Source of the DNA: Akkermansia muciniphila | GTDB lineage: Bacteria; Verrucomicrobiota; Verrucomicrobiia; Verrucomicrobiales; Akkermansiaceae | Direction of reading: 5' to 3' | NCBI GenBank assembly: GCA_945873305.1 | Contig: CAMCCX010000004.1 | Span: 1-58,748 of the forward strand | Length of the DNA: 58,748 nucleotides | Shown here: positions 1-58,748 of the stretch, one piece after another | Position numbering within the stretch: position 1 is the stretch's first letter | Layout: each line of letters opens with the position of its first letter | Program-made: the position numbers and the translations under genes | The notes under the pieces: model-generated | Databases searched by the model: none | Told to the model about the DNA's origin: nothing | What the model saw: the letters and a program-made list of their open reading frames with translations, nothing else

Positions 1-125
1 AGATCTCAATCAGAAGATTTTACGGAAACGTGTGGCGGAGGATTCAGGTCGGCGAGACGCTAATGCTCCTTGAGAGATGCAATAAAACCGACCCGCCCAG
101 CGCGGACCGGGACTTGATTCGAAGA

Positions 126-143
126 ACAGGCAGGAATGCCTGT
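126..143. terminator. Hairpin downstream of argS
   Basis: A perfect 7-bp inverted repeat (ACAGGCA, loop GGAA, TGCCTGT) lies about 35 bases past the argS stop. Read in the argS direction it is followed by only a weak T-rich stretch, so it may be a weak terminator or part of a dispersed intergenic palindrome. Nothing else was recognised in positions 1-177. Confidence 0.35.
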
Positions 144-177
144 ATCACGCGGTCGCGGTCTTTACTGAAATTGAGCA

Positions 178-1920
178 TCACATCCGCTCCGGCACGTCGA
201 TGCCGAGCAGGTTGAGTCCTTGTTTGAGCGTGCGGGAAGTCAGCTCGCAAAGCGCGAGGCGGCTGGAGCGGATCGGCTCCTCGGCCTTGAGCACCGGGCA
301 GGCCTCGAAATACGAGTGAAACGCGCGGGCCAGTTCGAGCACGTAATTGGCTAACAAATTCGGCCGGAAATCCTCCAGAATGGTCGGCAAAACCTCGCCG
401 AAACGGACGAGCAGGCGGGCGAGGTGGATTTCCGCGTCCTCGTTGAGGTGGATCTCCGCGGCGGTCGCGTCGAACGGCGCGTCGAGCTTGCGGAAAATCG
501 AGCGGATGCGGACGTGCGAATATTGCAGGTATGGCGCGGTGTCGCCTTGCAGCGCTAACATCCGGTCCCATGAGAACACGTAATCGGTGAGGCGGCCCTG
601 CGAGAGCTCGGCGAATTTCACCGCGCCGATGCCGACGGTTTCCGCGATCCGCGCGGCTTCCTCGCCTTGCAGGTCGGGATTCTTTTCGGCGATCGCCTTG
701 GCGGCGCGCTCGACGGCTTCTTCGAGCACTTCGATGAGCCCGACATTGTCGCCGGAGCGGGTTTTCATCAGCTTGCGGTCGTCGCCGAGGATCGAGCCGA
801 AGGCGATGTGTTTGAAATCCCCGGTCTTGCCCCAGCGCGCGGCGGCGTCGAAAAGCTGGCGGAAATGCAGCTGCTGCGGCACGCCGACGACATACCAGAC
901 GTGGTCGGCCTTCCACTCGTCGATGCGGAACTGGATCGTCGCGAGATCGGTGGTGGCGTAGAGGAATCCGCCGTCGGCCTTGCGGATGATCGCCGGATTG
1001 TCGGTCCAGCCTTCTTCCTTGTGGACCTTGAACGGGTCTTCTTCCTGCGGCTTGGTGCCGTCGGAGAAAATGCAAACTGCGCCGTTGCTCTCGCGGGCGA
1101 TGCCTTTTTCCAAGAACTCCTCGACCAGTCCGGGCAGGCGGTCGTTGTAGTAACTTTCTCCCAGCCAGTGGTCGAACTTCACGTCGAGGCGGTCGTAGAT
1201 TTTCTGGAGTCCGTTTTTGGAAACCTCGATGCACTTCTGCCAGATCGCGAGGTTTTGCGGGTCGCCGGCCTGGAGTTTGACGAGCTCGGCCTTGCAGTCA
1301 TCGAGCACGCCAGGCTCTTCCTTCAAGGCATTGACCTTGCGGTAAACGCGCACCAGTTCGGCGATCGGATCGGCGGCGAGCGCGGCCTCGTCGAGGAAAT
1401 GGTTCCAGCCGTAAATGATCATCCCGAACTGGGTGCCCCAGTCGCCGATGTGGTTGTCCGCGATGACCTTGAACCCGAGGAAGCGCGCGATGCGGGCGAG
1501 CGAGTCGCCGATGATCGTCGAGCGGATGTGGCCGACGTGCATCGGCTTGGCGACGTTGGGCGCGGAGAAATCCACGACCACGGTTTTGCCCGCGCCGGTG
1601 GCGGGCACGCCGAGCCGCGGATCGCGGATCAGCGCCGCCGTGCGCGCCGCGTAAGCCGCGGGCAGGATGCGGAAATTGATGAAGCCGGGACCGGCGATGT
1701 CGGCGGTGGCGAGCCCGGTGAGCTCGAGCTTGTCGATGATTTCCTGGGCCAGCGCGCGGGGATTGGTCTTGCGCTGTTTGGCGAGCACCATCGCCGCGTT
1801 CGACTGATAGTCGCCGAAGCGGAGATCCGCGGCGGCGGTCACGGCGGCGGTGGCGGGTTCGCCGAGGGTGGCGGTCAGAGCGGCGGCAAGGCGGGATTCG
1901 AGTTCCTGAAGAAGCGTCAT
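178..1920 (-). CDS. argS: Arginyl-tRNA synthetase
   Basis: Class I aminoacyl-tRNA synthetase that charges tRNA-Arg with arginine in the cytoplasm. The 580-residue length is normal for bacterial ArgS. An N-terminal additional domain (residues about 1-95) is followed by the catalytic core with the HIGH-type motif HVGH at residues 128-131 and the KMSKS-equivalent KLMKTRSG at 383-390, then the helical anticodon-binding domain ending in the typical LLGIDVPERM. The frame is open further upstream, but the ATG at 1918-1920 starts the conserved N-terminus (MTLLQELESR), and the longer frame overlaps the ptsN-like gene. That gene ends 25 bases upstream on the same strand, so the two may be cotranscribed. 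All expected motifs are present. Confidence 0.97.
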   Translation of the reverse strand: MTLLQELESRLAAALTATLGEPATAAVTAAADLRFGDYQSNAAMVLAKQRKTNPRALAQEIIDKLELTGLATADIAGPGFINFRILPAAYAARTAALIRDPRLGVPATGAGKTVVVDFSAPNVAKPMHVGHIRSTIIGDSLARIARFLGFKVIADNHIGDWGTQFGMIIYGWNHFLDEAALAADPIAELVRVYRKVNALKEEPGVLDDCKAELVKLQAGDPQNLAIWQKCIEVSKNGLQKIYDRLDVKFDHWLGESYYNDRLPGLVEEFLEKGIARESNGAVCIFSDGTKPQEEDPFKVHKEEGWTDNPAIIRKADGGFLYATTDLATIQFRIDEWKADHVWYVVGVPQQLHFRQLFDAAARWGKTGDFKHIAFGSILGDDRKLMKTRSGDNVGLIEVLEEAVERAAKAIAEKNPDLQGEEAARIAETVGIGAVKFAELSQGRLTDYVFSWDRMLALQGDTAPYLQYSHVRIRSIFRKLDAPFDATAAEIHLNEDAEIHLARLLVRFGEVLPTILEDFRPNLLANYVLELARAFHSYFEACPVLKAEEPIRSSRLALCELTSRTLKQGLNLLGIDVPERM

Positions 1921-1945
1921 AAAAATGCGGGGAGGTCCGGCCCGG

Positions 1946-2419
1946 TCAAGCGCCCACACGGGACGGCCTGGAGTCGAAAATAGTGAGGATTTCCTCAAGG
2001 TCCACGGCCTCTCCGAGCTGGCGGAGGATCTCGCGGTTGGTGAACATTTTCGCGATCGCGGCGAGCGTCCGCAGATGCAGGTGGTATTCCTTGCGCGGGA
2101 CGACGAAGAGGATGATGAAATGCACCGGCGCGTTGTCCAGCGCCTCGAAATCGATGCCCGCCTTGGACCGCCCGAAGACCGCGATGACTCGTTCCAGATG
2201 GTCCGAAAACGCATGCGGGATCGCCACGCCCGAGCCGATGCCGGTGCTGACCGACTCCTCGCGGGCCCTGAACGCTTCGAGGATTTCCTCGTGCTCGGAA
2301 ACCGGAAGTTGCTCGGTCGTGACCAGATGCTCGACAAGCTCGACGATCGATGGCCAGTGCTCCACGGCCTTCATATCAAGGATGATGTGGTCCGCGTTGA
2401 GCAACTTCGCTAACTTCAT
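1946..2419 (-). CDS. PTS EIIA (PtsN-type) domain protein
   Basis: A 157-residue single-domain protein of the PTS EIIA type 2 (fructose/nitrogen) family. The phosphorylatable histidine sits in GSGVAIPHA at His69, matching the family active-site loop, and the rest of the fold follows (FIILFVVP, then HLHLRTLAAIA). Proteins of this kind are either sugar-specific phosphocarriers or the regulatory EIIA-Ntr, which relays phosphorylation state to potassium and nitrogen control. No EIIB, EIIC or rpoN gene lies next to it, so a regulatory role is the better guess. It precedes argS on the same strand with a 25-base gap. Confidence 0.85.
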   Translation of the reverse strand: MKLAKLLNADHIILDMKAVEHWPSIVELVEHLVTTEQLPVSEHEEILEAFRAREESVSTGIGSGVAIPHAFSDHLERVIAVFGRSKAGIDFEALDNAPVHFIILFVVPRKEYHLHLRTLAAIAKMFTNREILRQLGEAVDLEEILTIFDSRPSRVGA

Positions 2420-2516
2420 AAAATGAAAATCAGAACCGCAATCCCTGCGGTGGAGGCGATTGGGTATCGTTCCGATTTCGGCATTGCAAGCGGATTCCCC
2501 GCGCCGGGGTCACGCT

Positions 2517-3002
2517 TTAAACCCCACGCCTCGTCGAATCACGCCGCAGCGCTTGGGCGAGCAGCTCATCGGAGATAAACATGCTGGTTGCTCGCAATCG
2601 TTCGAGCGCATCCGGCAGCGAGACCAGGCCTTTGGCGGCAGCGGCCTCAAGAATCCCCAGCGTTCCGATGGTGCGCACCGTTTGATCAAGGGCGGCACGC
2701 CTCGCTCTGCGGTCGTCCATCAACAGCAGCGCCTGCAATTCCTTCGCCAGCGCGATCGCCTCGCGATCGGCCTCGGAAAGCTCCGGCTGCATGGGGATCT
2801 GCGAAGTTGGGCTATGGATTTCGACCCAGACCGGCAATTTTTCCGCCCATTTTCGCACTGCGGGTGGAGCACCTTCGGACTGCAATTCGCGGAGCACGGA
2901 GGCCGGCAGCACGACGGTTTTCACCAATTGAGACAAGGTATCCACGCAACCGATTTGAATCAGGTAATTGATCGGTCCCGTGTCCGCGACGATCAGGATC
3001 AT
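2517..3002 (-). CDS. PIN-domain (DUF3368-like) toxin
   Basis: A 161-residue protein resembling the DUF3368 branch of PIN-domain ribonucleases. The N-terminus has the first metal-binding aspartate (VADTGP, Asp7), a central LLMDDRRAR carries the conserved acidic pair, and GTLGILEAAAAKGL matches the helix following the active site in this family. It overlaps the upstream UPF0175 gene by four bases (ATGA), the usual antitoxin-then-toxin order. PIN toxins of such pairs normally cleave RNA, but the target here cannot be read from the sequence. Confidence 0.85.
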   Translation of the reverse strand: MILIVADTGPINYLIQIGCVDTLSQLVKTVVLPASVLRELQSEGAPPAVRKWAEKLPVWVEIHSPTSQIPMQPELSEADREAIALAKELQALLLMDDRRARRAALDQTVRTIGTLGILEAAAAKGLVSLPDALERLRATSMFISDELLAQALRRDSTRRGV

Positions 3003-3268
3003 GGCTCAAGCAAGAGCCTGATGGCTGCCGTTTCATTTTCCGTCCCATCTGCTTCTATGCTCACCGGAAGTCCGTGACGCGCGCGGAACGCGTCCGCCGC
3101 CCAGTAATCCTCTCCCACACCCGCGAGCCGACCCATCGTCCGCAGCGTGATTCGGCCCTCGCGATACAATTCGAGGGCGATACTCTCGCAAGCACGTTGT
3201 TCGCGTTCCTTTTGGCCACTTCCCAAAATGCAGGCAACTTCTTCCGGGATGGTGATGGTAATGCCCAT
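2999..3268 (-). CDS. UPF0175 family antitoxin
   Basis: An 89-residue protein of the UPF0175 family, commonly paired with DUF3368 PIN toxins. The N-terminus (MGITITIPEEV) is the expected short beta strand, followed by the helical core with LALELYREGRIT-like spacing (seen here as IALELYREGRIT) and a helix-turn-helix-like LRTMGRLAGV. It sits directly upstream of, and overlaps by four bases, the PIN toxin gene, so the two are translationally coupled. It probably neutralises the toxin and represses the pair's promoter. Confidence 0.85.
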   Translation of the reverse strand: MGITITIPEEVACILGSGQKEREQRACESIALELYREGRITLRTMGRLAGVGEDYWAADAFRARHGLPVSIEADGTENETAAIRLLLEP

Positions 3269-3371
3269 GCGGGAAAAATAAGTCCAAATTCACCGGGTGG
3301 CAAGCTGACGGTTTTCGTCGGGCGGGTGAAATTGCTTCCTCCCCATCCCGGTCTAAACCCGCGTCAAGGTG

Positions 3372-3399
3372 TTGACGCTGGCGCATTCGCGGCTACATG
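3372..3399 (+). promoter_or_regulatory. Possible sigma-70 promoter for grpE
   Basis: TTGACG at 3372-3377 and TACATG at 3394-3399 are 16 bases apart. The putative -10 overlaps the first possible grpE ATG (3397), which would favour the second ATG at 3409 as the real start and a very short or absent leader. No CIRCE heat-shock inverted repeat is seen nearby. Confidence 0.3.
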
Positions 3400-3972
3400 C
3401 TGTTCGTCATGCAAGCCAACAACGACCCCGACCAACCGCAGGACGCACCGGTGGCCACCGACGCGGCGGAGCCCGTTTCCGAGACCCCCGCCGCCGATCC
3501 CGCACCCGCGCTCGACCCTTGGGAAGAGCTCGAAGCCGAGGCCGCCAAGTGGAAGGAAATCTCGCTGCGCACCGCCGCCGAGATGGAAAACCTCCGCAAG
3601 CGCACCACCCGCGACCGCGAGGACGCCATCCGCTACGCCAACCAGCGCCTGCTCGAAGACCTCATCCCCGTCATCGACAATTTCGAAATGGGCATGCTGG
3701 CCGCCTCGCAGGACACCAAGTCGATGATTTACATCGGCATGGACATGGTCCGCCGCCAGCTCAACGAATTCCTCGCCTCCCAGGGCGTCGAGGAAATCCC
3801 GACCACCGGCCAGTTCGACCCGAACCTCCACGACGCCGTGGCCCAAGAAGAATGCGCCGAGGGCGAGGAAGGCCGGATTCTCAAAGTCACCCGCCGCGGG
3901 TTCCGCCTGCGCGACCGCTTGCTCCGCCCCGCCAGCGTGGTCGTTTCCAAGGTCCCAACTCCGGCAGAATAA
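3397..3972 (+). CDS. grpE: GrpE nucleotide exchange factor
   Basis: Cochaperone that releases ADP from DnaK. Up to 191 residues; an acidic, proline/alanine-rich N-terminus is followed by a long helix (about residues 42-90, with the conserved AEMENLRKRTTRDREDA) and the C-terminal beta domain ending in LRPASVVVSK. In-frame ATGs occur at 3397 and 3409; the candidate promoter overlaps the first, so translation may begin at MQANND (3409). dnaJ follows six bases downstream, forming a grpE-dnaJ chaperone operon without dnaK in the window. Confidence 0.95.
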   Translation: MLFVMQANNDPDQPQDAPVATDAAEPVSETPAADPAPALDPWEELEAEAAKWKEISLRTAAEMENLRKRTTRDREDAIRYANQRLLEDLIPVIDNFEMGMLAASQDTKSMIYIGMDMVRRQLNEFLASQGVEEIPTTGQFDPNLHDAVAQEECAEGEEGRILKVTRRGFRLRDRLLRPASVVVSKVPTPAE

Positions 3973-3978
3973 AGCAAA

Positions 3979-5118
3979 ATGTCCGAGAAACGTTGTTATT
4001 ACGAAATCCTTGAAGTCACCCGCGACGCCGGTGCCGACGTCATCAAGAAATCTTACCGCAAGCTGGCGGTGAAGTTCCACCCGGACAAAAACCCCGGCGA
4101 CCACACCGCCGAGGACAAGTTCAAGGAACTTGGAGAAGCCTACGAAGCCCTCAGCGATCCGGACAAGCGCGCCGCTTACGACCGCTACGGCCACGCCGCC
4201 TTCAACGGCGGCGGCGGACGCCCGAGCGGCGGCGGATTCCATGACGCCGCGGATATTTTCTCCCAAGTCTTCGGCGGCGCTTTCGGTGGCGGCTTCGAGG
4301 AATTTTTCGGCGGCGGCGGATCACGTCGCGGCTCGGGCAAACAAAAAGGCAGCGATCTCCGCTACGATCTGGAAATTTCCCTCGAAGAAGCCGCCCGCGG
4401 CGTCGAGAAGGAACTCGAAATCGAGCGCTACGTCCCTTGCGAACCTTGCGGCGCGAAAGGCACCAGGGGCAGCGGCGGCATCAAGGCCTGCTCGACTTGC
4501 GGCGGTCGCGGCGTCGTCGCACGCCAAGCCGGCATCTTCATCCAGCAGACGACCTGCCCGGAATGCCGCGGCGCGGGCGAAACGATTTCCGACCCCTGCA
4601 CCAGTTGCAAAGGCGACGGCCGCGTCCAGCGCGACAGCCGCATCAAGCTCCGCATCCCGGCGGGCGTCGATACCGGCACCCGCCTGCGCTCCTCCGGAAA
4701 TGGCGACGCCGGTGTCCGCGGCGGCGCGGCGGGCGATCTCTACGTCTTCCTCCACGTCCGCGACCACGACGTTTTCGAGCGCGACGACTCCGATCTGTTC
4801 TGCGCCGTCCCGCTGCCCTTCTCGGTCGCGGCTCTCGGCGGCGAGCTCAAGGTCCCGTCGCTCGATGGCCAATCCTCGATCAAAATCCCGGTTGGCACCC
4901 AGGGCGGCACCGTTTTCCGGCTTCGCGAAAAAGGCATGCCCTCGCTCTCCAACGGCCGTCGCGGCGACCTGAATGTCACCGTCCAAGTCGAGGTGCCCAC
5001 CAAGCTCAACAGCGAGCAACAGGAAAAACTCCGCGCCTTCTCCGAGTCCATCGGCGAGCACAACTCACCGATGCAGGAAGGCTTCTTCAAGAAAGCGAAG
5101 CGGTTTTTCGACCTGTGA
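3979..5118 (+). CDS. dnaJ: Chaperone DnaJ
   Basis: Hsp40 cochaperone that delivers substrates to DnaK and stimulates its ATPase. The 379 residues show the complete type I layout: J domain with HPD at 34-36, a glycine-rich linker about 75-120, four CXXC zinc motifs (154-157, 171-174, 193-196, 207-210), and C-terminal substrate-binding domains. It follows grpE by six bases, and rsmE begins 31 bases after it, so the three genes are probably one transcript. No recognisable Shine-Dalgarno precedes the ATG. Confidence 0.97.
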
Positions 5119-5149
5119 TTTCATAGGTCGTATAGGTCCCATCAGTCCC

Positions 5150-5869
5150 ATGGCCCGCTTCCACCTACCGCCTGATTCCTGGCAAAACCCAGCCCTCACC
5201 GGCGACGAAGCCCGCCATCTCGCGCAAGTCCTCCGCATGAAGCCCGGCGACCCGGTCATCGTTTTCGATGGCCACGGCCGCCGCGCCGCCGCGGAAATCC
5301 TCTCGGTTTCCCGCGACCGCGTGCCGCTGAAATTGGGCGAAATCCTGCCATCCCGCGCGCCGCTGCCCGCCATCACCTTGGCCCAGGCGATCCCGAAAGG
5401 GAAAAACATGGACCTCATCGTCCAGAAATCCGTCGAGCTCGGCATCGCCGCCATCCAGCCGCTCGTCACCCGCTACACCGTCGTCCAGCCGGGCGACGGC
5501 AAGTCCGAGAAATGGCGCCGCAACGCCCTCGAAGCCTGCAAACAATGCGGCCAGGACACGCTCCCGGCAATCGCCGAACCGCTCGCGTTCGACCGCTGGA
5601 TCGCGACCCAGGCCGATGCTCCCGGCCTGAAACTCATCGCCTCGCTGGCTCCCGGAGCGCGTCCGTTGCGGACGGTTTTGCGCGAAAATCCGGCCACCAC
5701 CGCCGCCACCTTGCTCGTCGGTCCGGAAGGGGATTTCTCCGCCGAGGAAACCACCGCCGCTCTCGCCGCCGGGTTCCTGCCGATTTCCCTCGGCTCCATC
5801 GTCCTTCGCGTCGAGACCGCCACCCTGTTTTGCCTCTCGGCGCTGCGCTACGAGTTCGACGAGGCTTGA
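5150..5869 (+). CDS. rsmE: 16S rRNA m3U1498 methyltransferase
   Basis: SPOUT-fold methyltransferase that methylates N3 of U1498 in 16S rRNA. The 239-residue product has the PUA-like N-terminal domain and the knot motifs GPEGDFS (191-197) and LGSIVLRVETA (214-224) that bind S-adenosylmethionine. The ATG at 5150 is chosen because MARFHLPPDS is the conserved N-terminus; the frame stays open upstream into dnaJ. Its last 22 bases overlap the 3' end of mazG on the opposite strand. The dnaJ-rsmE order is also seen in other bacteria. Confidence 0.93.
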   Translation: MARFHLPPDSWQNPALTGDEARHLAQVLRMKPGDPVIVFDGHGRRAAAEILSVSRDRVPLKLGEILPSRAPLPAITLAQAIPKGKNMDLIVQKSVELGIAAIQPLVTRYTVVQPGDGKSEKWRRNALEACKQCGQDTLPAIAEPLAFDRWIATQADAPGLKLIASLAPGARPLRTVLRENPATTAATLLVGPEGDFSAEETTAALAAGFLPISLGSIVLRVETATLFCLSALRYEFDEA

Positions 5870-6672
5870 GAGTCGGTCTTTGCGGTTTCCCAAGCGGTTT
5901 CCATCTGCTCGGCGGTCGCGGCTTCGAGCGTCAGGCCGACGGACTTGAGAAGGTGCTCCATTTCCCCGAAGCGCTTTTCAAACTTGGTGTTCGCCGCCGC
6001 CATCAGGATCTCGGGATCGATTTTCCGGAAGCGCGCCAAGTTCACCACGGAGAACAACAGGTCGCCCATTTCCTCGGCAACCGCCTCCGGATCTTCCCCG
6101 TCCATAGCGGTTTGTAATTCGTCGAGCTCCTCGCGGATCTTCTCCAGCACCCCGGATTCCTCCGGCCAGTCGAAGCCGACTTTCGCGGCTTTCTTCTGCA
6201 GCTTGGAGGCGCGGATCAAGCCGGGCAGACCTTTGCCGACGCCGTGCAAATAGGGTTTCTCCTCGTCGCCTTTTTCCGCGCGCTTGATCTCGTCCCATTG
6301 CTGGAGCACGCCGTCGGTGGTCGCTACATTGCTCTCGGCGAACACGTGCGGGTGGCGGCGCACCAGCTTTTCGCTGATCCCGCGGGCCACGTCGTCGAGC
6401 GTGAACCGGCCCGCGCCCTCGGCGATTTCGCTGTGGAAAACGACCTGCAACAACAAATCCCCCAGCTCTTCCTTCAAATGCTCGTGATCGCCGCGCTGGA
6501 TCGTGTCCACCGTTTCGTAGGCTTCCTCGATGAGATTCGGGACGATGGATTCGTGCGTTTGCTCGGCATCCCACGGGCAGCCGCCGGGCGCGCGCAGCCG
6601 GTGCATGATGGCGCGCAGGCGGGCAAGTTGCTGGCCGGCGTCCGGCGATTCGATCATTTCCGCGTCAGTCAT
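5848..6672 (-). CDS. mazG: MazG nucleoside triphosphate pyrophosphohydrolase
   Basis: House-cleaning pyrophosphatase that hydrolyses (deoxy)nucleoside triphosphates to monophosphates. The 274 residues contain two MazG repeats: the first has CPWD at 32-35 and the metal-binding EEAYE (49-53) and EELGD (68-72) motifs, and the second has EELDEL followed by EEMGDLLFSVVNLAR. This is the long, two-domain form. It is convergent with rsmE and begins two bases after the rhomboid gene ends, so it shares that transcript. Confidence 0.95.
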   Translation of the reverse strand: MTDAEMIESPDAGQQLARLRAIMHRLRAPGGCPWDAEQTHESIVPNLIEEAYETVDTIQRGDHEHLKEELGDLLLQVVFHSEIAEGAGRFTLDDVARGISEKLVRRHPHVFAESNVATTDGVLQQWDEIKRAEKGDEEKPYLHGVGKGLPGLIRASKLQKKAAKVGFDWPEESGVLEKIREELDELQTAMDGEDPEAVAEEMGDLLFSVVNLARFRKIDPEILMAAANTKFEKRFGEMEHLLKSVGLTLEAATAEQMETAWETAKTDSQASSNS

Positions 6673-6674
6673 CG

Positions 6675-7526
6675 TCAGGAGTTTTTGGAGCTTGAGGCCT
6701 TCTGGAGGAGTTCCCGTTCTTCCGCGGTGAGGCTTTGGAAACCCTCGCGGGAAATCTTGTCCAAGATCAGATCCACGGCGGAATCCTGCTCCAGTTCCAG
6801 CGTCGTGCGCGGCCGCAGTTTCGGCAGCGGCCGCGAACCAAAGCGGGGCGGCACGATTTCAGTTCCGCCGCCACCCAGCAACTGGGGGAAGCGCATCAGG
6901 AAATAGCCGAGGATCGCGCCGCCGAGATGGCCCGCCTCGCCGCCCTCGTTGCCGCCGATTTTCAGCAGGATCGCGCCGCCGGAAATCACCATCAACGCGA
7001 TGGCGAGCTGCCGCATCGACAGCTCGATGGGCGGGAAAAGCAGCGCCACCCGCAGGTTCGGGGCGATGACCGCCACCCCGACAAGAATCCCGTAAATCCC
7101 GGCGGAAGCGCCCACCAACGGCGTTTGGAGGCTGTCGCCCAGCAAGCCGATAAACACCAGCAGCGTGAAAAACACCGCGCCCGCGACGCCGCAGAGCAGG
7201 TAATAAACGAGGAATTTTTTCGCCCCCCACCAGCGTTCCAAGAACGGGCCGAAAAAGAAAATTCCCATGCAGTTGAAAAACACGTGTCCCAAACTGCCGT
7301 GGAGAAACTGGAACGTCACGAATTCCCACGCCCGGAACTCGAACACCGCGGACTGGATCGTGAAGGCCCCGAAGTTTCGCAGCGGATAGCCCTTGAGGAA
7401 AAGATCCAGGAAGTAGATCCCGAGGTTGGCGATCAGCAGCCATTTCACCACAGGCGTGACTTGGGAAAAAAAGCCGCCGCCCTCGCGTCGGTCGGTTCGG
7501 TGATAATCTCGGTCGGCGATGCCCAT
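6675..7526 (-). CDS. Rhomboid family intramembrane serine protease
   Basis: A 283-residue polytopic membrane protein with the rhomboid catalytic elements: the GASAG serine motif (Ser141), the catalytic histidine in EAGHLGG (His200), and the HGSLGHVFFNCMG segment with His76, His81 and Asn85 that supports the oxyanion site. Six core transmembrane segments lie between about residues 27 and 215. The cytoplasmic-type C-terminal tail (residues about 220-283) is charged and ends in a short SSKNS. It is the first gene of a two-gene minus-strand unit with mazG. Substrates are unknown. Confidence 0.92.
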   Translation of the reverse strand: MGIADRDYHRTDRREGGGFFSQVTPVVKWLLIANLGIYFLDLFLKGYPLRNFGAFTIQSAVFEFRAWEFVTFQFLHGSLGHVFFNCMGIFFFGPFLERWWGAKKFLVYYLLCGVAGAVFFTLLVFIGLLGDSLQTPLVGASAGIYGILVGVAVIAPNLRVALLFPPIELSMRQLAIALMVISGGAILLKIGGNEGGEAGHLGGAILGYFLMRFPQLLGGGGTEIVPPRFGSRPLPKLRPRTTLELEQDSAVDLILDKISREGFQSLTAEERELLQKASSSKNS

Positions 7527-7715
7527 CTGCCCGATGGGTTACCACGGCGAGGGACCCACCGCAAGGGCGGGTGAAAATCGCGCGCTAAAATCACATTTTT
7601 GAAAAAAAACGGTGCGGTCGGGGCGTTCTATTCATGTCGGATGCAATCGATTAAGGGCGGCCACCGCTCCGCGTCAATCGCGGCTCGGGGCGACGGCGGC
7701 CCACCAGTTTTTCAG

Positions 7716-7745
7716 AAAAGGCGGCGGGGAAACCCGCCGTCTTTT
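7716..7745 (+). terminator. Terminator-like hairpin upstream of tilS
   Basis: AAAA, a GC-rich 9-bp stem (one G-T pair) with loop GAAA, then TTTTCCTTTT form a classic intrinsic-terminator shape. No plus-strand gene lies before it, since the rhomboid gene diverges from 7526. It therefore marks either the end of a small RNA starting around 7600 or an attenuator in the tilS leader. See findings. Confidence 0.6.
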
Positions 7746-7782
7746 CCTTTTCCCGACTCGTCACGAGGATGGCTGATCAAGA

Positions 7783-8775
7783 TTGCCGAAGCGCGCGACG
7801 ATGCTCAGGATGGGCGGCGTGACGCTGTCCGGGAAAATTCCGTGGTTGGCCGGCGCATCCCGCGGGAAGCGCTGGCTGGTGGGCGTTTCGGGCGGGGCGG
7901 ATTCGATGGCGCTGCTGCATTGGCTGGTGGCGGCGGGATTTCGGAAGCTGGTGGTGTGTCATCTGAACCATGGCTTGCGCGGGCGGGCGGCGGCGGAGGA
8001 TGCGAGGTTTGTGAGGCGGGCGGCGGGGAATCTCGGGCTGGAATGCGAGATCGGGCGGGCGGCGGTGCGGGCGCGGATGGCGGCGCGCGGCGAGTCGCTG
8101 GAGACGGCGGCGAGAAACGCGCGGCATGAGTTTTTCGCGGAGTGCGCGCGGAAACATCGCTGCCGCCGCATCTTGCTAGCGCATCACGCGGATGATCAGG
8201 CGGAGACGGTTTTATGGAATTTGCTGCGCGGTTCGCACGGGCTCAAGGGCATGCGCGGGGAGCAGCGGTTGGCGACGGAATCCGGCGTGGTGCTGGAGTT
8301 GAGTCGTCCGCTGCTGGGTGTCCGTCGGGCGGAGTTGGTCGCTTGGTTGGAATCTCAAGGCCACCGCTGGCGGGAGGATGCGAGCAACGCGGAGCCGATC
8401 GCGGTGCGCAACCGGTTGCGGAACGAGGCGTTGCCGTTGCTGGCGGAAATTTCCGGGCGTGACGTGACGCTGGCGTTGGTCCGGGGGGCGGCGGACACGG
8501 AGGATCTGGAAGCGCTGGAGGCGTGGGCCTTGGAGCGGGCGAAAGTGCTCGATCCGCAAGGCCGGCTGCATCTGCCGGTGCTGCGGGATTTGCCGGTGGC
8601 CTTGCAGCGGATTGCGCTGCGGAAGTTTCTCCAGGACGGCGGGATCGCCTCGCCGCAGCGGGATTTGATCGAGCGGGGGCTGGGCTTGTTGGACGTGAAG
8701 AATCCGGCGGTGGTCAATCTGCCAGGCGGCGGCCAGCTGCGGCGGCGCGCGGGGCGCTTGTGGATCGATCGTTAG
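7783..8775 (+). CDS. tilS: tRNA(Ile)-lysidine synthase
   Basis: ATP-dependent enzyme that converts the wobble cytidine of tRNA-Ile(CAU) to lysidine. The 330-residue protein has the PP-loop SGGADS at 36-41, followed by VCHLNHGLRG and the HHADDQAETVLWNLLRGS motif, all diagnostic of TilS. It is shorter than E. coli TilS and lacks most of the C-terminal tRNA-binding domains, as many bacterial orthologues do. The start is uncertain: ATG at 7783 or 7801. Its last four bases overlap the convergent DUF2459 gene. Confidence 0.93.
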   Translation: MPKRATMLRMGGVTLSGKIPWLAGASRGKRWLVGVSGGADSMALLHWLVAAGFRKLVVCHLNHGLRGRAAAEDARFVRRAAGNLGLECEIGRAAVRARMAARGESLETAARNARHEFFAECARKHRCRRILLAHHADDQAETVLWNLLRGSHGLKGMRGEQRLATESGVVLELSRPLLGVRRAELVAWLESQGHRWREDASNAEPIAVRNRLRNEALPLLAEISGRDVTLALVRGAADTEDLEALEAWALERAKVLDPQGRLHLPVLRDLPVALQRIALRKFLQDGGIASPQRDLIERGLGLLDVKNPAVVNLPGGGQLRRRAGRLWIDR

Positions 8776-9506
8776 GGTTTCACGCCGGGCCAGATTTTTT
8801 CGAAATCGTTGGGCGGATTTTCCGCCTGGCGGATGAGGCCGTTGGCGGTGACGGCCCGCCATGGATGCATCTCGCCGCCGAGGGTTTCGATGGCTTGCAC
8901 GGTCCAGACATTGCAAACGCGGGGCAGGAAATAAATGTGCCGCGACTCCAACAGGACGCCGCCGCCCCAGCTCGAGGTGCCGCAGACGACTGGCCGCCCG
9001 TCCGCGCCGGGGACGCTGCAATCGTTGAGGAAGGCGGCGAGGTCGCGGCCTCGTTCGCGGGCGGTGAGTTTCCGCCAGATCCGCTGGTTCGGGCAGACTT
9101 CGGGGATGTTCCAGTTGGCCGGGATGAGCTCCATCACGGAGGGCGTGGGGGTGAAGAGCGCCCGGAAAAATTTCCACGGCGAGTGCAGCCCCTTCTCCAT
9201 GTAGGCGGTCCGGTCGCCCCAGCTGAGGGTGACGTATCGGGGCGTGCCGAAGCCGGCGGGCGGGATGAATCCGGACTCGATGAGCCAGTCGTAGGGGAAA
9301 ACCATGCCGGTGTGCAGCTCGTCGGAAATCAACCAAACGAGGACGTGCGGATCCCTGGCGGGAGCGCCGGAGGGCGCGGCTGTCCGGGCGGCCTCCGCCC
9401 GATAGACGGGCGCGGGCGTGTCTGGCAGGCGGATCCCGCAAGAGCTCAATGCCACCGCCGCGAGGATCAGTCCGGATCGATTTCGGATGGATCCCGGGCC
9501 AGGCAT
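8772..9506 (-). CDS. DUF2459 (TIGR02117-like) lipoprotein
   Basis: A 244-residue predicted lipoprotein: the signal peptide ends in LSSC with Cys23 as the lipidation site. The mature part has HTGMVFPYDWL and SWGDRTAYM, features I associate with the DUF2459/TIGR02117 family of unknown function. The start at 9506 is chosen because it begins the signal peptide; the frame is open further upstream but overlaps ppnP. The ATG overlaps the ppnP stop by one base, so the genes are probably translationally coupled, last in a four-gene run led by the FKBP gene. Confidence 0.75.
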   Translation of the reverse strand: MPGPGSIRNRSGLILAAVALSSCGIRLPDTPAPVYRAEAARTAAPSGAPARDPHVLVWLISDELHTGMVFPYDWLIESGFIPPAGFGTPRYVTLSWGDRTAYMEKGLHSPWKFFRALFTPTPSVMELIPANWNIPEVCPNQRIWRKLTARERGRDLAAFLNDCSVPGADGRPVVCGTSSWGGGVLLESRHIYFLPRVCNVWTVQAIETLGGEMHPWRAVTANGLIRQAENPPNDFEKIWPGVKP

Positions 9507-9826
9507 CAGGCTGGGAGAAACGAGCAGATGTATTCGCAAATGCCTTCGCTCACCTTGATGGTGAAGCCGCTGTTGCCGGCGACATCGAAAGCGGAACCCG
9601 CCTCGATGACGACGACGTCCGAAGTTCCGTCCAGGGTGATTTCGCACGCGCCGGCGATGATTTCCATGCGCTCTGGGGCGGCGGTGCCGAAATGGAATTT
9701 GCCGGGGTAGATGAGGCCCAGGGTCTTTTTGGTGCCGTCGGTGAAATGAACGGTGTGGGAAACGACGTTGCCATCGAAATAAACGTTGGCTTTGGCATCG
9801 ACGGTGACGTTGGAGAACGAGGACAT
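9506..9826 (-). CDS. ppnP: Pyrimidine/purine nucleoside phosphorylase PpnP
   Basis: A small cupin-fold protein (106 residues) of the PpnP (formerly DUF1255) family, which splits nucleosides with phosphate to base and ribose-1-phosphate. Conserved features include the N-terminal NVYFDGNVVSHTV, GVIYPG-like text seen as GLIYPGKFHFGT, and the FDVAGNSGF cupin strand. The start at 9826 (MSSFSNVTV) fits the family length; the longer upstream frame overlaps the rhodanese gene. It lies 35 bases after that gene. Confidence 0.9.
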   Translation of the reverse strand: MSSFSNVTVDAKANVYFDGNVVSHTVHFTDGTKKTLGLIYPGKFHFGTAAPERMEIIAGACEITLDGTSDVVVIEAGSAFDVAGNSGFTIKVSEGICEYICSFLPA

Positions 9827-9861
9827 GACGGAGTGTTGGTTAGGTTGGGAAAAGTTGGGAA

Positions 9862-10341
9862 TCATTCGGTCGGCAGGCCGCTTTCCTTCCAGGCTTCCCA
9901 GCCGCCGGTGAGGGTGGAGGAGGGGTAGCCGAAGCCTGCCAGATGGATCGCGACGGTGCGCGCGTCCGGGCAGGCGAGGTTGGTGCAGTAAACGACGATG
10001 GTTTTTTTCGCGGCGAGGGCGGCTTTGATTTCCGCCTCGCGCTGGATGATTTTCGCGTCGCAATCCGCCGACTTTGGCAGGCTGATGGCGCCGGGGAGGT
10101 GGCCGAGACCGTAGAAGAATCCGGGCCGGGCATCGTAGAGCAGCACCTGGTCGGATTGCTGCAAGGCGTAGAGCTCGGTGAGCGAGATGGAGGTGATTTT
10201 GCCGCGGCCGTTCATCCTCACCGGCTTTTTGACGGCGGCGACCGGGGTCGTCGGCACGGCGGCCTGCCGCGCCGGTTGGGCGCAGGAGGCGAAGCCGAGC
10301 GCGATGGCCGCGGTGAGGATTTGCGACCAGTGGATGGTCAT
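9862..10341 (-). CDS. Rhodanese-domain lipoprotein
   Basis: A 159-residue exported protein with one rhodanese domain. The signal peptide ends at FASC with Cys20 as a likely lipidation site. The domain spans about residues 50-157, with LLYDARPG, GHLPGAISLP and the active-site loop starting at Cys119 (VYCTNLACPD). Single-domain rhodaneses carry persulfide sulfur, but a role outside the cytoplasm could instead be structural or redox-related. The start overlaps the stop of the tandem-FKBP gene by four bases (ATGA). Confidence 0.85.
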   Translation of the reverse strand: MTIHWSQILTAAIALGFASCAQPARQAAVPTTPVAAVKKPVRMNGRGKITSISLTELYALQQSDQVLLYDARPGFFYGLGHLPGAISLPKSADCDAKIIQREAEIKAALAAKKTIVVYCTNLACPDARTVAIHLAGFGYPSSTLTGGWEAWKESGLPTE

Positions 10342-11186
10342 TTCACAATCTGGATCAGCTCGACGTCAAACACCAGCGTGCCGGCGGGAGCGCCTGGCGG
10401 CGGGTTTTCGCCGTAGGCCAGCTTGGCGGGAATCCAGAGCCGGCGTTTTTCGCCTTCGACCATGAGTTGGACGCCCTCGGTCCAGCCGGGGATGACTTGG
10501 TTGAGCGGGAAAACGATGGATTCGTTGCGCATGACCGAGCTGTCGAACAGCTTGCCGTCCGTGGTCCAGCCGGAGTAGTGGACTTTCACTTGGTCGGTGG
10601 CTTTCGGGTGGGTGGTGCCGGTGCCTTTGGCGAGAACGCGCGAGGCGATGCCGGAGGCGGTTTTCTCCGCGCTGTCAGGAGCGGCGGCGACGTCTTCTGG
10701 GACGGCGGGCGGCTTGGGCGCTTGCTTGATGGAGAGCAGTTCGACGTCGAACACGAGCAGTCCGCCGGGGCGGCCGCCGCCGGGGTTTTCGCCGTAGGCG
10801 AGAGCGGCGGGGATCCAGAAGCGGCGTTTTTCGCCCTCCACCATGAGTTGGAGTCCCTCGGTCCAGCCTTTGATCACGCCGTTGAGCGGGAAGCTGGTGG
10901 GCTGGCCGCGTTTGACGGAGCTGTCGAAGAGTTTGCCGTCGGTGGTCCAGCCGGAGTAGTGGACCGTGACGGTGTCGGCGGCGGCGGGTTTTTGATCGCC
11001 CTTGCCCGCTTGGAGGACTTTGGAGGCGAGGCCGGATGCGGTTTTGGAGGCGTCGGCGGGAGGGGCGGCTACGTCGGATGGAGTTTCAGGCATGACAGTT
11101 TCGGCGCGGGCGGTGGCTGAGATGGCAAGAGCCAACCCGGCCGCGTGCGGGATGATGGCTCGCAAGGATTTCGTGATGAAATTCAT
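10338..11186 (-). CDS. Secreted tandem FKBP-type peptidyl-prolyl isomerase
   Basis: A 282-residue exported protein with two FKBP domains in tandem (about residues 52-153 and 178-281), each with VHYSGWTTDGKLFDSS, the PLN.VI.GWTEG segment, WIPA.LAYGE and a closing LVFDVEL strand. The repeats are very similar, indicating an internal duplication. Residues 1-28 form a signal peptide (cut near ATARA). FKBP isomerases speed cis-trans isomerisation of prolyl bonds, here probably for periplasmic or outer-envelope proteins. It leads the FKBP-rhodanese-ppnP-DUF2459 run. Confidence 0.93.
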   Translation of the reverse strand: MNFITKSLRAIIPHAAGLALAISATARAETVMPETPSDVAAPPADASKTASGLASKVLQAGKGDQKPAAADTVTVHYSGWTTDGKLFDSSVKRGQPTSFPLNGVIKGWTEGLQLMVEGEKRRFWIPAALAYGENPGGGRPGGLLVFDVELLSIKQAPKPPAVPEDVAAAPDSAEKTASGIASRVLAKGTGTTHPKATDQVKVHYSGWTTDGKLFDSSVMRNESIVFPLNQVIPGWTEGVQLMVEGEKRRLWIPAKLAYGENPPPGAPAGTLVFDVELIQIVK

Positions 11187-11243
11187 GCGCGGAGGCTCGA
11201 CGGATCCGGCTAGGCTGTCAATCCCGCGAATCGCGGGAAATTT

Positions 11244-11636
11244 TCAGCGGAATCTGCTACGCACTTTCATGCCGGACTTCTCCGAGCAGTAAGGGCAGTG
11301 GAAGGTGTTTTTGAACAAGATCGACAGCGCGACCCGCAGCCGGTAACTGCCGAGCAGGGTGCGGGCGCGGCGGTGTTTCGCGCATTCCTTGGTGGCTAGC
11401 ACCGGAGTCAGACATAACGGGCAACGCGCCCGCGCGGCGAGGATCCATTGAAACAGTGTGGATAGAACCGCGGCGGCTCCCAGGCCGATGCCGACATAGG
11501 TCAGCTTGCCGTCGTGCTGAAAGACGGCATAGAGGAATGTCATGCTGGCGAGCGGAGCTAGCAGGCACCTCGCACACAGCAGGATCGATGCGGCCCTGAA
11601 GCGCAGGATCGCGGATTTGGAACGGAATAGGTGCAT
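11244..11636 (-). CDS. Small membrane protein with two CPxC pairs, unknown
   Basis: A 130-residue protein of no recognised family. Two hydrophobic segments (about residues 15-38 and 47-68) are followed by a soluble part with CPLC and CPYC pairs that could bind a zinc ion. The start at 11636 is preferred because it puts MHLFRSKSAILRF just before the first membrane segment; an in-frame start at 11723 would add 29 residues without obvious features. It lies 57 bases upstream of the FKBP gene on the same strand. Confidence 0.5.
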   Translation of the reverse strand: MHLFRSKSAILRFRAASILLCARCLLAPLASMTFLYAVFQHDGKLTYVGIGLGAAAVLSTLFQWILAARARCPLCLTPVLATKECAKHRRARTLLGSYRLRVALSILFKNTFHCPYCSEKSGMKVRSRFR

Positions 11637-11808
11637 GGCGGTGGGCGTGAGACATCTGCCCGGCGGCGGAATATCTGATAGTGACACCCCCGCCCGGAAA
11701 TAGGACGTGGCCGGCGGGCTCACAAGAACATATTGCTAGAATTTCATGCTAGAGCACGGATTTCCCGTTCGCTTGGCCCGGTTTTGTCCAAATCGGCAGT
11801 GCCGGAGA

Positions 11809-12078
11809 CTAAAACAAAAATTCCGGGAGGTTTTCCGCGGGTGGTGTTCTCGACGGACCTGCCAGCAAGGCGTCTATCCGGGTGAGCAAATCCAGCGATG
11901 GCACTTCCCGGCCTTCGAGGATGACTCTCAAGCGGGTTCTCCATTCGTCCACCGAGCCGCCTTCCGTGGCGGCGAGCGCCATCGCGGTTTCTGTCAGGCG
12001 TCCGCTCACCGCGAACTGGCGGCCGGTCCGGCGCAACCAGGCTTCGAAATAGGGGCGGTCGCTTTTGGGGCTGAACAC
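11809..12078 (-). CDS. Small protein of unknown function
   Basis: An 89-residue soluble protein, not recognised. It is rich in helix-forming residues, with a central LTETAMALAATEGGSVDEWR followed by LRVILEGREVPSLDLLTRIDALL, which looks like a compact all-helical domain. It has an ordinary ATG start at 12078 and codon use like its neighbours. It lies divergent from the LptF/LptG-type gene with about 146 bases between them. The reading is supported mainly by amino-acid composition and lack of a better frame. Confidence 0.5.
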   Translation of the reverse strand: MFSPKSDRPYFEAWLRRTGRQFAVSGRLTETAMALAATEGGSVDEWRTRLRVILEGREVPSLDLLTRIDALLAGPSRTPPAENLPEFLF

Positions 12079-12224
12079 GCCGCAAGCCGTGGCTCAATCG
12101 TCCGCCGGGGTCAAGAATTCACGCGCTTGCGGAGGTGGCGGAAGCCATTTTCCGCCACGGGATTTTCCCGATCCGTCTCTTGTCTGGACAGGGCGGAGGG
12201 CGGTCTCCAGAGTGTGCCCACTTT

Positions 12225-13334
12225 ATGCGTATTTCGGACCGCTACATCGGCAGGCAGGTGCTTTCGGGCACCTTGTACGCGGTGATGGTGCTGGGGGTGG
12301 TGTTGCTGCTGGGGAATCTTTTCAAACAGATCCAGCCGCTGCTGGTCGATCAAAAGGCGCCGCTGTCGCTGGTGATCCGGTTTGTGATCAGCGTGCTGCC
12401 GCTGTCGTTGATGTACACGATCCCGTGGGGGTTTTTGTCGGCGGTGCTGCTGGTTTTCGGGCGGCTGTCGTCGGATCAGGAAATCACGAGTTTCCGGGTG
12501 GCGGGCTTGAGCCTGGTGCGGCTCTCGGCACCGGTGTTCGTGATCGGGATTCTGCTGTCGGTGTTGAGCTTGTGGCTGAACATCAACGTGGTGCCGTTTT
12601 CGAAGGCGTCCTCCAAGCAACTGATTTACGAACAGGCGGCCCGCGATCCGGATTCGCTGCTCAAGCCGGGGGTGGTGCAGGGAGATTTCAAAGGCGATGC
12701 GACGGATGTCCAGAAACTGCTGATCGAGGGAAAAAGCGGCGAGTGGGTGGAAGGGTTTCATTTCTACGTGTTGCCGCGGACCGAGGAGGGTGCCGGGGAA
12801 ATGACCTACGTCCACGCGACCCGGGCGGCGCTGACCATCGACCCGGTGAAAAGCCAGCTGCGAGTGAAGCTGGAGGACGCGTATTTCGAGTCCAGAAACC
12901 GCGAGGGCAAGGTGGAGATGGGCTTCGCCGGGGAGGCGGAGCCGCTGCTGATCGATTTGAAAAACCCGCGGGACCGCAAACTCGGCGCCAGCTCGATGTC
13001 TAACGAACAGCTCCGCGGCGAACTCGCGGGCAATCCGACTTTGAGTCCTGAAAAGAAACGGAAAATGGAGCGGGAAATCATGACCCGCTATTCGTTCTCG
13101 ATGGCCTGCCTCGCGTTTGCGTTCGTGGCGGTGCCGCTGGGCTTGCAGACGCGCCGGCGCGATACTTCCCGCGGGCTGATCATCAGCTTGCTCATCGGCT
13201 CCGGTTATTTCCTGGTGACGATGCTGGCGGACCAGTTCAAAACGAACACCGGCATGATGCTGACGCTGTGGGCGCCGAACATCCTCTGCGTGGTGTTAGG
13301 ATTGGTCCTGTTCCGCAGGGCCCGATTCAAATAA
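12225..13334 (+). CDS. LptF/LptG-family lipopolysaccharide export permease
   Basis: A 369-residue permease of the YjgP/YjgQ (LptF/LptG) family, which with LptB extracts lipopolysaccharide from the inner membrane and pushes it toward the outer membrane. The N-terminal MRISDRYIGRQVLSG and first transmembrane segments, a large periplasmic domain (about 135-260) and three C-terminal membrane segments match the family. The start at 12225 is chosen because the conserved N-terminus begins there. The SulP gene begins 14 bases downstream. A partner permease is not in the window. Confidence 0.9.
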   Translation: MRISDRYIGRQVLSGTLYAVMVLGVVLLLGNLFKQIQPLLVDQKAPLSLVIRFVISVLPLSLMYTIPWGFLSAVLLVFGRLSSDQEITSFRVAGLSLVRLSAPVFVIGILLSVLSLWLNINVVPFSKASSKQLIYEQAARDPDSLLKPGVVQGDFKGDATDVQKLLIEGKSGEWVEGFHFYVLPRTEEGAGEMTYVHATRAALTIDPVKSQLRVKLEDAYFESRNREGKVEMGFAGEAEPLLIDLKNPRDRKLGASSMSNEQLRGELAGNPTLSPEKKRKMEREIMTRYSFSMACLAFAFVAVPLGLQTRRRDTSRGLIISLLIGSGYFLVTMLADQFKTNTGMMLTLWAPNILCVVLGLVLFRRARFK

Positions 13335-13348
13335 GCTCCGGTGCCGCG

Positions 13349-15235
13349 ATGAAAATTCTCCGCACGCTCACCAAGGCCGCCAGGAATACCCGGGATTTCT
13401 TCGCGGCGGAGCGGGTGGCGCTGGCACCCTTCGCCAAGGATCTGAGGAACTACACGGTGCCGAAATTCCGCCAAGACGCGTGGGCGGCGGCGAACGTGAC
13501 GGTGCTGGCGCTGGCGCAGGGCATCGCGTTTGCGGCCATCGCGGGACTGCCGGTGGTTTATGGAATCACCTGCGCGGCGGTGGCGGCCTTCGTCGCGCCG
13601 TTGTTCGCGGGTTCGCGGCACACGGTGCTCGGCCCCACGAACGCGACGGCGTTCATGCTGTTCAGCTTTTTCTCGGTGAACCCGGCGCTGGTCGGGCGCT
13701 GGGGCGAGCTGATCCCGCTGCTGGTGCTGATGGTGGGGCTGATGGCGACGGTGGGGGCGCTTTTCCGGGTGGCGGATCTTTTGCAATACGTGTCGCGCAG
13801 TGTGTTAGTCGGTTATATTTCCGGCGCGGCGGTGTTGATCGTGGCGAATCAACTGAAGCCGTTCCTCGGGCTGTCAGGCTACGTGAGTGCCGAGGCGTCC
13901 TCGACATTCGCCGGCCTGTTATGGGGCCTGGCGCAGGCGCTGCCGCACACGCAGTGGGTCTCGGTGCTGGTGGGCGCGGCGACCTTGCTGATCTATGCGG
14001 CGCTGCGGCGGTGGCGTCCGTCGTGGCCGGCCTTCGGGGTGGCGCTGCTGATTTCCTCGGCCATTTTCGGCACCTTGATCCGGGCGGGGGTGGCGCCGTT
14101 CAAGGGCGCGCAGACCTTCGTGACCTTCGGCTTCCATGACCTCATGCCGCGGGCGCCCCATCTCTTGCGGGCGGAAATTTTCGCCGACATCTCGGCGCTC
14201 TTGAGCATCGCCTTCGCGACGGCTTTCCTCGCCTCGTTAGAAAACACCTTGATGGCGAAAACGCTGGCGTCGAAGACCGGCGACCGGGCGGACGTGAACC
14301 AGGACATGCTGGCGGTGGGCATGGCCAATCTCGCGACCGCCTTCGCCGGCGGAATGCCGGCCTCGGGCTCGCTGACGCGCTCGATGCTGAATCACGACTC
14401 CGGCGCGCGGACGCGGTTCTCGTCGTTGTTAGCCGGGATTTACACCATGGCGGCGGCGCTGTTGATCGCCGCGTCGGTGGGCTGGGGATTCCCGCTGATC
14501 GACTTCGTGCCGAAGGCGGGGCTGGCGGCGCTGGTCATCGCGCTGTCGTTTTCGCTGTTCAACGTGAGGCACATCCGCATCTGCCTGCGCTCGACTTCGG
14601 ACGACGCGGCGGTGCTGGTGATCACCTTTCTCGCCACGCTGTTAGCCCCGCTGCACGTGGCGATTTTCATCGGCGTGGCGATTTCCATCACGCTGTTCCT
14701 GCGCAAGGCGAGCCGGCCGTTTTTGATCGAGTATGAATTCAGCGAGGCGGGGGAACTCCGGGAAATGGGCGAGAAGCGCACGCGTCCGATCCCCGCGATT
14801 TCGATCGTCCACGTGGAGGGGGATCTGTTTTTCGGCGCGGCGGAGTTGTTCCGCACCCAGATCCAGCGGACGGTGTCGGATCCGGCGATCCAGGTGATCA
14901 TCCTGCGGTTGAAAAACGCCCGCCACCTGGATGCGACGAGCGTGATGGCGCTGGAGGACCTGATCCTGTTCATGCGGAAAAAAGGCCTGCATTTGATCGT
15001 CTCCGGCGCGACGCGCGAGGTTTACCGGGTGCTCAAGAAATCCGGCATCCTCGTCACCTTGCAAGCCGGCTGCGACCGTAGTGCGGGCGAGAGCAATATC
15101 TTCCTCACCAACCCGCGGAACCCGAATCTATCCACCCGCGCCGCGCTCAAGCGCGCCCAACAGCTGCTCGGCACGGAGAAGGCGGACATCCGGATTTTCT
15201 ACGATCCGAGCCATCAGAAAAATCCGTCGGCATGA
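13349..15235 (+). CDS. SulP-family anion transporter with STAS domain
   Basis: A 628-residue SLC26/SulP transporter. The membrane part (about residues 30-430) has the conserved GLPVVYGITCAAVAAFVAPLFAGSRHTVLGPTNATA region and a mid-domain LASLENTLMAKTLASKTGDRADVNQDM-type motif. A C-terminal STAS domain (about 480-590) follows, with HLDATSVMALEDL. Members carry sulfate, bicarbonate or other anions; the substrate is not evident. Start at 13349 (ATG) is 14 bases after the permease gene. The small gene after it overlaps its stop by four bases. Confidence 0.92.
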   Translation: MKILRTLTKAARNTRDFFAAERVALAPFAKDLRNYTVPKFRQDAWAAANVTVLALAQGIAFAAIAGLPVVYGITCAAVAAFVAPLFAGSRHTVLGPTNATAFMLFSFFSVNPALVGRWGELIPLLVLMVGLMATVGALFRVADLLQYVSRSVLVGYISGAAVLIVANQLKPFLGLSGYVSAEASSTFAGLLWGLAQALPHTQWVSVLVGAATLLIYAALRRWRPSWPAFGVALLISSAIFGTLIRAGVAPFKGAQTFVTFGFHDLMPRAPHLLRAEIFADISALLSIAFATAFLASLENTLMAKTLASKTGDRADVNQDMLAVGMANLATAFAGGMPASGSLTRSMLNHDSGARTRFSSLLAGIYTMAAALLIAASVGWGFPLIDFVPKAGLAALVIALSFSLFNVRHIRICLRSTSDDAAVLVITFLATLLAPLHVAIFIGVAISITLFLRKASRPFLIEYEFSEAGELREMGEKRTRPIPAISIVHVEGDLFFGAAELFRTQIQRTVSDPAIQVIILRLKNARHLDATSVMALEDLILFMRKKGLHLIVSGATREVYRVLKKSGILVTLQAGCDRSAGESNIFLTNPRNPNLSTRAALKRAQQLLGTEKADIRIFYDPSHQKNPSA

Positions 15236-15717
15236 AACGCTTCGCCAGCCTGGCTGTCAGCCTTGCAGTTGCCGTGATTTTCGGCGTTTGGTGGTTTTCG
15301 CCAACTCAGGTTTTGAAACGCCGGACTGAGTCGTTGCTCGCCACGCTCACCTTGGATTCCGGCACGGGGAAGGCCGGCCGGCAAATGGCCGCCTACTCGC
15401 TCAACGCCCTGCTCGCCTCCCAGGTGGAACTCGAAAACCCGGAGATCCAGGAAGCCAACGGCAGCTTCGAGCGCGCCGAGCTCGAATCCGCGTTTTCGTG
15501 GCTTTGCAACCAGGCGAGGCAGACGCGCTTCGAGGCGGGGAAATTCCATTCCGTCAGCGTCAGCGGCGACGCGGCCAAGGTGAGACTCTCGCTGACAGGC
15601 CTTGTCGAGCTGCCGACTTATCGTCCGGCGGACGGGACTTACGAAGTGACCTTCGACTGGCAAAAGGAAGAGGACGGCTGGCGTCTCAGCCGCGCGGTTT
15701 GGCAGCAGGTTCCCTGA
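15232..15717 (+). CDS. Membrane-anchored or exported protein, unknown
   Basis: A 161-residue protein with an N-terminal hydrophobic segment (residues 5-22) acting as a signal peptide or anchor. The remainder alternates helix and strand, ending in YEVTFDWQKEEDGWRLSRAVWQQ, which resembles the NTF2-like/SnoaL type of small domain but is not firmly assigned. It overlaps the SulP stop by four bases (ATGA), so translation is likely coupled. It is convergent, with no gap, to the interrupted gene at 15718. Confidence 0.6.
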   Translation: MKRFASLAVSLAVAVIFGVWWFSPTQVLKRRTESLLATLTLDSGTGKAGRQMAAYSLNALLASQVELENPEIQEANGSFERAELESAFSWLCNQARQTRFEAGKFHSVSVSGDAAKVRLSLTGLVELPTYRPADGTYEVTFDWQKEEDGWRLSRAVWQQVP

Positions 15718-16392
15718 TCAATCGCCGAGGAAAACGAACTCGTCCGCGACCCGGTTCAGCGAACGGCGGGCTGCGGGCATGGCTTCGGCAAGCGCCCCGA
15801 ACAAACGCCGGGAGGTTTTGCCTGGAGCTTGCCGGTTGTTCGCGGCGTCCCGGTAAGCCTGTTGCGCGAAGGATTCGTAGAACGCGAGATCCGGCGCGCC
15901 GCGTTGTTCGCTGCGGCGGGTTAGGAAATCCGGATAGAGCCCGGTCAGCAGGAGAAACTGGTTTCCCGCCGCCACTTGCAGGTGGAAACGCATCCGCTCC
16001 TTTGCCGTGGAAATGATGGCGATGAAGTCCGAGGCGTGGGTGAAACCGCCGGCAATGTCCTGCAGCGGATCTCCCGCCGACGGGCAAATCCGCTGGGTCA
16101 TGACTTTGGAGACGTAGTCGGCTAGATTTGCATCGCTGAGATCCGCTTGCAGAAACGCGTGGCGGACCAGCACTTAGAAATAGAAACGGGGCGACACCCC
16201 GAGCGCGGCGGGCGAGTCGAGCAGGCCGCGGAAGACTTCCTTCAGATCGAGCATTTCGCGCAGCGCGTCCGGATCAGTCCAAAGCTTTTCCAGATGCAGC
16301 CGCTGTCCGTCCGGCGCGAGCACCGAGGCGAGGAAATCCAAATCCACCTCGGTGAAGCGGGCGCGATGGGTGGGCATCCAATGTCCTAGCAT
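15718..16392 (-). pseudogene. Gene of unknown function interrupted by an in-frame TAA
   Basis: One continuous minus-strand frame of 225 codons, broken only by TAA at 16174-16176. The first part (72 residues, starting at 16392) ends in SPRFYF and the second resumes at the next codon as VLVRHAFLQADLSD and runs 151 residues to the stop at 15718. Sense codons on both sides have the same composition, and a tyrosine codon (TAC/TAT) one base away would restore a smooth 224-residue protein. The second part could be translated separately from the GTG at 16173. Function not recognised; the protein is soluble and mostly helical. Confidence 0.65.
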
Positions 16393-16516
16393 TGAAGTCG
16401 TGTTAACAAACCTTGTGCCAAAATGGCCAGAAAATAGTTAACCCATGCTAATGACTTTGCCCCAATCGCTGGAGGAACCGGGGATTCCCGGCGGGTTCTA
16501 GCGGAGTCGTTTTTCC

Positions 16517-16545
16517 TTGCGTCCTCATTACGAGGCCTTTATAAA
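16517..16545 (+). promoter_or_regulatory. Candidate sigma-70 promoter for the RlpA gene
   Basis: TTGCGT (16517-16522) and TATAAA (16540-16545) are separated by 17 bases, and the start codon follows 27 bases later. The spacing and the good -10 make this the most plausible promoter in the 180-base gap 16393-16572. Confidence 0.45.
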
Positions 16546-16572
16546 AACCGCCCCCAAAGGGGACTTCACACG

Positions 16573-17022
16573 ATGAACCTGACCCGGAAATTTAAATCCG
16601 TGGCCCTGGCAATCGCCGGCGTCATCCTTATTCCCAGTTGTGCCACAACCGGGAGTGCAAACTCGAAATCTCAAACCCATCTGGACGGCGCGCAATACGC
16701 GGTGCAGTCAGTCCAACAGGGCAAGGCATCCTGGTATTCCGTCCGGACGAATTCCGGCACCCGGACCGCCAGTGGCCAGCGCCTTTCGAACCACGGTGCC
16801 ACTGCCGCCCACAAGACGTTGCCGATGGGCACCAAGGTCCGCGTGACCAATCAATCCAACGGCAAATCCGAGGTGATGACCATCACCGACCGCGGCCCGT
16901 TCACCAAGGGACGCATTCTCGATGTGACCATCGGGGCGGCGGAGCGGCTCGGTTTCGCCCATCGCGGCGTGGCGACCGTGAAAGTCGAAGTGCTTGGAAA
17001 AATCAAAACGGACGGCGACTGA
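16573..17022 (+). CDS. RlpA-like lipoprotein with double-psi beta-barrel
   Basis: A 149-residue lipoprotein. The signal peptide ends in IPSC with Cys23 as the lipidation site. Residues about 50-142 form the RlpA double-psi beta-barrel: GKASWYSVRTN, TASGQRLSN, AAHKTLPMGTKVRVTN and the catalytic-type ITDRGPF. RlpA proteins are lytic transglycosylases that act on denuded glycan strands at the septum, or related lipoproteins. No SPOR domain is present, so this is the short form. It is convergent with the lipase-like gene, with one base between stops. Confidence 0.9.
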   Translation: MNLTRKFKSVALAIAGVILIPSCATTGSANSKSQTHLDGAQYAVQSVQQGKASWYSVRTNSGTRTASGQRLSNHGATAAHKTLPMGTKVRVTNQSNGKSEVMTITDRGPFTKGRILDVTIGAAERLGFAHRGVATVKVEVLGKIKTDGD

Positions 17023-17023
17023 G

Positions 17024-17686
17024 TCATTTCGCCAGGCGCCGCTCGATATCGGTGAGGACGGGGTCGGAAGTGAGCATCAGCGGATGCATCAGGACGGGGA
17101 ATTCCAGGTTTTCCGCCCGGTCCCAGACCGAGCTTTCCGGCGGCAGGATGATCAGGTCCATCGGCGTGCGGTAGGAAGTGACCGGGATTTTCCCGAGGCG
17201 GTCCTGCGAGTTTTGCAGGCTTGTCAGAAACGCACTGCCCGGCCGCATTTCCTCGACGCCCAAGGTCGGATAGAGCCAGGCGGCCTTGGTGCCGTGGTGC
17301 GGCGAGGAGATGGTGACGAAATTCTCACAGCGCGCCGCGCCGCCGAGGTGCTGCAAATACTCGCGGCTGACGATGCCGCCCATGCTGAAGGCAACGACGT
17401 TGATCGGTTCCTTCGGGCCGAACTTGGTGTCGATGTCCTGCTTGAGACGGGCGGCGACATTTCCCAATCCGCTGCGGCCGTCGCTGGGTTTCAGGCGCGG
17501 GACGTAGCACTCGAAGCCGCGCTTTTCGAGGCGCTTCTTGAGCGTTTTGAAGGCGGAGCCGGTTTCGAGAAATCCGTGAACGAGCACCACCCGCTTGACC
17601 CGCGGCGGCGCGGCGGGCGGGTTGACGGTGCACGAGGTGCCCGCCAGCAGGGACGCGGCGAAGAACGGGTAGAATTTGCGGATCAT
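17024..17686 (-). CDS. Exported alpha/beta-hydrolase, lipase-like
   Basis: A 220-residue exported hydrolase. It starts with a signal peptide with a cysteine near residue 19 (GTSC), so it may be a lipoprotein, though the lipobox is weak. The fold shows the oxyanion HGFLETGSAF, the nucleophile elbow FSMGG and a later HHGTKAAWL segment, as in triacylglycerol lipases of the EstA/LipB type. The catalytic histidine is probably near HPLML at the C-terminus. Substrate unknown. The HIT gene lies ten bases upstream on the same strand. Confidence 0.8.
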   Translation of the reverse strand: MIRKFYPFFAASLLAGTSCTVNPPAAPPRVKRVVLVHGFLETGSAFKTLKKRLEKRGFECYVPRLKPSDGRSGLGNVAARLKQDIDTKFGPKEPINVVAFSMGGIVSREYLQHLGGAARCENFVTISSPHHGTKAAWLYPTLGVEEMRPGSAFLTSLQNSQDRLGKIPVTSYRTPMDLIILPPESSVWDRAENLEFPVLMHPLMLTSDPVLTDIERRLAK

Positions 17687-17696
17687 GATCGGGGGG

Positions 17697-18044
17697 CTAA
17701 CCGGGTGGCCATTGGAGCTGCCGGCCGCCCAGCAGATGGACGTGCAAGTGGGGCACGGCTTCGCCTCCGTCGGGGCCGTTGTTGATCACCAGCCGGTAGC
17801 CGGTTTCCGCGATGCCCTCGCTGCGCGCGACCGCGGCGGCGGTTAATAAAAGGTGGCCGAGCAGGGCCTCGTCGCCCTCGCCCGCCAGTCCCACGCGGGG
17901 GATCGCCTTGCGCGGGATGACGAGGATGTGCAGCGGAGCCTGCGGCGAAATGTCGCGGAAGGCCACGCAGCGCTCGTCTTCATGGACGATGGTCGCGGGG
18001 ATTTCCTTGTCACAGATTTTTTCAAACAGCGTCTTCGCGGACAT
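17697..18044 (-). CDS. HIT-family nucleotide-binding hydrolase
   Basis: A 115-residue histidine-triad protein of the HINT type. The conserved start (TLFEKICDKEIPA), the LHILVIPRKAI strand and the catalytic triad HLHVHLLGG near the C-terminus are all present. HINT proteins hydrolyse purine nucleoside phosphoramidates. The start at 18044 is preferred over an upstream in-frame ATG because it matches the family N-terminus. It lies directly upstream of the lipase-like gene. Confidence 0.92.
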   Translation of the reverse strand: MSAKTLFEKICDKEIPATIVHEDERCVAFRDISPQAPLHILVIPRKAIPRVGLAGEGDEALLGHLLLTAAAVARSEGIAETGYRLVINNGPDGGEAVPHLHVHLLGGRQLQWPPG

Positions 18045-18092
18045 AACGGGGGGAGAATGGCAGGGCGGCCGGGCCTTGCAAGAGGCGATGTG

Positions 18093-18155
18093 GCGGCGAT
18101 CACCGGTCGCCGCGAATGGAAGAAAATGAATTCGCGGCAAGCGGCGATCGCCGCT
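18093..18155. repeat. REP-like pair of inverted palindromic units
   Basis: Two units of about 25 bases face each other. The first has a 7-bp stem (GCGGCGA/TCGCCGC, 18093-18113). The second contains a perfect 16-base palindrome at 18140-18155 (AGCGGCGATCGCCGCT). Between them GCCGCGAAT at 18109-18117 pairs with ATTCGCGGC at 18130-18138. The pattern resembles a bacterial interspersed mosaic element. It lies just before the CPXCG gene. Confidence 0.55.
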
Positions 18156-18166
18156 ACGCTGCCGCC

Positions 18167-18337
18167 ATGGATCTCGCCGAAGTCACCTGCCCGACCTGCT
18201 TCGAAGTCTTCGAAGTCGCCTTGCCGCACCCGGATGAAATGCCGGCGGAGGTGGACTACGATTGCGAAATCTGCTGCCGCCCGATGATGATCGTTTTCAC
18301 GGAAAACGAGGTTTACGCGAAGGGGTTGGGGGAATAG
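18167..18337 (+). CDS. CPXCG-motif cysteine-rich small protein
   Basis: A 56-residue protein with CPTC (residues 8-11) and CEIC pairs, the two halves of a zinc knuckle, matching the CPXCG-motif cysteine-rich protein family. These small proteins are widespread and of unknown function. The ATG at 18167 begins the conserved MDLAEVTCPTC; the longer frame would run through the palindromic repeat. It lies alone between the HIT gene and the convergent TVP38-like gene. Confidence 0.8.
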   Translation: MDLAEVTCPTCFEVFEVALPHPDEMPAEVDYDCEICCRPMMIVFTENEVYAKGLGE

Positions 18338-18412
18338 CCGCCTTATCACGGGGGAAACCTACACTGCGGATTTGGAAAATCGACTTTTTGAAAGGGTTGG
18401 CTGTTTTCAAAT

Positions 18413-19078
18413 TCAGGGAAGATCGGGCGGGCCGACATTCTTGACGAAGCGCTTGCGGACGAGATAGCCCGCGAAAACCAGCACGAAGGAAACGCCGAAG
18501 ATGAGGTAAATCCACTTGGCGTCGAAGCTCATCACGGCGCTGCCCGCGCCGACCGGAATCAGGCAGAAGAAGATGTAAACCGGCGCGCCGGCCGACAAGT
18601 AGATCCGGAAGGGAATGTCGGTGAGCGCGAGCAGATAGAGCTTGGCGGCATAGGGCGGGCCGTGCACGGCGGCGAACAGCATGGTGAACCAGGCGCGGTG
18701 CCCGGCCCGGATGGCGGGGATGGAATAGCCCGCCCGCTTGAGGCGCTCGCTCACCCGCTGGCGGAATCCGCCGTGGGCGAGACGGAACGCGGCGAAATGA
18801 TGGAACAGCATTCCACCCGCCGCCAAAGCCATCCCGCCGCCGAGCCCGAAGCGGACGCCGGCGAGCACGAGTAAAATGCTAACGGGAAAACCCAACAGCG
18901 GGAGGATCAGGAATGCCAGGATGAATCCGGCGGCGGGAAGCGCCAAGCCGTGCGCCATGACGGACTCACGCGTCAGCTCGCCGCGGTGCGCGTGGAGAAA
19001 CCATCCCGCCATCGCTAACAAGACGAGTGCCGCCCCTAACTTCCAAGGATGCCGCAGCAGCTTTTCAGGAAAGTTCAT
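18413..19078 (-). CDS. TVP38/TMEM64 (DedA-like) family membrane protein
   Basis: A 221-residue integral membrane protein of the SNARE-associated/TVP38 (DedA-superfamily) type. Hydrophobic segments lie near residues 15-28, 45-75, 80-100, 128-150, 160-180 and 190-210; FPVSILLVLAGVRFGL is the family's re-entrant-loop region and HGPPYAAKLYLLALTDIPFRIY resembles the second. Relatives move or scramble phospholipids. It is the last gene of the four-gene overlapping operon and overlaps the fusion gene by 14 bases, which points to work on the same lipid pathway. Confidence 0.8.
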   Translation of the reverse strand: MNFPEKLLRHPWKLGAALVLLAMAGWFLHAHRGELTRESVMAHGLALPAAGFILAFLILPLLGFPVSILLVLAGVRFGLGGGMALAAGGMLFHHFAAFRLAHGGFRQRVSERLKRAGYSIPAIRAGHRAWFTMLFAAVHGPPYAAKLYLLALTDIPFRIYLSAGAPVYIFFCLIPVGAGSAVMSFDAKWIYLIFGVSFVLVFAGYLVRKRFVKNVGPPDLP

Positions 19079-21494
19079 GGCGGGCGGGCAGCGTGAGTTC
19101 CGCGCAGAGTGGCAGGTGGTCCGAGGCCATCACCGCCGTCGGCGTGTCTGGCAGCTCCACGCGCTCGACGGAGAAATGGCGGCTCACGAAAATATGATCG
19201 ATCCTCATGAACGGCTTCACCGAGGTGAAAGTGGAGCGCGGCTTGTGGTTGTCGGCGCAGAGCTGGACGTCGCGGAAACGCTGCTGCAAGCGTTGGAAAA
19301 CGCTGGAACGAGGCCCGGAGTTGAAATCGCCGCAGAGGATCATGGGTTCGTTTTCCGGAATGTCCCCCAGCCAGTCCCGGCCTAGCAGTTGATCGACCTG
19401 GCGGCGTTTTTCCTCACCGCCAAGTCCGAAGTGGGTGTTGATGAAATGAAAGGGCCGCCGCCCGTCGAACTCGAGCTGCACCCAGATCGCACCGCGAGCC
19501 TCGCGGAAAATCCGCCGCTCGGCCCCGGTCAGGTGGGCGGCTTTCACAATGGTGAAGGGAAACTTCGAGAAGATCGCGATGCCGTAGCGTTCCCTTTCCT
19601 CCTCGAACATGGCGTGGAAAACGTGGCTCATCCGCAAGTGGTCGGCAATGAGTTGCGATTGGTCGTGGCCGCCGCTGCGGAACCGGTGCGAATCGACTTC
19701 CTGGACCGCGACGACATCGGGGTCGAAGTGGTTGATGACGCGCGCGACGCGCTCGGGGCGGACCTTGCCGTCGAGGCCGCGGCAGCTATGGATGTTATAA
19801 GTCATCACCCGGACGGTTAGGTCGTCCTCGCGGGCGCGGTGATGGGGCACCCGCTCCTCGCGGGTGCCGTCGCGGCCGAGGAAGTGCATGGCGATTTTAC
19901 GGAGGTCCTCGCCGCGCACGCGGTTGCGGGTGTTCTGCAGATGCGCCACGTGCCAGCGCTGGATGCGGTCCGGCACTAGCAGGAAGCCGCGTGTCTCCTC
20001 CGCTCCCGGCCCGCCGTGGGCGCCGTTTTCCATCGGGAAACTCAGCGATGGTTCCTGATAGTCCCAGCCGCTGAGTACGAAATCCCCGGCGTCGGGATGG
20101 CGGCAGAGCGCGACCAGGTCCGCCGCGGCCTCGTCCAGAAAGGGATGCGCGGGCCCCAGGATCTCAGCGCGGTCTTCCGGCAGTTTCCACGCCCCGCGGC
20201 GATTGAAGGCGCGGACGCAGTCGGGGCCGGGCAGCAAGACCAGCGGGATTCCGGCGGTTTCCACCAGCCCGTGCGCGTAGAACTCCATTTCCGGCGGCAA
20301 CGGATTTACTGGCAGATAGAGATGGCTCACCGGTCCCATGGCGGTGACGACGATCTGCGTGGCCGGAGCGGGAGCGGCGGCTTGCTCGTGGCTGGCGGGC
20401 TGGAGGCCGAAGAACTGCCGCCAGCGGTCGCGGGTGTGGGCGACGACTTCGGGCAGGCGGCTGATCCAGATTTCCCTGCCTGACAGAGAGCCGCGGGAGA
20501 ACACCTCCCGCAACGCGTCGCCGATGCCGCGGCCGTAGCGGGTCGCGTAAGGAATGGTCCGCTCCTGGCCATGGTCGGAATAGACGATCCATTCGTAGTC
20601 GCGGTAAGTGGATTGCCCGGCCACGCGGCAGATGTCGCGGATCGCGCCGTCGATGCCTTTCAGCGCCCGATGCGCGAAGGCGGAGTCCGGTCCGCGACGG
20701 TGCGCTTGTTCATCGTAGCCGACCAAATTCGCGTGGATCACCTGCACGCCGTTTTCAATGTCGAGCATCACCCGGAAGCGGATGAGTTCGCGCAGCAGAA
20801 TGCTGAAAAACACCCGCGCCGGGACGAAGCCGATTTCATTGTAAAACGCCTGGCGCTGGCGGACGCCCTTGAAGGCATCGACGATGGCCAAGCCCGTCTC
20901 GAGCAAGACCAACGCGATCATGCGCAGGATTTTAGGCGCGTAAAGAGTCGAGAGGATCAGCCACTTGACCGGGTTCAGCTGCCTCAAAACCTCCGGCATC
21001 GCGGTGTCCTGGGAACAGTAATGGGAGAAGTCCGCACCGCCCCGATAGACGTCCAGATAGGCTCGCCCGTGCTTCAAGAGCGGGTCGGGGCACTGCTCCG
21101 CCAGCTCACTTTGGATTTCCGCCGCGGCGGTGGATTCATACATGCGGAGAACCTTGCCCGTCTTGCGGCGCATGAATTCGAAGCTGGGCACCGCGGTGCG
21201 GATGCCGAAGAAAATCTCGCCCTGCACCGCGGGAGTGGTGGACGGCAGGCCGGAGTAAAAACTCTCTAACGTGAAGTGTCCGCGGCGGATCAACCGTCTG
21301 AGAAACGGCAGCCGTCCGCTCGCCAACGCGCGCTCGAACTCGGTGCGCGACAGCCCGTCTATCTGGATCATGACGAGTCCCGGCTCGTCGGCCTCGCCAA
21401 GGGGAGCCTTGAGGCCGAGCAAGCGCGCCGCCCAGTGCGTGCGGCTCAACCTCCGCCGCAACCATCTCCAACCGACGACGATGTTGCTAATCAA
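19065..21494 (-). CDS. Alkaline phosphatase superfamily - EEP hydrolase fusion
   Basis: An 809-residue two-enzyme fusion. Residues about 38-540 are an alkaline-phosphatase-superfamily (type I phosphodiesterase-like) domain: Asp46 in QIDG, the nucleophile region LPSTTPA (Thr86/Thr87), YDEQAHRRG, SDHG and a final NGAHGG metal ligand. Residues about 173-205 are hydrophobic and may contact the membrane. Residues about 559-809 are a complete endonuclease/exonuclease/phosphatase domain (TYNIHSCRG, VQEVD, INTHFG, CGDFNS, RIDHIF, SDHLP). The likely start is TTG at 21494, overlapping the glycosyltransferase stop by eight bases. Both active sites look intact. Substrates are unknown; lipid or nucleotide phosphodiesters are plausible. 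Confidence 0.85.
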   Translation of the reverse strand: MISNIVVGWRWLRRRLSRTHWAARLLGLKAPLGEADEPGLVMIQIDGLSRTEFERALASGRLPFLRRLIRRGHFTLESFYSGLPSTTPAVQGEIFFGIRTAVPSFEFMRRKTGKVLRMYESTAAAEIQSELAEQCPDPLLKHGRAYLDVYRGGADFSHYCSQDTAMPEVLRQLNPVKWLILSTLYAPKILRMIALVLLETGLAIVDAFKGVRQRQAFYNEIGFVPARVFFSILLRELIRFRVMLDIENGVQVIHANLVGYDEQAHRRGPDSAFAHRALKGIDGAIRDICRVAGQSTYRDYEWIVYSDHGQERTIPYATRYGRGIGDALREVFSRGSLSGREIWISRLPEVVAHTRDRWRQFFGLQPASHEQAAAPAPATQIVVTAMGPVSHLYLPVNPLPPEMEFYAHGLVETAGIPLVLLPGPDCVRAFNRRGAWKLPEDRAEILGPAHPFLDEAAADLVALCRHPDAGDFVLSGWDYQEPSLSFPMENGAHGGPGAEETRGFLLVPDRIQRWHVAHLQNTRNRVRGEDLRKIAMHFLGRDGTREERVPHHRAREDDLTVRVMTYNIHSCRGLDGKVRPERVARVINHFDPDVVAVQEVDSHRFRSGGHDQSQLIADHLRMSHVFHAMFEEERERYGIAIFSKFPFTIVKAAHLTGAERRIFREARGAIWVQLEFDGRRPFHFINTHFGLGGEEKRRQVDQLLGRDWLGDIPENEPMILCGDFNSGPRSSVFQRLQQRFRDVQLCADNHKPRSTFTSVKPFMRIDHIFVSRHFSVERVELPDTPTAVMASDHLPLCAELTLPARHELS

Positions 21495-22773
21495 TGGATG
21501 CTTCGGTGGTTGGGGTTTTCATCACGGCCGCGCTCGCCGCCGACACTTTTTCGACAAACAAATCCCACTCGATGCCGATGGTGGCGAGCAGCCGGTCCCA
21601 GCCGGAAAAGTCCACGTTGGCCGGCTGTTGGTGCTCGGCGACGAGCTGTTTGTAGCAATGGAGCACGCGCAGCACGGAGCGCTCCTCGCCGTAATGCAAC
21701 GCGGTCTGACGGGCGTTTTCCTCGCAGAACTGGAATAGCTCCGGATTGTTCAAGATGCCGCGCAGCGAGGCGGCGAACTCGTCGGCGGACGCGTCGCCTG
21801 CCAGAAGAATTCCGTTCTCGCCGTCGTTGACGATTTCCCGCACGCCGGGTCCGTCGATGGCGACCACCGGCTTTCCCGCCGCCATCGCTTCCGCCAGCAC
21901 CAGCCCTTGCGTCTCGGTCTGGGAGGCGAAGACGAAGCAGTCCATGGCGGCGTAGGCATCCGCGAGGGCGCGGCCCATCAGGGTGCCGACGGCGTGGACG
22001 CGCCGCTTGCCCGCGCTGTGGCGGAGAATGGCTAACATTTCCTCGCGGGCCTCGCCGTCACCCACGACGAGGAAAACGGTCGATGGATCGGCTTCGAGGC
22101 ACTTGGCGACGGACTCGGTTAGAAAGATGAGGTTCTTTTCCTTGGCGAGCCGCCCGACGTGGCCGATGACCTTGGCGTCGCGCGGAATGCCGAGTGTCTT
22201 CCGGCAGCGCTCGCGGTTTCCCGAGGCGAAGAATTCCAGATCGATGCCGGTGGGGATGGACTGGATGGGCGTGGTCACACCGCGCTCGCGCAGCAGCCGG
22301 GCGATGCTGCCGCTGGGAGCGATGACTTCGTCGCAGAGGTTGCAGTATTCCGTGGCCAGGCGGATGACCACGCGCCGCAGCGCGGGCGAGTCTAGCGGAA
22401 CATAGTGCGTGTAGCGCTCGTAGAGCGTGTGGTGGGTGAAGACGATGGGCACCTGCATTTTCCGTGCCTCGCGGAGCGCGGCGTCGCCTAGCAGAAACGG
22501 GTGGTGGCTGTGAATCAGGTCCGGCCGGAAATCCTGGATGTATTCGCGGATCACGTTGGGGACCGGGAGCTGGACCGAGAAGTCGCTGCCGTTGAAATGC
22601 TGGATCGCGGGGACGCGCAGCACGTGGGGGGACGATTCCTGCCCGTTGAAATCCGGCGCGATCACGCGGACCTCGTGGCCGTGCTCGCGGCAGGCGTCTT
22701 CCAGGGTTTTCACCGACCTCGCCACGCCGCCGACGTGAGGGAGGTAGGTATTGGTAAACATGGCGATTTTCAT
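21487..22773 (-). CDS. GT4-family glycosyltransferase
   Basis: A 428-residue GT-B glycosyltransferase of family 4. The N-terminal domain begins MKIAMFTNTYLPHVGGV and the C-terminal nucleotide-sugar domain has GHVGRLAKEKNL and the EX7E-type ETQGLVLAEAMAAGKPVVA. The opening sequence resembles diacylglycerol glucosyltransferases and PimB-like mannosyltransferases, so glycolipid synthesis is a fair inference, but the acceptor is not visible. It overlaps the upstream glycosidase-like gene by four bases and the downstream fusion by eight. Confidence 0.88.
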   Translation of the reverse strand: MKIAMFTNTYLPHVGGVARSVKTLEDACREHGHEVRVIAPDFNGQESSPHVLRVPAIQHFNGSDFSVQLPVPNVIREYIQDFRPDLIHSHHPFLLGDAALREARKMQVPIVFTHHTLYERYTHYVPLDSPALRRVVIRLATEYCNLCDEVIAPSGSIARLLRERGVTTPIQSIPTGIDLEFFASGNRERCRKTLGIPRDAKVIGHVGRLAKEKNLIFLTESVAKCLEADPSTVFLVVGDGEAREEMLAILRHSAGKRRVHAVGTLMGRALADAYAAMDCFVFASQTETQGLVLAEAMAAGKPVVAIDGPGVREIVNDGENGILLAGDASADEFAASLRGILNNPELFQFCEENARQTALHYGEERSVLRVLHCYKQLVAEHQQPANVDFSGWDRLLATIGIEWDLFVEKVSAASAAVMKTPTTEASID

Positions 22774-24995
22774 GATATTTGGAGTTGAAATTGAGTGTCT
22801 AATGGATCGGCTTCAATCGTTAGGAATCCCGGCACCGAAATCCTCACGCGCGGGGCGGCTCCTCTCCACCGCGCGTCTAACTCCAGCTGCGAGTCGGCGA
22901 GTCGCACGCTCACCTCGCCCCATGGCGTGAGCGTGGGGCCGAAGCGGATTTCCCCGCCGGCCGCCCGCCATTCCGGCAGAATGCCCGAGCCGATCACCAG
23001 TAAATCCTCCTCTTCCCTCACGAAGCAGTTGCGCATCATCATGATCCACTCGCCGGCGGCCCAGCCGTGCTGGCCGTCGCCCATGCAGCCGCCGAGCGTT
23101 TGCGGGTGGATGGCTTCGGGCCACTGGCCGGTGGGCGACGCGAGCTCCGCCACGCGGCGGACGAGCGCGGCGAACCGCGGGTCGCCCGCGCGGAGCAGCG
23201 TCTGGGCGAGGTCGAGCGTCAGGTAGGCGTTGACGCCGGAATGGATCATTTCCTGGAAAAACCCGCCTTCGTGGAAGCAGCGGTCGATGAGGAATTCCGC
23301 GGTCTTCGCGATCCGCTCGTCGCCCGGCGGATAGAGCTGGAGCGGATAGTCCGCGACCATCGAGCCGATCGCCCCCGCGTCCATCCGCCGGTCCGGCGCG
23401 GCGGGGATGGCGCCCTTCGAGCGGGACGCGGGGATGCCGGCGATGCTCGCCTCGATGCTGGCGGCGAATTCCCCGGCGAGTGCCTCCGCCTCGCCTGCCA
23501 CGGCATTGTCACCGGTGCGCCGCCAATGTCTCGCGATCGCCTTCAAGCCGCCCCAGGCCCAGAAATCGTCCCAGTAGTAGAAATCGTTAGGGCCGAGGTG
23601 TTCCGCGCTGAATCCGGCGGGCAACAGACCGCTGGCGGTGGCGCGCTTCCTCGCCAGCCAGTGCATCCCCTTGCGCAGCGCGTGCTCCATTTCCTTTCCC
23701 GGACGCTTGCCCGACAATTCCGCGTGGCGGGCGACGATCCAGAGCACTTGCCCGTTCGAGTCCCACTCGCCTTCTTGTGATAGAAAATAGCCCGCCATGG
23801 TTTGGCGGACCGGGAAGCCGGCGAGAATCCGTCCCGCGCGGTCCGACTGGCCGATGGCTGTTAGCGGGTGGAGCATCAGGCAGGCGTCGCGGAACCAGAA
23901 CCGGCGGTAGGTGTACGGGCCGGGAACTATTTCCTCAGCGGAGAGCAGCAGCAGCGTCCTGACCGCGGCGTCGTAGAGGAACTGCATCCGCTCGTCCGGG
24001 ATTCGCAGCTCCGCGGTGCCCGTCAGCGCGTGCTGCCAGGAAACGCCGGTATCCGCGCGTTTCGGCAATTCCCGGAAATCCCGCTCCAGCGTCACCGAGA
24101 CGCCCAGATCACGCGGGATGCCGGCATGAACGCGGAACAGCGCCGCGCCGGTGGCCATGCCGACGTCGCATCTCACCTCGCGCTGGCCGTTTTTGCCAGG
24201 TAGATCCAGATAGACGTCGCCCTCGGCGTAATGGGCCATCCGCAGCGAATCGGGTGGTTCTCCCAGTTTCACCGTGGCCTCGTCATTCACCCGGAAAGCC
24301 GTGCCTGACGAGTCGATGGCGATGCTCTGGACGAACTGGATTCCCTCGGGATTGTAGGGCCGCACCGCCACCACCAGCCAGCCGTCCTCATCGGAAACGG
24401 CGCGAATCTTGGTGCGGACTTCCGCGGAACCGTGCTCGGCGATTTCCATGCTCGTGGCGAGATCCAACCTGAGGCCGTCGATGCGGCAAGCGGTGGTCAC
24501 CGCGAGCGCGGGCTCCAGTAGCAAGCGCTGTTTCACTGCTTCGTCGTCGAGTTTGCTAGGCAACAAGCGCCGCCGCGAGTCGGTCACGATCCAGAAATCC
24601 AGCGACCAGCCGTCGTGCAAGGGCGTGACCAAGCCACGCGGATCCACAATCGGATAGACCGGCGCTCCGGGCAATCCCACCGCCGTCCAGTTGCGGTGGG
24701 TGAGGTTGATGTGGCTGAAGGAAAACGCCCGCGGGACGAACGATTTGTCCGCGGGATTGAACTGCCGCTCGACCCAATACGGCCAGACCCAGTCGAGGTT
24801 GTGCTGGATGGCTTTGGCGTTCACCAAGCCGCGGGCGTGGAAAACGATGCCCGCACGCAGGAGCTCCAGCGGCTCGGCCACTTCCGACGGCTGGGCGAAA
24901 CGGCGCATGCGCGCGAGCAACAACGCGGGATCCAGCACGCCGTAGCGTCGAGCCGCGTGTTTCACGAAGAATTTCCATGGCAGCCATCGGAACAT
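22770..24995 (-). CDS. Six-hairpin glycosidase-like protein
   Basis: A 741-residue protein with no signal peptide. The N-terminal half (to about residue 330) is mainly beta strand; the C-terminal part (about 345-680) is an (alpha/alpha)6-toroid of the six-hairpin glycosidase type, with YTYRRFWFRDACLM, GEWDSNGQVLW and FYYWDDFWAWGG, where acidic residues could be catalytic. Relatives include glucoamylase-, trehalase- and debranching-enzyme-like proteins. It is the first gene of the four-gene operon and diverges from prfC. Exact substrate unknown. Confidence 0.75.
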   Translation of the reverse strand: MFRWLPWKFFVKHAARRYGVLDPALLLARMRRFAQPSEVAEPLELLRAGIVFHARGLVNAKAIQHNLDWVWPYWVERQFNPADKSFVPRAFSFSHINLTHRNWTAVGLPGAPVYPIVDPRGLVTPLHDGWSLDFWIVTDSRRRLLPSKLDDEAVKQRLLLEPALAVTTACRIDGLRLDLATSMEIAEHGSAEVRTKIRAVSDEDGWLVVAVRPYNPEGIQFVQSIAIDSSGTAFRVNDEATVKLGEPPDSLRMAHYAEGDVYLDLPGKNGQREVRCDVGMATGAALFRVHAGIPRDLGVSVTLERDFRELPKRADTGVSWQHALTGTAELRIPDERMQFLYDAAVRTLLLLSAEEIVPGPYTYRRFWFRDACLMLHPLTAIGQSDRAGRILAGFPVRQTMAGYFLSQEGEWDSNGQVLWIVARHAELSGKRPGKEMEHALRKGMHWLARKRATASGLLPAGFSAEHLGPNDFYYWDDFWAWGGLKAIARHWRRTGDNAVAGEAEALAGEFAASIEASIAGIPASRSKGAIPAAPDRRMDAGAIGSMVADYPLQLYPPGDERIAKTAEFLIDRCFHEGGFFQEMIHSGVNAYLTLDLAQTLLRAGDPRFAALVRRVAELASPTGQWPEAIHPQTLGGCMGDGQHGWAAGEWIMMMRNCFVREEEDLLVIGSGILPEWRAAGGEIRFGPTLTPWGEVSVRLADSQLELDARWRGAAPRVRISVPGFLTIEADPLDTQFQLQIS

Positions 24996-25157
24996 ACATC
25001 GTCGCCTTTCATGAATGATTTCCCGGCAAAAAACCGGGGATTTAATATGGCACAGTCACGGCGGCGGCTCCAGAGGATTTCTCCAAACGGCCGAAAGAAA
25101 CCACGGTCCGGGCTTGCTCCGCGGGCGTTCCGGGCGTAGTCCGTGCGGCCCGATTTC

Positions 25158-26801
25158 ATGTCCGTCTCTCCTTACGCCATCCCCTCGCCCGCGCTCCAGC
25201 GCGAGGTGACACGCCGCCGTTCGTTCGCGATTATTTCCCATCCGGACGCCGGCAAGACCACACTGACGGAGAAATTCCTGCTCTACGGCGGCGCGCTCAA
25301 CCTGGCCGGCAGCGTCACCGCCCGGAAAAACCAGCGCGCGACGACCTCGGACTGGATGGACCTGGAAAAACAACGGGGCATTTCCGTGAGCTCCACCGTC
25401 TTGCAGTTCGAATACAAGGACTGCGTGGTCAACATCCTCGACACGCCGGGGCACAAGGATTTCTCGGAAGACACCTATCGGGTTCTAACCGCCGTTGACG
25501 CCGCCGTGATGGTGGTGGACGCCGGCAAGGGCATCGAGAGCCAGACGCGGAAACTCTTCGAAGTCTGCCGCCGCCGCGGCGTGCCGATTTTCACCTTCAT
25601 GAACAAGCTGGACCGCCCGGCCAGGCCGTCCATGGACTTGCTTGACGAGCTGGAATCCGTGCTCGGCATCCATGCCTATCCGGTCAACTGGCCGCTCGGC
25701 GACGGTCCTCGTTTCCGCGGGGTCTATGATCGCGAGCAAAAGCAGGTGCACCTTTTCCAACGCACCGTTCACGGCGCTTATCGCGCGCCGGTGGCGGTGA
25801 CGGGCATCGAGGACGAGAGCGTGAAGGACGCGGTGGAGGAGGGGACTTATCAGCAAGTTTGCGACGAGTTGGAACTGCTCGAAGGCGCGGGCGCGGAGTT
25901 CGATTTGGAAAAAGTCCTCGCGGGTGAACTCACTCCCGTCTTCTTCGGTAGCGCGGCTAACAACTTCGGCGTGCAGCTTCTGTTGGACCGTTTCCTCGAA
26001 CTCTCGCCGCCACCGACCCCGCGCGAAAGCGGCGGGATGATGATCGATCCGGCGTCCGAGGAATTCTCCGCCTTCGTGTTCAAAATTCAGGCGAACATGA
26101 ACCCGAAGCACCGCGACCGCATCGCGTTCGTCCGCATCGTGTCCGGGAAATTCGAGCGCGACATGGACGTGATCAACGGCCGAACCGGCGAGAAAGTCCG
26201 CCTGGCCAACTCGCAGCGTCTCTTCGCCCGCGAGCGCGAAACGGTGGACGACGCCTTCGCCGGCGATGTCGTCGGCCTGGTGGGGAATTACGACCTGCTC
26301 ATCGGCGACACGCTTTCCTCGCAGCCCGGCGTGACCTTCGACGAGATCCCGCGGTTCGCGCCGGAATGTTTTTCCTTCCTGCACAACAAGAGCACCGCGA
26401 AATACAAACGCTTCCGCGACGGTCTCCAACAGTTACTCAAGGAAGGCGTGGCCAGCGAGTTCGTGCTCATCGACACCGAGGGTCCGCAGATCCCGCTGCT
26501 CGGCGCGGTCGGCCCGCTGCAGTTCGAAGTCCTGCAATACCGGCTTGAAGGCGAATACGCCGCGGAGACGCGCATCGAGCCCGCGAACTGGTCGCTCGCC
26601 CGCTGGTTGAAGCCGAAGGAAGGCGACCCGCTCGCTCCCGAAGCGCGTCCGTCGCTCTCGCTCGGCGCGGCGCTTGCCCGTGACTCCAACGGCTGGTTGG
26701 TCGCCCTGCTCCCCAGCGAGTGGGCGCTGAAGACCTTTTCCGACAAGAATGAAGACTGGATCCTCTCCGAGCAGCCCTTCCCGCCGCCGAGTTTGAAATA
26801 G
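25158..26801 (+). CDS. prfC: Peptide chain release factor 3
   Basis: GTPase that recycles class I release factors from the ribosome after termination. The 547-residue protein has the P-loop SHPDAGKTT, the switch region QRGISVSSTVLQF, DTPGHKDFSEDTYR and NKLD, followed by domain II and the RF3 C-terminal domain. Start is ATG at 25158 (MSVSPYAIPSPAL); an in-frame GTG at 25143 would add five residues. It is divergent from the six-hairpin gene, with about 160 bases of intergenic DNA that hold the promoters but no visible gene. Confidence 0.96.
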   Translation: MSVSPYAIPSPALQREVTRRRSFAIISHPDAGKTTLTEKFLLYGGALNLAGSVTARKNQRATTSDWMDLEKQRGISVSSTVLQFEYKDCVVNILDTPGHKDFSEDTYRVLTAVDAAVMVVDAGKGIESQTRKLFEVCRRRGVPIFTFMNKLDRPARPSMDLLDELESVLGIHAYPVNWPLGDGPRFRGVYDREQKQVHLFQRTVHGAYRAPVAVTGIEDESVKDAVEEGTYQQVCDELELLEGAGAEFDLEKVLAGELTPVFFGSAANNFGVQLLLDRFLELSPPPTPRESGGMMIDPASEEFSAFVFKIQANMNPKHRDRIAFVRIVSGKFERDMDVINGRTGEKVRLANSQRLFARERETVDDAFAGDVVGLVGNYDLLIGDTLSSQPGVTFDEIPRFAPECFSFLHNKSTAKYKRFRDGLQQLLKEGVASEFVLIDTEGPQIPLLGAVGPLQFEVLQYRLEGEYAAETRIEPANWSLARWLKPKEGDPLAPEARPSLSLGAALARDSNGWLVALLPSEWALKTFSDKNEDWILSEQPFPPPSLK

Positions 26802-26979
26802 AAGAGGAGCCACGGGCGGCAACCCGCTTGTAATGAATTGATTTTCATCAAGTCGCGGTTCCCTGATGAATTGTAGCAATGCAAGTTGCACGAAACCGCG
26901 CGTCGTTGTAGGGTCGTCCTCCGTATTTTGGCGCAGGATTGTTCTCCAAAAAGGCCGATCCCACATTTCCCCCCGACGC

Positions 26980-28356
26980 ATGGACATTCTCATTATTGAC
27001 GACGAAAATTCGATCCGCCTGACTGCATCGCTGGCATTGGAAGCCGAGGGGCATTACGTCGAAACCGCGGAGGACGGGAAGCTGGCTTTGCGGCGGATCA
27101 AGGAGGAGCAGTTCGATCTCGTTTTCCTCGATCTTCGTCCGGGAAACGAGGACGGACTCGAATTGTTGCGGAAAATCATCGCGCTGAAACAGCCGCCGCT
27201 GGTGGTGATTTTCACGGCATGTGACGCCATTGCCACCGCCGTCCAGGCGACCCGACACGGCGCGTTTGGCTATCTCGAAAAGCCGTTCACGCCTGATGAA
27301 TTGAGAGCGGTTTTGACCAGGGCTCGAAAATCACTGATCACACGAGGCGAAGCCAAATCGCTAACGAAATCGATTCCCGAATCCACGAGCGAGGTCCGGC
27401 GTTCGCTGTCGCCACCGCTGAGTTTCTCCTCCGACGACGCGCGAAGCCGCAGAGAATTCGAGGTGTTGTTTCGCGCCGCCGGGACCCCCGCGTCGATCCT
27501 TCTCCTTGGCGAGAGCGGCACCGGCAAAAGTGTGATCGCCCGGGAAATCCATGGGCGCAGTCATTTGCGGGACAAGCCGTTTCGGACGGTGAGTTGTCCC
27601 AGCCTCTCGAAGGAATTACTGGAGAGCGAGCTGTTTGGCCACGTGAAAGGGTCGTTCACCGGCGCGATCAAGGACACGTGGGGCAAAATCCACGAGGCCG
27701 ATGGAGGAACCCTGTTTCTCGATGAAATCGGCGAGCTTCCCATCGAGATCCAGCCCAAGCTGCTGCACTTTCTTCAAGAGCGCGAATACGAGCGGCTCGG
27801 TGAAAACAAAGTTCGTGCGGCAAATGTCCGCATCATCGCCGCCACTAACTGCGACCTCAAAGCCAGCATGGAGGCGGGAAATTTCCGCGAGGATCTCTTC
27901 TATCGCCTCAACGTGATCAGCGTGACGATTCCCCCGTTGCGCCAGCGGCCAGCCGACCTGGAGCGCATCGCCAACGACTACTTGGGATATTTTTCCGCCG
28001 AACGAAGACGCAATATCAAGGGCTTCAGCCAAAGCGGTCGCATCGCATTGATGCGCCATGCATGGCCCGGCAATCTGCGGGAACTGCGCAATGCCATCGA
28101 GCGTGCCAGCATTCTGTCGGCAGGACCGGAAATCACTGCGGAGGATCTTCCGCAACCGGTTTCCTTGCCTTCCGCTGAAAACGGCGGCGAACACGGTTTG
28201 TTAGGAATCGGCGGCGAACACAGCCTCGAGGAAGTCGAAAAGGCGCATATGATGGAAGTGCTGCGCTGGGTCCCCTCGCTCAGTGAGGCCGCGGCCGTGT
28301 TCGGCATCGACAAAGCCACGCTCTATCGAAAGCGCAAGCGCTTCGGCCTCGAATGA
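26980..28356 (+). CDS. NtrC-type sigma-54 response regulator
   Basis: A 458-residue activator with all three expected domains. Receiver: Asp51 is the phosphorylation site and Lys101 is in EKPF. AAA+ domain: Walker A GESGTGKS (177-184), sigma-54-contact loop GSFTGA (224-229, usually GAFTGA), Walker [11 protein letters not shown] (242-251) and FREDLFYRL (302-310). C-terminal Fis-type helix-turn-helix ends the protein ([23 protein letters not shown]). The ATG at 26980 starts the receiver; the frame is open further upstream. It lies 15 bases before a decayed histidine kinase, probably its former partner, so it may now be an orphan. Confidence 0.92.
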
Positions 28357-28371
28357 CCCCCGCCTGAATCC

Positions 28372-28990
28372 ATGCTCCGACTGCGGCGTTTCCCGGGCCC
28401 CGTGGCCCTCATTCTTCCGCTCTGGGGACTTGGAGTTGCGGCTTTGAGGTTGATGCAAGACCCGACGGGTGGAAACACCCGGTCCAACCGATCCGCCGAA
28501 ATTCTGATAGATCAATCAGGAAGCGGCGGTGGACTGCCGCTGGATATCCAACACGTTCTCGATGAGTGCCGGAAAACCCATAAGGACTTCGTTCAAAGGG
28601 AACCGCAGGATGCGATTCTCTTCAAAATTCAGGACGAGGAAATCTATTATCTCCCGCGGATTCTCAGGTTCAAATCCGAGGTCCCCTCGCAATCCGGCTG
28701 GGGAATCCTGCTTCATGACATCAGCCCCATCCGATGGCTCGATGGCATGAAAACGAACCTCCTCGCCACCATCAGCCAGGAATTTAAAACCCGCTGACCG
28801 GGATTCGCATGGCGCTTCTGCTAATGCTTGAGGATCGTGCCACCCTGTTGCCCGCCAAGCAGCAAGCCCTGATCGCATCTGCCAGTGGCGATTGCGAACG
28901 CCTGCTATACCATTGAATAATCTGTTGGACCTCGCTCAAGCAGAAAGCGGGACCATTCGTCTGGAACGGGCGGATGACGGGCGGCTTTAG
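28372..28990 (+). pseudogene. Decayed sensor histidine kinase
   Basis: Remnant of a PAS/HisKA kinase spread over three frames. The first frame (28372-28797) keeps a PAS-like stretch and MKTNLLATISQEFKT, the H-box with the phosphoacceptor His replaced by Gln. A missing base near 28791 shifts the frame; the text then continues LTGIRMALLLMLEDRATLLPAKQQALIA in another frame to a stop at 28914. A second missing base near 28911 leads to LNNLLDLAQAESGTIRLER, ending at 28990. No ATP-binding domain follows. The full-length kinase also needs more N-terminal sequence than remains. Conversion by single-base losses is the simplest reading. Confidence 0.85.
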
Positions 28991-29122
28991 GGAAGCCGCG
29001 CCATCGTGCTGTCCGAGATTCCAGTTGGTCTCAGGGTGAGGTCGGGAAGGTTGAAACCGGTCGCACTCTCCTGCAATTCCTTCGATGGCTGATCTCTCGC
29101 CGGAGCGTCCGGGAAGTTTTGC

Positions 29123-30598
29123 CTATTTGGGGATCTCGTTGAGGGTGTAGTAGGCGTCGGGGTGCCAGAGGGTGTCGCCTTTGGCGGATTTCAGGGCTTG
29201 GGAATTAAGATGGTGGACGTGACCGCGGACGAGGCCGTCGATGGTGAGACGCACGGATTTCCTGTCGGCCGAGACGGTGGCGGCGGTGATTTTGGGGGTG
29301 GCTTGATCGACTTCCGGGCTGCCGTACTGGGATTGGTAGATGTAGGTCCAGGCGGCCATGCCGTAGGTGGCGGGGTTGGCGGCGGTGGCGGGGTCGACGG
29401 GCTCGGTGAAGTTGAGGGTGAAGCCGTCTTTGTTGGCGGTCATGGTTTGGATTTCAAAGGGGGTCTTGCCGGTCCATGTGACCCGCTCGAAGGTGAAGGG
29501 CTTGCTGCCGCGGGAGGCCCAGCCGCGGTTGGAGCCGCCGGTGAAGAGGAGGCCGGCGTCTTGATCGAGGCGGACGGGGATGAGGCCGGTTTCGAAACCT
29601 TCGAGGAAGGGGAAGACGGCGCCTTGGTAGAGGCCGTTGACTTGTTCGAGGCAGACGCGCTGGACCTGCGAGTGGGTTTGCTCGCCGACGTAGAGTTGTT
29701 TGGGCCAGGGGCCGAATTTCCCGCCGCTCTGGTCGCAGGCGATGCCGGTGGGGGATTGGCCGACCTTGCCGTGGGGGAAGACGACGGCCGGCGGGATGAA
29801 TTCGCGGTGCTTGGTGCGCTCGGCGAGGATGCGGGACTTGTCGGCGACTTCGGGCGGGGCGGGGAGTTTGGCGAGTTGGTGGAATTTGTTGCCGGTGGGG
29901 TTGCCTTGGAAGGAGCCGGGCTTGAGCCATTTGAGGGAGGATGAGCCGTTCCAAGGGCCTTGGTTGTCGGTGTAGAAGACCTGGCCTGTGGCGTCGAGGC
30001 CGATGCCGCCGGGGGAACGGATGCCGGAGCAGGTGGGGATCATTTTCCCGCCGGGAGTGACGCGGAGGCACCAGCCGCGCCAGTCGGAGTCAGCACCGGC
30101 GGAGCCGGTGAGGCAGAGGACGACCCAGATGTCGCCGTTCTTGTCGGGCTCGCTGCCGAAGGCGTATTCGTGGTAGTCGCCGTTGATGCCCCAGTCGGAG
30201 CTGATGGTCTCGAAGGTGTCGGCCACGCCGCTGCCGGTGGAATCCTTGAGGCGGGTGACTTCGGGGCGCTGGGTGAGGTAGAGCCAGCCGGCTTTCCAAA
30301 ACATGCCGAAGGGTTCGTGGAGGCCTTGGGCGAATTTCTTCCAAGTGACGTTGCTCAAGTCGTCGCGGTATGCGCCGGTGCAGATCCACAAGTCGCCACG
30401 GCGGGTGGTGACGGCGATTTGCTGCCCGGGCATGAGGGCGATGGAGCCGATTTCCATGACTTCGCCGGGCGGGAGCGGGATTTCCTCGCGAAGGTAGAAG
30501 TCGGATTGTTTGGCCGCGTGGGCGAGGGATGAGAAGAGGAACACCGAACATCCGGCAATGAGCCGCGGATGTCGAAAGGAAGAGGTAATGGAGGACAT
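29123..30598 (-). CDS. Secreted beta-propeller (sorbosone dehydrogenase-like) protein
   Basis: A 491-residue secreted protein. The signal peptide ends near residue 29 (LAHAAK). A six-bladed propeller (about 35-380), of the type found in L-sorbosone/glucose dehydrogenase-like proteins of Planctomycetota and Verrucomicrobiota, includes GLHEPFGMFW, RSPGGIGLDATGQVFYTDNQG and SPTGIACD. A short immunoglobulin-like C-terminal segment follows. No haem motif is present. The ATG at 30598 starts the signal peptide. It lies 26 bases after the cytochrome c-PA14 gene, so the two are probably one operon. Confidence 0.75.
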   Translation of the reverse strand: MSSITSSFRHPRLIAGCSVFLFSSLAHAAKQSDFYLREEIPLPPGEVMEIGSIALMPGQQIAVTTRRGDLWICTGAYRDDLSNVTWKKFAQGLHEPFGMFWKAGWLYLTQRPEVTRLKDSTGSGVADTFETISSDWGINGDYHEYAFGSEPDKNGDIWVVLCLTGSAGADSDWRGWCLRVTPGGKMIPTCSGIRSPGGIGLDATGQVFYTDNQGPWNGSSSLKWLKPGSFQGNPTGNKFHQLAKLPAPPEVADKSRILAERTKHREFIPPAVVFPHGKVGQSPTGIACDQSGGKFGPWPKQLYVGEQTHSQVQRVCLEQVNGLYQGAVFPFLEGFETGLIPVRLDQDAGLLFTGGSNRGWASRGSKPFTFERVTWTGKTPFEIQTMTANKDGFTLNFTEPVDPATAANPATYGMAAWTYIYQSQYGSPEVDQATPKITAATVSADRKSVRLTIDGLVRGHVHHLNSQALKSAKGDTLWHPDAYYTLNEIPK

Positions 30599-30624
30599 GA
30601 TTCGGGATGACTTGCGCAGAGGGA

Positions 30625-32034
30625 TTATTTCCAGCGGTAGGTGAGGGTGACTGGCTGGCCGGAAGTGAGCTTGAGGGTGGAGTTGCCGGCTGCGCCTTCG
30701 ATGATGAGTTCGGGGGGCTGGGAAAGCTGGAGGTCGAGGTGGGAGCCGCTGACCGTGAGTTTGCGGATCAGCGTGCCGGTCTCGGCGCGCCAGGAGTCGA
30801 GCAGGATTTGCTCGCCGATCTGCACGGAGAAGGTGGGATTTCCGGCGGGGTCGAGCTTGTAGCCGCGGAAGCGGGCGGATTCGGGGAAGGCGCGGGAATG
30901 GGCGAGTTTGACGAGGTTTTCGCCGGCGGGCGGCGAGGTGTCGGTGCCGCGGTCCGTCCATTTGCGGGCCCCGTCGATGAAGTCACCGGTCCAGAGGAGT
31001 GCGGGGGCGAGGTTGTCCGCGGAGTAGGCGAGATTGAGGCCGCCGGGGAAGCCGACGCCGATGGCGCGGGAGGTGGTGCCGGCGATGAAGTTCCGGTAGA
31101 TGACGGGGCGGCCGTCCACGGGCTCGATGGGGATGGCCTCGCGGGTGGTGCCAGAATCGCCTTTGTGGTCGGAGAGCCAATTCCAGTTTCGGGTGGCTGG
31201 GGCTTTCCATCCGAGGGTGATGCCTTTGTTGCCGGAGATTTCGAGATACTCGACGCGGAACTTGTGGGTGCCCTTGGTGAGGGTGGCTTTTTCCTGTTTG
31301 GCACGGGAGCCATTCATGGGGCCGGTTCCTTGGACTTGGACGACGGATTTGCCATCGATGATGACATGGGCGGCGTCGTCGGCGTCGAGGAGGAAGGTGT
31401 ATTCGCCGTCGGCAGGGGCTTGGAAGTCGGCCTGCCAGATCATGGCGAAGGAGTCCTTGAGCGGGGAATCGGTGACGGTGAGGATGCCGTCGTGCTCTTC
31501 CTCGACGTTTACGGCCTTGAGGGTGGAGAAATCGGGGAGTTCGCTCCATTTGCCGGCATAGACTTGCGAAATGAGGTGGGTGAGGGCGGTTTTTTCAAGC
31601 GGGAGCGGGTGGAGCTTGAGAATTTCTCCGGCGGTCCAGGCTGTATTCCGGTCGCGGGTGGCGGTGCGGGTGGCTTGGACGAACTCGGTGGTGACGGGGG
31701 TGGCTTGGTTTCCCCAGGAGGTGCGGACGAAGGTGAGGATGGCGGCGATCTGGTCGTCGGGCAGCATCGCGCCTTGGGGCGGCATTTCGAGGTTGTAGGT
31801 TTTCCCCATGACATCGACGGGTCCATGGAGTCCATGGAGGACGATTTTGACGCTGCGGTCGGGATCCCCGCCGACCCACGGGCTGCCGGCGAGCGGGGGA
31901 AAGGCTCCGCCGGTGGCGCCCTTGCCGTCGGCTCCGTGGCAGGCGGAGCAGTAAAGTCTGAAGAGCTGGCCGCCATCCTGGGCGAGTGCGGGGAGCGCGA
32001 GGGTGAGGAAAAGCGGGATGAGGCGTTGGATCAT
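30625..32034 (-). CDS. Secreted cytochrome c with PA14-like domain
   Basis: A 469-residue exported protein. After the signal peptide (cut near ALAQ) comes a c-type cytochrome domain with CSACH at about residues 29-33 and a later methionine ligand candidate (LEMPPQGAML). Residues about 165-275 form a PA14-like beta domain (YTFLLDADDAAHVIIDG). The C-terminal part is also beta-rich and of unknown function. Such fusions are common in the large secretomes of this phylum and probably link electron transfer to polymer or sugar handling. Confidence 0.85.
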   Translation of the reverse strand: MIQRLIPLFLTLALPALAQDGGQLFRLYCSACHGADGKGATGGAFPPLAGSPWVGGDPDRSVKIVLHGLHGPVDVMGKTYNLEMPPQGAMLPDDQIAAILTFVRTSWGNQATPVTTEFVQATRTATRDRNTAWTAGEILKLHPLPLEKTALTHLISQVYAGKWSELPDFSTLKAVNVEEEHDGILTVTDSPLKDSFAMIWQADFQAPADGEYTFLLDADDAAHVIIDGKSVVQVQGTGPMNGSRAKQEKATLTKGTHKFRVEYLEISGNKGITLGWKAPATRNWNWLSDHKGDSGTTREAIPIEPVDGRPVIYRNFIAGTTSRAIGVGFPGGLNLAYSADNLAPALLWTGDFIDGARKWTDRGTDTSPPAGENLVKLAHSRAFPESARFRGYKLDPAGNPTFSVQIGEQILLDSWRAETGTLIRKLTVSGSHLDLQLSQPPELIIEGAAGNSTLKLTSGQPVTLTYRWK

Positions 32035-32125
32035 GGTGGCGTTGAGGCCGCCAAATACGTGGAGTTCCGGGATGTTCTCGCCGCAAATTGCGACGGACTC
32101 TTGATGAAATGCGGCGGACTGACTT

Positions 32126-33421
32126 TTATTTGCCGGGCTTCCGGGCGCTGGCGTAGTGCCGTTTCAGGCCCTCGGCGATGGCGTCGGCGTATTCGCGGAA
32201 GATCGAGGGCTGGAGTTTCCCGGAAATTTCGCGGAGTCCGTCGAAGTCGCCGGCCTGGATGCGGGTGTGGTCGATGGTGGAATTCATGACATAGGGTTCC
32301 AGGAAAATGACGGGGCAGTCGTAGAGGCGGTTGGCGAGCAGATTGCGGATCCAGAGGTAGGGCTGGCCGGCGACGGGGCGGACGTTCTTGGAGTCTGGCG
32401 GATAGGCGTAGGCTGGTAGACCGCTGATTTCCGCGAAGGCCGCGGCGACGGTGGCTCCGACGAGGGCTTCCTCCTGGTGGGTGCGTTGGAGCAGTTTTTG
32501 GAGCAGCGCGAAACGTTGGTCGGCGAGCAGGACTTCCTCGTCGGTGTAGGCGCCGTTCAGAAGAAGATGGAGGTGGGTGCGGTCGATGAGGGTGGGTTGG
32601 TTAGGGTCGCCCCAGGCTTCGGCGTTAAAGTGGAGGCAAAGGACGAGATCGGGCTTGAGCGACTGGTTGACGAGGTCGGCGCGGGCGCGGATTTCGGCGG
32701 TGCGATAGAAGAGGCGCTCGGCGAGTTTTTGCGGGGACTGGGGCGCGGAATCCTGGGTGAGCGAGAGCAGGGCGTCCGGGCGGATGGAGGTGACGGGTTC
32801 GGTTTTTTCACGGACGAGGGAAACGGTCGCGCCGAGGGCTTCGAGGCGCGGTTTGAGGAGGTTTGCGACGCGGAGGGTCATGTCGCCTTCCTGCACGGGA
32901 GCGCCGCCTGCGACGACAAACCAGCGTTCCTCCAGCTTCGCCCACTCGCCGCCGATGTGGCCGGGATCGATGGCGATTTTTAGTCCGGCGAGGGGCTTGT
33001 CCGGAGTGGTCGACGGAAGTTCTTTGGCGCTGCTCCAATGGCGGCGGGCGGTGGACTCGGCCGGGGCGAAGCGGAGGTGGAAACTTTCTCCGGCGGGGGA
33101 GTTGCCGGTTTGGATGCGGGCCTCGGTTGCGTCGATTTCGATGCACGTTTGCCAGGCGTTGCCAGTGGTGAAAACGGTGGTGAGCAGCCGCTCGAACTCC
33201 TCGCGGGTGATGGTGTTCTGGTAGATTTCCAGCGCGCTCCAGTCCGGCGGCGCGGCGAGCATCGAGAGGGTGGCCGGTGCTGGTTTTGTCAGTGGGTGAA
33301 TGGCCTTTCGAAGTTCCCAGCGCGACGGATTTTCGGGCCGAAAAAGCACGGGCGCATAGACGATCCATGCCAAACCGAGGATGATCAGCAGCGGGAAATA
33401 GCGTTTGAAGAATAGTGACAT
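32126..33421 (-). CDS. N-acetylmuramoyl-L-alanine amidase, membrane-anchored
   Basis: A 431-residue protein. An N-terminal hydrophobic segment (residues 8-26) anchors or exports it; the middle region (to about 145) is not recognised. The C-terminal catalytic domain is an Amidase_3-type zinc hydrolase, with DPGHIGG and further ligands around LCLHFNAEAWGD, and a late EPYVMN that holds the expected glutamate. These enzymes cut the amide between N-acetylmuramic acid and the stem peptide. It lies 92 bases upstream of the cytochrome gene on the same strand. Confidence 0.8.
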   Translation of the reverse strand: MSLFFKRYFPLLIILGLAWIVYAPVLFRPENPSRWELRKAIHPLTKPAPATLSMLAAPPDWSALEIYQNTITREEFERLLTTVFTTGNAWQTCIEIDATEARIQTGNSPAGESFHLRFAPAESTARRHWSSAKELPSTTPDKPLAGLKIAIDPGHIGGEWAKLEERWFVVAGGAPVQEGDMTLRVANLLKPRLEALGATVSLVREKTEPVTSIRPDALLSLTQDSAPQSPQKLAERLFYRTAEIRARADLVNQSLKPDLVLCLHFNAEAWGDPNQPTLIDRTHLHLLLNGAYTDEEVLLADQRFALLQKLLQRTHQEEALVGATVAAAFAEISGLPAYAYPPDSKNVRPVAGQPYLWIRNLLANRLYDCPVIFLEPYVMNSTIDHTRIQAGDFDGLREISGKLQPSIFREYADAIAEGLKRHYASARKPGK

Positions 33422-33502
33422 TCTGGGAATTGGATTGTCGGGACGTGGGGAATGTGGAGGTTTCCTCGGGAGCGGAGGAGTTCAACCCGCTCATTCAAAT
33501 TT

Positions 33503-34318
33503 ATGCCAGCGATTCGTATTTTATTTCTCGGTGATGTGGTCGGCGAACCGGGCCGCAAGGCGGTCATCGAGCAGTTGCCGCTTCTCAAACAGTCGGAGGG
33601 ACTGGATTTTTGCATCGTAAACGGGGAAAATTCGGCGGGCGGGAAGGGGATCACGCCGCGGATCGCCATCGATCTGCTGCGCGCGGGCGCGGCAGTGATC
33701 ACGACCGGCGATCACGTGTGGGACCAGCAGGAAATCGTCGATTATTTCCCGACGGAGCCGCGGTTGCTGCGGCCGCTGAATTATCCGGAAGGCACGCCGG
33801 GCGGCGGCAGCGTGGTGTTGGAAACCGCAAAAGGCCGGATCGGCGTGATCCAGGCGCAGGGTCGCTCGTTCATCCAGCCGCCTTTGGAAAATCCGTATCT
33901 TGCCGTGGAAAAGGAAGCGCAACGCCTGCGGGCGGACGGGGTGAAGGTCATCGTGCTCGATTTCCATGCGGAAACGACCAGCGAGAAAATCGCGATGGGC
34001 CGGATGCTCGACGGCAAAGTCTCGCTCGTCGTCGGCACCCACACCCACGTGCAAACCGCGGATGAGAACATTTTCCCGGGCGGCACCGGCTATCTCACGG
34101 ACGCCGGGATGTGCGGCCCCGAGGAATCCGTGCTCGGGCGCAGCATCGAGTCGGTGGTCTGGCGCTTCAAATCGGGCATGCCCACGCGTTTCCCGATCGC
34201 GAAAGGTCCGGTGCGTTTGTGCGGCGTGATCGTGGAGGTGGATGCGGAAACGGGCACCTGTTTGGTCATCCGCAGGCTCTCGCTGATGGTCCCTGAGGCA
34301 AATGTTCCGGCCGCCTGA
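33503..34318 (+). CDS. YmdB-type metallophosphoesterase
   Basis: A 271-residue calcineurin-like phosphoesterase of the TIGR00282/YmdB family, whose Bacillus member hydrolyses 2',3'-cyclic nucleotides. The metal-binding motifs are LFLGDVVGEPGR, NGENSAGGKG, TTGDHVWDQ, FHAE and GTHTHVQTAD. The ATG at 33503 begins the conserved MPAIRILFLGDVVG. It is divergent from the amidase gene and is followed by the tRNA-Thr/tuf promoter. Confidence 0.92.
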   Translation: MPAIRILFLGDVVGEPGRKAVIEQLPLLKQSEGLDFCIVNGENSAGGKGITPRIAIDLLRAGAAVITTGDHVWDQQEIVDYFPTEPRLLRPLNYPEGTPGGGSVVLETAKGRIGVIQAQGRSFIQPPLENPYLAVEKEAQRLRADGVKVIVLDFHAETTSEKIAMGRMLDGKVSLVVGTHTHVQTADENIFPGGTGYLTDAGMCGPEESVLGRSIESVVWRFKSGMPTRFPIAKGPVRLCGVIVEVDAETGTCLVIRRLSLMVPEANVPAA

Positions 34319-34370
34319 TCCTTACATTTTCAGGGAATTCCGATCAATTTTCTTTTCATCGAGATTTTTT

Positions 34371-34398
34371 TTGACAGAGTGATCGGCTTTGCTAAGGT
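34371..34398 (+). promoter_or_regulatory. Sigma-70 promoter for the tRNA-Thr/tuf operon
   Basis: A consensus TTGACA (34371-34376) preceded by a T-run is followed, after a 16-base spacer, by TAAGGT (34393-34398). Transcription would start near 34405, about 100 bases before tRNA-Thr. It is the best promoter match in the window and the likely entry point for the tRNA-tuf-secE-nusG-rpl transcript. Confidence 0.65.
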
Positions 34399-34508
34399 CG
34401 CGCCGCTCTTCCCCACAGCAAGTCAGGGGTGCCGCGTCTAGTCTCGTCTTTTTGAGATCGGCCGCGGTGTTTTTGTCGAGTCGAAGGTGGAGCACTACAT
34501 GTCAGATT

Positions 34509-34583
<75 letters not shown>

Positions 34584-34631
34584 GGGCAATCTCGAAAAAT
34601 CTCAATCGTCTCAAGCAGAACAACAACCACC

Positions 34632-35816
<1,185 letters not shown>

Positions 35817-35832
35817 GTCTTAGCAGCGAGGC

Positions 35833-35855
35833 TTCCGGCGGCTGGTCCGCCGGAA
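35833..35855 (+). other. Hairpin between tuf and tRNA-Trp (first)
   Basis: A perfect 9-bp stem (TTCCGGCGG, loop CTGGT, CCGCCGGAA) 16 bases after the tuf stop. It has no T-run, so it may be an RNase-processing or mRNA-stabilising hairpin rather than a terminator. Confidence 0.5.
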
Positions 35856-35866
35856 TGCTCGGCCCC

Positions 35867-35899
35867 AGGGCATCCCGCCTCGAAAGCGGGATGCCCTTT
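35867..35899 (+). terminator. Hairpin between tuf and tRNA-Trp (second)
   Basis: A perfect 12-bp stem (AGGGCATCCCGC, seven-base loop, GCGGGATGCCCT) followed by TTT. The short T-run suggests partial termination or RNA processing immediately before tRNA-Trp, so tuf mRNA could be produced in excess over the downstream genes. Confidence 0.5.
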
Positions 35900-35911
35900 G
35901 GTCGCCTCAAA

Positions 35912-35987
35912 ACGGCAGTAGTTCAATTGGTAGAGCATCGGTCTCCAAAACCGAGTGTTGGGGGTTCGAGTCCCTCCTGCCGTGCCA
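35912..35987 (+). tRNA. tRNA-Trp (CCA)
   Basis: A 76-base cloverleaf with encoded CCA. The acceptor stem pairs ACGGCAG with CTGCCGT, the anticodon arm TCGGT-CTCCAAA-ACCGA shows anticodon CCA (reads TGG), and the T arm has TTCGAGT. It lies between tuf and secE, the same place as in many bacteria. Confidence 0.97.
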
Positions 35988-36019
35988 CTTTCCATTTCAG
36001 TTTCCAGTCAACCGACATC

Positions 36020-36271
36020 ATGTTTTCGAAAATCTCCAATTTCCTCGGCGAAGTAAAAGGCGAGCTCCACAAAGCAAGCTGGCCTTGGGAGTCCGACCCG
36101 AAAATCAAGGGACTGAAGAAGTACAAGGAACTCGTTGACTCGACCGTTGTCGTCCTGATCGCGATGATCCTGCTCGCAGGATTCGTCCAGTTCTGGGACT
36201 TCTTCGACGTTTTGATCGTCGGCTCGTCCCATGATTTCGTCGAATATCTCTTCTCCCGCTTCGGCCGCTAA
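36020..36271 (+). CDS. secE: Preprotein translocase subunit SecE
   Basis: The 83-residue essential SecE subunit of the SecYEG channel. A short cytoplasmic helix (FSKISNFLGEVKGELHKASWP, then the conserved SDPKIKG) is followed by a single transmembrane segment (about residues 43-68, VVVLIAMILLAGFVQFWDF). Start at 36020 is chosen over the longer frame, which would run through tRNA-Trp. It lies 42 bases before nusG. Confidence 0.95.
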   Translation: MFSKISNFLGEVKGELHKASWPWESDPKIKGLKKYKELVDSTVVVLIAMILLAGFVQFWDFFDVLIVGSSHDFVEYLFSRFGR

Positions 36272-36313
36272 CGCGCTGGCCGTCCTTTTCATTCCATCTC
36301 CGACCGACCCGTC

Positions 36314-36883
36314 ATGTCAGAATCCAATTCATTCCGCGATCAATGGTACGTTGTCCAGGTCCTCTCCGGCCAGGAAGGCAAAGTCCGTGACCGCATCGCC
36401 CGCACCGCCGAGGCCGAAGGGATGACTGAATACATCCGCGAGGTGCTCGTGCCGACCGAAATGGTCTCCGAAATCCGCCGCGGCAAGAAGACCGAGACCA
36501 AGAAGAAATTCTTCCCCGGCTACATCATCGTCAACATGAACCTCGCCACCGAGGACAACCAGCTCGTCGAGAAGACCTGGTTTTTCATCAAGGAGATGGA
36601 CGGCGTGATCGGCTTCGCCGGCACCAAGGACCGCCCCGCGCCGATGCGTCCCCGCGAGGTGGAAGCGATGCTTTCGCAAATCAAGGAGCGCGAGGAAAGC
36701 GTCCGCCCTGCCATCAGTTTCGAAGTCGGCGACACCGTCAAGGTGGCCGACGGACCGTTCCAAAGTCAGAACGGCGTTGTTGAGGAAATCGACCCGGAAC
36801 GCGGCAAGCTCCGCGTGTCGGTGACGATCTTCGGACGCAGCACTCCGGTCGAACTCGAATATTGGCAGGTCGAAAGAGCATAA
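36314..36883 (+). CDS. nusG: Transcription termination/antitermination factor NusG
   Basis: A 189-residue NusG that binds RNA polymerase and links it to Rho or the ribosome. The NGN domain (about 10-120, WYVVQVLSGQEGKVRDRI and PGYIIVNMNLA) is followed by a KOW domain (about 135-189, VGDTVKVADGPFQSQNGVV, ending ELEYWQVERA). secE-nusG-rplK is the canonical order. Confidence 0.97.
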   Translation: MSESNSFRDQWYVVQVLSGQEGKVRDRIARTAEAEGMTEYIREVLVPTEMVSEIRRGKKTETKKKFFPGYIIVNMNLATEDNQLVEKTWFFIKEMDGVIGFAGTKDRPAPMRPREVEAMLSQIKEREESVRPAISFEVGDTVKVADGPFQSQNGVVEEIDPERGKLRVSVTIFGRSTPVELEYWQVERA

Positions 36884-36948
36884 TTGTCTGGACCTGCACC
36901 GCTGAATATACAACCACCCCTCTCCCGCAAGATTAACCGCATTCATTT

Positions 36949-37377
36949 ATGGCCAAGGAAGTCGTCAAAATCATCAAGCTCCAAATCAAAGCCGGAGCCG
37001 CCAATCCATCACCTCCAGTGGGCCCTGCCCTCGGTCAGGCCGGTGTCAACATCATGGCGTTCTGTAAGGAATTCAACGCGAACACCCAAGCCCAAGTCGG
37101 CGACGTGCTTCCTGTCGTGATTTCGGTTTACAAGGACAAGTCATTCTCCTTCATCACCAAGAAGCCACCTGCCGGCAACCTTCTCAAGAAGATCGCAGGC
37201 CTGGCTTCCGGTTCGAAAGAGGCGAACAAAATCAAGGTCGGCAAGATCACCAAGGCCCAGCTCATGGAGGTCGTCAAAATCAAGATGCCCGACCTCAACA
37301 CCAAGGATCCTGAAGCCGCTTGCCGCATTCTTGCCGGCACCGCCCGCCAAATGGGCCTCGAAATCGAAGGTTACTAA
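36949..37377 (+). CDS. rplK: 50S ribosomal protein L11
   Basis: L11 binds the GTPase-associated region of 23S rRNA. The 142-residue sequence has the conserved [26 protein letters not shown] at its start and ends [13 protein letters not shown]. Its ATG lacks a Shine-Dalgarno. A hairpin follows in the gap before rplA. Confidence 0.98.
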
Positions 37378-37386
37378 TTCAAGGAG

Positions 37387-37405
37387 CGTTGGCGTCTCGC
37401 CAACG
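37387..37405 (+). terminator. Hairpin in the rplK-rplA gap
   Basis: An 8-bp stem (CGTTGGCG, loop TCT, CGCCAACG) ten bases after rplK, followed by GGTCTTTTCT. It may act as an attenuator or an mRNA-processing site; it does not contain an obvious L1-binding motif that I can identify. Confidence 0.4.
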
Positions 37406-37503
37406 GGTCTTTTCTGAAATTCTCAGCCAACGGCCTCACCGCCCGAAGCACCCGCAGGAGGGAGTGATCACCGCTTCCGCCCGAACTGCTAACAAATACC
37501 AAA

Positions 37504-38211
37504 ATGGCTAAACACCGCAGCAAACGCTACAAAAAAGCAGTTGCCCTTGTCGAATCAGGCAAGAGCTACTCGCTCACCGATGCAATCAGCACCGTGAAGG
37601 AATTCCCGGCGCCGAAGTTCACTCCCACCGTCACCCTTTCGTTCCACCTCGGCGTGGACCCCCGGAAGAGCGACCAAATGGTCCGTGGTTCTGTTTCCCT
37701 GCCACACGGCACCGGTCGGAACGTCCGCGTCGTCGTCTTCGCCCAAGGCGCTGCCGCTGAAGCAGCCATCGCCGCCGGTGCCGAGCACGTCGGTTACGAA
37801 GACCTCATCAAGCGCGTTCAGGAAGGTTTCACGGATTTCGATTCCGCGATCGCCACTCCCGACGCCATGGCCGAAGTTCGGAAAATCGCCCGGGTCCTCG
37901 GACCTCGCGGCCTGATGCCGAACCCGAAGACCGGCACCGTCACCGACGACACCGCCAAGGCGGTTCGCGAAGTGAAAGCCGGCCGCGTGGATTTCAAACT
38001 CGACAAAAACGGCAACGTTTCGGGTTCCATCGGCAAGTCGTCCTTCGAGCCTTCGCAGCTTGAGGAAAACGCCCGCGCTTTCGTCGACAGCGTCGTCCGC
38101 GCCAAGCCCGCCTCCGCCAAGGGCAACTACATCCAAGCCGTGACTCTCGCCGCTTCGATGCTCCCTGGCATTCCTCTGGAAGCCGCCACCTACAGCAAAG
38201 CGTCCGCTTAA
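37504..38211 (+). CDS. rplA: 50S ribosomal protein L1
   Basis: The 235-residue L1 stalk protein, which also represses its own operon by binding mRNA in several bacteria. Conserved parts include KRYKKAVALVESGKSYSL, the middle domain GTGRNVRVVVFAQG and the LGPRGLMPNPKTGTV signature. It starts 126 bases after rplK; the long gap carries the hairpin noted above. Confidence 0.98.
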   Translation: MAKHRSKRYKKAVALVESGKSYSLTDAISTVKEFPAPKFTPTVTLSFHLGVDPRKSDQMVRGSVSLPHGTGRNVRVVVFAQGAAAEAAIAAGAEHVGYEDLIKRVQEGFTDFDSAIATPDAMAEVRKIARVLGPRGLMPNPKTGTVTDDTAKAVREVKAGRVDFKLDKNGNVSGSIGKSSFEPSQLEENARAFVDSVVRAKPASAKGNYIQAVTLAASMLPGIPLEAATYSKASA

Positions 38212-38231
38212 TCCACAGACCGCCAACGCAT

Positions 38232-38816
38232 ATGAATCCAGATAAGAAAATCATCATCAACGGCCTGTTGGATCGCGTCAACGCGTCTCCTTACCTGATC
38301 GTCATCGATTACACCGGCCTTACCGTGCAGCAATTCACGGAGCTCCGCAATCGTCTCGGCGCAGGTGGTGCCAACTGCACCGTCGCCAAAAAAACCTACA
38401 TGCGCAAGGCTCTCGCCGAAGCGGGCATGCCTGACATCGGCGCCGACCTCACCGGTCAAATGGCCTATGTCATGGGCGACGCCGAAGTGTTCTCCGCCGC
38501 GAAGGTCATCAAGAATTTCGAAAAGGAATTCAAGAAACCCGAGATGAAGGTGGGCATCCTCGGCAACGCGATCCTCGATGCCGAAGCGCTCAAGTCCATC
38601 GCCGACATCCCGTCGCGCGAAGCGGTTCTTTCCCAACTTTTGGCCACGATCCTCGAGCCTGCCACCCGCATCGCCCGCGTCGTCAAAAACAAATTCAACC
38701 CGGACGGCGACGACTCGGCCGACGAAGCTCCCGCCGCTGCTGTTGCAGAAGTGGAAGCTCCTGCTCCCGCAGCCGAAGCTCCCGCCGCTGAGGCGGAAGC
38801 ACCAGCCGCTGAATAA
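38232..38816 (+). CDS. rplJ: 50S ribosomal protein L10
   Basis: L10 anchors the L7/L12 stalk on the ribosome. The 194-residue protein is longer than usual: the conserved globular part (about 1-155) is followed by an A/E/P-rich acidic tail (about 158-194) with APAAE-type repeats. L10 normally ends at the helix that binds L7/L12 dimers. The start is 20 bases after rplA. Confidence 0.95.
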   Translation: MNPDKKIIINGLLDRVNASPYLIVIDYTGLTVQQFTELRNRLGAGGANCTVAKKTYMRKALAEAGMPDIGADLTGQMAYVMGDAEVFSAAKVIKNFEKEFKKPEMKVGILGNAILDAEALKSIADIPSREAVLSQLLATILEPATRIARVVKNKFNPDGDDSADEAPAAAVAEVEAPAPAAEAPAAEAEAPAAE

Positions 38817-38908
38817 CAAACAATCTGAAGTGATGGTGGCGGCGGCTCCCGTTCGTCACCTGAACCCATAATGGTTCCTCGTCGGAGCAACGGCTGTTGC
38901 CCTGAAAT

Positions 38909-38926
38909 CCCCGGAGGCTCCGGGGG
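38909..38926 (+). other. Small hairpin between rplJ and rplL
   Basis: A GC-rich stem (CCCCGG, AGGCT loop, CCGGGG) in the 139-base gap between rplJ and rplL. It may set the relative amounts of L10 and L7/L12 or protect the rplL mRNA end. No T-run follows. Confidence 0.35.
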
Positions 38927-38940
38927 CGACGACACCGAAC

Positions 38941-38946
38941 AAGGAG
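38941..38946 (+). promoter_or_regulatory. Strong Shine-Dalgarno of rplL
   Basis: AAGGAG lies nine bases before the rplL ATG. It is the only strong Shine-Dalgarno among the tuf, secE, nusG, rplK, rplA, rplJ, rpoB and rpoC starts examined here. Confidence 0.75.
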
Positions 38947-38955
38947 AATAAAAAA

Positions 38956-39327
38956 ATGGCTAATATTGAAACACTCGTAGAAGAACTCGGCAAGCTCACC
39001 GTTTTGGAAGCTGTCGCACTCGTTAAACAACTTGAAGAACATTGGGGCGTTTCCGCCGCTGCACCAGTCGGCGTTGCCGGTCCTGCTGCCGTCGTCGAAG
39101 CTGCCGAAGAGAAGACCGAATTTGACGTCGTGATCACCGATTGCGGCGCAAACAAGATTGCCGTCATCAAGGCAGTCCGCGAAGTCGCTCCCGGCCTTGG
39201 TCTTGCAGATGCGAAAAAGCTCGTCGAAGCCGCACCTGCGAAAATCCTCGAAGGTGTCGCCAAAGACGCTGCCGAAACCGCCAAGAAGAAGCTCGAAGAG
39301 GCTGGTGCCAAAATCGAACTCAAGTAA
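38956..39327 (+). CDS. rplL: 50S ribosomal protein L7/L12
   Basis: The multicopy stalk protein that recruits translation GTPases. The 123 residues have the dimerising N-terminus, an alanine-rich hinge (about 35-50), and the C-terminal domain with [26 protein letters not shown] and the KKLVEAAP helix. It has the operon's only strong Shine-Dalgarno, and a strong terminator-like hairpin follows it. Confidence 0.98.
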
Positions 39328-39342
39328 CATCTTTCAGATCAT

Positions 39343-39375
39343 TCCCGGGGCAGAGAAATCTGCTCCGGGATTTTC
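39343..39375 (+). terminator. Terminator-like hairpin between rplL and rpoB
   Basis: A 12-bp stem (TCCCGGGGCAGA, loop GAAA, TCTGCTCCGGGA with G-T pairs) ends in TTTTCTG. In E. coli a partial terminator in the same place reduces rpoBC relative to ribosomal protein genes; this one is likely equivalent. Confidence 0.7.
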
Positions 39376-39517
39376 TGTCGAAACCGGCGGGAGACTCTGA
39401 TCACCACCAACCAGGTTTTCCCGCCGATTCCGACAAAACTTTCCAACGCTTGATCCACCCTGCCTGAGACCGTTCGCGGCTCGGGCTCAATTTGTAAGAA
39501 GAATACCACTAAACGCC

Positions 39518-43465
<3,948 letters not shown>

Positions 43466-43502
43466 TTTAAACCGCGAACCCCAAACCTGACCTAATACTA
43501 AC

Positions 43503-47714
<4,212 letters not shown>

Positions 47715-47734
47715 TCCGATCCAGTGAATCAATC

Positions 47735-47772
47735 AAAGCCCCGGCCCGCATCGTGCGAGCCGGGGCTTTTTT
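47735..47772 (+). terminator. rpoBC operon terminator
   Basis: AAAGCCCCGGC paired with GCCGGGGCTTT around a short loop, followed by a T-run. A strong intrinsic terminator 20 bases after rpoC, isolating the core operon from the DUF1080 gene. Confidence 0.85.
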
Positions 47773-47852
47773 GTGAATTGGAGCGCGGAATTCATTCCGT
47801 GCGAAGATATCGGAAATAAGCCTCCTTCACATTACGTAGCTCACGTTCAACT

Positions 47853-48551
47853 ATGAAATCAATCCTCTTCCTCGCACTCCTCTCCACCCTCGCTCACGCC
47901 GAACCGAAGTCTCTCTTCAACGGCAAGGACCTCACCGGCTGGGAGGGGAATCCCGATCTTTGGTCGGTGCAGGACGGCGTGATCACCGGCCGCACCACCG
48001 CGGAAAAGCCTGCCGCCGGAAACACCTTCCTCATCTGGAAAGACGGCGAAGTCACCGATTTCGAAATCACCTTCAAATACAAAATGACCCCCGGCGACGC
48101 CAAGCAGTTCGTCAACAGCGGCCTTCAGTTCCGCAGCAAGGTCGTCGATCCCGCCAAATTCGTCGTCGCCGGCTATCAGGCGGACCTCGAATACGGCCCC
48201 AAATACAGCGGCATTCTCTATGAGGAAAAAGGCCGCGGCATCCTCGCCCAGCGCGGACAAAAAGTGAAAATCACCCAGAGTGCCGATCCGAAAAAGCCCG
48301 TCATCGCGGTTACTGGCGAGACCGGCAATAGCGATGAGATCCAGGCGGCCATCAACAAGGACGACTGGAACGAATACAAGGTCATCGTCAGCGGCAACCA
48401 CATCCAGCAGTTCATCAACGGCAAGCTCACCGTGGACGTCACCGATGAAACCGCCGAGGCCGCCAAGAAGGGAATTCTCGCGTTTCAGCTCCACGCCGGC
48501 CCGCCGATGCAAATCCAATTCAAGGACATCGTGCTGAATCCCAAATCTTGA
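47853..48551 (+). CDS. Secreted DUF1080 (3-keto-disaccharide hydrolase-type) protein
   Basis: A 232-residue exported protein. The signal peptide ends near residue 17 (LAHAE). The jelly-roll domain starts with the DUF1080 signature (SLFNGKDLTGWEG), then WSVQDGVITGRT, and a later FVNSGLQFRSK and GILAFQLH segment. DUF1080 domains occur in glycoside-hydrolase-like proteins of this phylum and some hydrolyse 3-keto-glucosides. It stands alone between the rpoC terminator and the flavoprotein gene. Confidence 0.88.
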   Translation: MKSILFLALLSTLAHAEPKSLFNGKDLTGWEGNPDLWSVQDGVITGRTTAEKPAAGNTFLIWKDGEVTDFEITFKYKMTPGDAKQFVNSGLQFRSKVVDPAKFVVAGYQADLEYGPKYSGILYEEKGRGILAQRGQKVKITQSADPKKPVIAVTGETGNSDEIQAAINKDDWNEYKVIVSGNHIQQFINGKLTVDVTDETAEAAKKGILAFQLHAGPPMQIQFKDIVLNPKS

Positions 48552-48642
48552 ATTCGCGCCGGATCGCGGCCGCTGAAAACGGATAATGTGCTTTCTGCCC
48601 GCGCCCGGTGGGGCTACGCAGAACGGCACCTACCGAGCCGAT

Positions 48643-49884
48643 ATGTCCTTTCCTTCCAAACTCGACCTGGCCGTGATCGGCGGCGGCGCGTCGGGCTTTT
48701 TCAACGCGCTGCAATACGCGGAAATGGCTCCGGGGAAACGCGTCGCTATCTTTGAGAAAAGCCCGCATTTCCTCCAAAAAGTCCGGATCTCCGGCGGCGG
48801 GCGTTGCAACGTGACCCACGCCTGTTTCGATCCCCGCGAGCTGGCGAAAAACTATCCGCGCGGCTCGCGCGAGCTGCACGCCGCGTTTCACCGCTGGCAG
48901 CCGAGCGACACCGTGGAGTGGTTCGCGCGCTTCGGAGTCGTTCTCAAAACCGAGCCGGACGGACGGATGTTCCCCGAAACTGACAGCTCGGACACCGTGA
49001 TCCAGTGCTTTCTCAAGCGCGCCCGCGAGTGCGGCGTCCCGTTGTTTCCGAAATGCCCGTTAGTCGGCATCGAGCGTCTCGCAAACGGCGGCTTCTCCCT
49101 GCGTTTCGAAAATCTCGCGGAGCCGGTCGAGGCGCGCGCGGTCTGCATCGCCACCGGTTCGCTGAAGGAGAGCCCGCTGCTGAGTCATTTGAAAAAGCTC
49201 GAACAAACCATCGAGCCGCTGGTTCCCTCGCTGTTTGCTTTCAACGTCACCGACCGGCGCATCAGCGGCTTGGCCGGAGTTTCCCATCCCCAAGTCGCGG
49301 TCCGGCGGGAAGGTTCTAACGCCGCCCAACAGGGGCCGCTGCTGATCACCCACCGCGGCTTCAGCGGGCCGGCGGTGCTGCGTCTATCCGCCTGGGAGGC
49401 GAGGGACTTGGCGGCGACCAACCATCATTTCCCGTTCGTCATCGACTGGCTGCCCGAACTGGATTTGGAAGCGCTCAAAGCGCGCTTCGCCGAAATCCGC
49501 CAGACCCAGGGCGCCAAGCTGGTGCGCAACACGCCGATCGCGCCGATTCCCCGGCGGCTGTGGGAGCGCATCGTCGCGTGCTGCGAAATCGAGGACCAGG
49601 CGACTTGGGGCCACTTGCCCAAAACGGCGGTCCAGCTTTTGCTAGGCGCGCTCAAGTCCGCCCGCTTCGAGGCGCAGGGCAAGACGACCAACAAGGACGA
49701 GTTCGTCACCGCCGGCGGCATCCAGCGGCCCACCCTCGATTTCCGGACGATGGAGAGCCGCGTCACGCCCGGGCTTTATTTCGTCGGCGAGTGTATCGAC
49801 ATCGACGGCATCACCGGTGGTTTCAATTTCCAAGCCGCCTGGACCACCGCCCACATCGCCGCCACCGCCATCGCGAAGTTGTAG
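48643..49884 (+). CDS. BaiN/HI0933-family FAD-dependent oxidoreductase
   Basis: A 413-residue flavoprotein. The dinucleotide motif VIGGGASGFFNALQ (11-24), the HI0933 signature GGGRCNVTH, the mid-domain PLLITHRGFSGPAVLRLS, and the C-terminal TAGGIQRPTLDFRTMESR, LYFVGECIDIDGITGGFNFQ define this family. Members include BaiN of bile-acid dehydroxylation, but most are of unknown substrate. Start at 48643 fits the family; a longer in-frame start at 48586 is less likely. Confidence 0.9.
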   Translation: MSFPSKLDLAVIGGGASGFFNALQYAEMAPGKRVAIFEKSPHFLQKVRISGGGRCNVTHACFDPRELAKNYPRGSRELHAAFHRWQPSDTVEWFARFGVVLKTEPDGRMFPETDSSDTVIQCFLKRARECGVPLFPKCPLVGIERLANGGFSLRFENLAEPVEARAVCIATGSLKESPLLSHLKKLEQTIEPLVPSLFAFNVTDRRISGLAGVSHPQVAVRREGSNAAQQGPLLITHRGFSGPAVLRLSAWEARDLAATNHHFPFVIDWLPELDLEALKARFAEIRQTQGAKLVRNTPIAPIPRRLWERIVACCEIEDQATWGHLPKTAVQLLLGALKSARFEAQGKTTNKDEFVTAGGIQRPTLDFRTMESRVTPGLYFVGECIDIDGITGGFNFQAAWTTAHIAATAIAKL

Positions 49885-49904
49885 GGAAATTCATCCGGCC
49901 AAAG

Positions 49905-49942
49905 AAACGCCCGATCCCCTGTGGAGAGGATCGGGCGCTTTT
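49905..49942. terminator. Bidirectional terminator between converging genes
   Basis: CGCCCGATCC pairs with GGATCGGGCG around CCTGTGGAGA, with A-rich and T-rich flanks. It lies between the converging flavoprotein and RRM genes and can serve both. Confidence 0.75.
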
Positions 49943-49972
49943 GAGAAAGGTTATGTGGTGAGCTGGGTGGGA

Positions 49973-50443
49973 TTAATCCCAACCGCCGCCGCCGCCGCCA
50001 CCTTTGTAGCCGCCGCCACCGCCGCCGCCTTTGTAGCCGCCGCCACCACCACGACGATCACCGCCGCCGCCGTAGCCGCCACCACCACCGCCGCGACGAT
50101 CACCGCCGCCGCCGTAGCCACCACCGCCGCCGCCGCGGCGTTCACCGCCGTAGCCGCCGCCACCACCGCCGCCGCTAGGACGACCGCCGCCGGGCTTGAA
50201 TTCCTTGGGCTCAGAGGCGTTGACGCGAAGCTCGCGGCCCTGATAGTCGTAGCCGTTGAGAGCCTCGATGGAAGCGTTCAGTTGGCTCTGGTCGCCGAGA
50301 GTCACGAAAGCAAATCCTTTGGATCTGCCGGTTTCGCGGTCGGTGATGATTTTGACCCGTTCAACAGGTCCGTAAGCGGCGAAGAGGCCTGAAACGTCTT
50401 CTTCAGTAGCGGTGTAGGGCAGGTTGCCCACGTAGATGTCCAT
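49973..50443 (-). CDS. RRM-domain RNA-binding protein with glycine-rich tail
   Basis: A 156-residue protein. Residues 1-80 are an RNA-recognition motif with RNP2 (IYVGNL) and RNP1 (KGFAFVTL). The tail (about 85-156) is almost entirely glycine with tyrosine, arginine and aspartate: GGGYGGGGDRRGG-type repeats that resemble RGG/GYR boxes of cold-inducible RNA-binding proteins. In cyanobacteria such Rbp proteins respond to cold. The tail is encoded by tandemly repeated DNA at about 49976-50190. Confidence 0.92.
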   Translation of the reverse strand: MDIYVGNLPYTATEEDVSGLFAAYGPVERVKIITDRETGRSKGFAFVTLGDQSQLNASIEALNGYDYQGRELRVNASEPKEFKPGGGRPSGGGGGGGYGGERRGGGGGGYGGGGDRRGGGGGGYGGGGDRRGGGGGYKGGGGGGGYKGGGGGGGWD

Positions 50444-50678
50444 TTTTGTCTATTCTTATCACGCCATCACATTCAACGCTTCCCGAGACCATGGCGTAAA
50501 AGACCGGACGAAGCGCATCCACCTGCGAACTTGCAAAATGAACGTAGGGTCTTTACCCGTCGAAATTCGGGTTGGCAAGAAATGATTTTTTGCGGGATTC
50601 TTAAATGGAATGCGGAATCGCCACAGTAAATATGCCATTTTGATAATTCCCTGAGCGCTGTCACGTATCGAGGACCTC

Positions 50679-53600
50679 ATGCGGAATTTTTGTGACTCAT
50701 CGATTTTTGCCACCCTCATTTTGATGACCGGTGGCGCGCTCGCCGAGAGCCAGGTCGATTTCAGCCGCGATGTCCGACCCATTTTGTCGAATCGCTGCTT
50801 CAAGTGCCACGGCCCCGACCTCGCTGGATTGAAGGGAGAGCTCAGACTGGATCTTGCGGAATCCGCCTATGGCGCGGGTGAGTCGGGGAAAATCGCGATC
50901 GTTCCCAAAAAGCCGGATGTCAGTGAGATCATCCACCGCATCACCAGCAAGGACCCGGACCTCGTGATGCCGCCGCCGGAGGCGAAAATGGAGATGACCC
51001 CTGACGAAAAGGAAGTGCTGCGGAAATGGGTTTCCCAAGGCGCGGAATACAAGCCGCACTGGGCCTTCGTGCCACCACGCCGGCCGGCAGTGGATCCAGC
51101 GGCAGGAAATCCGCTCGACGCGCTGGTCCGGAAAAAACTGGCTGAGGCGAAATTGAAACCGGCGCCTGAGGCCGAACGCTACGCATTGATCCGCCGCGTT
51201 TCGCTCGACCTGACCGGCCTGCCACCCACGCCGGAAGAAGCAGACGCCTTTGCCGGCGATCCGGATCCGCAGGCCTATGAAAAACTGGTGGATCGCCTGC
51301 TCGCCTCGCCCCACTACGGCGAGCGCTGGGCGCGGCGCTGGTTGGACCTCGCCCGTTATGCGGACACCAATGGTTACGAAAAAGACCGCGAACGCGTGAT
51401 CTGGCCGTGGCGGGACTGGGTCATCCGTGCGCTGAACGAGGACATGCCCTTCGACCAATTCACCATCAAACAACTCGCCGGCGACCTCCTGCCGAACGCG
51501 ACCTTGGATGACCGGATCGCCACCGGATTCCATCGCAACAGCATGCTCAACGAAGAAGGCGGCATCGATCCGCTGGAATTCCGTTTCCATGCGATGACCG
51601 ACCGCGTCGCCACCACCGGCACGACCTGGCTCGGCCTCACCGTTGGCTGCGCGCAGTGCCATACGCACAAATACGATCCGATCCAGCACCGCGAATATTA
51701 CGGCCTGATGGCCTTTCTCAACAATGCAAACGAGGTGCCTCTCGATTTACCCGACCCCGAATTGCCGAAGCGCCAAATGGAGCGTGAAAACAAGGCCTCC
51801 GCCCTGCTCGATCAACTGGCATCGAAATGGCCGACTCCGAAAGCGCCCGATGGCGAGTGGGTGACGCCCAAGCTGGTCTCCGCCGTCAACGAGTCCGGCG
51901 AGAGCGCCGTGTTGGCCGCGGATCAATCGGCCGCCTTCCCCGCGCCGGGTGCGGAGCGGGAAAAATTCACGCTGGTGCTCGATTCGCAGGCGGCATCGAC
52001 CGACCGGGTGCGCTTGGAAGCTTTGGCGGAGCCGGAAAATCCCGCCTCAGGCCCCGGCCGCACGGCGCATGGAAATTTTGTGCTCAGCGAGATCGAAGTG
52101 TTCACCCGCCCCCTCGGTTCGTCGGGAGCATGGGAACCTGTGAGTCTCGCCACCGCGATCGCCGATGTCGAACAATCCGGCTACCCCGTGGCACACGCCA
52201 TCGACAGCGATCCCGCCACCGGCTGGGCCGTTCAAGAGGCGGATGGGAAAAAAATCCAAGGCAATCGCGTGGCGGTGTTTCATTTCGCCAACTCGCTCGG
52301 CGGCCCCCGCCAATTCATGGTGAAGCTCGCTCAAAACTACGGCACCTTCCACACACTGGGACGGGTTCGCATGGCGACCGGAACCCCCTTGGGAGACAAC
52401 CCACCGCCCGCGAAACCGGAACAACTCGCCACTCAGGCTTTCGAAAAATGGCTGACCAACCTTCAAAATCAAACGGTGCCATGGACCGTCTTGAAGCCGG
52501 ACTCGATGGTCTCAAACGAACCCATCCTCGCGCTCGAGCCGGATCATTCCATTTTCGTCTCCGGTGATACCACCAAGGACGATCGATTCACCCTGACCTT
52601 TAGAAACGTTCCCTCCGGCCTGGCTGGACTGCGGCTTGAGGCGCTGACCGACAGCCGCCTGCCCGCCAATGGCCCCGGGATGACCTATTATGAAGGACAA
52701 GCCGGTGATTTCCTGTTGTATGATTTCAACGTGAAGGTGGATGGGAAGGAGATCCAACCCGCCTCCGCGACTGCCAGCAATGGGGACGCCTCCGCCATGC
52801 TCGATGACAGTGAACTCAGCGGATGGACCGGGACCTCGACCATCGGCGAACCCATCCAGGCCGTTTTCCAATTTGCCGAGCCCCTGCCCCCGGTGGGCGA
52901 ACTGGTGGTGGAGCTGAAAATGGGCCGTCACTATGCCGCCACCCTCGGGAAGTTCCGACTCTCTGCCACCACCGTGCCGAAAACCGCTGTCGCGCGGCAA
53001 TTGCCGGAGGGCATCGAAGAGCTTCTCGCCGCAAAGGACCAGGCAGGGTTGTCACAGGCTCGCGACCGCTTGTTCGACCATTTCCTCTTGCAGGCTCCCG
53101 AACTGGCGGAACCGGCCAAGGCCATTCGTGAACTGCTCCAACCGCTTTTGCCACCGCGCACGCCTGCGTTTGTCGAACGCGCGCCTGAGCATCGCCGGAA
53201 AACCCACCTCCACAACCGCGGCGAATACCTGCAGCCGAAAGAGGAAATCGAGCCCTTCGTCCCGGCATTTCTCTCACCGATGGCCGAGGGCGAGCCGAAA
53301 AACCGTATCGGCTTGGCCCGTTGGTTGGTGGCACGCGACAACCCGCTGACGGCCCGTGTCACGGTGAACCGTCATTGGCAGGCGTTTTTCGGAACCGGTC
53401 TGACCAAATCGCTCGACGACTTCGGCTTCCAGGGCGAACTACCGCTGAACCAGGAGCTGCTGGACTGGCTCGCCGTGGAATTCATGGAGAACGGCTGGTC
53501 GGTGAAAAAACTGCACCGCTTGATCGTGACGAGCGCCACCTACAAGCAGGACTCGCGGCTCACCCCGGAACTGCTTGAGCGTGATCCGGAAAACCGCCTG

Positions 53601-54212
53601 CTCGCCCGCGGACCGCGGGTGCGCGCCGAGGCGGAAATGATCCGGGACCTGGCGCTGAAGGCAGCCGGACTCCTCTCCGGAAAACAATTCGGCCCACCGG
53701 TTCGTCCGCCGCAGCCAGCCAGTGTCACGGAGGGAACCTACGCCGGCATGACCTGGACGGTTAGCACAGGAGAGGATCGCTACCGCCGCGCGCTTTATAC
53801 CTTTGCGAAACGCTCCACACCTTACGCCTCATCCCAGACCTTCGACGCCCCGACCGGCGAGGCCTGTGTCGCACGCCGCGAAATTTCCAACACGCCCCTG
53901 CAATCGCTGGTGCTGCTCAATGACGAGGTGTTCTTCGAGGCCGCCCAGGCCCTTGGGACAACCATCGCCGCCCACCCCGGCACCCCGGAGGAAAAACTCC
54001 GCTTCGGCTTCATGCGCTGCCTGTCGCGGCCACCCGCCCCTGCGGAAACGGCACGACTGTTGGCGTTCCGCCAGGCGCAGTCCCAGCGGCTGGAATCCGG
54101 CGACCTGAAACTCGCCCAACTCATGCCAACAGGCAGCACCATCGAACAGGCATCGTGGATGACCGTTGCCCGCGTGCTCCTGAACCTGGACGAAACCATC
54201 ACCAAAAACTGA
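50679..54212 (+). CDS. Secreted cytochrome - DUF1549/DUF1553 protein
   Basis: A 1177-residue exported protein. After a signal peptide (cut near residue 22) comes the PSCyt1 domain with CFKCH (about 40-44) and SRDVRPILSNRC, then DUF1549 (WARRWLDLARYADTNGYEKD) with a second haem motif CAQCH, a long middle region (about 400-770) that contains two discoidin-like beta modules, and DUF1553 (VNRHWQAFFGTGLTKSLDDFG, and PLQSLVLLNDEVFFEAA). The cytochrome-DUF1549-DUF1553 architecture is typical of Planctomycetota/Verrucomicrobiota; the function is unproven. The DUF1501 gene follows eight bases downstream. Confidence 0.93.
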   Translation: MRNFCDSSIFATLILMTGGALAESQVDFSRDVRPILSNRCFKCHGPDLAGLKGELRLDLAESAYGAGESGKIAIVPKKPDVSEIIHRITSKDPDLVMPPPEAKMEMTPDEKEVLRKWVSQGAEYKPHWAFVPPRRPAVDPAAGNPLDALVRKKLAEAKLKPAPEAERYALIRRVSLDLTGLPPTPEEADAFAGDPDPQAYEKLVDRLLASPHYGERWARRWLDLARYADTNGYEKDRERVIWPWRDWVIRALNEDMPFDQFTIKQLAGDLLPNATLDDRIATGFHRNSMLNEEGGIDPLEFRFHAMTDRVATTGTTWLGLTVGCAQCHTHKYDPIQHREYYGLMAFLNNANEVPLDLPDPELPKRQMERENKASALLDQLASKWPTPKAPDGEWVTPKLVSAVNESGESAVLAADQSAAFPAPGAEREKFTLVLDSQAASTDRVRLEALAEPENPASGPGRTAHGNFVLSEIEVFTRPLGSSGAWEPVSLATAIADVEQSGYPVAHAIDSDPATGWAVQEADGKKIQGNRVAVFHFANSLGGPRQFMVKLAQNYGTFHTLGRVRMATGTPLGDNPPPAKPEQLATQAFEKWLTNLQNQTVPWTVLKPDSMVSNEPILALEPDHSIFVSGDTTKDDRFTLTFRNVPSGLAGLRLEALTDSRLPANGPGMTYYEGQAGDFLLYDFNVKVDGKEIQPASATASNGDASAMLDDSELSGWTGTSTIGEPIQAVFQFAEPLPPVGELVVELKMGRHYAATLGKFRLSATTVPKTAVARQLPEGIEELLAAKDQAGLSQARDRLFDHFLLQAPELAEPAKAIRELLQPLLPPRTPAFVERAPEHRRKTHLHNRGEYLQPKEEIEPFVPAFLSPMAEGEPKNRIGLARWLVARDNPLTARVTVNRHWQAFFGTGLTKSLDDFGFQGELPLNQELLDWLAVEFMENGWSVKKLHRLIVTSATYKQDSRLTPELLERDPENRLLARGPRVRAEAEMIRDLALKAAGLLSGKQFGPPVRPPQPASVTEGTYAGMTWTVSTGEDRYRRALYTFAKRSTPYASSQTFDAPTGEACVARREISNTPLQSLVLLNDEVFFEAAQALGTTIAAHPGTPEEKLRFGFMRCLSRPPAPAETARLLAFRQAQSQRLESGDLKLAQLMPTGSTIEQASWMTVARVLLNLDETITKN

Positions 54213-54220
54213 TCCCCATC

Positions 54221-55666
54221 ATGAATTGCCAATCCAGATTTCCCGCCACCCCTGCCGGTGCGCAGATGAGCCGCCGATGGTTTCTCCGCGAGTGCGGCCT
54301 CGGTCTTGGAAAAATCGGCCTCGCCTCGCTGATGGGGGACGCCCTCATCAATACAGCGCAGGCCGCCGTGCCGACGCCGCTGGGCACTCATTTCCCCGGC
54401 AAGGCCAAGTCGGTGATCCACCTTTTCATGGCCGGCGCGCCCTCGCAGTTGGATCTCTTTGACCCGAAGCCGGAGCTGCTCAAGCTCGATGGGAAACCGC
54501 TGCCTCCCTCGGTCATCGGCGGCCAGCGCCTCGCCTTCATCCGCCCGGATGCGGGCGTGATGGCCTCCCGTTTCAAGTTCGCCCAGCACGGCGAAAGCGG
54601 CGCCTGGGTCAGCGAGTTGCTACCCTACACCGCCGCCATCGCGGACGATCTGTGTTTCATCAAATCGGTGAAAACCGACCAGTTCAACCACGCTCCGGCC
54701 CAGATCTTTTTCAACACCGGCTTCCTCCAGCCGGGCCGCCCGAGCATCGGCTCATGGGTGACTTATGGACTCGGCTCGATGAATCGGGATTTACCCTCGT
54801 TTGTCGTCCTCAGCACCGGCGCAGGCATCAGCGGCGGCGCGGCGAACTGGGCCAGCGGCTTTCTCCCGACCGTGCATGCAGGCGTCCGTTTTAGAAATTC
54901 CGGAAATCCCATCCTCAACACCTCCAGCCCCACCGGCGTGGACGACCGGCTTCAGCGCGAAACCCTCGATGCCGTGGGCGACCTCAATCGCGCGCAGCTC
55001 GCCAGCATCGGTGACCCGGAAATCGAAACCCGCATCGCCTCGCACGAAATGGCATTCCGTCTCCAGCACAGCGCCCCGGAGCTCACCGATCTATCCGGCG
55101 AAACCGAGGCCACGCTGAAAATGTATGGCATCGAGGACATCAAGGCCCCGTCCTACGCCCGCGCCTGCCTGCTCGCCCGTCGCATGGTCGAGCGCGGTGT
55201 GCGTTACATCAATATTTACAACGAAGGTTGGGACGCCCACTCGGACCTTGCCGGAAATCACGGCAAACTCTGCAAGGCCACCGACCAAGCGAGCGCCGCC
55301 CTGGTGAGCGACCTGAAACAACGCGGCCTGCTCGATGAAACCCTCGTCGTCTGGGGCGGCGAATTCGGCCGCACGCCGATGGTGGAAACGAACCCCACGC
55401 TCGGCCGCGCCCTCGGCCGCGACCACCATCCCTCCGCCTTCACCATCTGGATGGCCGGCGGCGGCATCAAGGGCGGCCAAAGCTACGGCGAAACCGACGA
55501 ACTCGGCTATCACATCGTCGATCGCCCGGTCCACGTCCACGATGTGCAGGCCACCATCCTCCACTGCCTCGGCCTTGATCACGAACGCCTTACCTACCTC
55601 CACGCCGGCCGCCATTTCCGCCTGACCGACGTCCACGGCCATGTCGTCAAGGATTTGCTAGCCTGA
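54221..55666 (+). CDS. Tat-exported DUF1501 protein
   Basis: A 481-residue protein. The Tat signal is SRRWFLRECGLGLG. The mature part has the sulfatase-like fold of DUF1501 (FMAGAPSQLDLFDPKP, WDAHSDL, GGEFGRTP, HHPSAFTIWMAGGGIKGG). DUF1501 is almost always encoded next to DUF1549/DUF1553, as here. Start at 54221 follows the DUF1553 stop by eight bases. Confidence 0.93.
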   Translation: MNCQSRFPATPAGAQMSRRWFLRECGLGLGKIGLASLMGDALINTAQAAVPTPLGTHFPGKAKSVIHLFMAGAPSQLDLFDPKPELLKLDGKPLPPSVIGGQRLAFIRPDAGVMASRFKFAQHGESGAWVSELLPYTAAIADDLCFIKSVKTDQFNHAPAQIFFNTGFLQPGRPSIGSWVTYGLGSMNRDLPSFVVLSTGAGISGGAANWASGFLPTVHAGVRFRNSGNPILNTSSPTGVDDRLQRETLDAVGDLNRAQLASIGDPEIETRIASHEMAFRLQHSAPELTDLSGETEATLKMYGIEDIKAPSYARACLLARRMVERGVRYINIYNEGWDAHSDLAGNHGKLCKATDQASAALVSDLKQRGLLDETLVVWGGEFGRTPMVETNPTLGRALGRDHHPSAFTIWMAGGGIKGGQSYGETDELGYHIVDRPVHVHDVQATILHCLGLDHERLTYLHAGRHFRLTDVHGHVVKDLLA

Positions 55667-55830
55667 GGTCAAAGCGGAAATCACCGCAGAAAATGAAAGC
55701 TGGCACGGCTCGGTGTGGTTGGAAGCCTGGGCGCTCTATCCCGAGGACGGTCCCAAGGTGCCGCCAGGAACTCCGGGCGATTCCCATACTGGACCTGGGA
55801 GCGGCTCCGAGGCTGAACGGAAACGGCGGA
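55667..55830. other. Unexplained intergenic stretch
   Basis: A 164-base stretch between the DUF1501 gene and the convergent DUF5069 gene. It has a short plus-strand frame (from 55693) that looks like coding text for a basic peptide but no family, and no clear terminator. It may be an interspersed sequence or a remnant. See findings. Confidence 0.3.
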
Positions 55831-56268
55831 TCAGGCGATGACTTCGTTGTGGAAGGCTTGCCAGTCGTCGAGGTTGTTGAGGTTGATGGCGTCGAGGATT
55901 TTTCCTTCGTCGGGAATGCCGCAGGCACCGAGAATGCTGGCGCGGACGGTGTCCGCATGGTGATAGCCGGTGATGGCGGCGTTGAGTTTTGCGACGGCTT
56001 CCGCGTCGAGGGAGCCGCCGGACTGGACGAGAATCCAGGTCTCTAGCGCGGGGTAGGTGGGCTTGCTGGCGATGAAATTTTCAAAAGCCGCTTTGTCGAG
56101 GCCGAGGCCGTCGAGGACCATCTGGTCGTAGCCTTGGCCGCACGACGGATAATCCGGGTGGAGCTTACCGGCCGCGCCGAGTGAGGCTTTTTGCCAGAGG
56201 CGTGGCAGGTGGAGGACGCCGAGGGGGCCGGCGGTGCCGGAGCTGATCAGGGGAATGATGTTGGACAT
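55831..56268 (-). CDS. DUF5069 family protein
   Basis: A 145-residue soluble protein of the DUF5069 type: LHLPRLWQKASLGAAGKLHPDYPSCGQGYDQMVLDGLGLDKAAFENFI is the characteristic opening, and the C-terminus has YHHADTVRASILGACGIPDEG. Unknown function. The ATG at 56268 is chosen over a longer frame. It diverges from argH. Confidence 0.8.
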   Translation of the reverse strand: MSNIIPLISSGTAGPLGVLHLPRLWQKASLGAAGKLHPDYPSCGQGYDQMVLDGLGLDKAAFENFIASKPTYPALETWILVQSGGSLDAEAVAKLNAAITGYHHADTVRASILGACGIPDEGKILDAINLNNLDDWQAFHNEVIA

Positions 56269-56453
56269 GATTTTGGGGTAGGTTGGAATTTGTGGCGTCT
56301 CGGCCACGTCGAATCCATCAGGCAAATCTGCCGGATTGCAAAGAGAGATCGCCGATTTGGTGAAATTTCGCGTTTCATCCGGGCGCGTTCGGGTTCAAAT
56401 CCGCGGCGCCGCGCAATCCGTGCGGGAAATTTCACCCATCAATCACACCAGCC

Positions 56454-57809
56454 ATGTGGAAAGGCCGCTTCTCCCAAGATACTTCGTCACTCGTCCAGCA
56501 GTTCGGCGAATCCATTTCGTATGACTGGCGGCTGTTCCCGCACGACATCGCCGGGTCCATCGCCCATGCGCGTGCTCAGAAAACCATCGGCCTGCTCACC
56601 GAAGAAGAGTTTTCCCAGATCGAAACCGGCCTGAAGGAAATCCTCGCCGACATCGAGGCCGGGAAATTCGAGTTCAAGACCTCGCTCGAGGACATCCACA
56701 TGAACATCGAGTCCGAACTCACCCGCCGCATCGGCGCGGCGGGCGCGAAACTCCACACCGCCCGTTCCCGCAACGACCAGGTCGCCACCGACACCCGTCT
56801 CTACGCCCGCACCGAGATCGACGGCCTGCTCGCCGCCATCACCGGACTCCAAAAGGCCCTGCTCGACCGCGCGGAAAAATACGCCGCCACCGTCATCCCC
56901 GGCTACACCCACCTCCAGCGCGGCCAACCGGTCACCGCCGGCCACCATTTCCTCGCCTACGTGGAAATGCTCGAACGCGACAAATCCCGCCTCGCCGACG
57001 CCCGCAAGCGCCTCAACATTTCCCCGCTCGGCTCCGGTGCGCTCGCCGGCTCCACCATCAACCTCGACCGCCGCGCCATCGCCGCCGAGCTCGGCTTCGA
57101 CGGCGTCACCCACAACTCGATGGACGCCATCGCCGACCGCGACTACATCGCCGAGCTGCTGTTCGTCATTTCGCTCTGCGGCGTCCACCTCTCGCGGCTC
57201 AGCGAGGACCTCATCCTGTGGTGCACCGCCGAGTTCGCGTTCGCCTCTCTATCCGACGCGCACACCACCGGTTCCTCATTGATGCCGCAGAAAAAAAACC
57301 CCGACGTCTGCGAACTCACCCGCGGCAAGACCGGCCGTCTCGTCGGAAATTTGATGAACCTGCTAGTCGCCGTCAAAGGCCTGCCACTCACCTACAACCG
57401 CGACCTGCAGGAGGACAAGCCGCCGTTGTTCGACTCCGTGGACACCCTGAACCTCATCCTCGCCGTCAACACCGAGATGATTTCCGCCATGGAACTCCGC
57501 GAGGAAAACTGCAAGGCCGCCGCCTCCGATCCGATGTTGCTCGCCACCGACCTCGCCGACTATCTGGTGAAAAAAGGCGTGCCCTTCCGCCACGCCCACG
57601 AACTCGTGGGAAAAGCCGTCGCCCAGGCGATCGCCACCAGGACCCCGCTCGACCAGCTTGATCTAGCCGCCATCGACCCCGCGTATGGCCCGGATGCGAA
57701 GGATGTTTTCTCGCTAGAAATCGCCCTCGCCGCCCGGACCAACCCCGGAGCACCGTCGATTTTGAATGTGAAGGCGGAGATCGCGAAGTGGGCGGGCGTG
57801 TTGAAATAG
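56454..57809 (+). CDS. argH: Argininosuccinate lyase
   Basis: Last enzyme of arginine biosynthesis, cleaving argininosuccinate into arginine and fumarate. The 451 residues carry the N-terminal MWKGRF, HTARSRNDQVATD, TPLQRGQPVT-like (THLQRGQPVT), and the superfamily signature GSSLMPQKKNPD with the catalytic serine loop. Length is normal. Its neighbour DUF5069 diverges, and a toxin-antitoxin pair follows on the other strand. Confidence 0.97.
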   Translation: MWKGRFSQDTSSLVQQFGESISYDWRLFPHDIAGSIAHARAQKTIGLLTEEEFSQIETGLKEILADIEAGKFEFKTSLEDIHMNIESELTRRIGAAGAKLHTARSRNDQVATDTRLYARTEIDGLLAAITGLQKALLDRAEKYAATVIPGYTHLQRGQPVTAGHHFLAYVEMLERDKSRLADARKRLNISPLGSGALAGSTINLDRRAIAAELGFDGVTHNSMDAIADRDYIAELLFVISLCGVHLSRLSEDLILWCTAEFAFASLSDAHTTGSSLMPQKKNPDVCELTRGKTGRLVGNLMNLLVAVKGLPLTYNRDLQEDKPPLFDSVDTLNLILAVNTEMISAMELREENCKAAASDPMLLATDLADYLVKKGVPFRHAHELVGKAVAQAIATRTPLDQLDLAAIDPAYGPDAKDVFSLEIALAARTNPGAPSILNVKAEIAKWAGVLK

Positions 57810-57824
57810 CGGGCTGAAATCCAG

Positions 57825-57850
57825 CGCCGGTTTGTGATTCCACCGGCGCA
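57825..57850. terminator. Hairpin after argH
   Basis: An 8-bp stem (GCGCCGGT, ten-base loop, ACCGGCGC) between the converging argH and PIN genes. It has no T-run, so termination is only a possibility. Confidence 0.4.
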
Positions 57851-57857
57851 GCCGAAC

Positions 57858-58271
57858 CTAAACAAACGGATTCCGGACGCTGATGCCTTGGAGTCTTTGC
57901 TCATGGCTGAGATCTTCCGAGAGGAGTTCCGTGGACTTGGCCGTTGCGGCGGCTGCCAAGATGAGGCCGTCCCAGAAGGAAAGTTGGTGAAGGATGCTGC
58001 AGTCGATGCCTTCTTCGATGATCGCCGGGGTGACCTGCACGATGTCGAAGACGCGGAAGTCGCGGAGGTGTTGCCGGGCCTGTAATGGCTCGATCCCGAG
58101 CTTGCGGGTCGCAGCCGAGTAGAATTCCTGAAGCACCTGGGTGGAAATTACTCCGGTCCGATCCTTGGCATGGCGGGCGATCAGTTCGAGAGCCGTGTCC
58201 TGTTTCGCCGGGTCGGCGCGATCCACCGAATAGATCAGGATGTTGGTATCGAGAAAGCTGCGCGCGGCCAT
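57858..58271 (-). CDS. PIN-domain (VapC-like) toxin
   Basis: A 137-residue PIN ribonuclease. The first metal aspartate is in FLDTNILIYSVDR, a glutamate in TQVLQEFY, and later acids in FWDGLILAAAATA and LLSEDLSH. It begins three bases after the stop of the antitoxin gene. Target RNA unknown. Confidence 0.88.
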   Translation of the reverse strand: MAARSFLDTNILIYSVDRADPAKQDTALELIARHAKDRTGVISTQVLQEFYSAATRKLGIEPLQARQHLRDFRVFDIVQVTPAIIEEGIDCSILHQLSFWDGLILAAAATAKSTELLSEDLSHEQRLQGISVRNPFV

Positions 58272-58274
58272 GGA

Positions 58275-58496
58275 TCAGTAGCGGTGAAGTTCTTCGCGGT
58301 TGATCTTCACGCCCTTGGAGTCGCCGGCCGATTGCCGGAGTCGCTCGATTATGGAATCCACCGCCGATTCAGGGTTGGAAACAGTTTCAGCGAGGAGTTC
58401 CCGGACCAGCGCGTTCAAACTGGTGCCACGGGCTTGGGCGTAACTCCGGCCTCGATTGAGGAGGTCGTCGGGAATGGAGAGAGTCACATTTGCCAT
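58275..58496 (-). CDS. Ribbon-helix-helix-type antitoxin
   Basis: A 73-residue protein with MANVTLSIPDDLLNRGRSYAQARGTSLNALVRELL, the beta-strand and two helices of a ribbon-helix-helix DNA-binding domain, and a charged tail that probably wraps the toxin. It precedes the PIN toxin by three bases. Start is ATG at 58496; an in-frame GTG at 58502 is possible. Confidence 0.8.
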   Translation of the reverse strand: MANVTLSIPDDLLNRGRSYAQARGTSLNALVRELLAETVSNPESAVDSIIERLRQSAGDSKGVKINREELHRY

Positions 58497-58600
58497 GCAC
58501 ACAGGATATGTGTGGGCGGGGTGTTGTCAATTCGGGTGGTTGGCAGGCCATCAGTCAGCCTGCGACCGCGAATTGCGGAGAAGTCCGTGCTCCAAGCCGA

Positions 58601-58748
58601 GGGGGTGTCATAATTTTTGTGTAAGTGCTTTCCGCTGATGTGCCCCATCACCAGAACCAGCACATCCAATGAGACCGAAAATCAGCAACGCGCTCCTCGA
58701 CGAGCTACTCAAAAACTACAGCCAGCCCGGCGACCTGCTCGGCCCGGA
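58601..58748 (+). mobile_element. Left end of an IS256-family element
   Basis: A terminal-repeat-like GGGTGTCATAATTTTTGTG at 58603-58621, 48 bases before a transposase start, matches the type of end seen in IS256-family elements. The element continues beyond the window edge, so its right end and any target duplication cannot be seen. Confidence 0.7.
58669..58748 (+). CDS. IS256-family transposase, N-terminal fragment
   Basis: The ATG at 58669 opens a frame that runs to the window end. It reads MRPKISNALLDELL, then KNYSQPGDLLGP, closely matching the N-terminus of IS256 (mutator-type) transposases, in which a DDE domain would follow. Only the first 26 residues are present, so activity cannot be judged. 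The putative left inverted repeat lies just upstream. Confidence 0.7.
   Translation, partial: MRPKISNALLDELLKNYSQPGDLLGP

Follow-up and report, generated by a model that had tools for sequence, protein, structure and literature searches.

Why should a glycosyltransferase, a glycosidase-like protein, a two-enzyme hydrolase fusion and a membrane protein be encoded in one run of overlapping genes? The question is raised by contig CAMCCX010000004.1 of Akkermansia muciniphila, of which we analysed a stretch of 58,748 nucleotides (the window). Four genes occupy positions 18413-24995:

22770-24995, minus strand: gene 1, GH15-like glycosidase-fold protein (P0001), 741 aa, ATG start
21487-22773, minus strand: gene 2, GT4 retaining glycosyltransferase (P0002), 428 aa, ATG start
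19065-21494, minus strand: gene 3, NPP-type PDE + EEP fusion (P0003), 809 aa, TTG start
18413-19078, minus strand: gene 4, VTT/DedA-type membrane protein (P0004), 221 aa, ATG start

Read along the minus strand, the order is glycosidase-like protein, GT4, PDE-EEP, VTT. The ORF coordinates confirm the overlaps noted in the original prediction: 4 bases between genes 1 and 2, 8 between genes 2 and 3, and 14 between genes 3 and 4. The TTG start of gene 3 matches the start of its aligned relatives, whose consensus begins MIxRI. An ORF at 17843-18349 (minus strand) was rejected as a fifth gene: it has no relative in 11 compared loci, its translation resembles a chance frame, and Pfam gives it a weak match that stays under the cut-off.

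Recurrence of the gene set across bacteria

The gene 1 protein was scanned against 84,980 species genomes, yielding at least 544 related stretches; linkage was counted in the best 80 of these 544 loci, so the figures apply to the closer relatives. By their titles, these 80 loci come from ten phyla. A GT4 gene lies within 6 kb of gene 1 in 72/80, a PDE in 38/80, an EEP in 34/80 and a VTT gene in 32/80; in the 33 of these best 80 loci flanked by 6 kb or more on each side, the corresponding counts were 29, 20, 20 and 16. In three of these 33 fully flanked loci gene 1 stands without any partner, and one further locus lacks GT4. Where gene 1 and the GT4 gene are directly adjacent (65 pairs in the best 80 of 544 loci), 52 begin with the 4-base overlap. 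All four genes stand in exactly this order and on a single strand in only 6 of the best 80 loci and in one other genome (G178); the families recur jointly rather than in a fixed arrangement. One locus, for example, reads EEP, GT4, PDE, VTT, GH, the EEP and PDE being encoded apart (L088), and another reads GT4, PDE-EEP, VTT, GH (L091). Because PDE, EEP and VTT recur fused or split and in changed order, the linkage exceeds local synteny.

Presence within Verrucomicrobiota is patchy but joint. Among 194 genomes, 11 carry a full-length gene 1 protein and all 11 of these have a GT4 match at E ≤ 1e-70, a match present in only 12/194 overall; nine of 20 genomes have only partial matches to gene 1 (24-32%) and were not counted as carriers. 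The gene 1 + GT4 pair recurs outside the phylum, and its association is more than chance. Among 118 evenly sampled genomes of the phylum to which Desulfurivibrio belongs, gene 1 was found at E ≤ 1e-80 in 1/118, the centre genome itself. The module is rare and patchy. The original prediction took the genes to belong to one pathway, a view that would suffer if the order were found only here or if the genes scattered independently. Neither is the case: loci whose titles span ten phyla repeatedly bring the parts together, which supports a real functional unit. Spread of P0001 on plasmids was considered and dropped, the one plasmid match (24% identity) being a different protein.

Carriers among the best 80 of 544 loci include genomes titled as cultured strains, namely Reinekea blandensis MED297, Marinobacter sp. 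F4216, Microbulbifer donghaiensis, Lacipirellula limnantheis, Desulfurivibrio sp. AMeS2 and Haloferula sp. BvORR071, so the module is testable.

Predicted activities of the four proteins

P0001 has no Pfam match, even at E ≤ 10, and no NCBIfam match. The GH15 profile PF00723 likewise does not match it at E ≤ 10, and gives weak matches to 3/57 aligned gene 1 proteins (best E 0.0098). A PDB profile search ranked a bacterial glucoamylase first by sequence, at E 0.46. With nothing significant in Pfam, NCBIfam or the PDB profile search, sequence-based assignment of gene 1 to a named glycoside hydrolase family was rejected. The AlphaFold model of P0001 (mean pLDDT 86.5) has a beta-sandwich and a six-hairpin (alpha/alpha)6 barrel, which is the GH15 fold and is common to other families too. 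Its best fold match was dextran dextrinase (9ju0, Z 33.1 over 531 residues), followed by a glycosidase (5z3c, Z 32.3), bacterial glucoamylase (1lf6, Z 31.3 over 527 residues) and 1ug9 (Z 31.0 over 530 residues); members of GH15, GH65, GH94, GH125, GH78 and GH116 all superposed with Z ≥ 25. The modelled fold is closest to GH15, though not exclusively so. Residues D370, E410, D412, E465, D476 and E627 are invariant in 57/57 aligned gene 1 proteins. In a weak hhalign register against the GH15 alignment (probability only 26%, E 7e-4), E465 pairs with E404 and E627 with E569, all invariant, and D370 of RDA in P0001 pairs with a conserved GH15 residue. We take the paired GH15 glutamates to be the general acid and general base of that family. 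No signal peptide or transmembrane segment is evident in P0001 (highest 19-residue hydropathy 1.17). The N-terminus (residues 30-71) is conserved but has pLDDT < 50 in the model.

P0002 is assigned to GT4 by profile matches (PF13439, E 2e-37, 129 bits; PF00534, E 7e-35, 120 bits) and by the E-x7-E motif, whose glutamates E287 and E295 are present, with R208 and K213, in 25/25 aligned GT4 members. Its best NCBIfam model is alpha-monoglucosyldiacylglycerol (alpha-MGlcDAG) synthase (NF049988, E 5.8e-51, full length), at 174.1 bits against an equivalog cut-off of 400, followed by GlcN-phosphatidylglycerol (GlcN-PG) synthase (NF053787, full length), at 131 of 480 bits and so also below cut-off. These nearest lipid-enzyme models are matched by 25/25 GT4 members, and non-lipid models such as MshA are likewise matched by 25/25; the solved structures nearest to P0002 include MshA as well as PimA.

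P0003 joins an NPP/alkaline-phosphatase-type PDE (approximately residues 36-550; PF01663, E 2e-8, 34.9 bits over a cut-off of 23) to an EEP domain (approximately residues 557-805; PF03372, E 5e-30, 105 bits over a cut-off of 24.5), and PF01663 is matched by 28/28 aligned gene 3 proteins at E ≤ 0.001. All seven expected NPP residues (D46, T87, D261, H265, D307, H308, H493), which we take from the family motif to form a two-metal site with a threonine nucleophile, are present in 28/28 aligned proteins. So are all eight residues (N567, E599, H688, D723, N725, D766, D792, H793) that we assume, again by family motif, to be catalytic in EEP proteins. Judged by this conservation, both active sites are complete. 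In the P0003 model, the PDE part superposes on ENPP5, ENPP6 and ENPP7 (Z 23; 5veo ENPP5, Z 23.6), and the EEP part on 4ruw (Z 30.0) and human neutral sphingomyelinase (Z 25.3). The EEP domain matches the PGAP2IP domain in 28/28 aligned proteins, and the PDE domain has a hydrophobic helix (median hydropathy peak 2.14 over 34 proteins). The PDE-EEP part is optional to the module. In 16 hand-picked genomes with a PDE-less locus, none had a PDE-domain match elsewhere (E ≤ 1e-10), and 6/16 had only an EEP-like match; 118 of 128 genomes matched P0003 only in part, mostly through the EEP domain, and were left out of the tally of fusion carriers. The original prediction had also pointed to E. coli ybhP beside clsB. 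That hint gains indirect support from one annotated neighbourhood, in Rhizobium bangladeshense, where the nearest free-standing EEP gene (protein approximately 44% identical to the P0003 EEP domain) lies beside phospholipase-D-like and lysylphosphatidylglycerol-synthase-domain genes.

P0004 matches PF09335 at E 5e-5 but with 24.2 of 33.9 bits, under the cut-off. It has four hydropathy peaks above 1.7, and PF09335 is matched at E ≤ 0.001 by 16/17 aligned proteins (P0004 and 16 relatives). Two VTT groups stand beside the module in the best 80 of 544 loci: a divergent, P0004-like group and a second, canonical group (85-95 bits), which lies immediately upstream of gene 1 in 13 loci and clearly passes PF09335 in both members tested (L111, L119). 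COG0398-type DedA proteins have been proposed as phospholipid scramblases (PMC10127716).

An NtrC-type regulator is encoded at 26866-28356, and its relatives lie near the PDE-EEP gene in two other genomes (G134 and G088). Sigma-54 control is not claimed: a -24/-12 scan showed at most a slight excess (at least 9/11 matching bases in 16/70 upstream regions, vs. 11/70 shuffled and 6/70 coding controls). A role in anti-phage defence was also discarded, since PADLOC models match 0/4 proteins at E ≤ 0.001; a weak GT4-conflict Pfam match (E 1e-3, below cut-off) reflects general GT4 likeness.

A proposed membrane glycolipid module and its rivals

We put at about even the chance that the module sits at the cytoplasmic face of the inner membrane, where it would make, trim and move an alpha-glycosylated lipid, the phosphate-cutting part being optional. 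In the order of steps that we infer, the GT4 enzyme would transfer a sugar, probably glucose, in alpha linkage to diacylglycerol, phosphatidylglycerol or a similar lipid acceptor. Presumably in the same compartment, the GH15-like protein would act on the GT4 product, removing or rearranging alpha-linked sugars and thereby setting the size of the product or recycling it. Where present, PDE-EEP would attack phosphodiester headgroups at the surface of the membrane, with the NPP domain cutting the diester and the EEP domain either cutting a second ester or stripping off the phosphate that remains; this could furnish the acceptor. Movement or scrambling of the lipid between leaflets would fall to the VTT protein. 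A membrane glycolipid is the best reading because the GT4 is nearest the alpha-MGlcDAG synthase model, the EEP domain matches PGAP2IP, the PDE carries a hydrophobic helix, and two VTT groups accompany the module. Of the two products originally predicted, membrane glycolipid or surface glycan, it is the former that is favoured; nothing points to the latter.

Several observations count against a glycolipid: the GT4 score of 174 of 400 bits together with the MshA matches, the dispensability of PDE-EEP, a VTT gene nearby in only 16/33 fully flanked loci among the best 80 of 544, the four of these 33 loci in which gene 1 lacks GT4 or any partner at all, and a Pho box scan that showed no enrichment.

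The GH + GT4 core would fit intracellular glycan recycling equally well. In such a scheme, GT4 would elongate a soluble oligo- or polysaccharide and the GH15-like protein would cut it into primers, as MmpH and ManT do, with PDE-EEP and VTT as later additions for anchoring or other use. GH and GT4 are indeed the most constant core (29/33 fully flanked loci, with GT4 the sole partner in 6/33, among the best 80 of 544), the gene 1 barrel superposes on MmpH (7qsj, Z 27.6 over 311 residues), and ManT is a GT4 (PMC9883506). The distances of GH and GT4 also run in parallel (Mantel r 0.858, vs. a highest value of 0.139 in 2000 permutations; 69 pairs), a correlation in which co-evolution and shared descent are not separated. 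Glycan recycling, however, leaves unexplained the repeated joining of PDE, EEP and two VTT groups and the lipid-enzyme nature of the nearest GT4 models, and there is no methyltransferase in this four-gene set; we regard it as a serious though unlikely alternative.

Less probable still is a lipid swap that saves phosphate, as in PlcP-Agt remodelling: under phosphate starvation, PDE-EEP would remove a phospholipid headgroup and GT4 would glycosylate the freed diacylglycerol. PlcP is a metallophosphoesterase, of a different family from PDE-EEP. The pairing of a phospholipid hydrolase with a GT4 is shared, and the EEP and PDE folds match sphingomyelinase-type enzymes. PlcP-Agt remodelling is established in other bacteria, and a Desulfovibrio Agt homologue matters under phosphate limitation (PMC5193443). 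Against such a swap, many carriers lack PDE-EEP, and gene 1, the most constant part, would have no role. Nor was a Pho box of the E. coli type, which need not hold in these phyla, enriched upstream of gene 1 in the 70 loci whose upstream sequence was long enough (at least 10/14 matching bases in 8/70 upstream regions, vs. 15/70 shuffled and 16/70 coding controls). Finally, four unrelated genes might lie side by side by descent alone; order is partly shared by descent in close relatives, and some Desulfobacteraceae loci (clusters C5, C7, C8 and C10) have other neighbours in common. Yet the same families meet in differing orders, strands and fusions in loci with titles from ten phyla, with differing host neighbourhoods, and their presence in the 194 Verrucomicrobiota genomes is patchy but joint, which makes chance neighbours very improbable.

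The glycolipid reading can be pressed further, if tentatively: an intracellular, membrane-facing new family related to GH15 may act on one alpha-glycosylated lipid in opposition to a dedicated GT4, with NPP-EEP and VTT tying the pair to phospholipid turnover and leaflet exchange, in an undescribed glycolipid cycle that would amount to a lipid-head-sugar editing module patchily common to many phyla. We consider this full version possible but doubtful. If the glycolipid reading itself is correct, it would reveal an unrecognised route for making or editing membrane glycolipids in Verrucomicrobiota, Planctomycetota, sulfate reducers and marine gammaproteobacteria. A large glycosidase-fold family without a Pfam or NCBIfam model would also gain a context linked to function, NPP-EEP fusions would gain a role, and there would be a direct way to test what VTT-type proteins move in bacteria. 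A search of the open-access literature found no paper combining the module parts, which is not proof of absence in print. Together, the results suggest a common route, apparently not yet characterised, by which very different bacteria make or remodel membrane lipids that carry sugars.

Comparison with known systems

The mycobacterial methylmannose polysaccharide cluster (MmpH + ManT) likewise has a six-hairpin glycosidase adjoining a GT4; its product is a soluble polysaccharide, and it has a methyltransferase and no PDE, EEP or VTT (PMC9883506). Compared with MmpH, gene 1 has an additional N-terminal part and a beta-sandwich. Whole-chain fold matches link P0001 to GH15 enzymes, which we take to include glucoamylase, glucodextranase and isomaltose glucohydrolase (as above for 1lf6 and 1ug9), but identity is only 11-13% and P0001 lacks the PF00723 match. 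Similarly, alpha-MGlcDAG synthase and GlcN-PG synthase are the top two NCBIfam matches of P0002, yet it falls outside both equivalog families. PlcP-Agt shares with the module the common logic of a phospholipid hydrolase and a GT4 lipid glycosyltransferase; the module differs in its hydrolase families and its extra glycosidase, and no phosphate-starvation motif (E. coli-type box) was found. In E. coli, where the gene order is presumably ybhP-clsB-ybhN, and in its rhizobial likeness, an EEP protein is likewise accompanied by an enzyme for lipid headgroups and a lipid-mover domain; in the module, GT4, PDE and the GH-like protein replace the phospholipase-D-like enzyme, and VTT replaces the YbhN-type protein.

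Organisation of the locus

The four genes lie head to tail on the minus strand of the window, and the overlaps of 4, 8 and 14 bases originally claimed between them are borne out by the coordinates.

Features of the locus and its flank in the window
18413-24995, minus strand: four-gene set, read gene 1, 2, 3, 4
Gene 1, minus strand, read first: 741 aa, glycosidase-like (GH)
Gene 2, minus strand, read second: 428 aa, GT4
Gene 3, minus strand, read third: 809 aa, NPP-type phosphodiesterase (PDE) fused to EEP
Gene 4, minus strand, read last: 221 aa, VTT
25143-26801, plus strand: release-factor-3-like gene (GTP_EFTU, RF3_C), pointing away from the module
26866-28356, plus strand: NtrC-type sigma-54 response regulator

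Because the release-factor-3-like gene begins 147 bases from the gene 1 start codon on the opposite strand, gene 1 is the head of its transcription unit. A G+C-rich stem followed by a T-rich stretch lies just upstream of gene 1 (25020-25040); such matches in that region (9 seen, 7.6 by chance) are near the chance number. An ORF past gene 4, considered as a fifth module gene, appears spurious. The NtrC-type regulator may control the module, or its position may be coincidence; relatives 48-50% identical lie no more than a few kb from the PDE-EEP gene in the Verrucomicrobiota genomes G134 (L037:5079-6425) and G088 (L038:12379-13848). Elsewhere in the window, two open frames of roughly 1400 codons overlap in antisense (43503-47714, plus; 43530-47732, minus); presumably one of them shadows a long gene that is repetitive or high in GC.

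Recurrence and linkage of the module

Searching genome_contigs with an alignment of gene 1 proteins gave at least 544 related stretches, and the best 80 of these are the loci counted here. By record title, which may be wrong for binned genomes, these loci represent ten phyla in the tree: Thermodesulfobacteriota, Verrucomicrobiota, Pseudomonadota, Myxococcota, Planctomycetota, Sumerlaeota, Nitrospirota, Omnitrophota, Deferribacterota and Synergistota. On the tree of the best 80, a single branch separates Planctomycetota from the rest and Verrucomicrobiota need 2 changes, while Thermodesulfobacteriota need 9, a pattern compatible with descent and transfer both contributing. Few genomes encode the protein: in an even sample of the Desulfurivibrio phylum it occurs in 1 of 118, that one being the sample's centre. 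Four metagenome bins titled Akkermansia muciniphila (L051, L052, L053, L090) have versions of gene 1 that are 75-91% identical to the window's, a spread unlikely inside one species, so their titles look wrong.

Partners were sought with profiles built from the loci and a simple ORF caller (limits 60 bits and 6 kb). Among the best 80 of at least 544 loci, GT4 lay within 6 kb of gene 1 in 72, PDE in 38, EEP in 34 and a VTT from one or the other group in 32. Contigs often stop early; in the 33 of these 80 with at least 6 kb on each side, the counts were GT4 29, PDE 20, EEP 20 and VTT 16, with gene 1 lacking any partner in three and PDE plus EEP occurring without GT4 in one. GT4 directly follows gene 1 in 65 of the 80, with a 4-base overlap in 52 (ATGA 42, GTGA 8, TTGA 2) and without it in 13. 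Across 69 pairs, the distances among gene 1 proteins track those among their GT4 partners (Mantel r 0.858), a correlation from which shared descent is not removed. At L122, where GT4 is absent near gene 1, a shorter EEP protein with a remnant-scoring PDE part directly follows it (11046-12371, plus; 348 and 114 bits).

The window's exact one-strand order is not limited to this genome: it recurs in 6 of the best 80 of at least 544 loci, namely five relatives of the window (L051, L054, L055, L056, L090) and a planctomycete (L084). Other loci are rearranged, reading EEP, GT4, PDE, VTT, GH with EEP (233 aa) and PDE (556 aa) unfused (L088), GT4, PDE-EEP, VTT, GH (L091), or GT4, PDE, VTT, GH (L079). 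Gene 4 is a divergent VTT protein, itself under the Pfam cut-off; a second, canonical VTT group, over it in the two members tested (95 and 85 bits), lies directly upstream of gene 1 in 13 of the 80. Since the order shifts, the fusion splits and two VTT groups are used, we argue that function rather than inertia keeps the parts together.

Among 194 Verrucomicrobiota genomes, 11 encode full-length gene 1 protein, 12 GT4 (counted at E ≤ 1e-70) and 10 the whole PDE-EEP protein. All 11 and all 10 fall inside the 12 GT4 genomes, and nine have all three. Gene 1 and GT4 are neighbours (overlap or gap of at most 150 bases) in 9 of 11, lying 8 to 11 kb apart in G088 and G091; GT4 and PDE-EEP are neighbours (at most 200 bases) in 9 of 10, except in G134 (about 10 kb), which has no match to gene 1. 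A VTT gene directly adjoins PDE-EEP in 8 of 10, on the same strand (G000, G178, G134) or facing it (G018, G143, G099, G010, G045); a single ORF separates them in G088, and G091 has no VTT gene near PDE-EEP. In G015, gene 1, GT4 and VTT are adjacent, and nothing in the genome matches PDE-EEP at E ≤ 1e-10. Thus the four parts are scattered to some extent, yet not independently of one another. Beside the facing VTT gene lie two small genes of about 200 aa each (L035:11813-13066; matching stretches in L033, L034 and L040), in 4 of 8 verrucomicrobial family f5/f10 loci compared.

Predicted activities

Gene 1 has no Pfam or NCBIfam match, PF00723 (GH15) matches only weakly in 3 of 57 aligned proteins, and its profile found nothing significant in the PDB. 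Its predicted model combines a beta-sandwich with a six-hairpin barrel. Ranked by Z, folds of GH15 type come first: dextran dextrinase (9ju0, 33.1), the glycosidase 5z3c (32.3), a GH15 isomaltose glucohydrolase, bacterial glucoamylase (1lf6, 31.3) and glucodextranase (1ug9, 31.0). Members of GH65, GH133-type, GH78, GH125, GH116 and GH94 families follow at Z 25 or more, and Foldseek's own ranking puts GH94 phosphorylases on top. A weak hhalign alignment to GH15 (probability 26, E 7e-4) sets the RDA motif (D370), E465 and E627 opposite invariant GH15 residues; each of the 57 aligned proteins keeps D370, E410, D412, E465, D476 and E627. The predicted acid and base are E465 and E627, with D476 as alternative acid. 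The protein is probably cytoplasmic, as hydropathy gives no transmembrane peak.

Gene 2 has the E-x7-E motif. Its top NCBIfam models, alpha-MGlcDAG synthase (174 of 400 bits) and GlcN-PG synthase (131 of 480), score below cut-off; 25 of 25 aligned GT4 proteins match the former, as well as MshA and others, and among solved structures the closest sequences are of MshA and PimA type. On balance these matches suggest that the acceptor may be a lipid.

In gene 3, all seven expected NPP and all eight expected EEP site residues, assigned by family motif, are conserved in 28 of 28 proteins, and a PGAP2IP domain matches the EEP half in all 28. In predicted models, the EEP half superposes on 4ruw (Z 30.0), bacterial mannosyl-6-phosphatase (4c1r, 26.4) and neutral sphingomyelinase (8j2f, 25.3), and the PDE half on ENPP5, ENPP6, ENPP7 and Xac NPP (Z 23 to 24); a hydrophobic helix in the PDE half (189-207) would suit a membrane-surface enzyme. 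Of the carriers whose locus lacks PDE, sixteen picked by hand have no PDE match elsewhere at E ≤ 1e-10 (six have an EEP-like match only), so PDE-EEP is dispensable to the module.

Readings of the module and known systems

Because GT4, the EEP and PDE likenesses and VTT point to a membrane lipid, and gene 1 to removal of alpha-sugars, we give an even chance to a module that makes, trims and moves a glycolipid, its phosphoester-cutting part optional. COG0398-type DedA proteins have been argued to be phospholipid scramblases, not undecaprenyl-phosphate flippases (PMC10127716). A tentative possibility is an undescribed bacterial glycolipid cycle that sets a GH15-related gene 1 family against GT4, with NPP-EEP and VTT tying it to phospholipid turnover.

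The strongest rival, rather unlikely in our estimate, is that the GH and GT4 core recycles a soluble alpha-glycan; that core stands without other partners in 6 of the 33 fully flanked loci (among the best 80 of at least 544), and MmpH with ManT is a published precedent (PMC9883506), the glycosidase MmpH superposing on gene 1 at Z 27.6. Phosphate-saving remodelling of lipids is improbable, and a Pho box scan upstream of gene 1 lends it no promoter support. A role in anti-phage defence is unsupported (0 of 4 proteins match PADLOC).

The enzyme kinds are already known; neither the module nor the gene 1 family seems to have been characterised. The open-access literature searched held no description, which does not prove absence in print. 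The closest plasmid-borne EEP relatives of gene 3 are rhizobial (42-45% identical) and, in one annotated neighbourhood, flank phospholipase-D-like and lysylphosphatidylglycerol-synthase-domain genes, resembling the E. coli order ybhP-clsB-ybhN. In PMC8027125, ClsB is named as YbhO.
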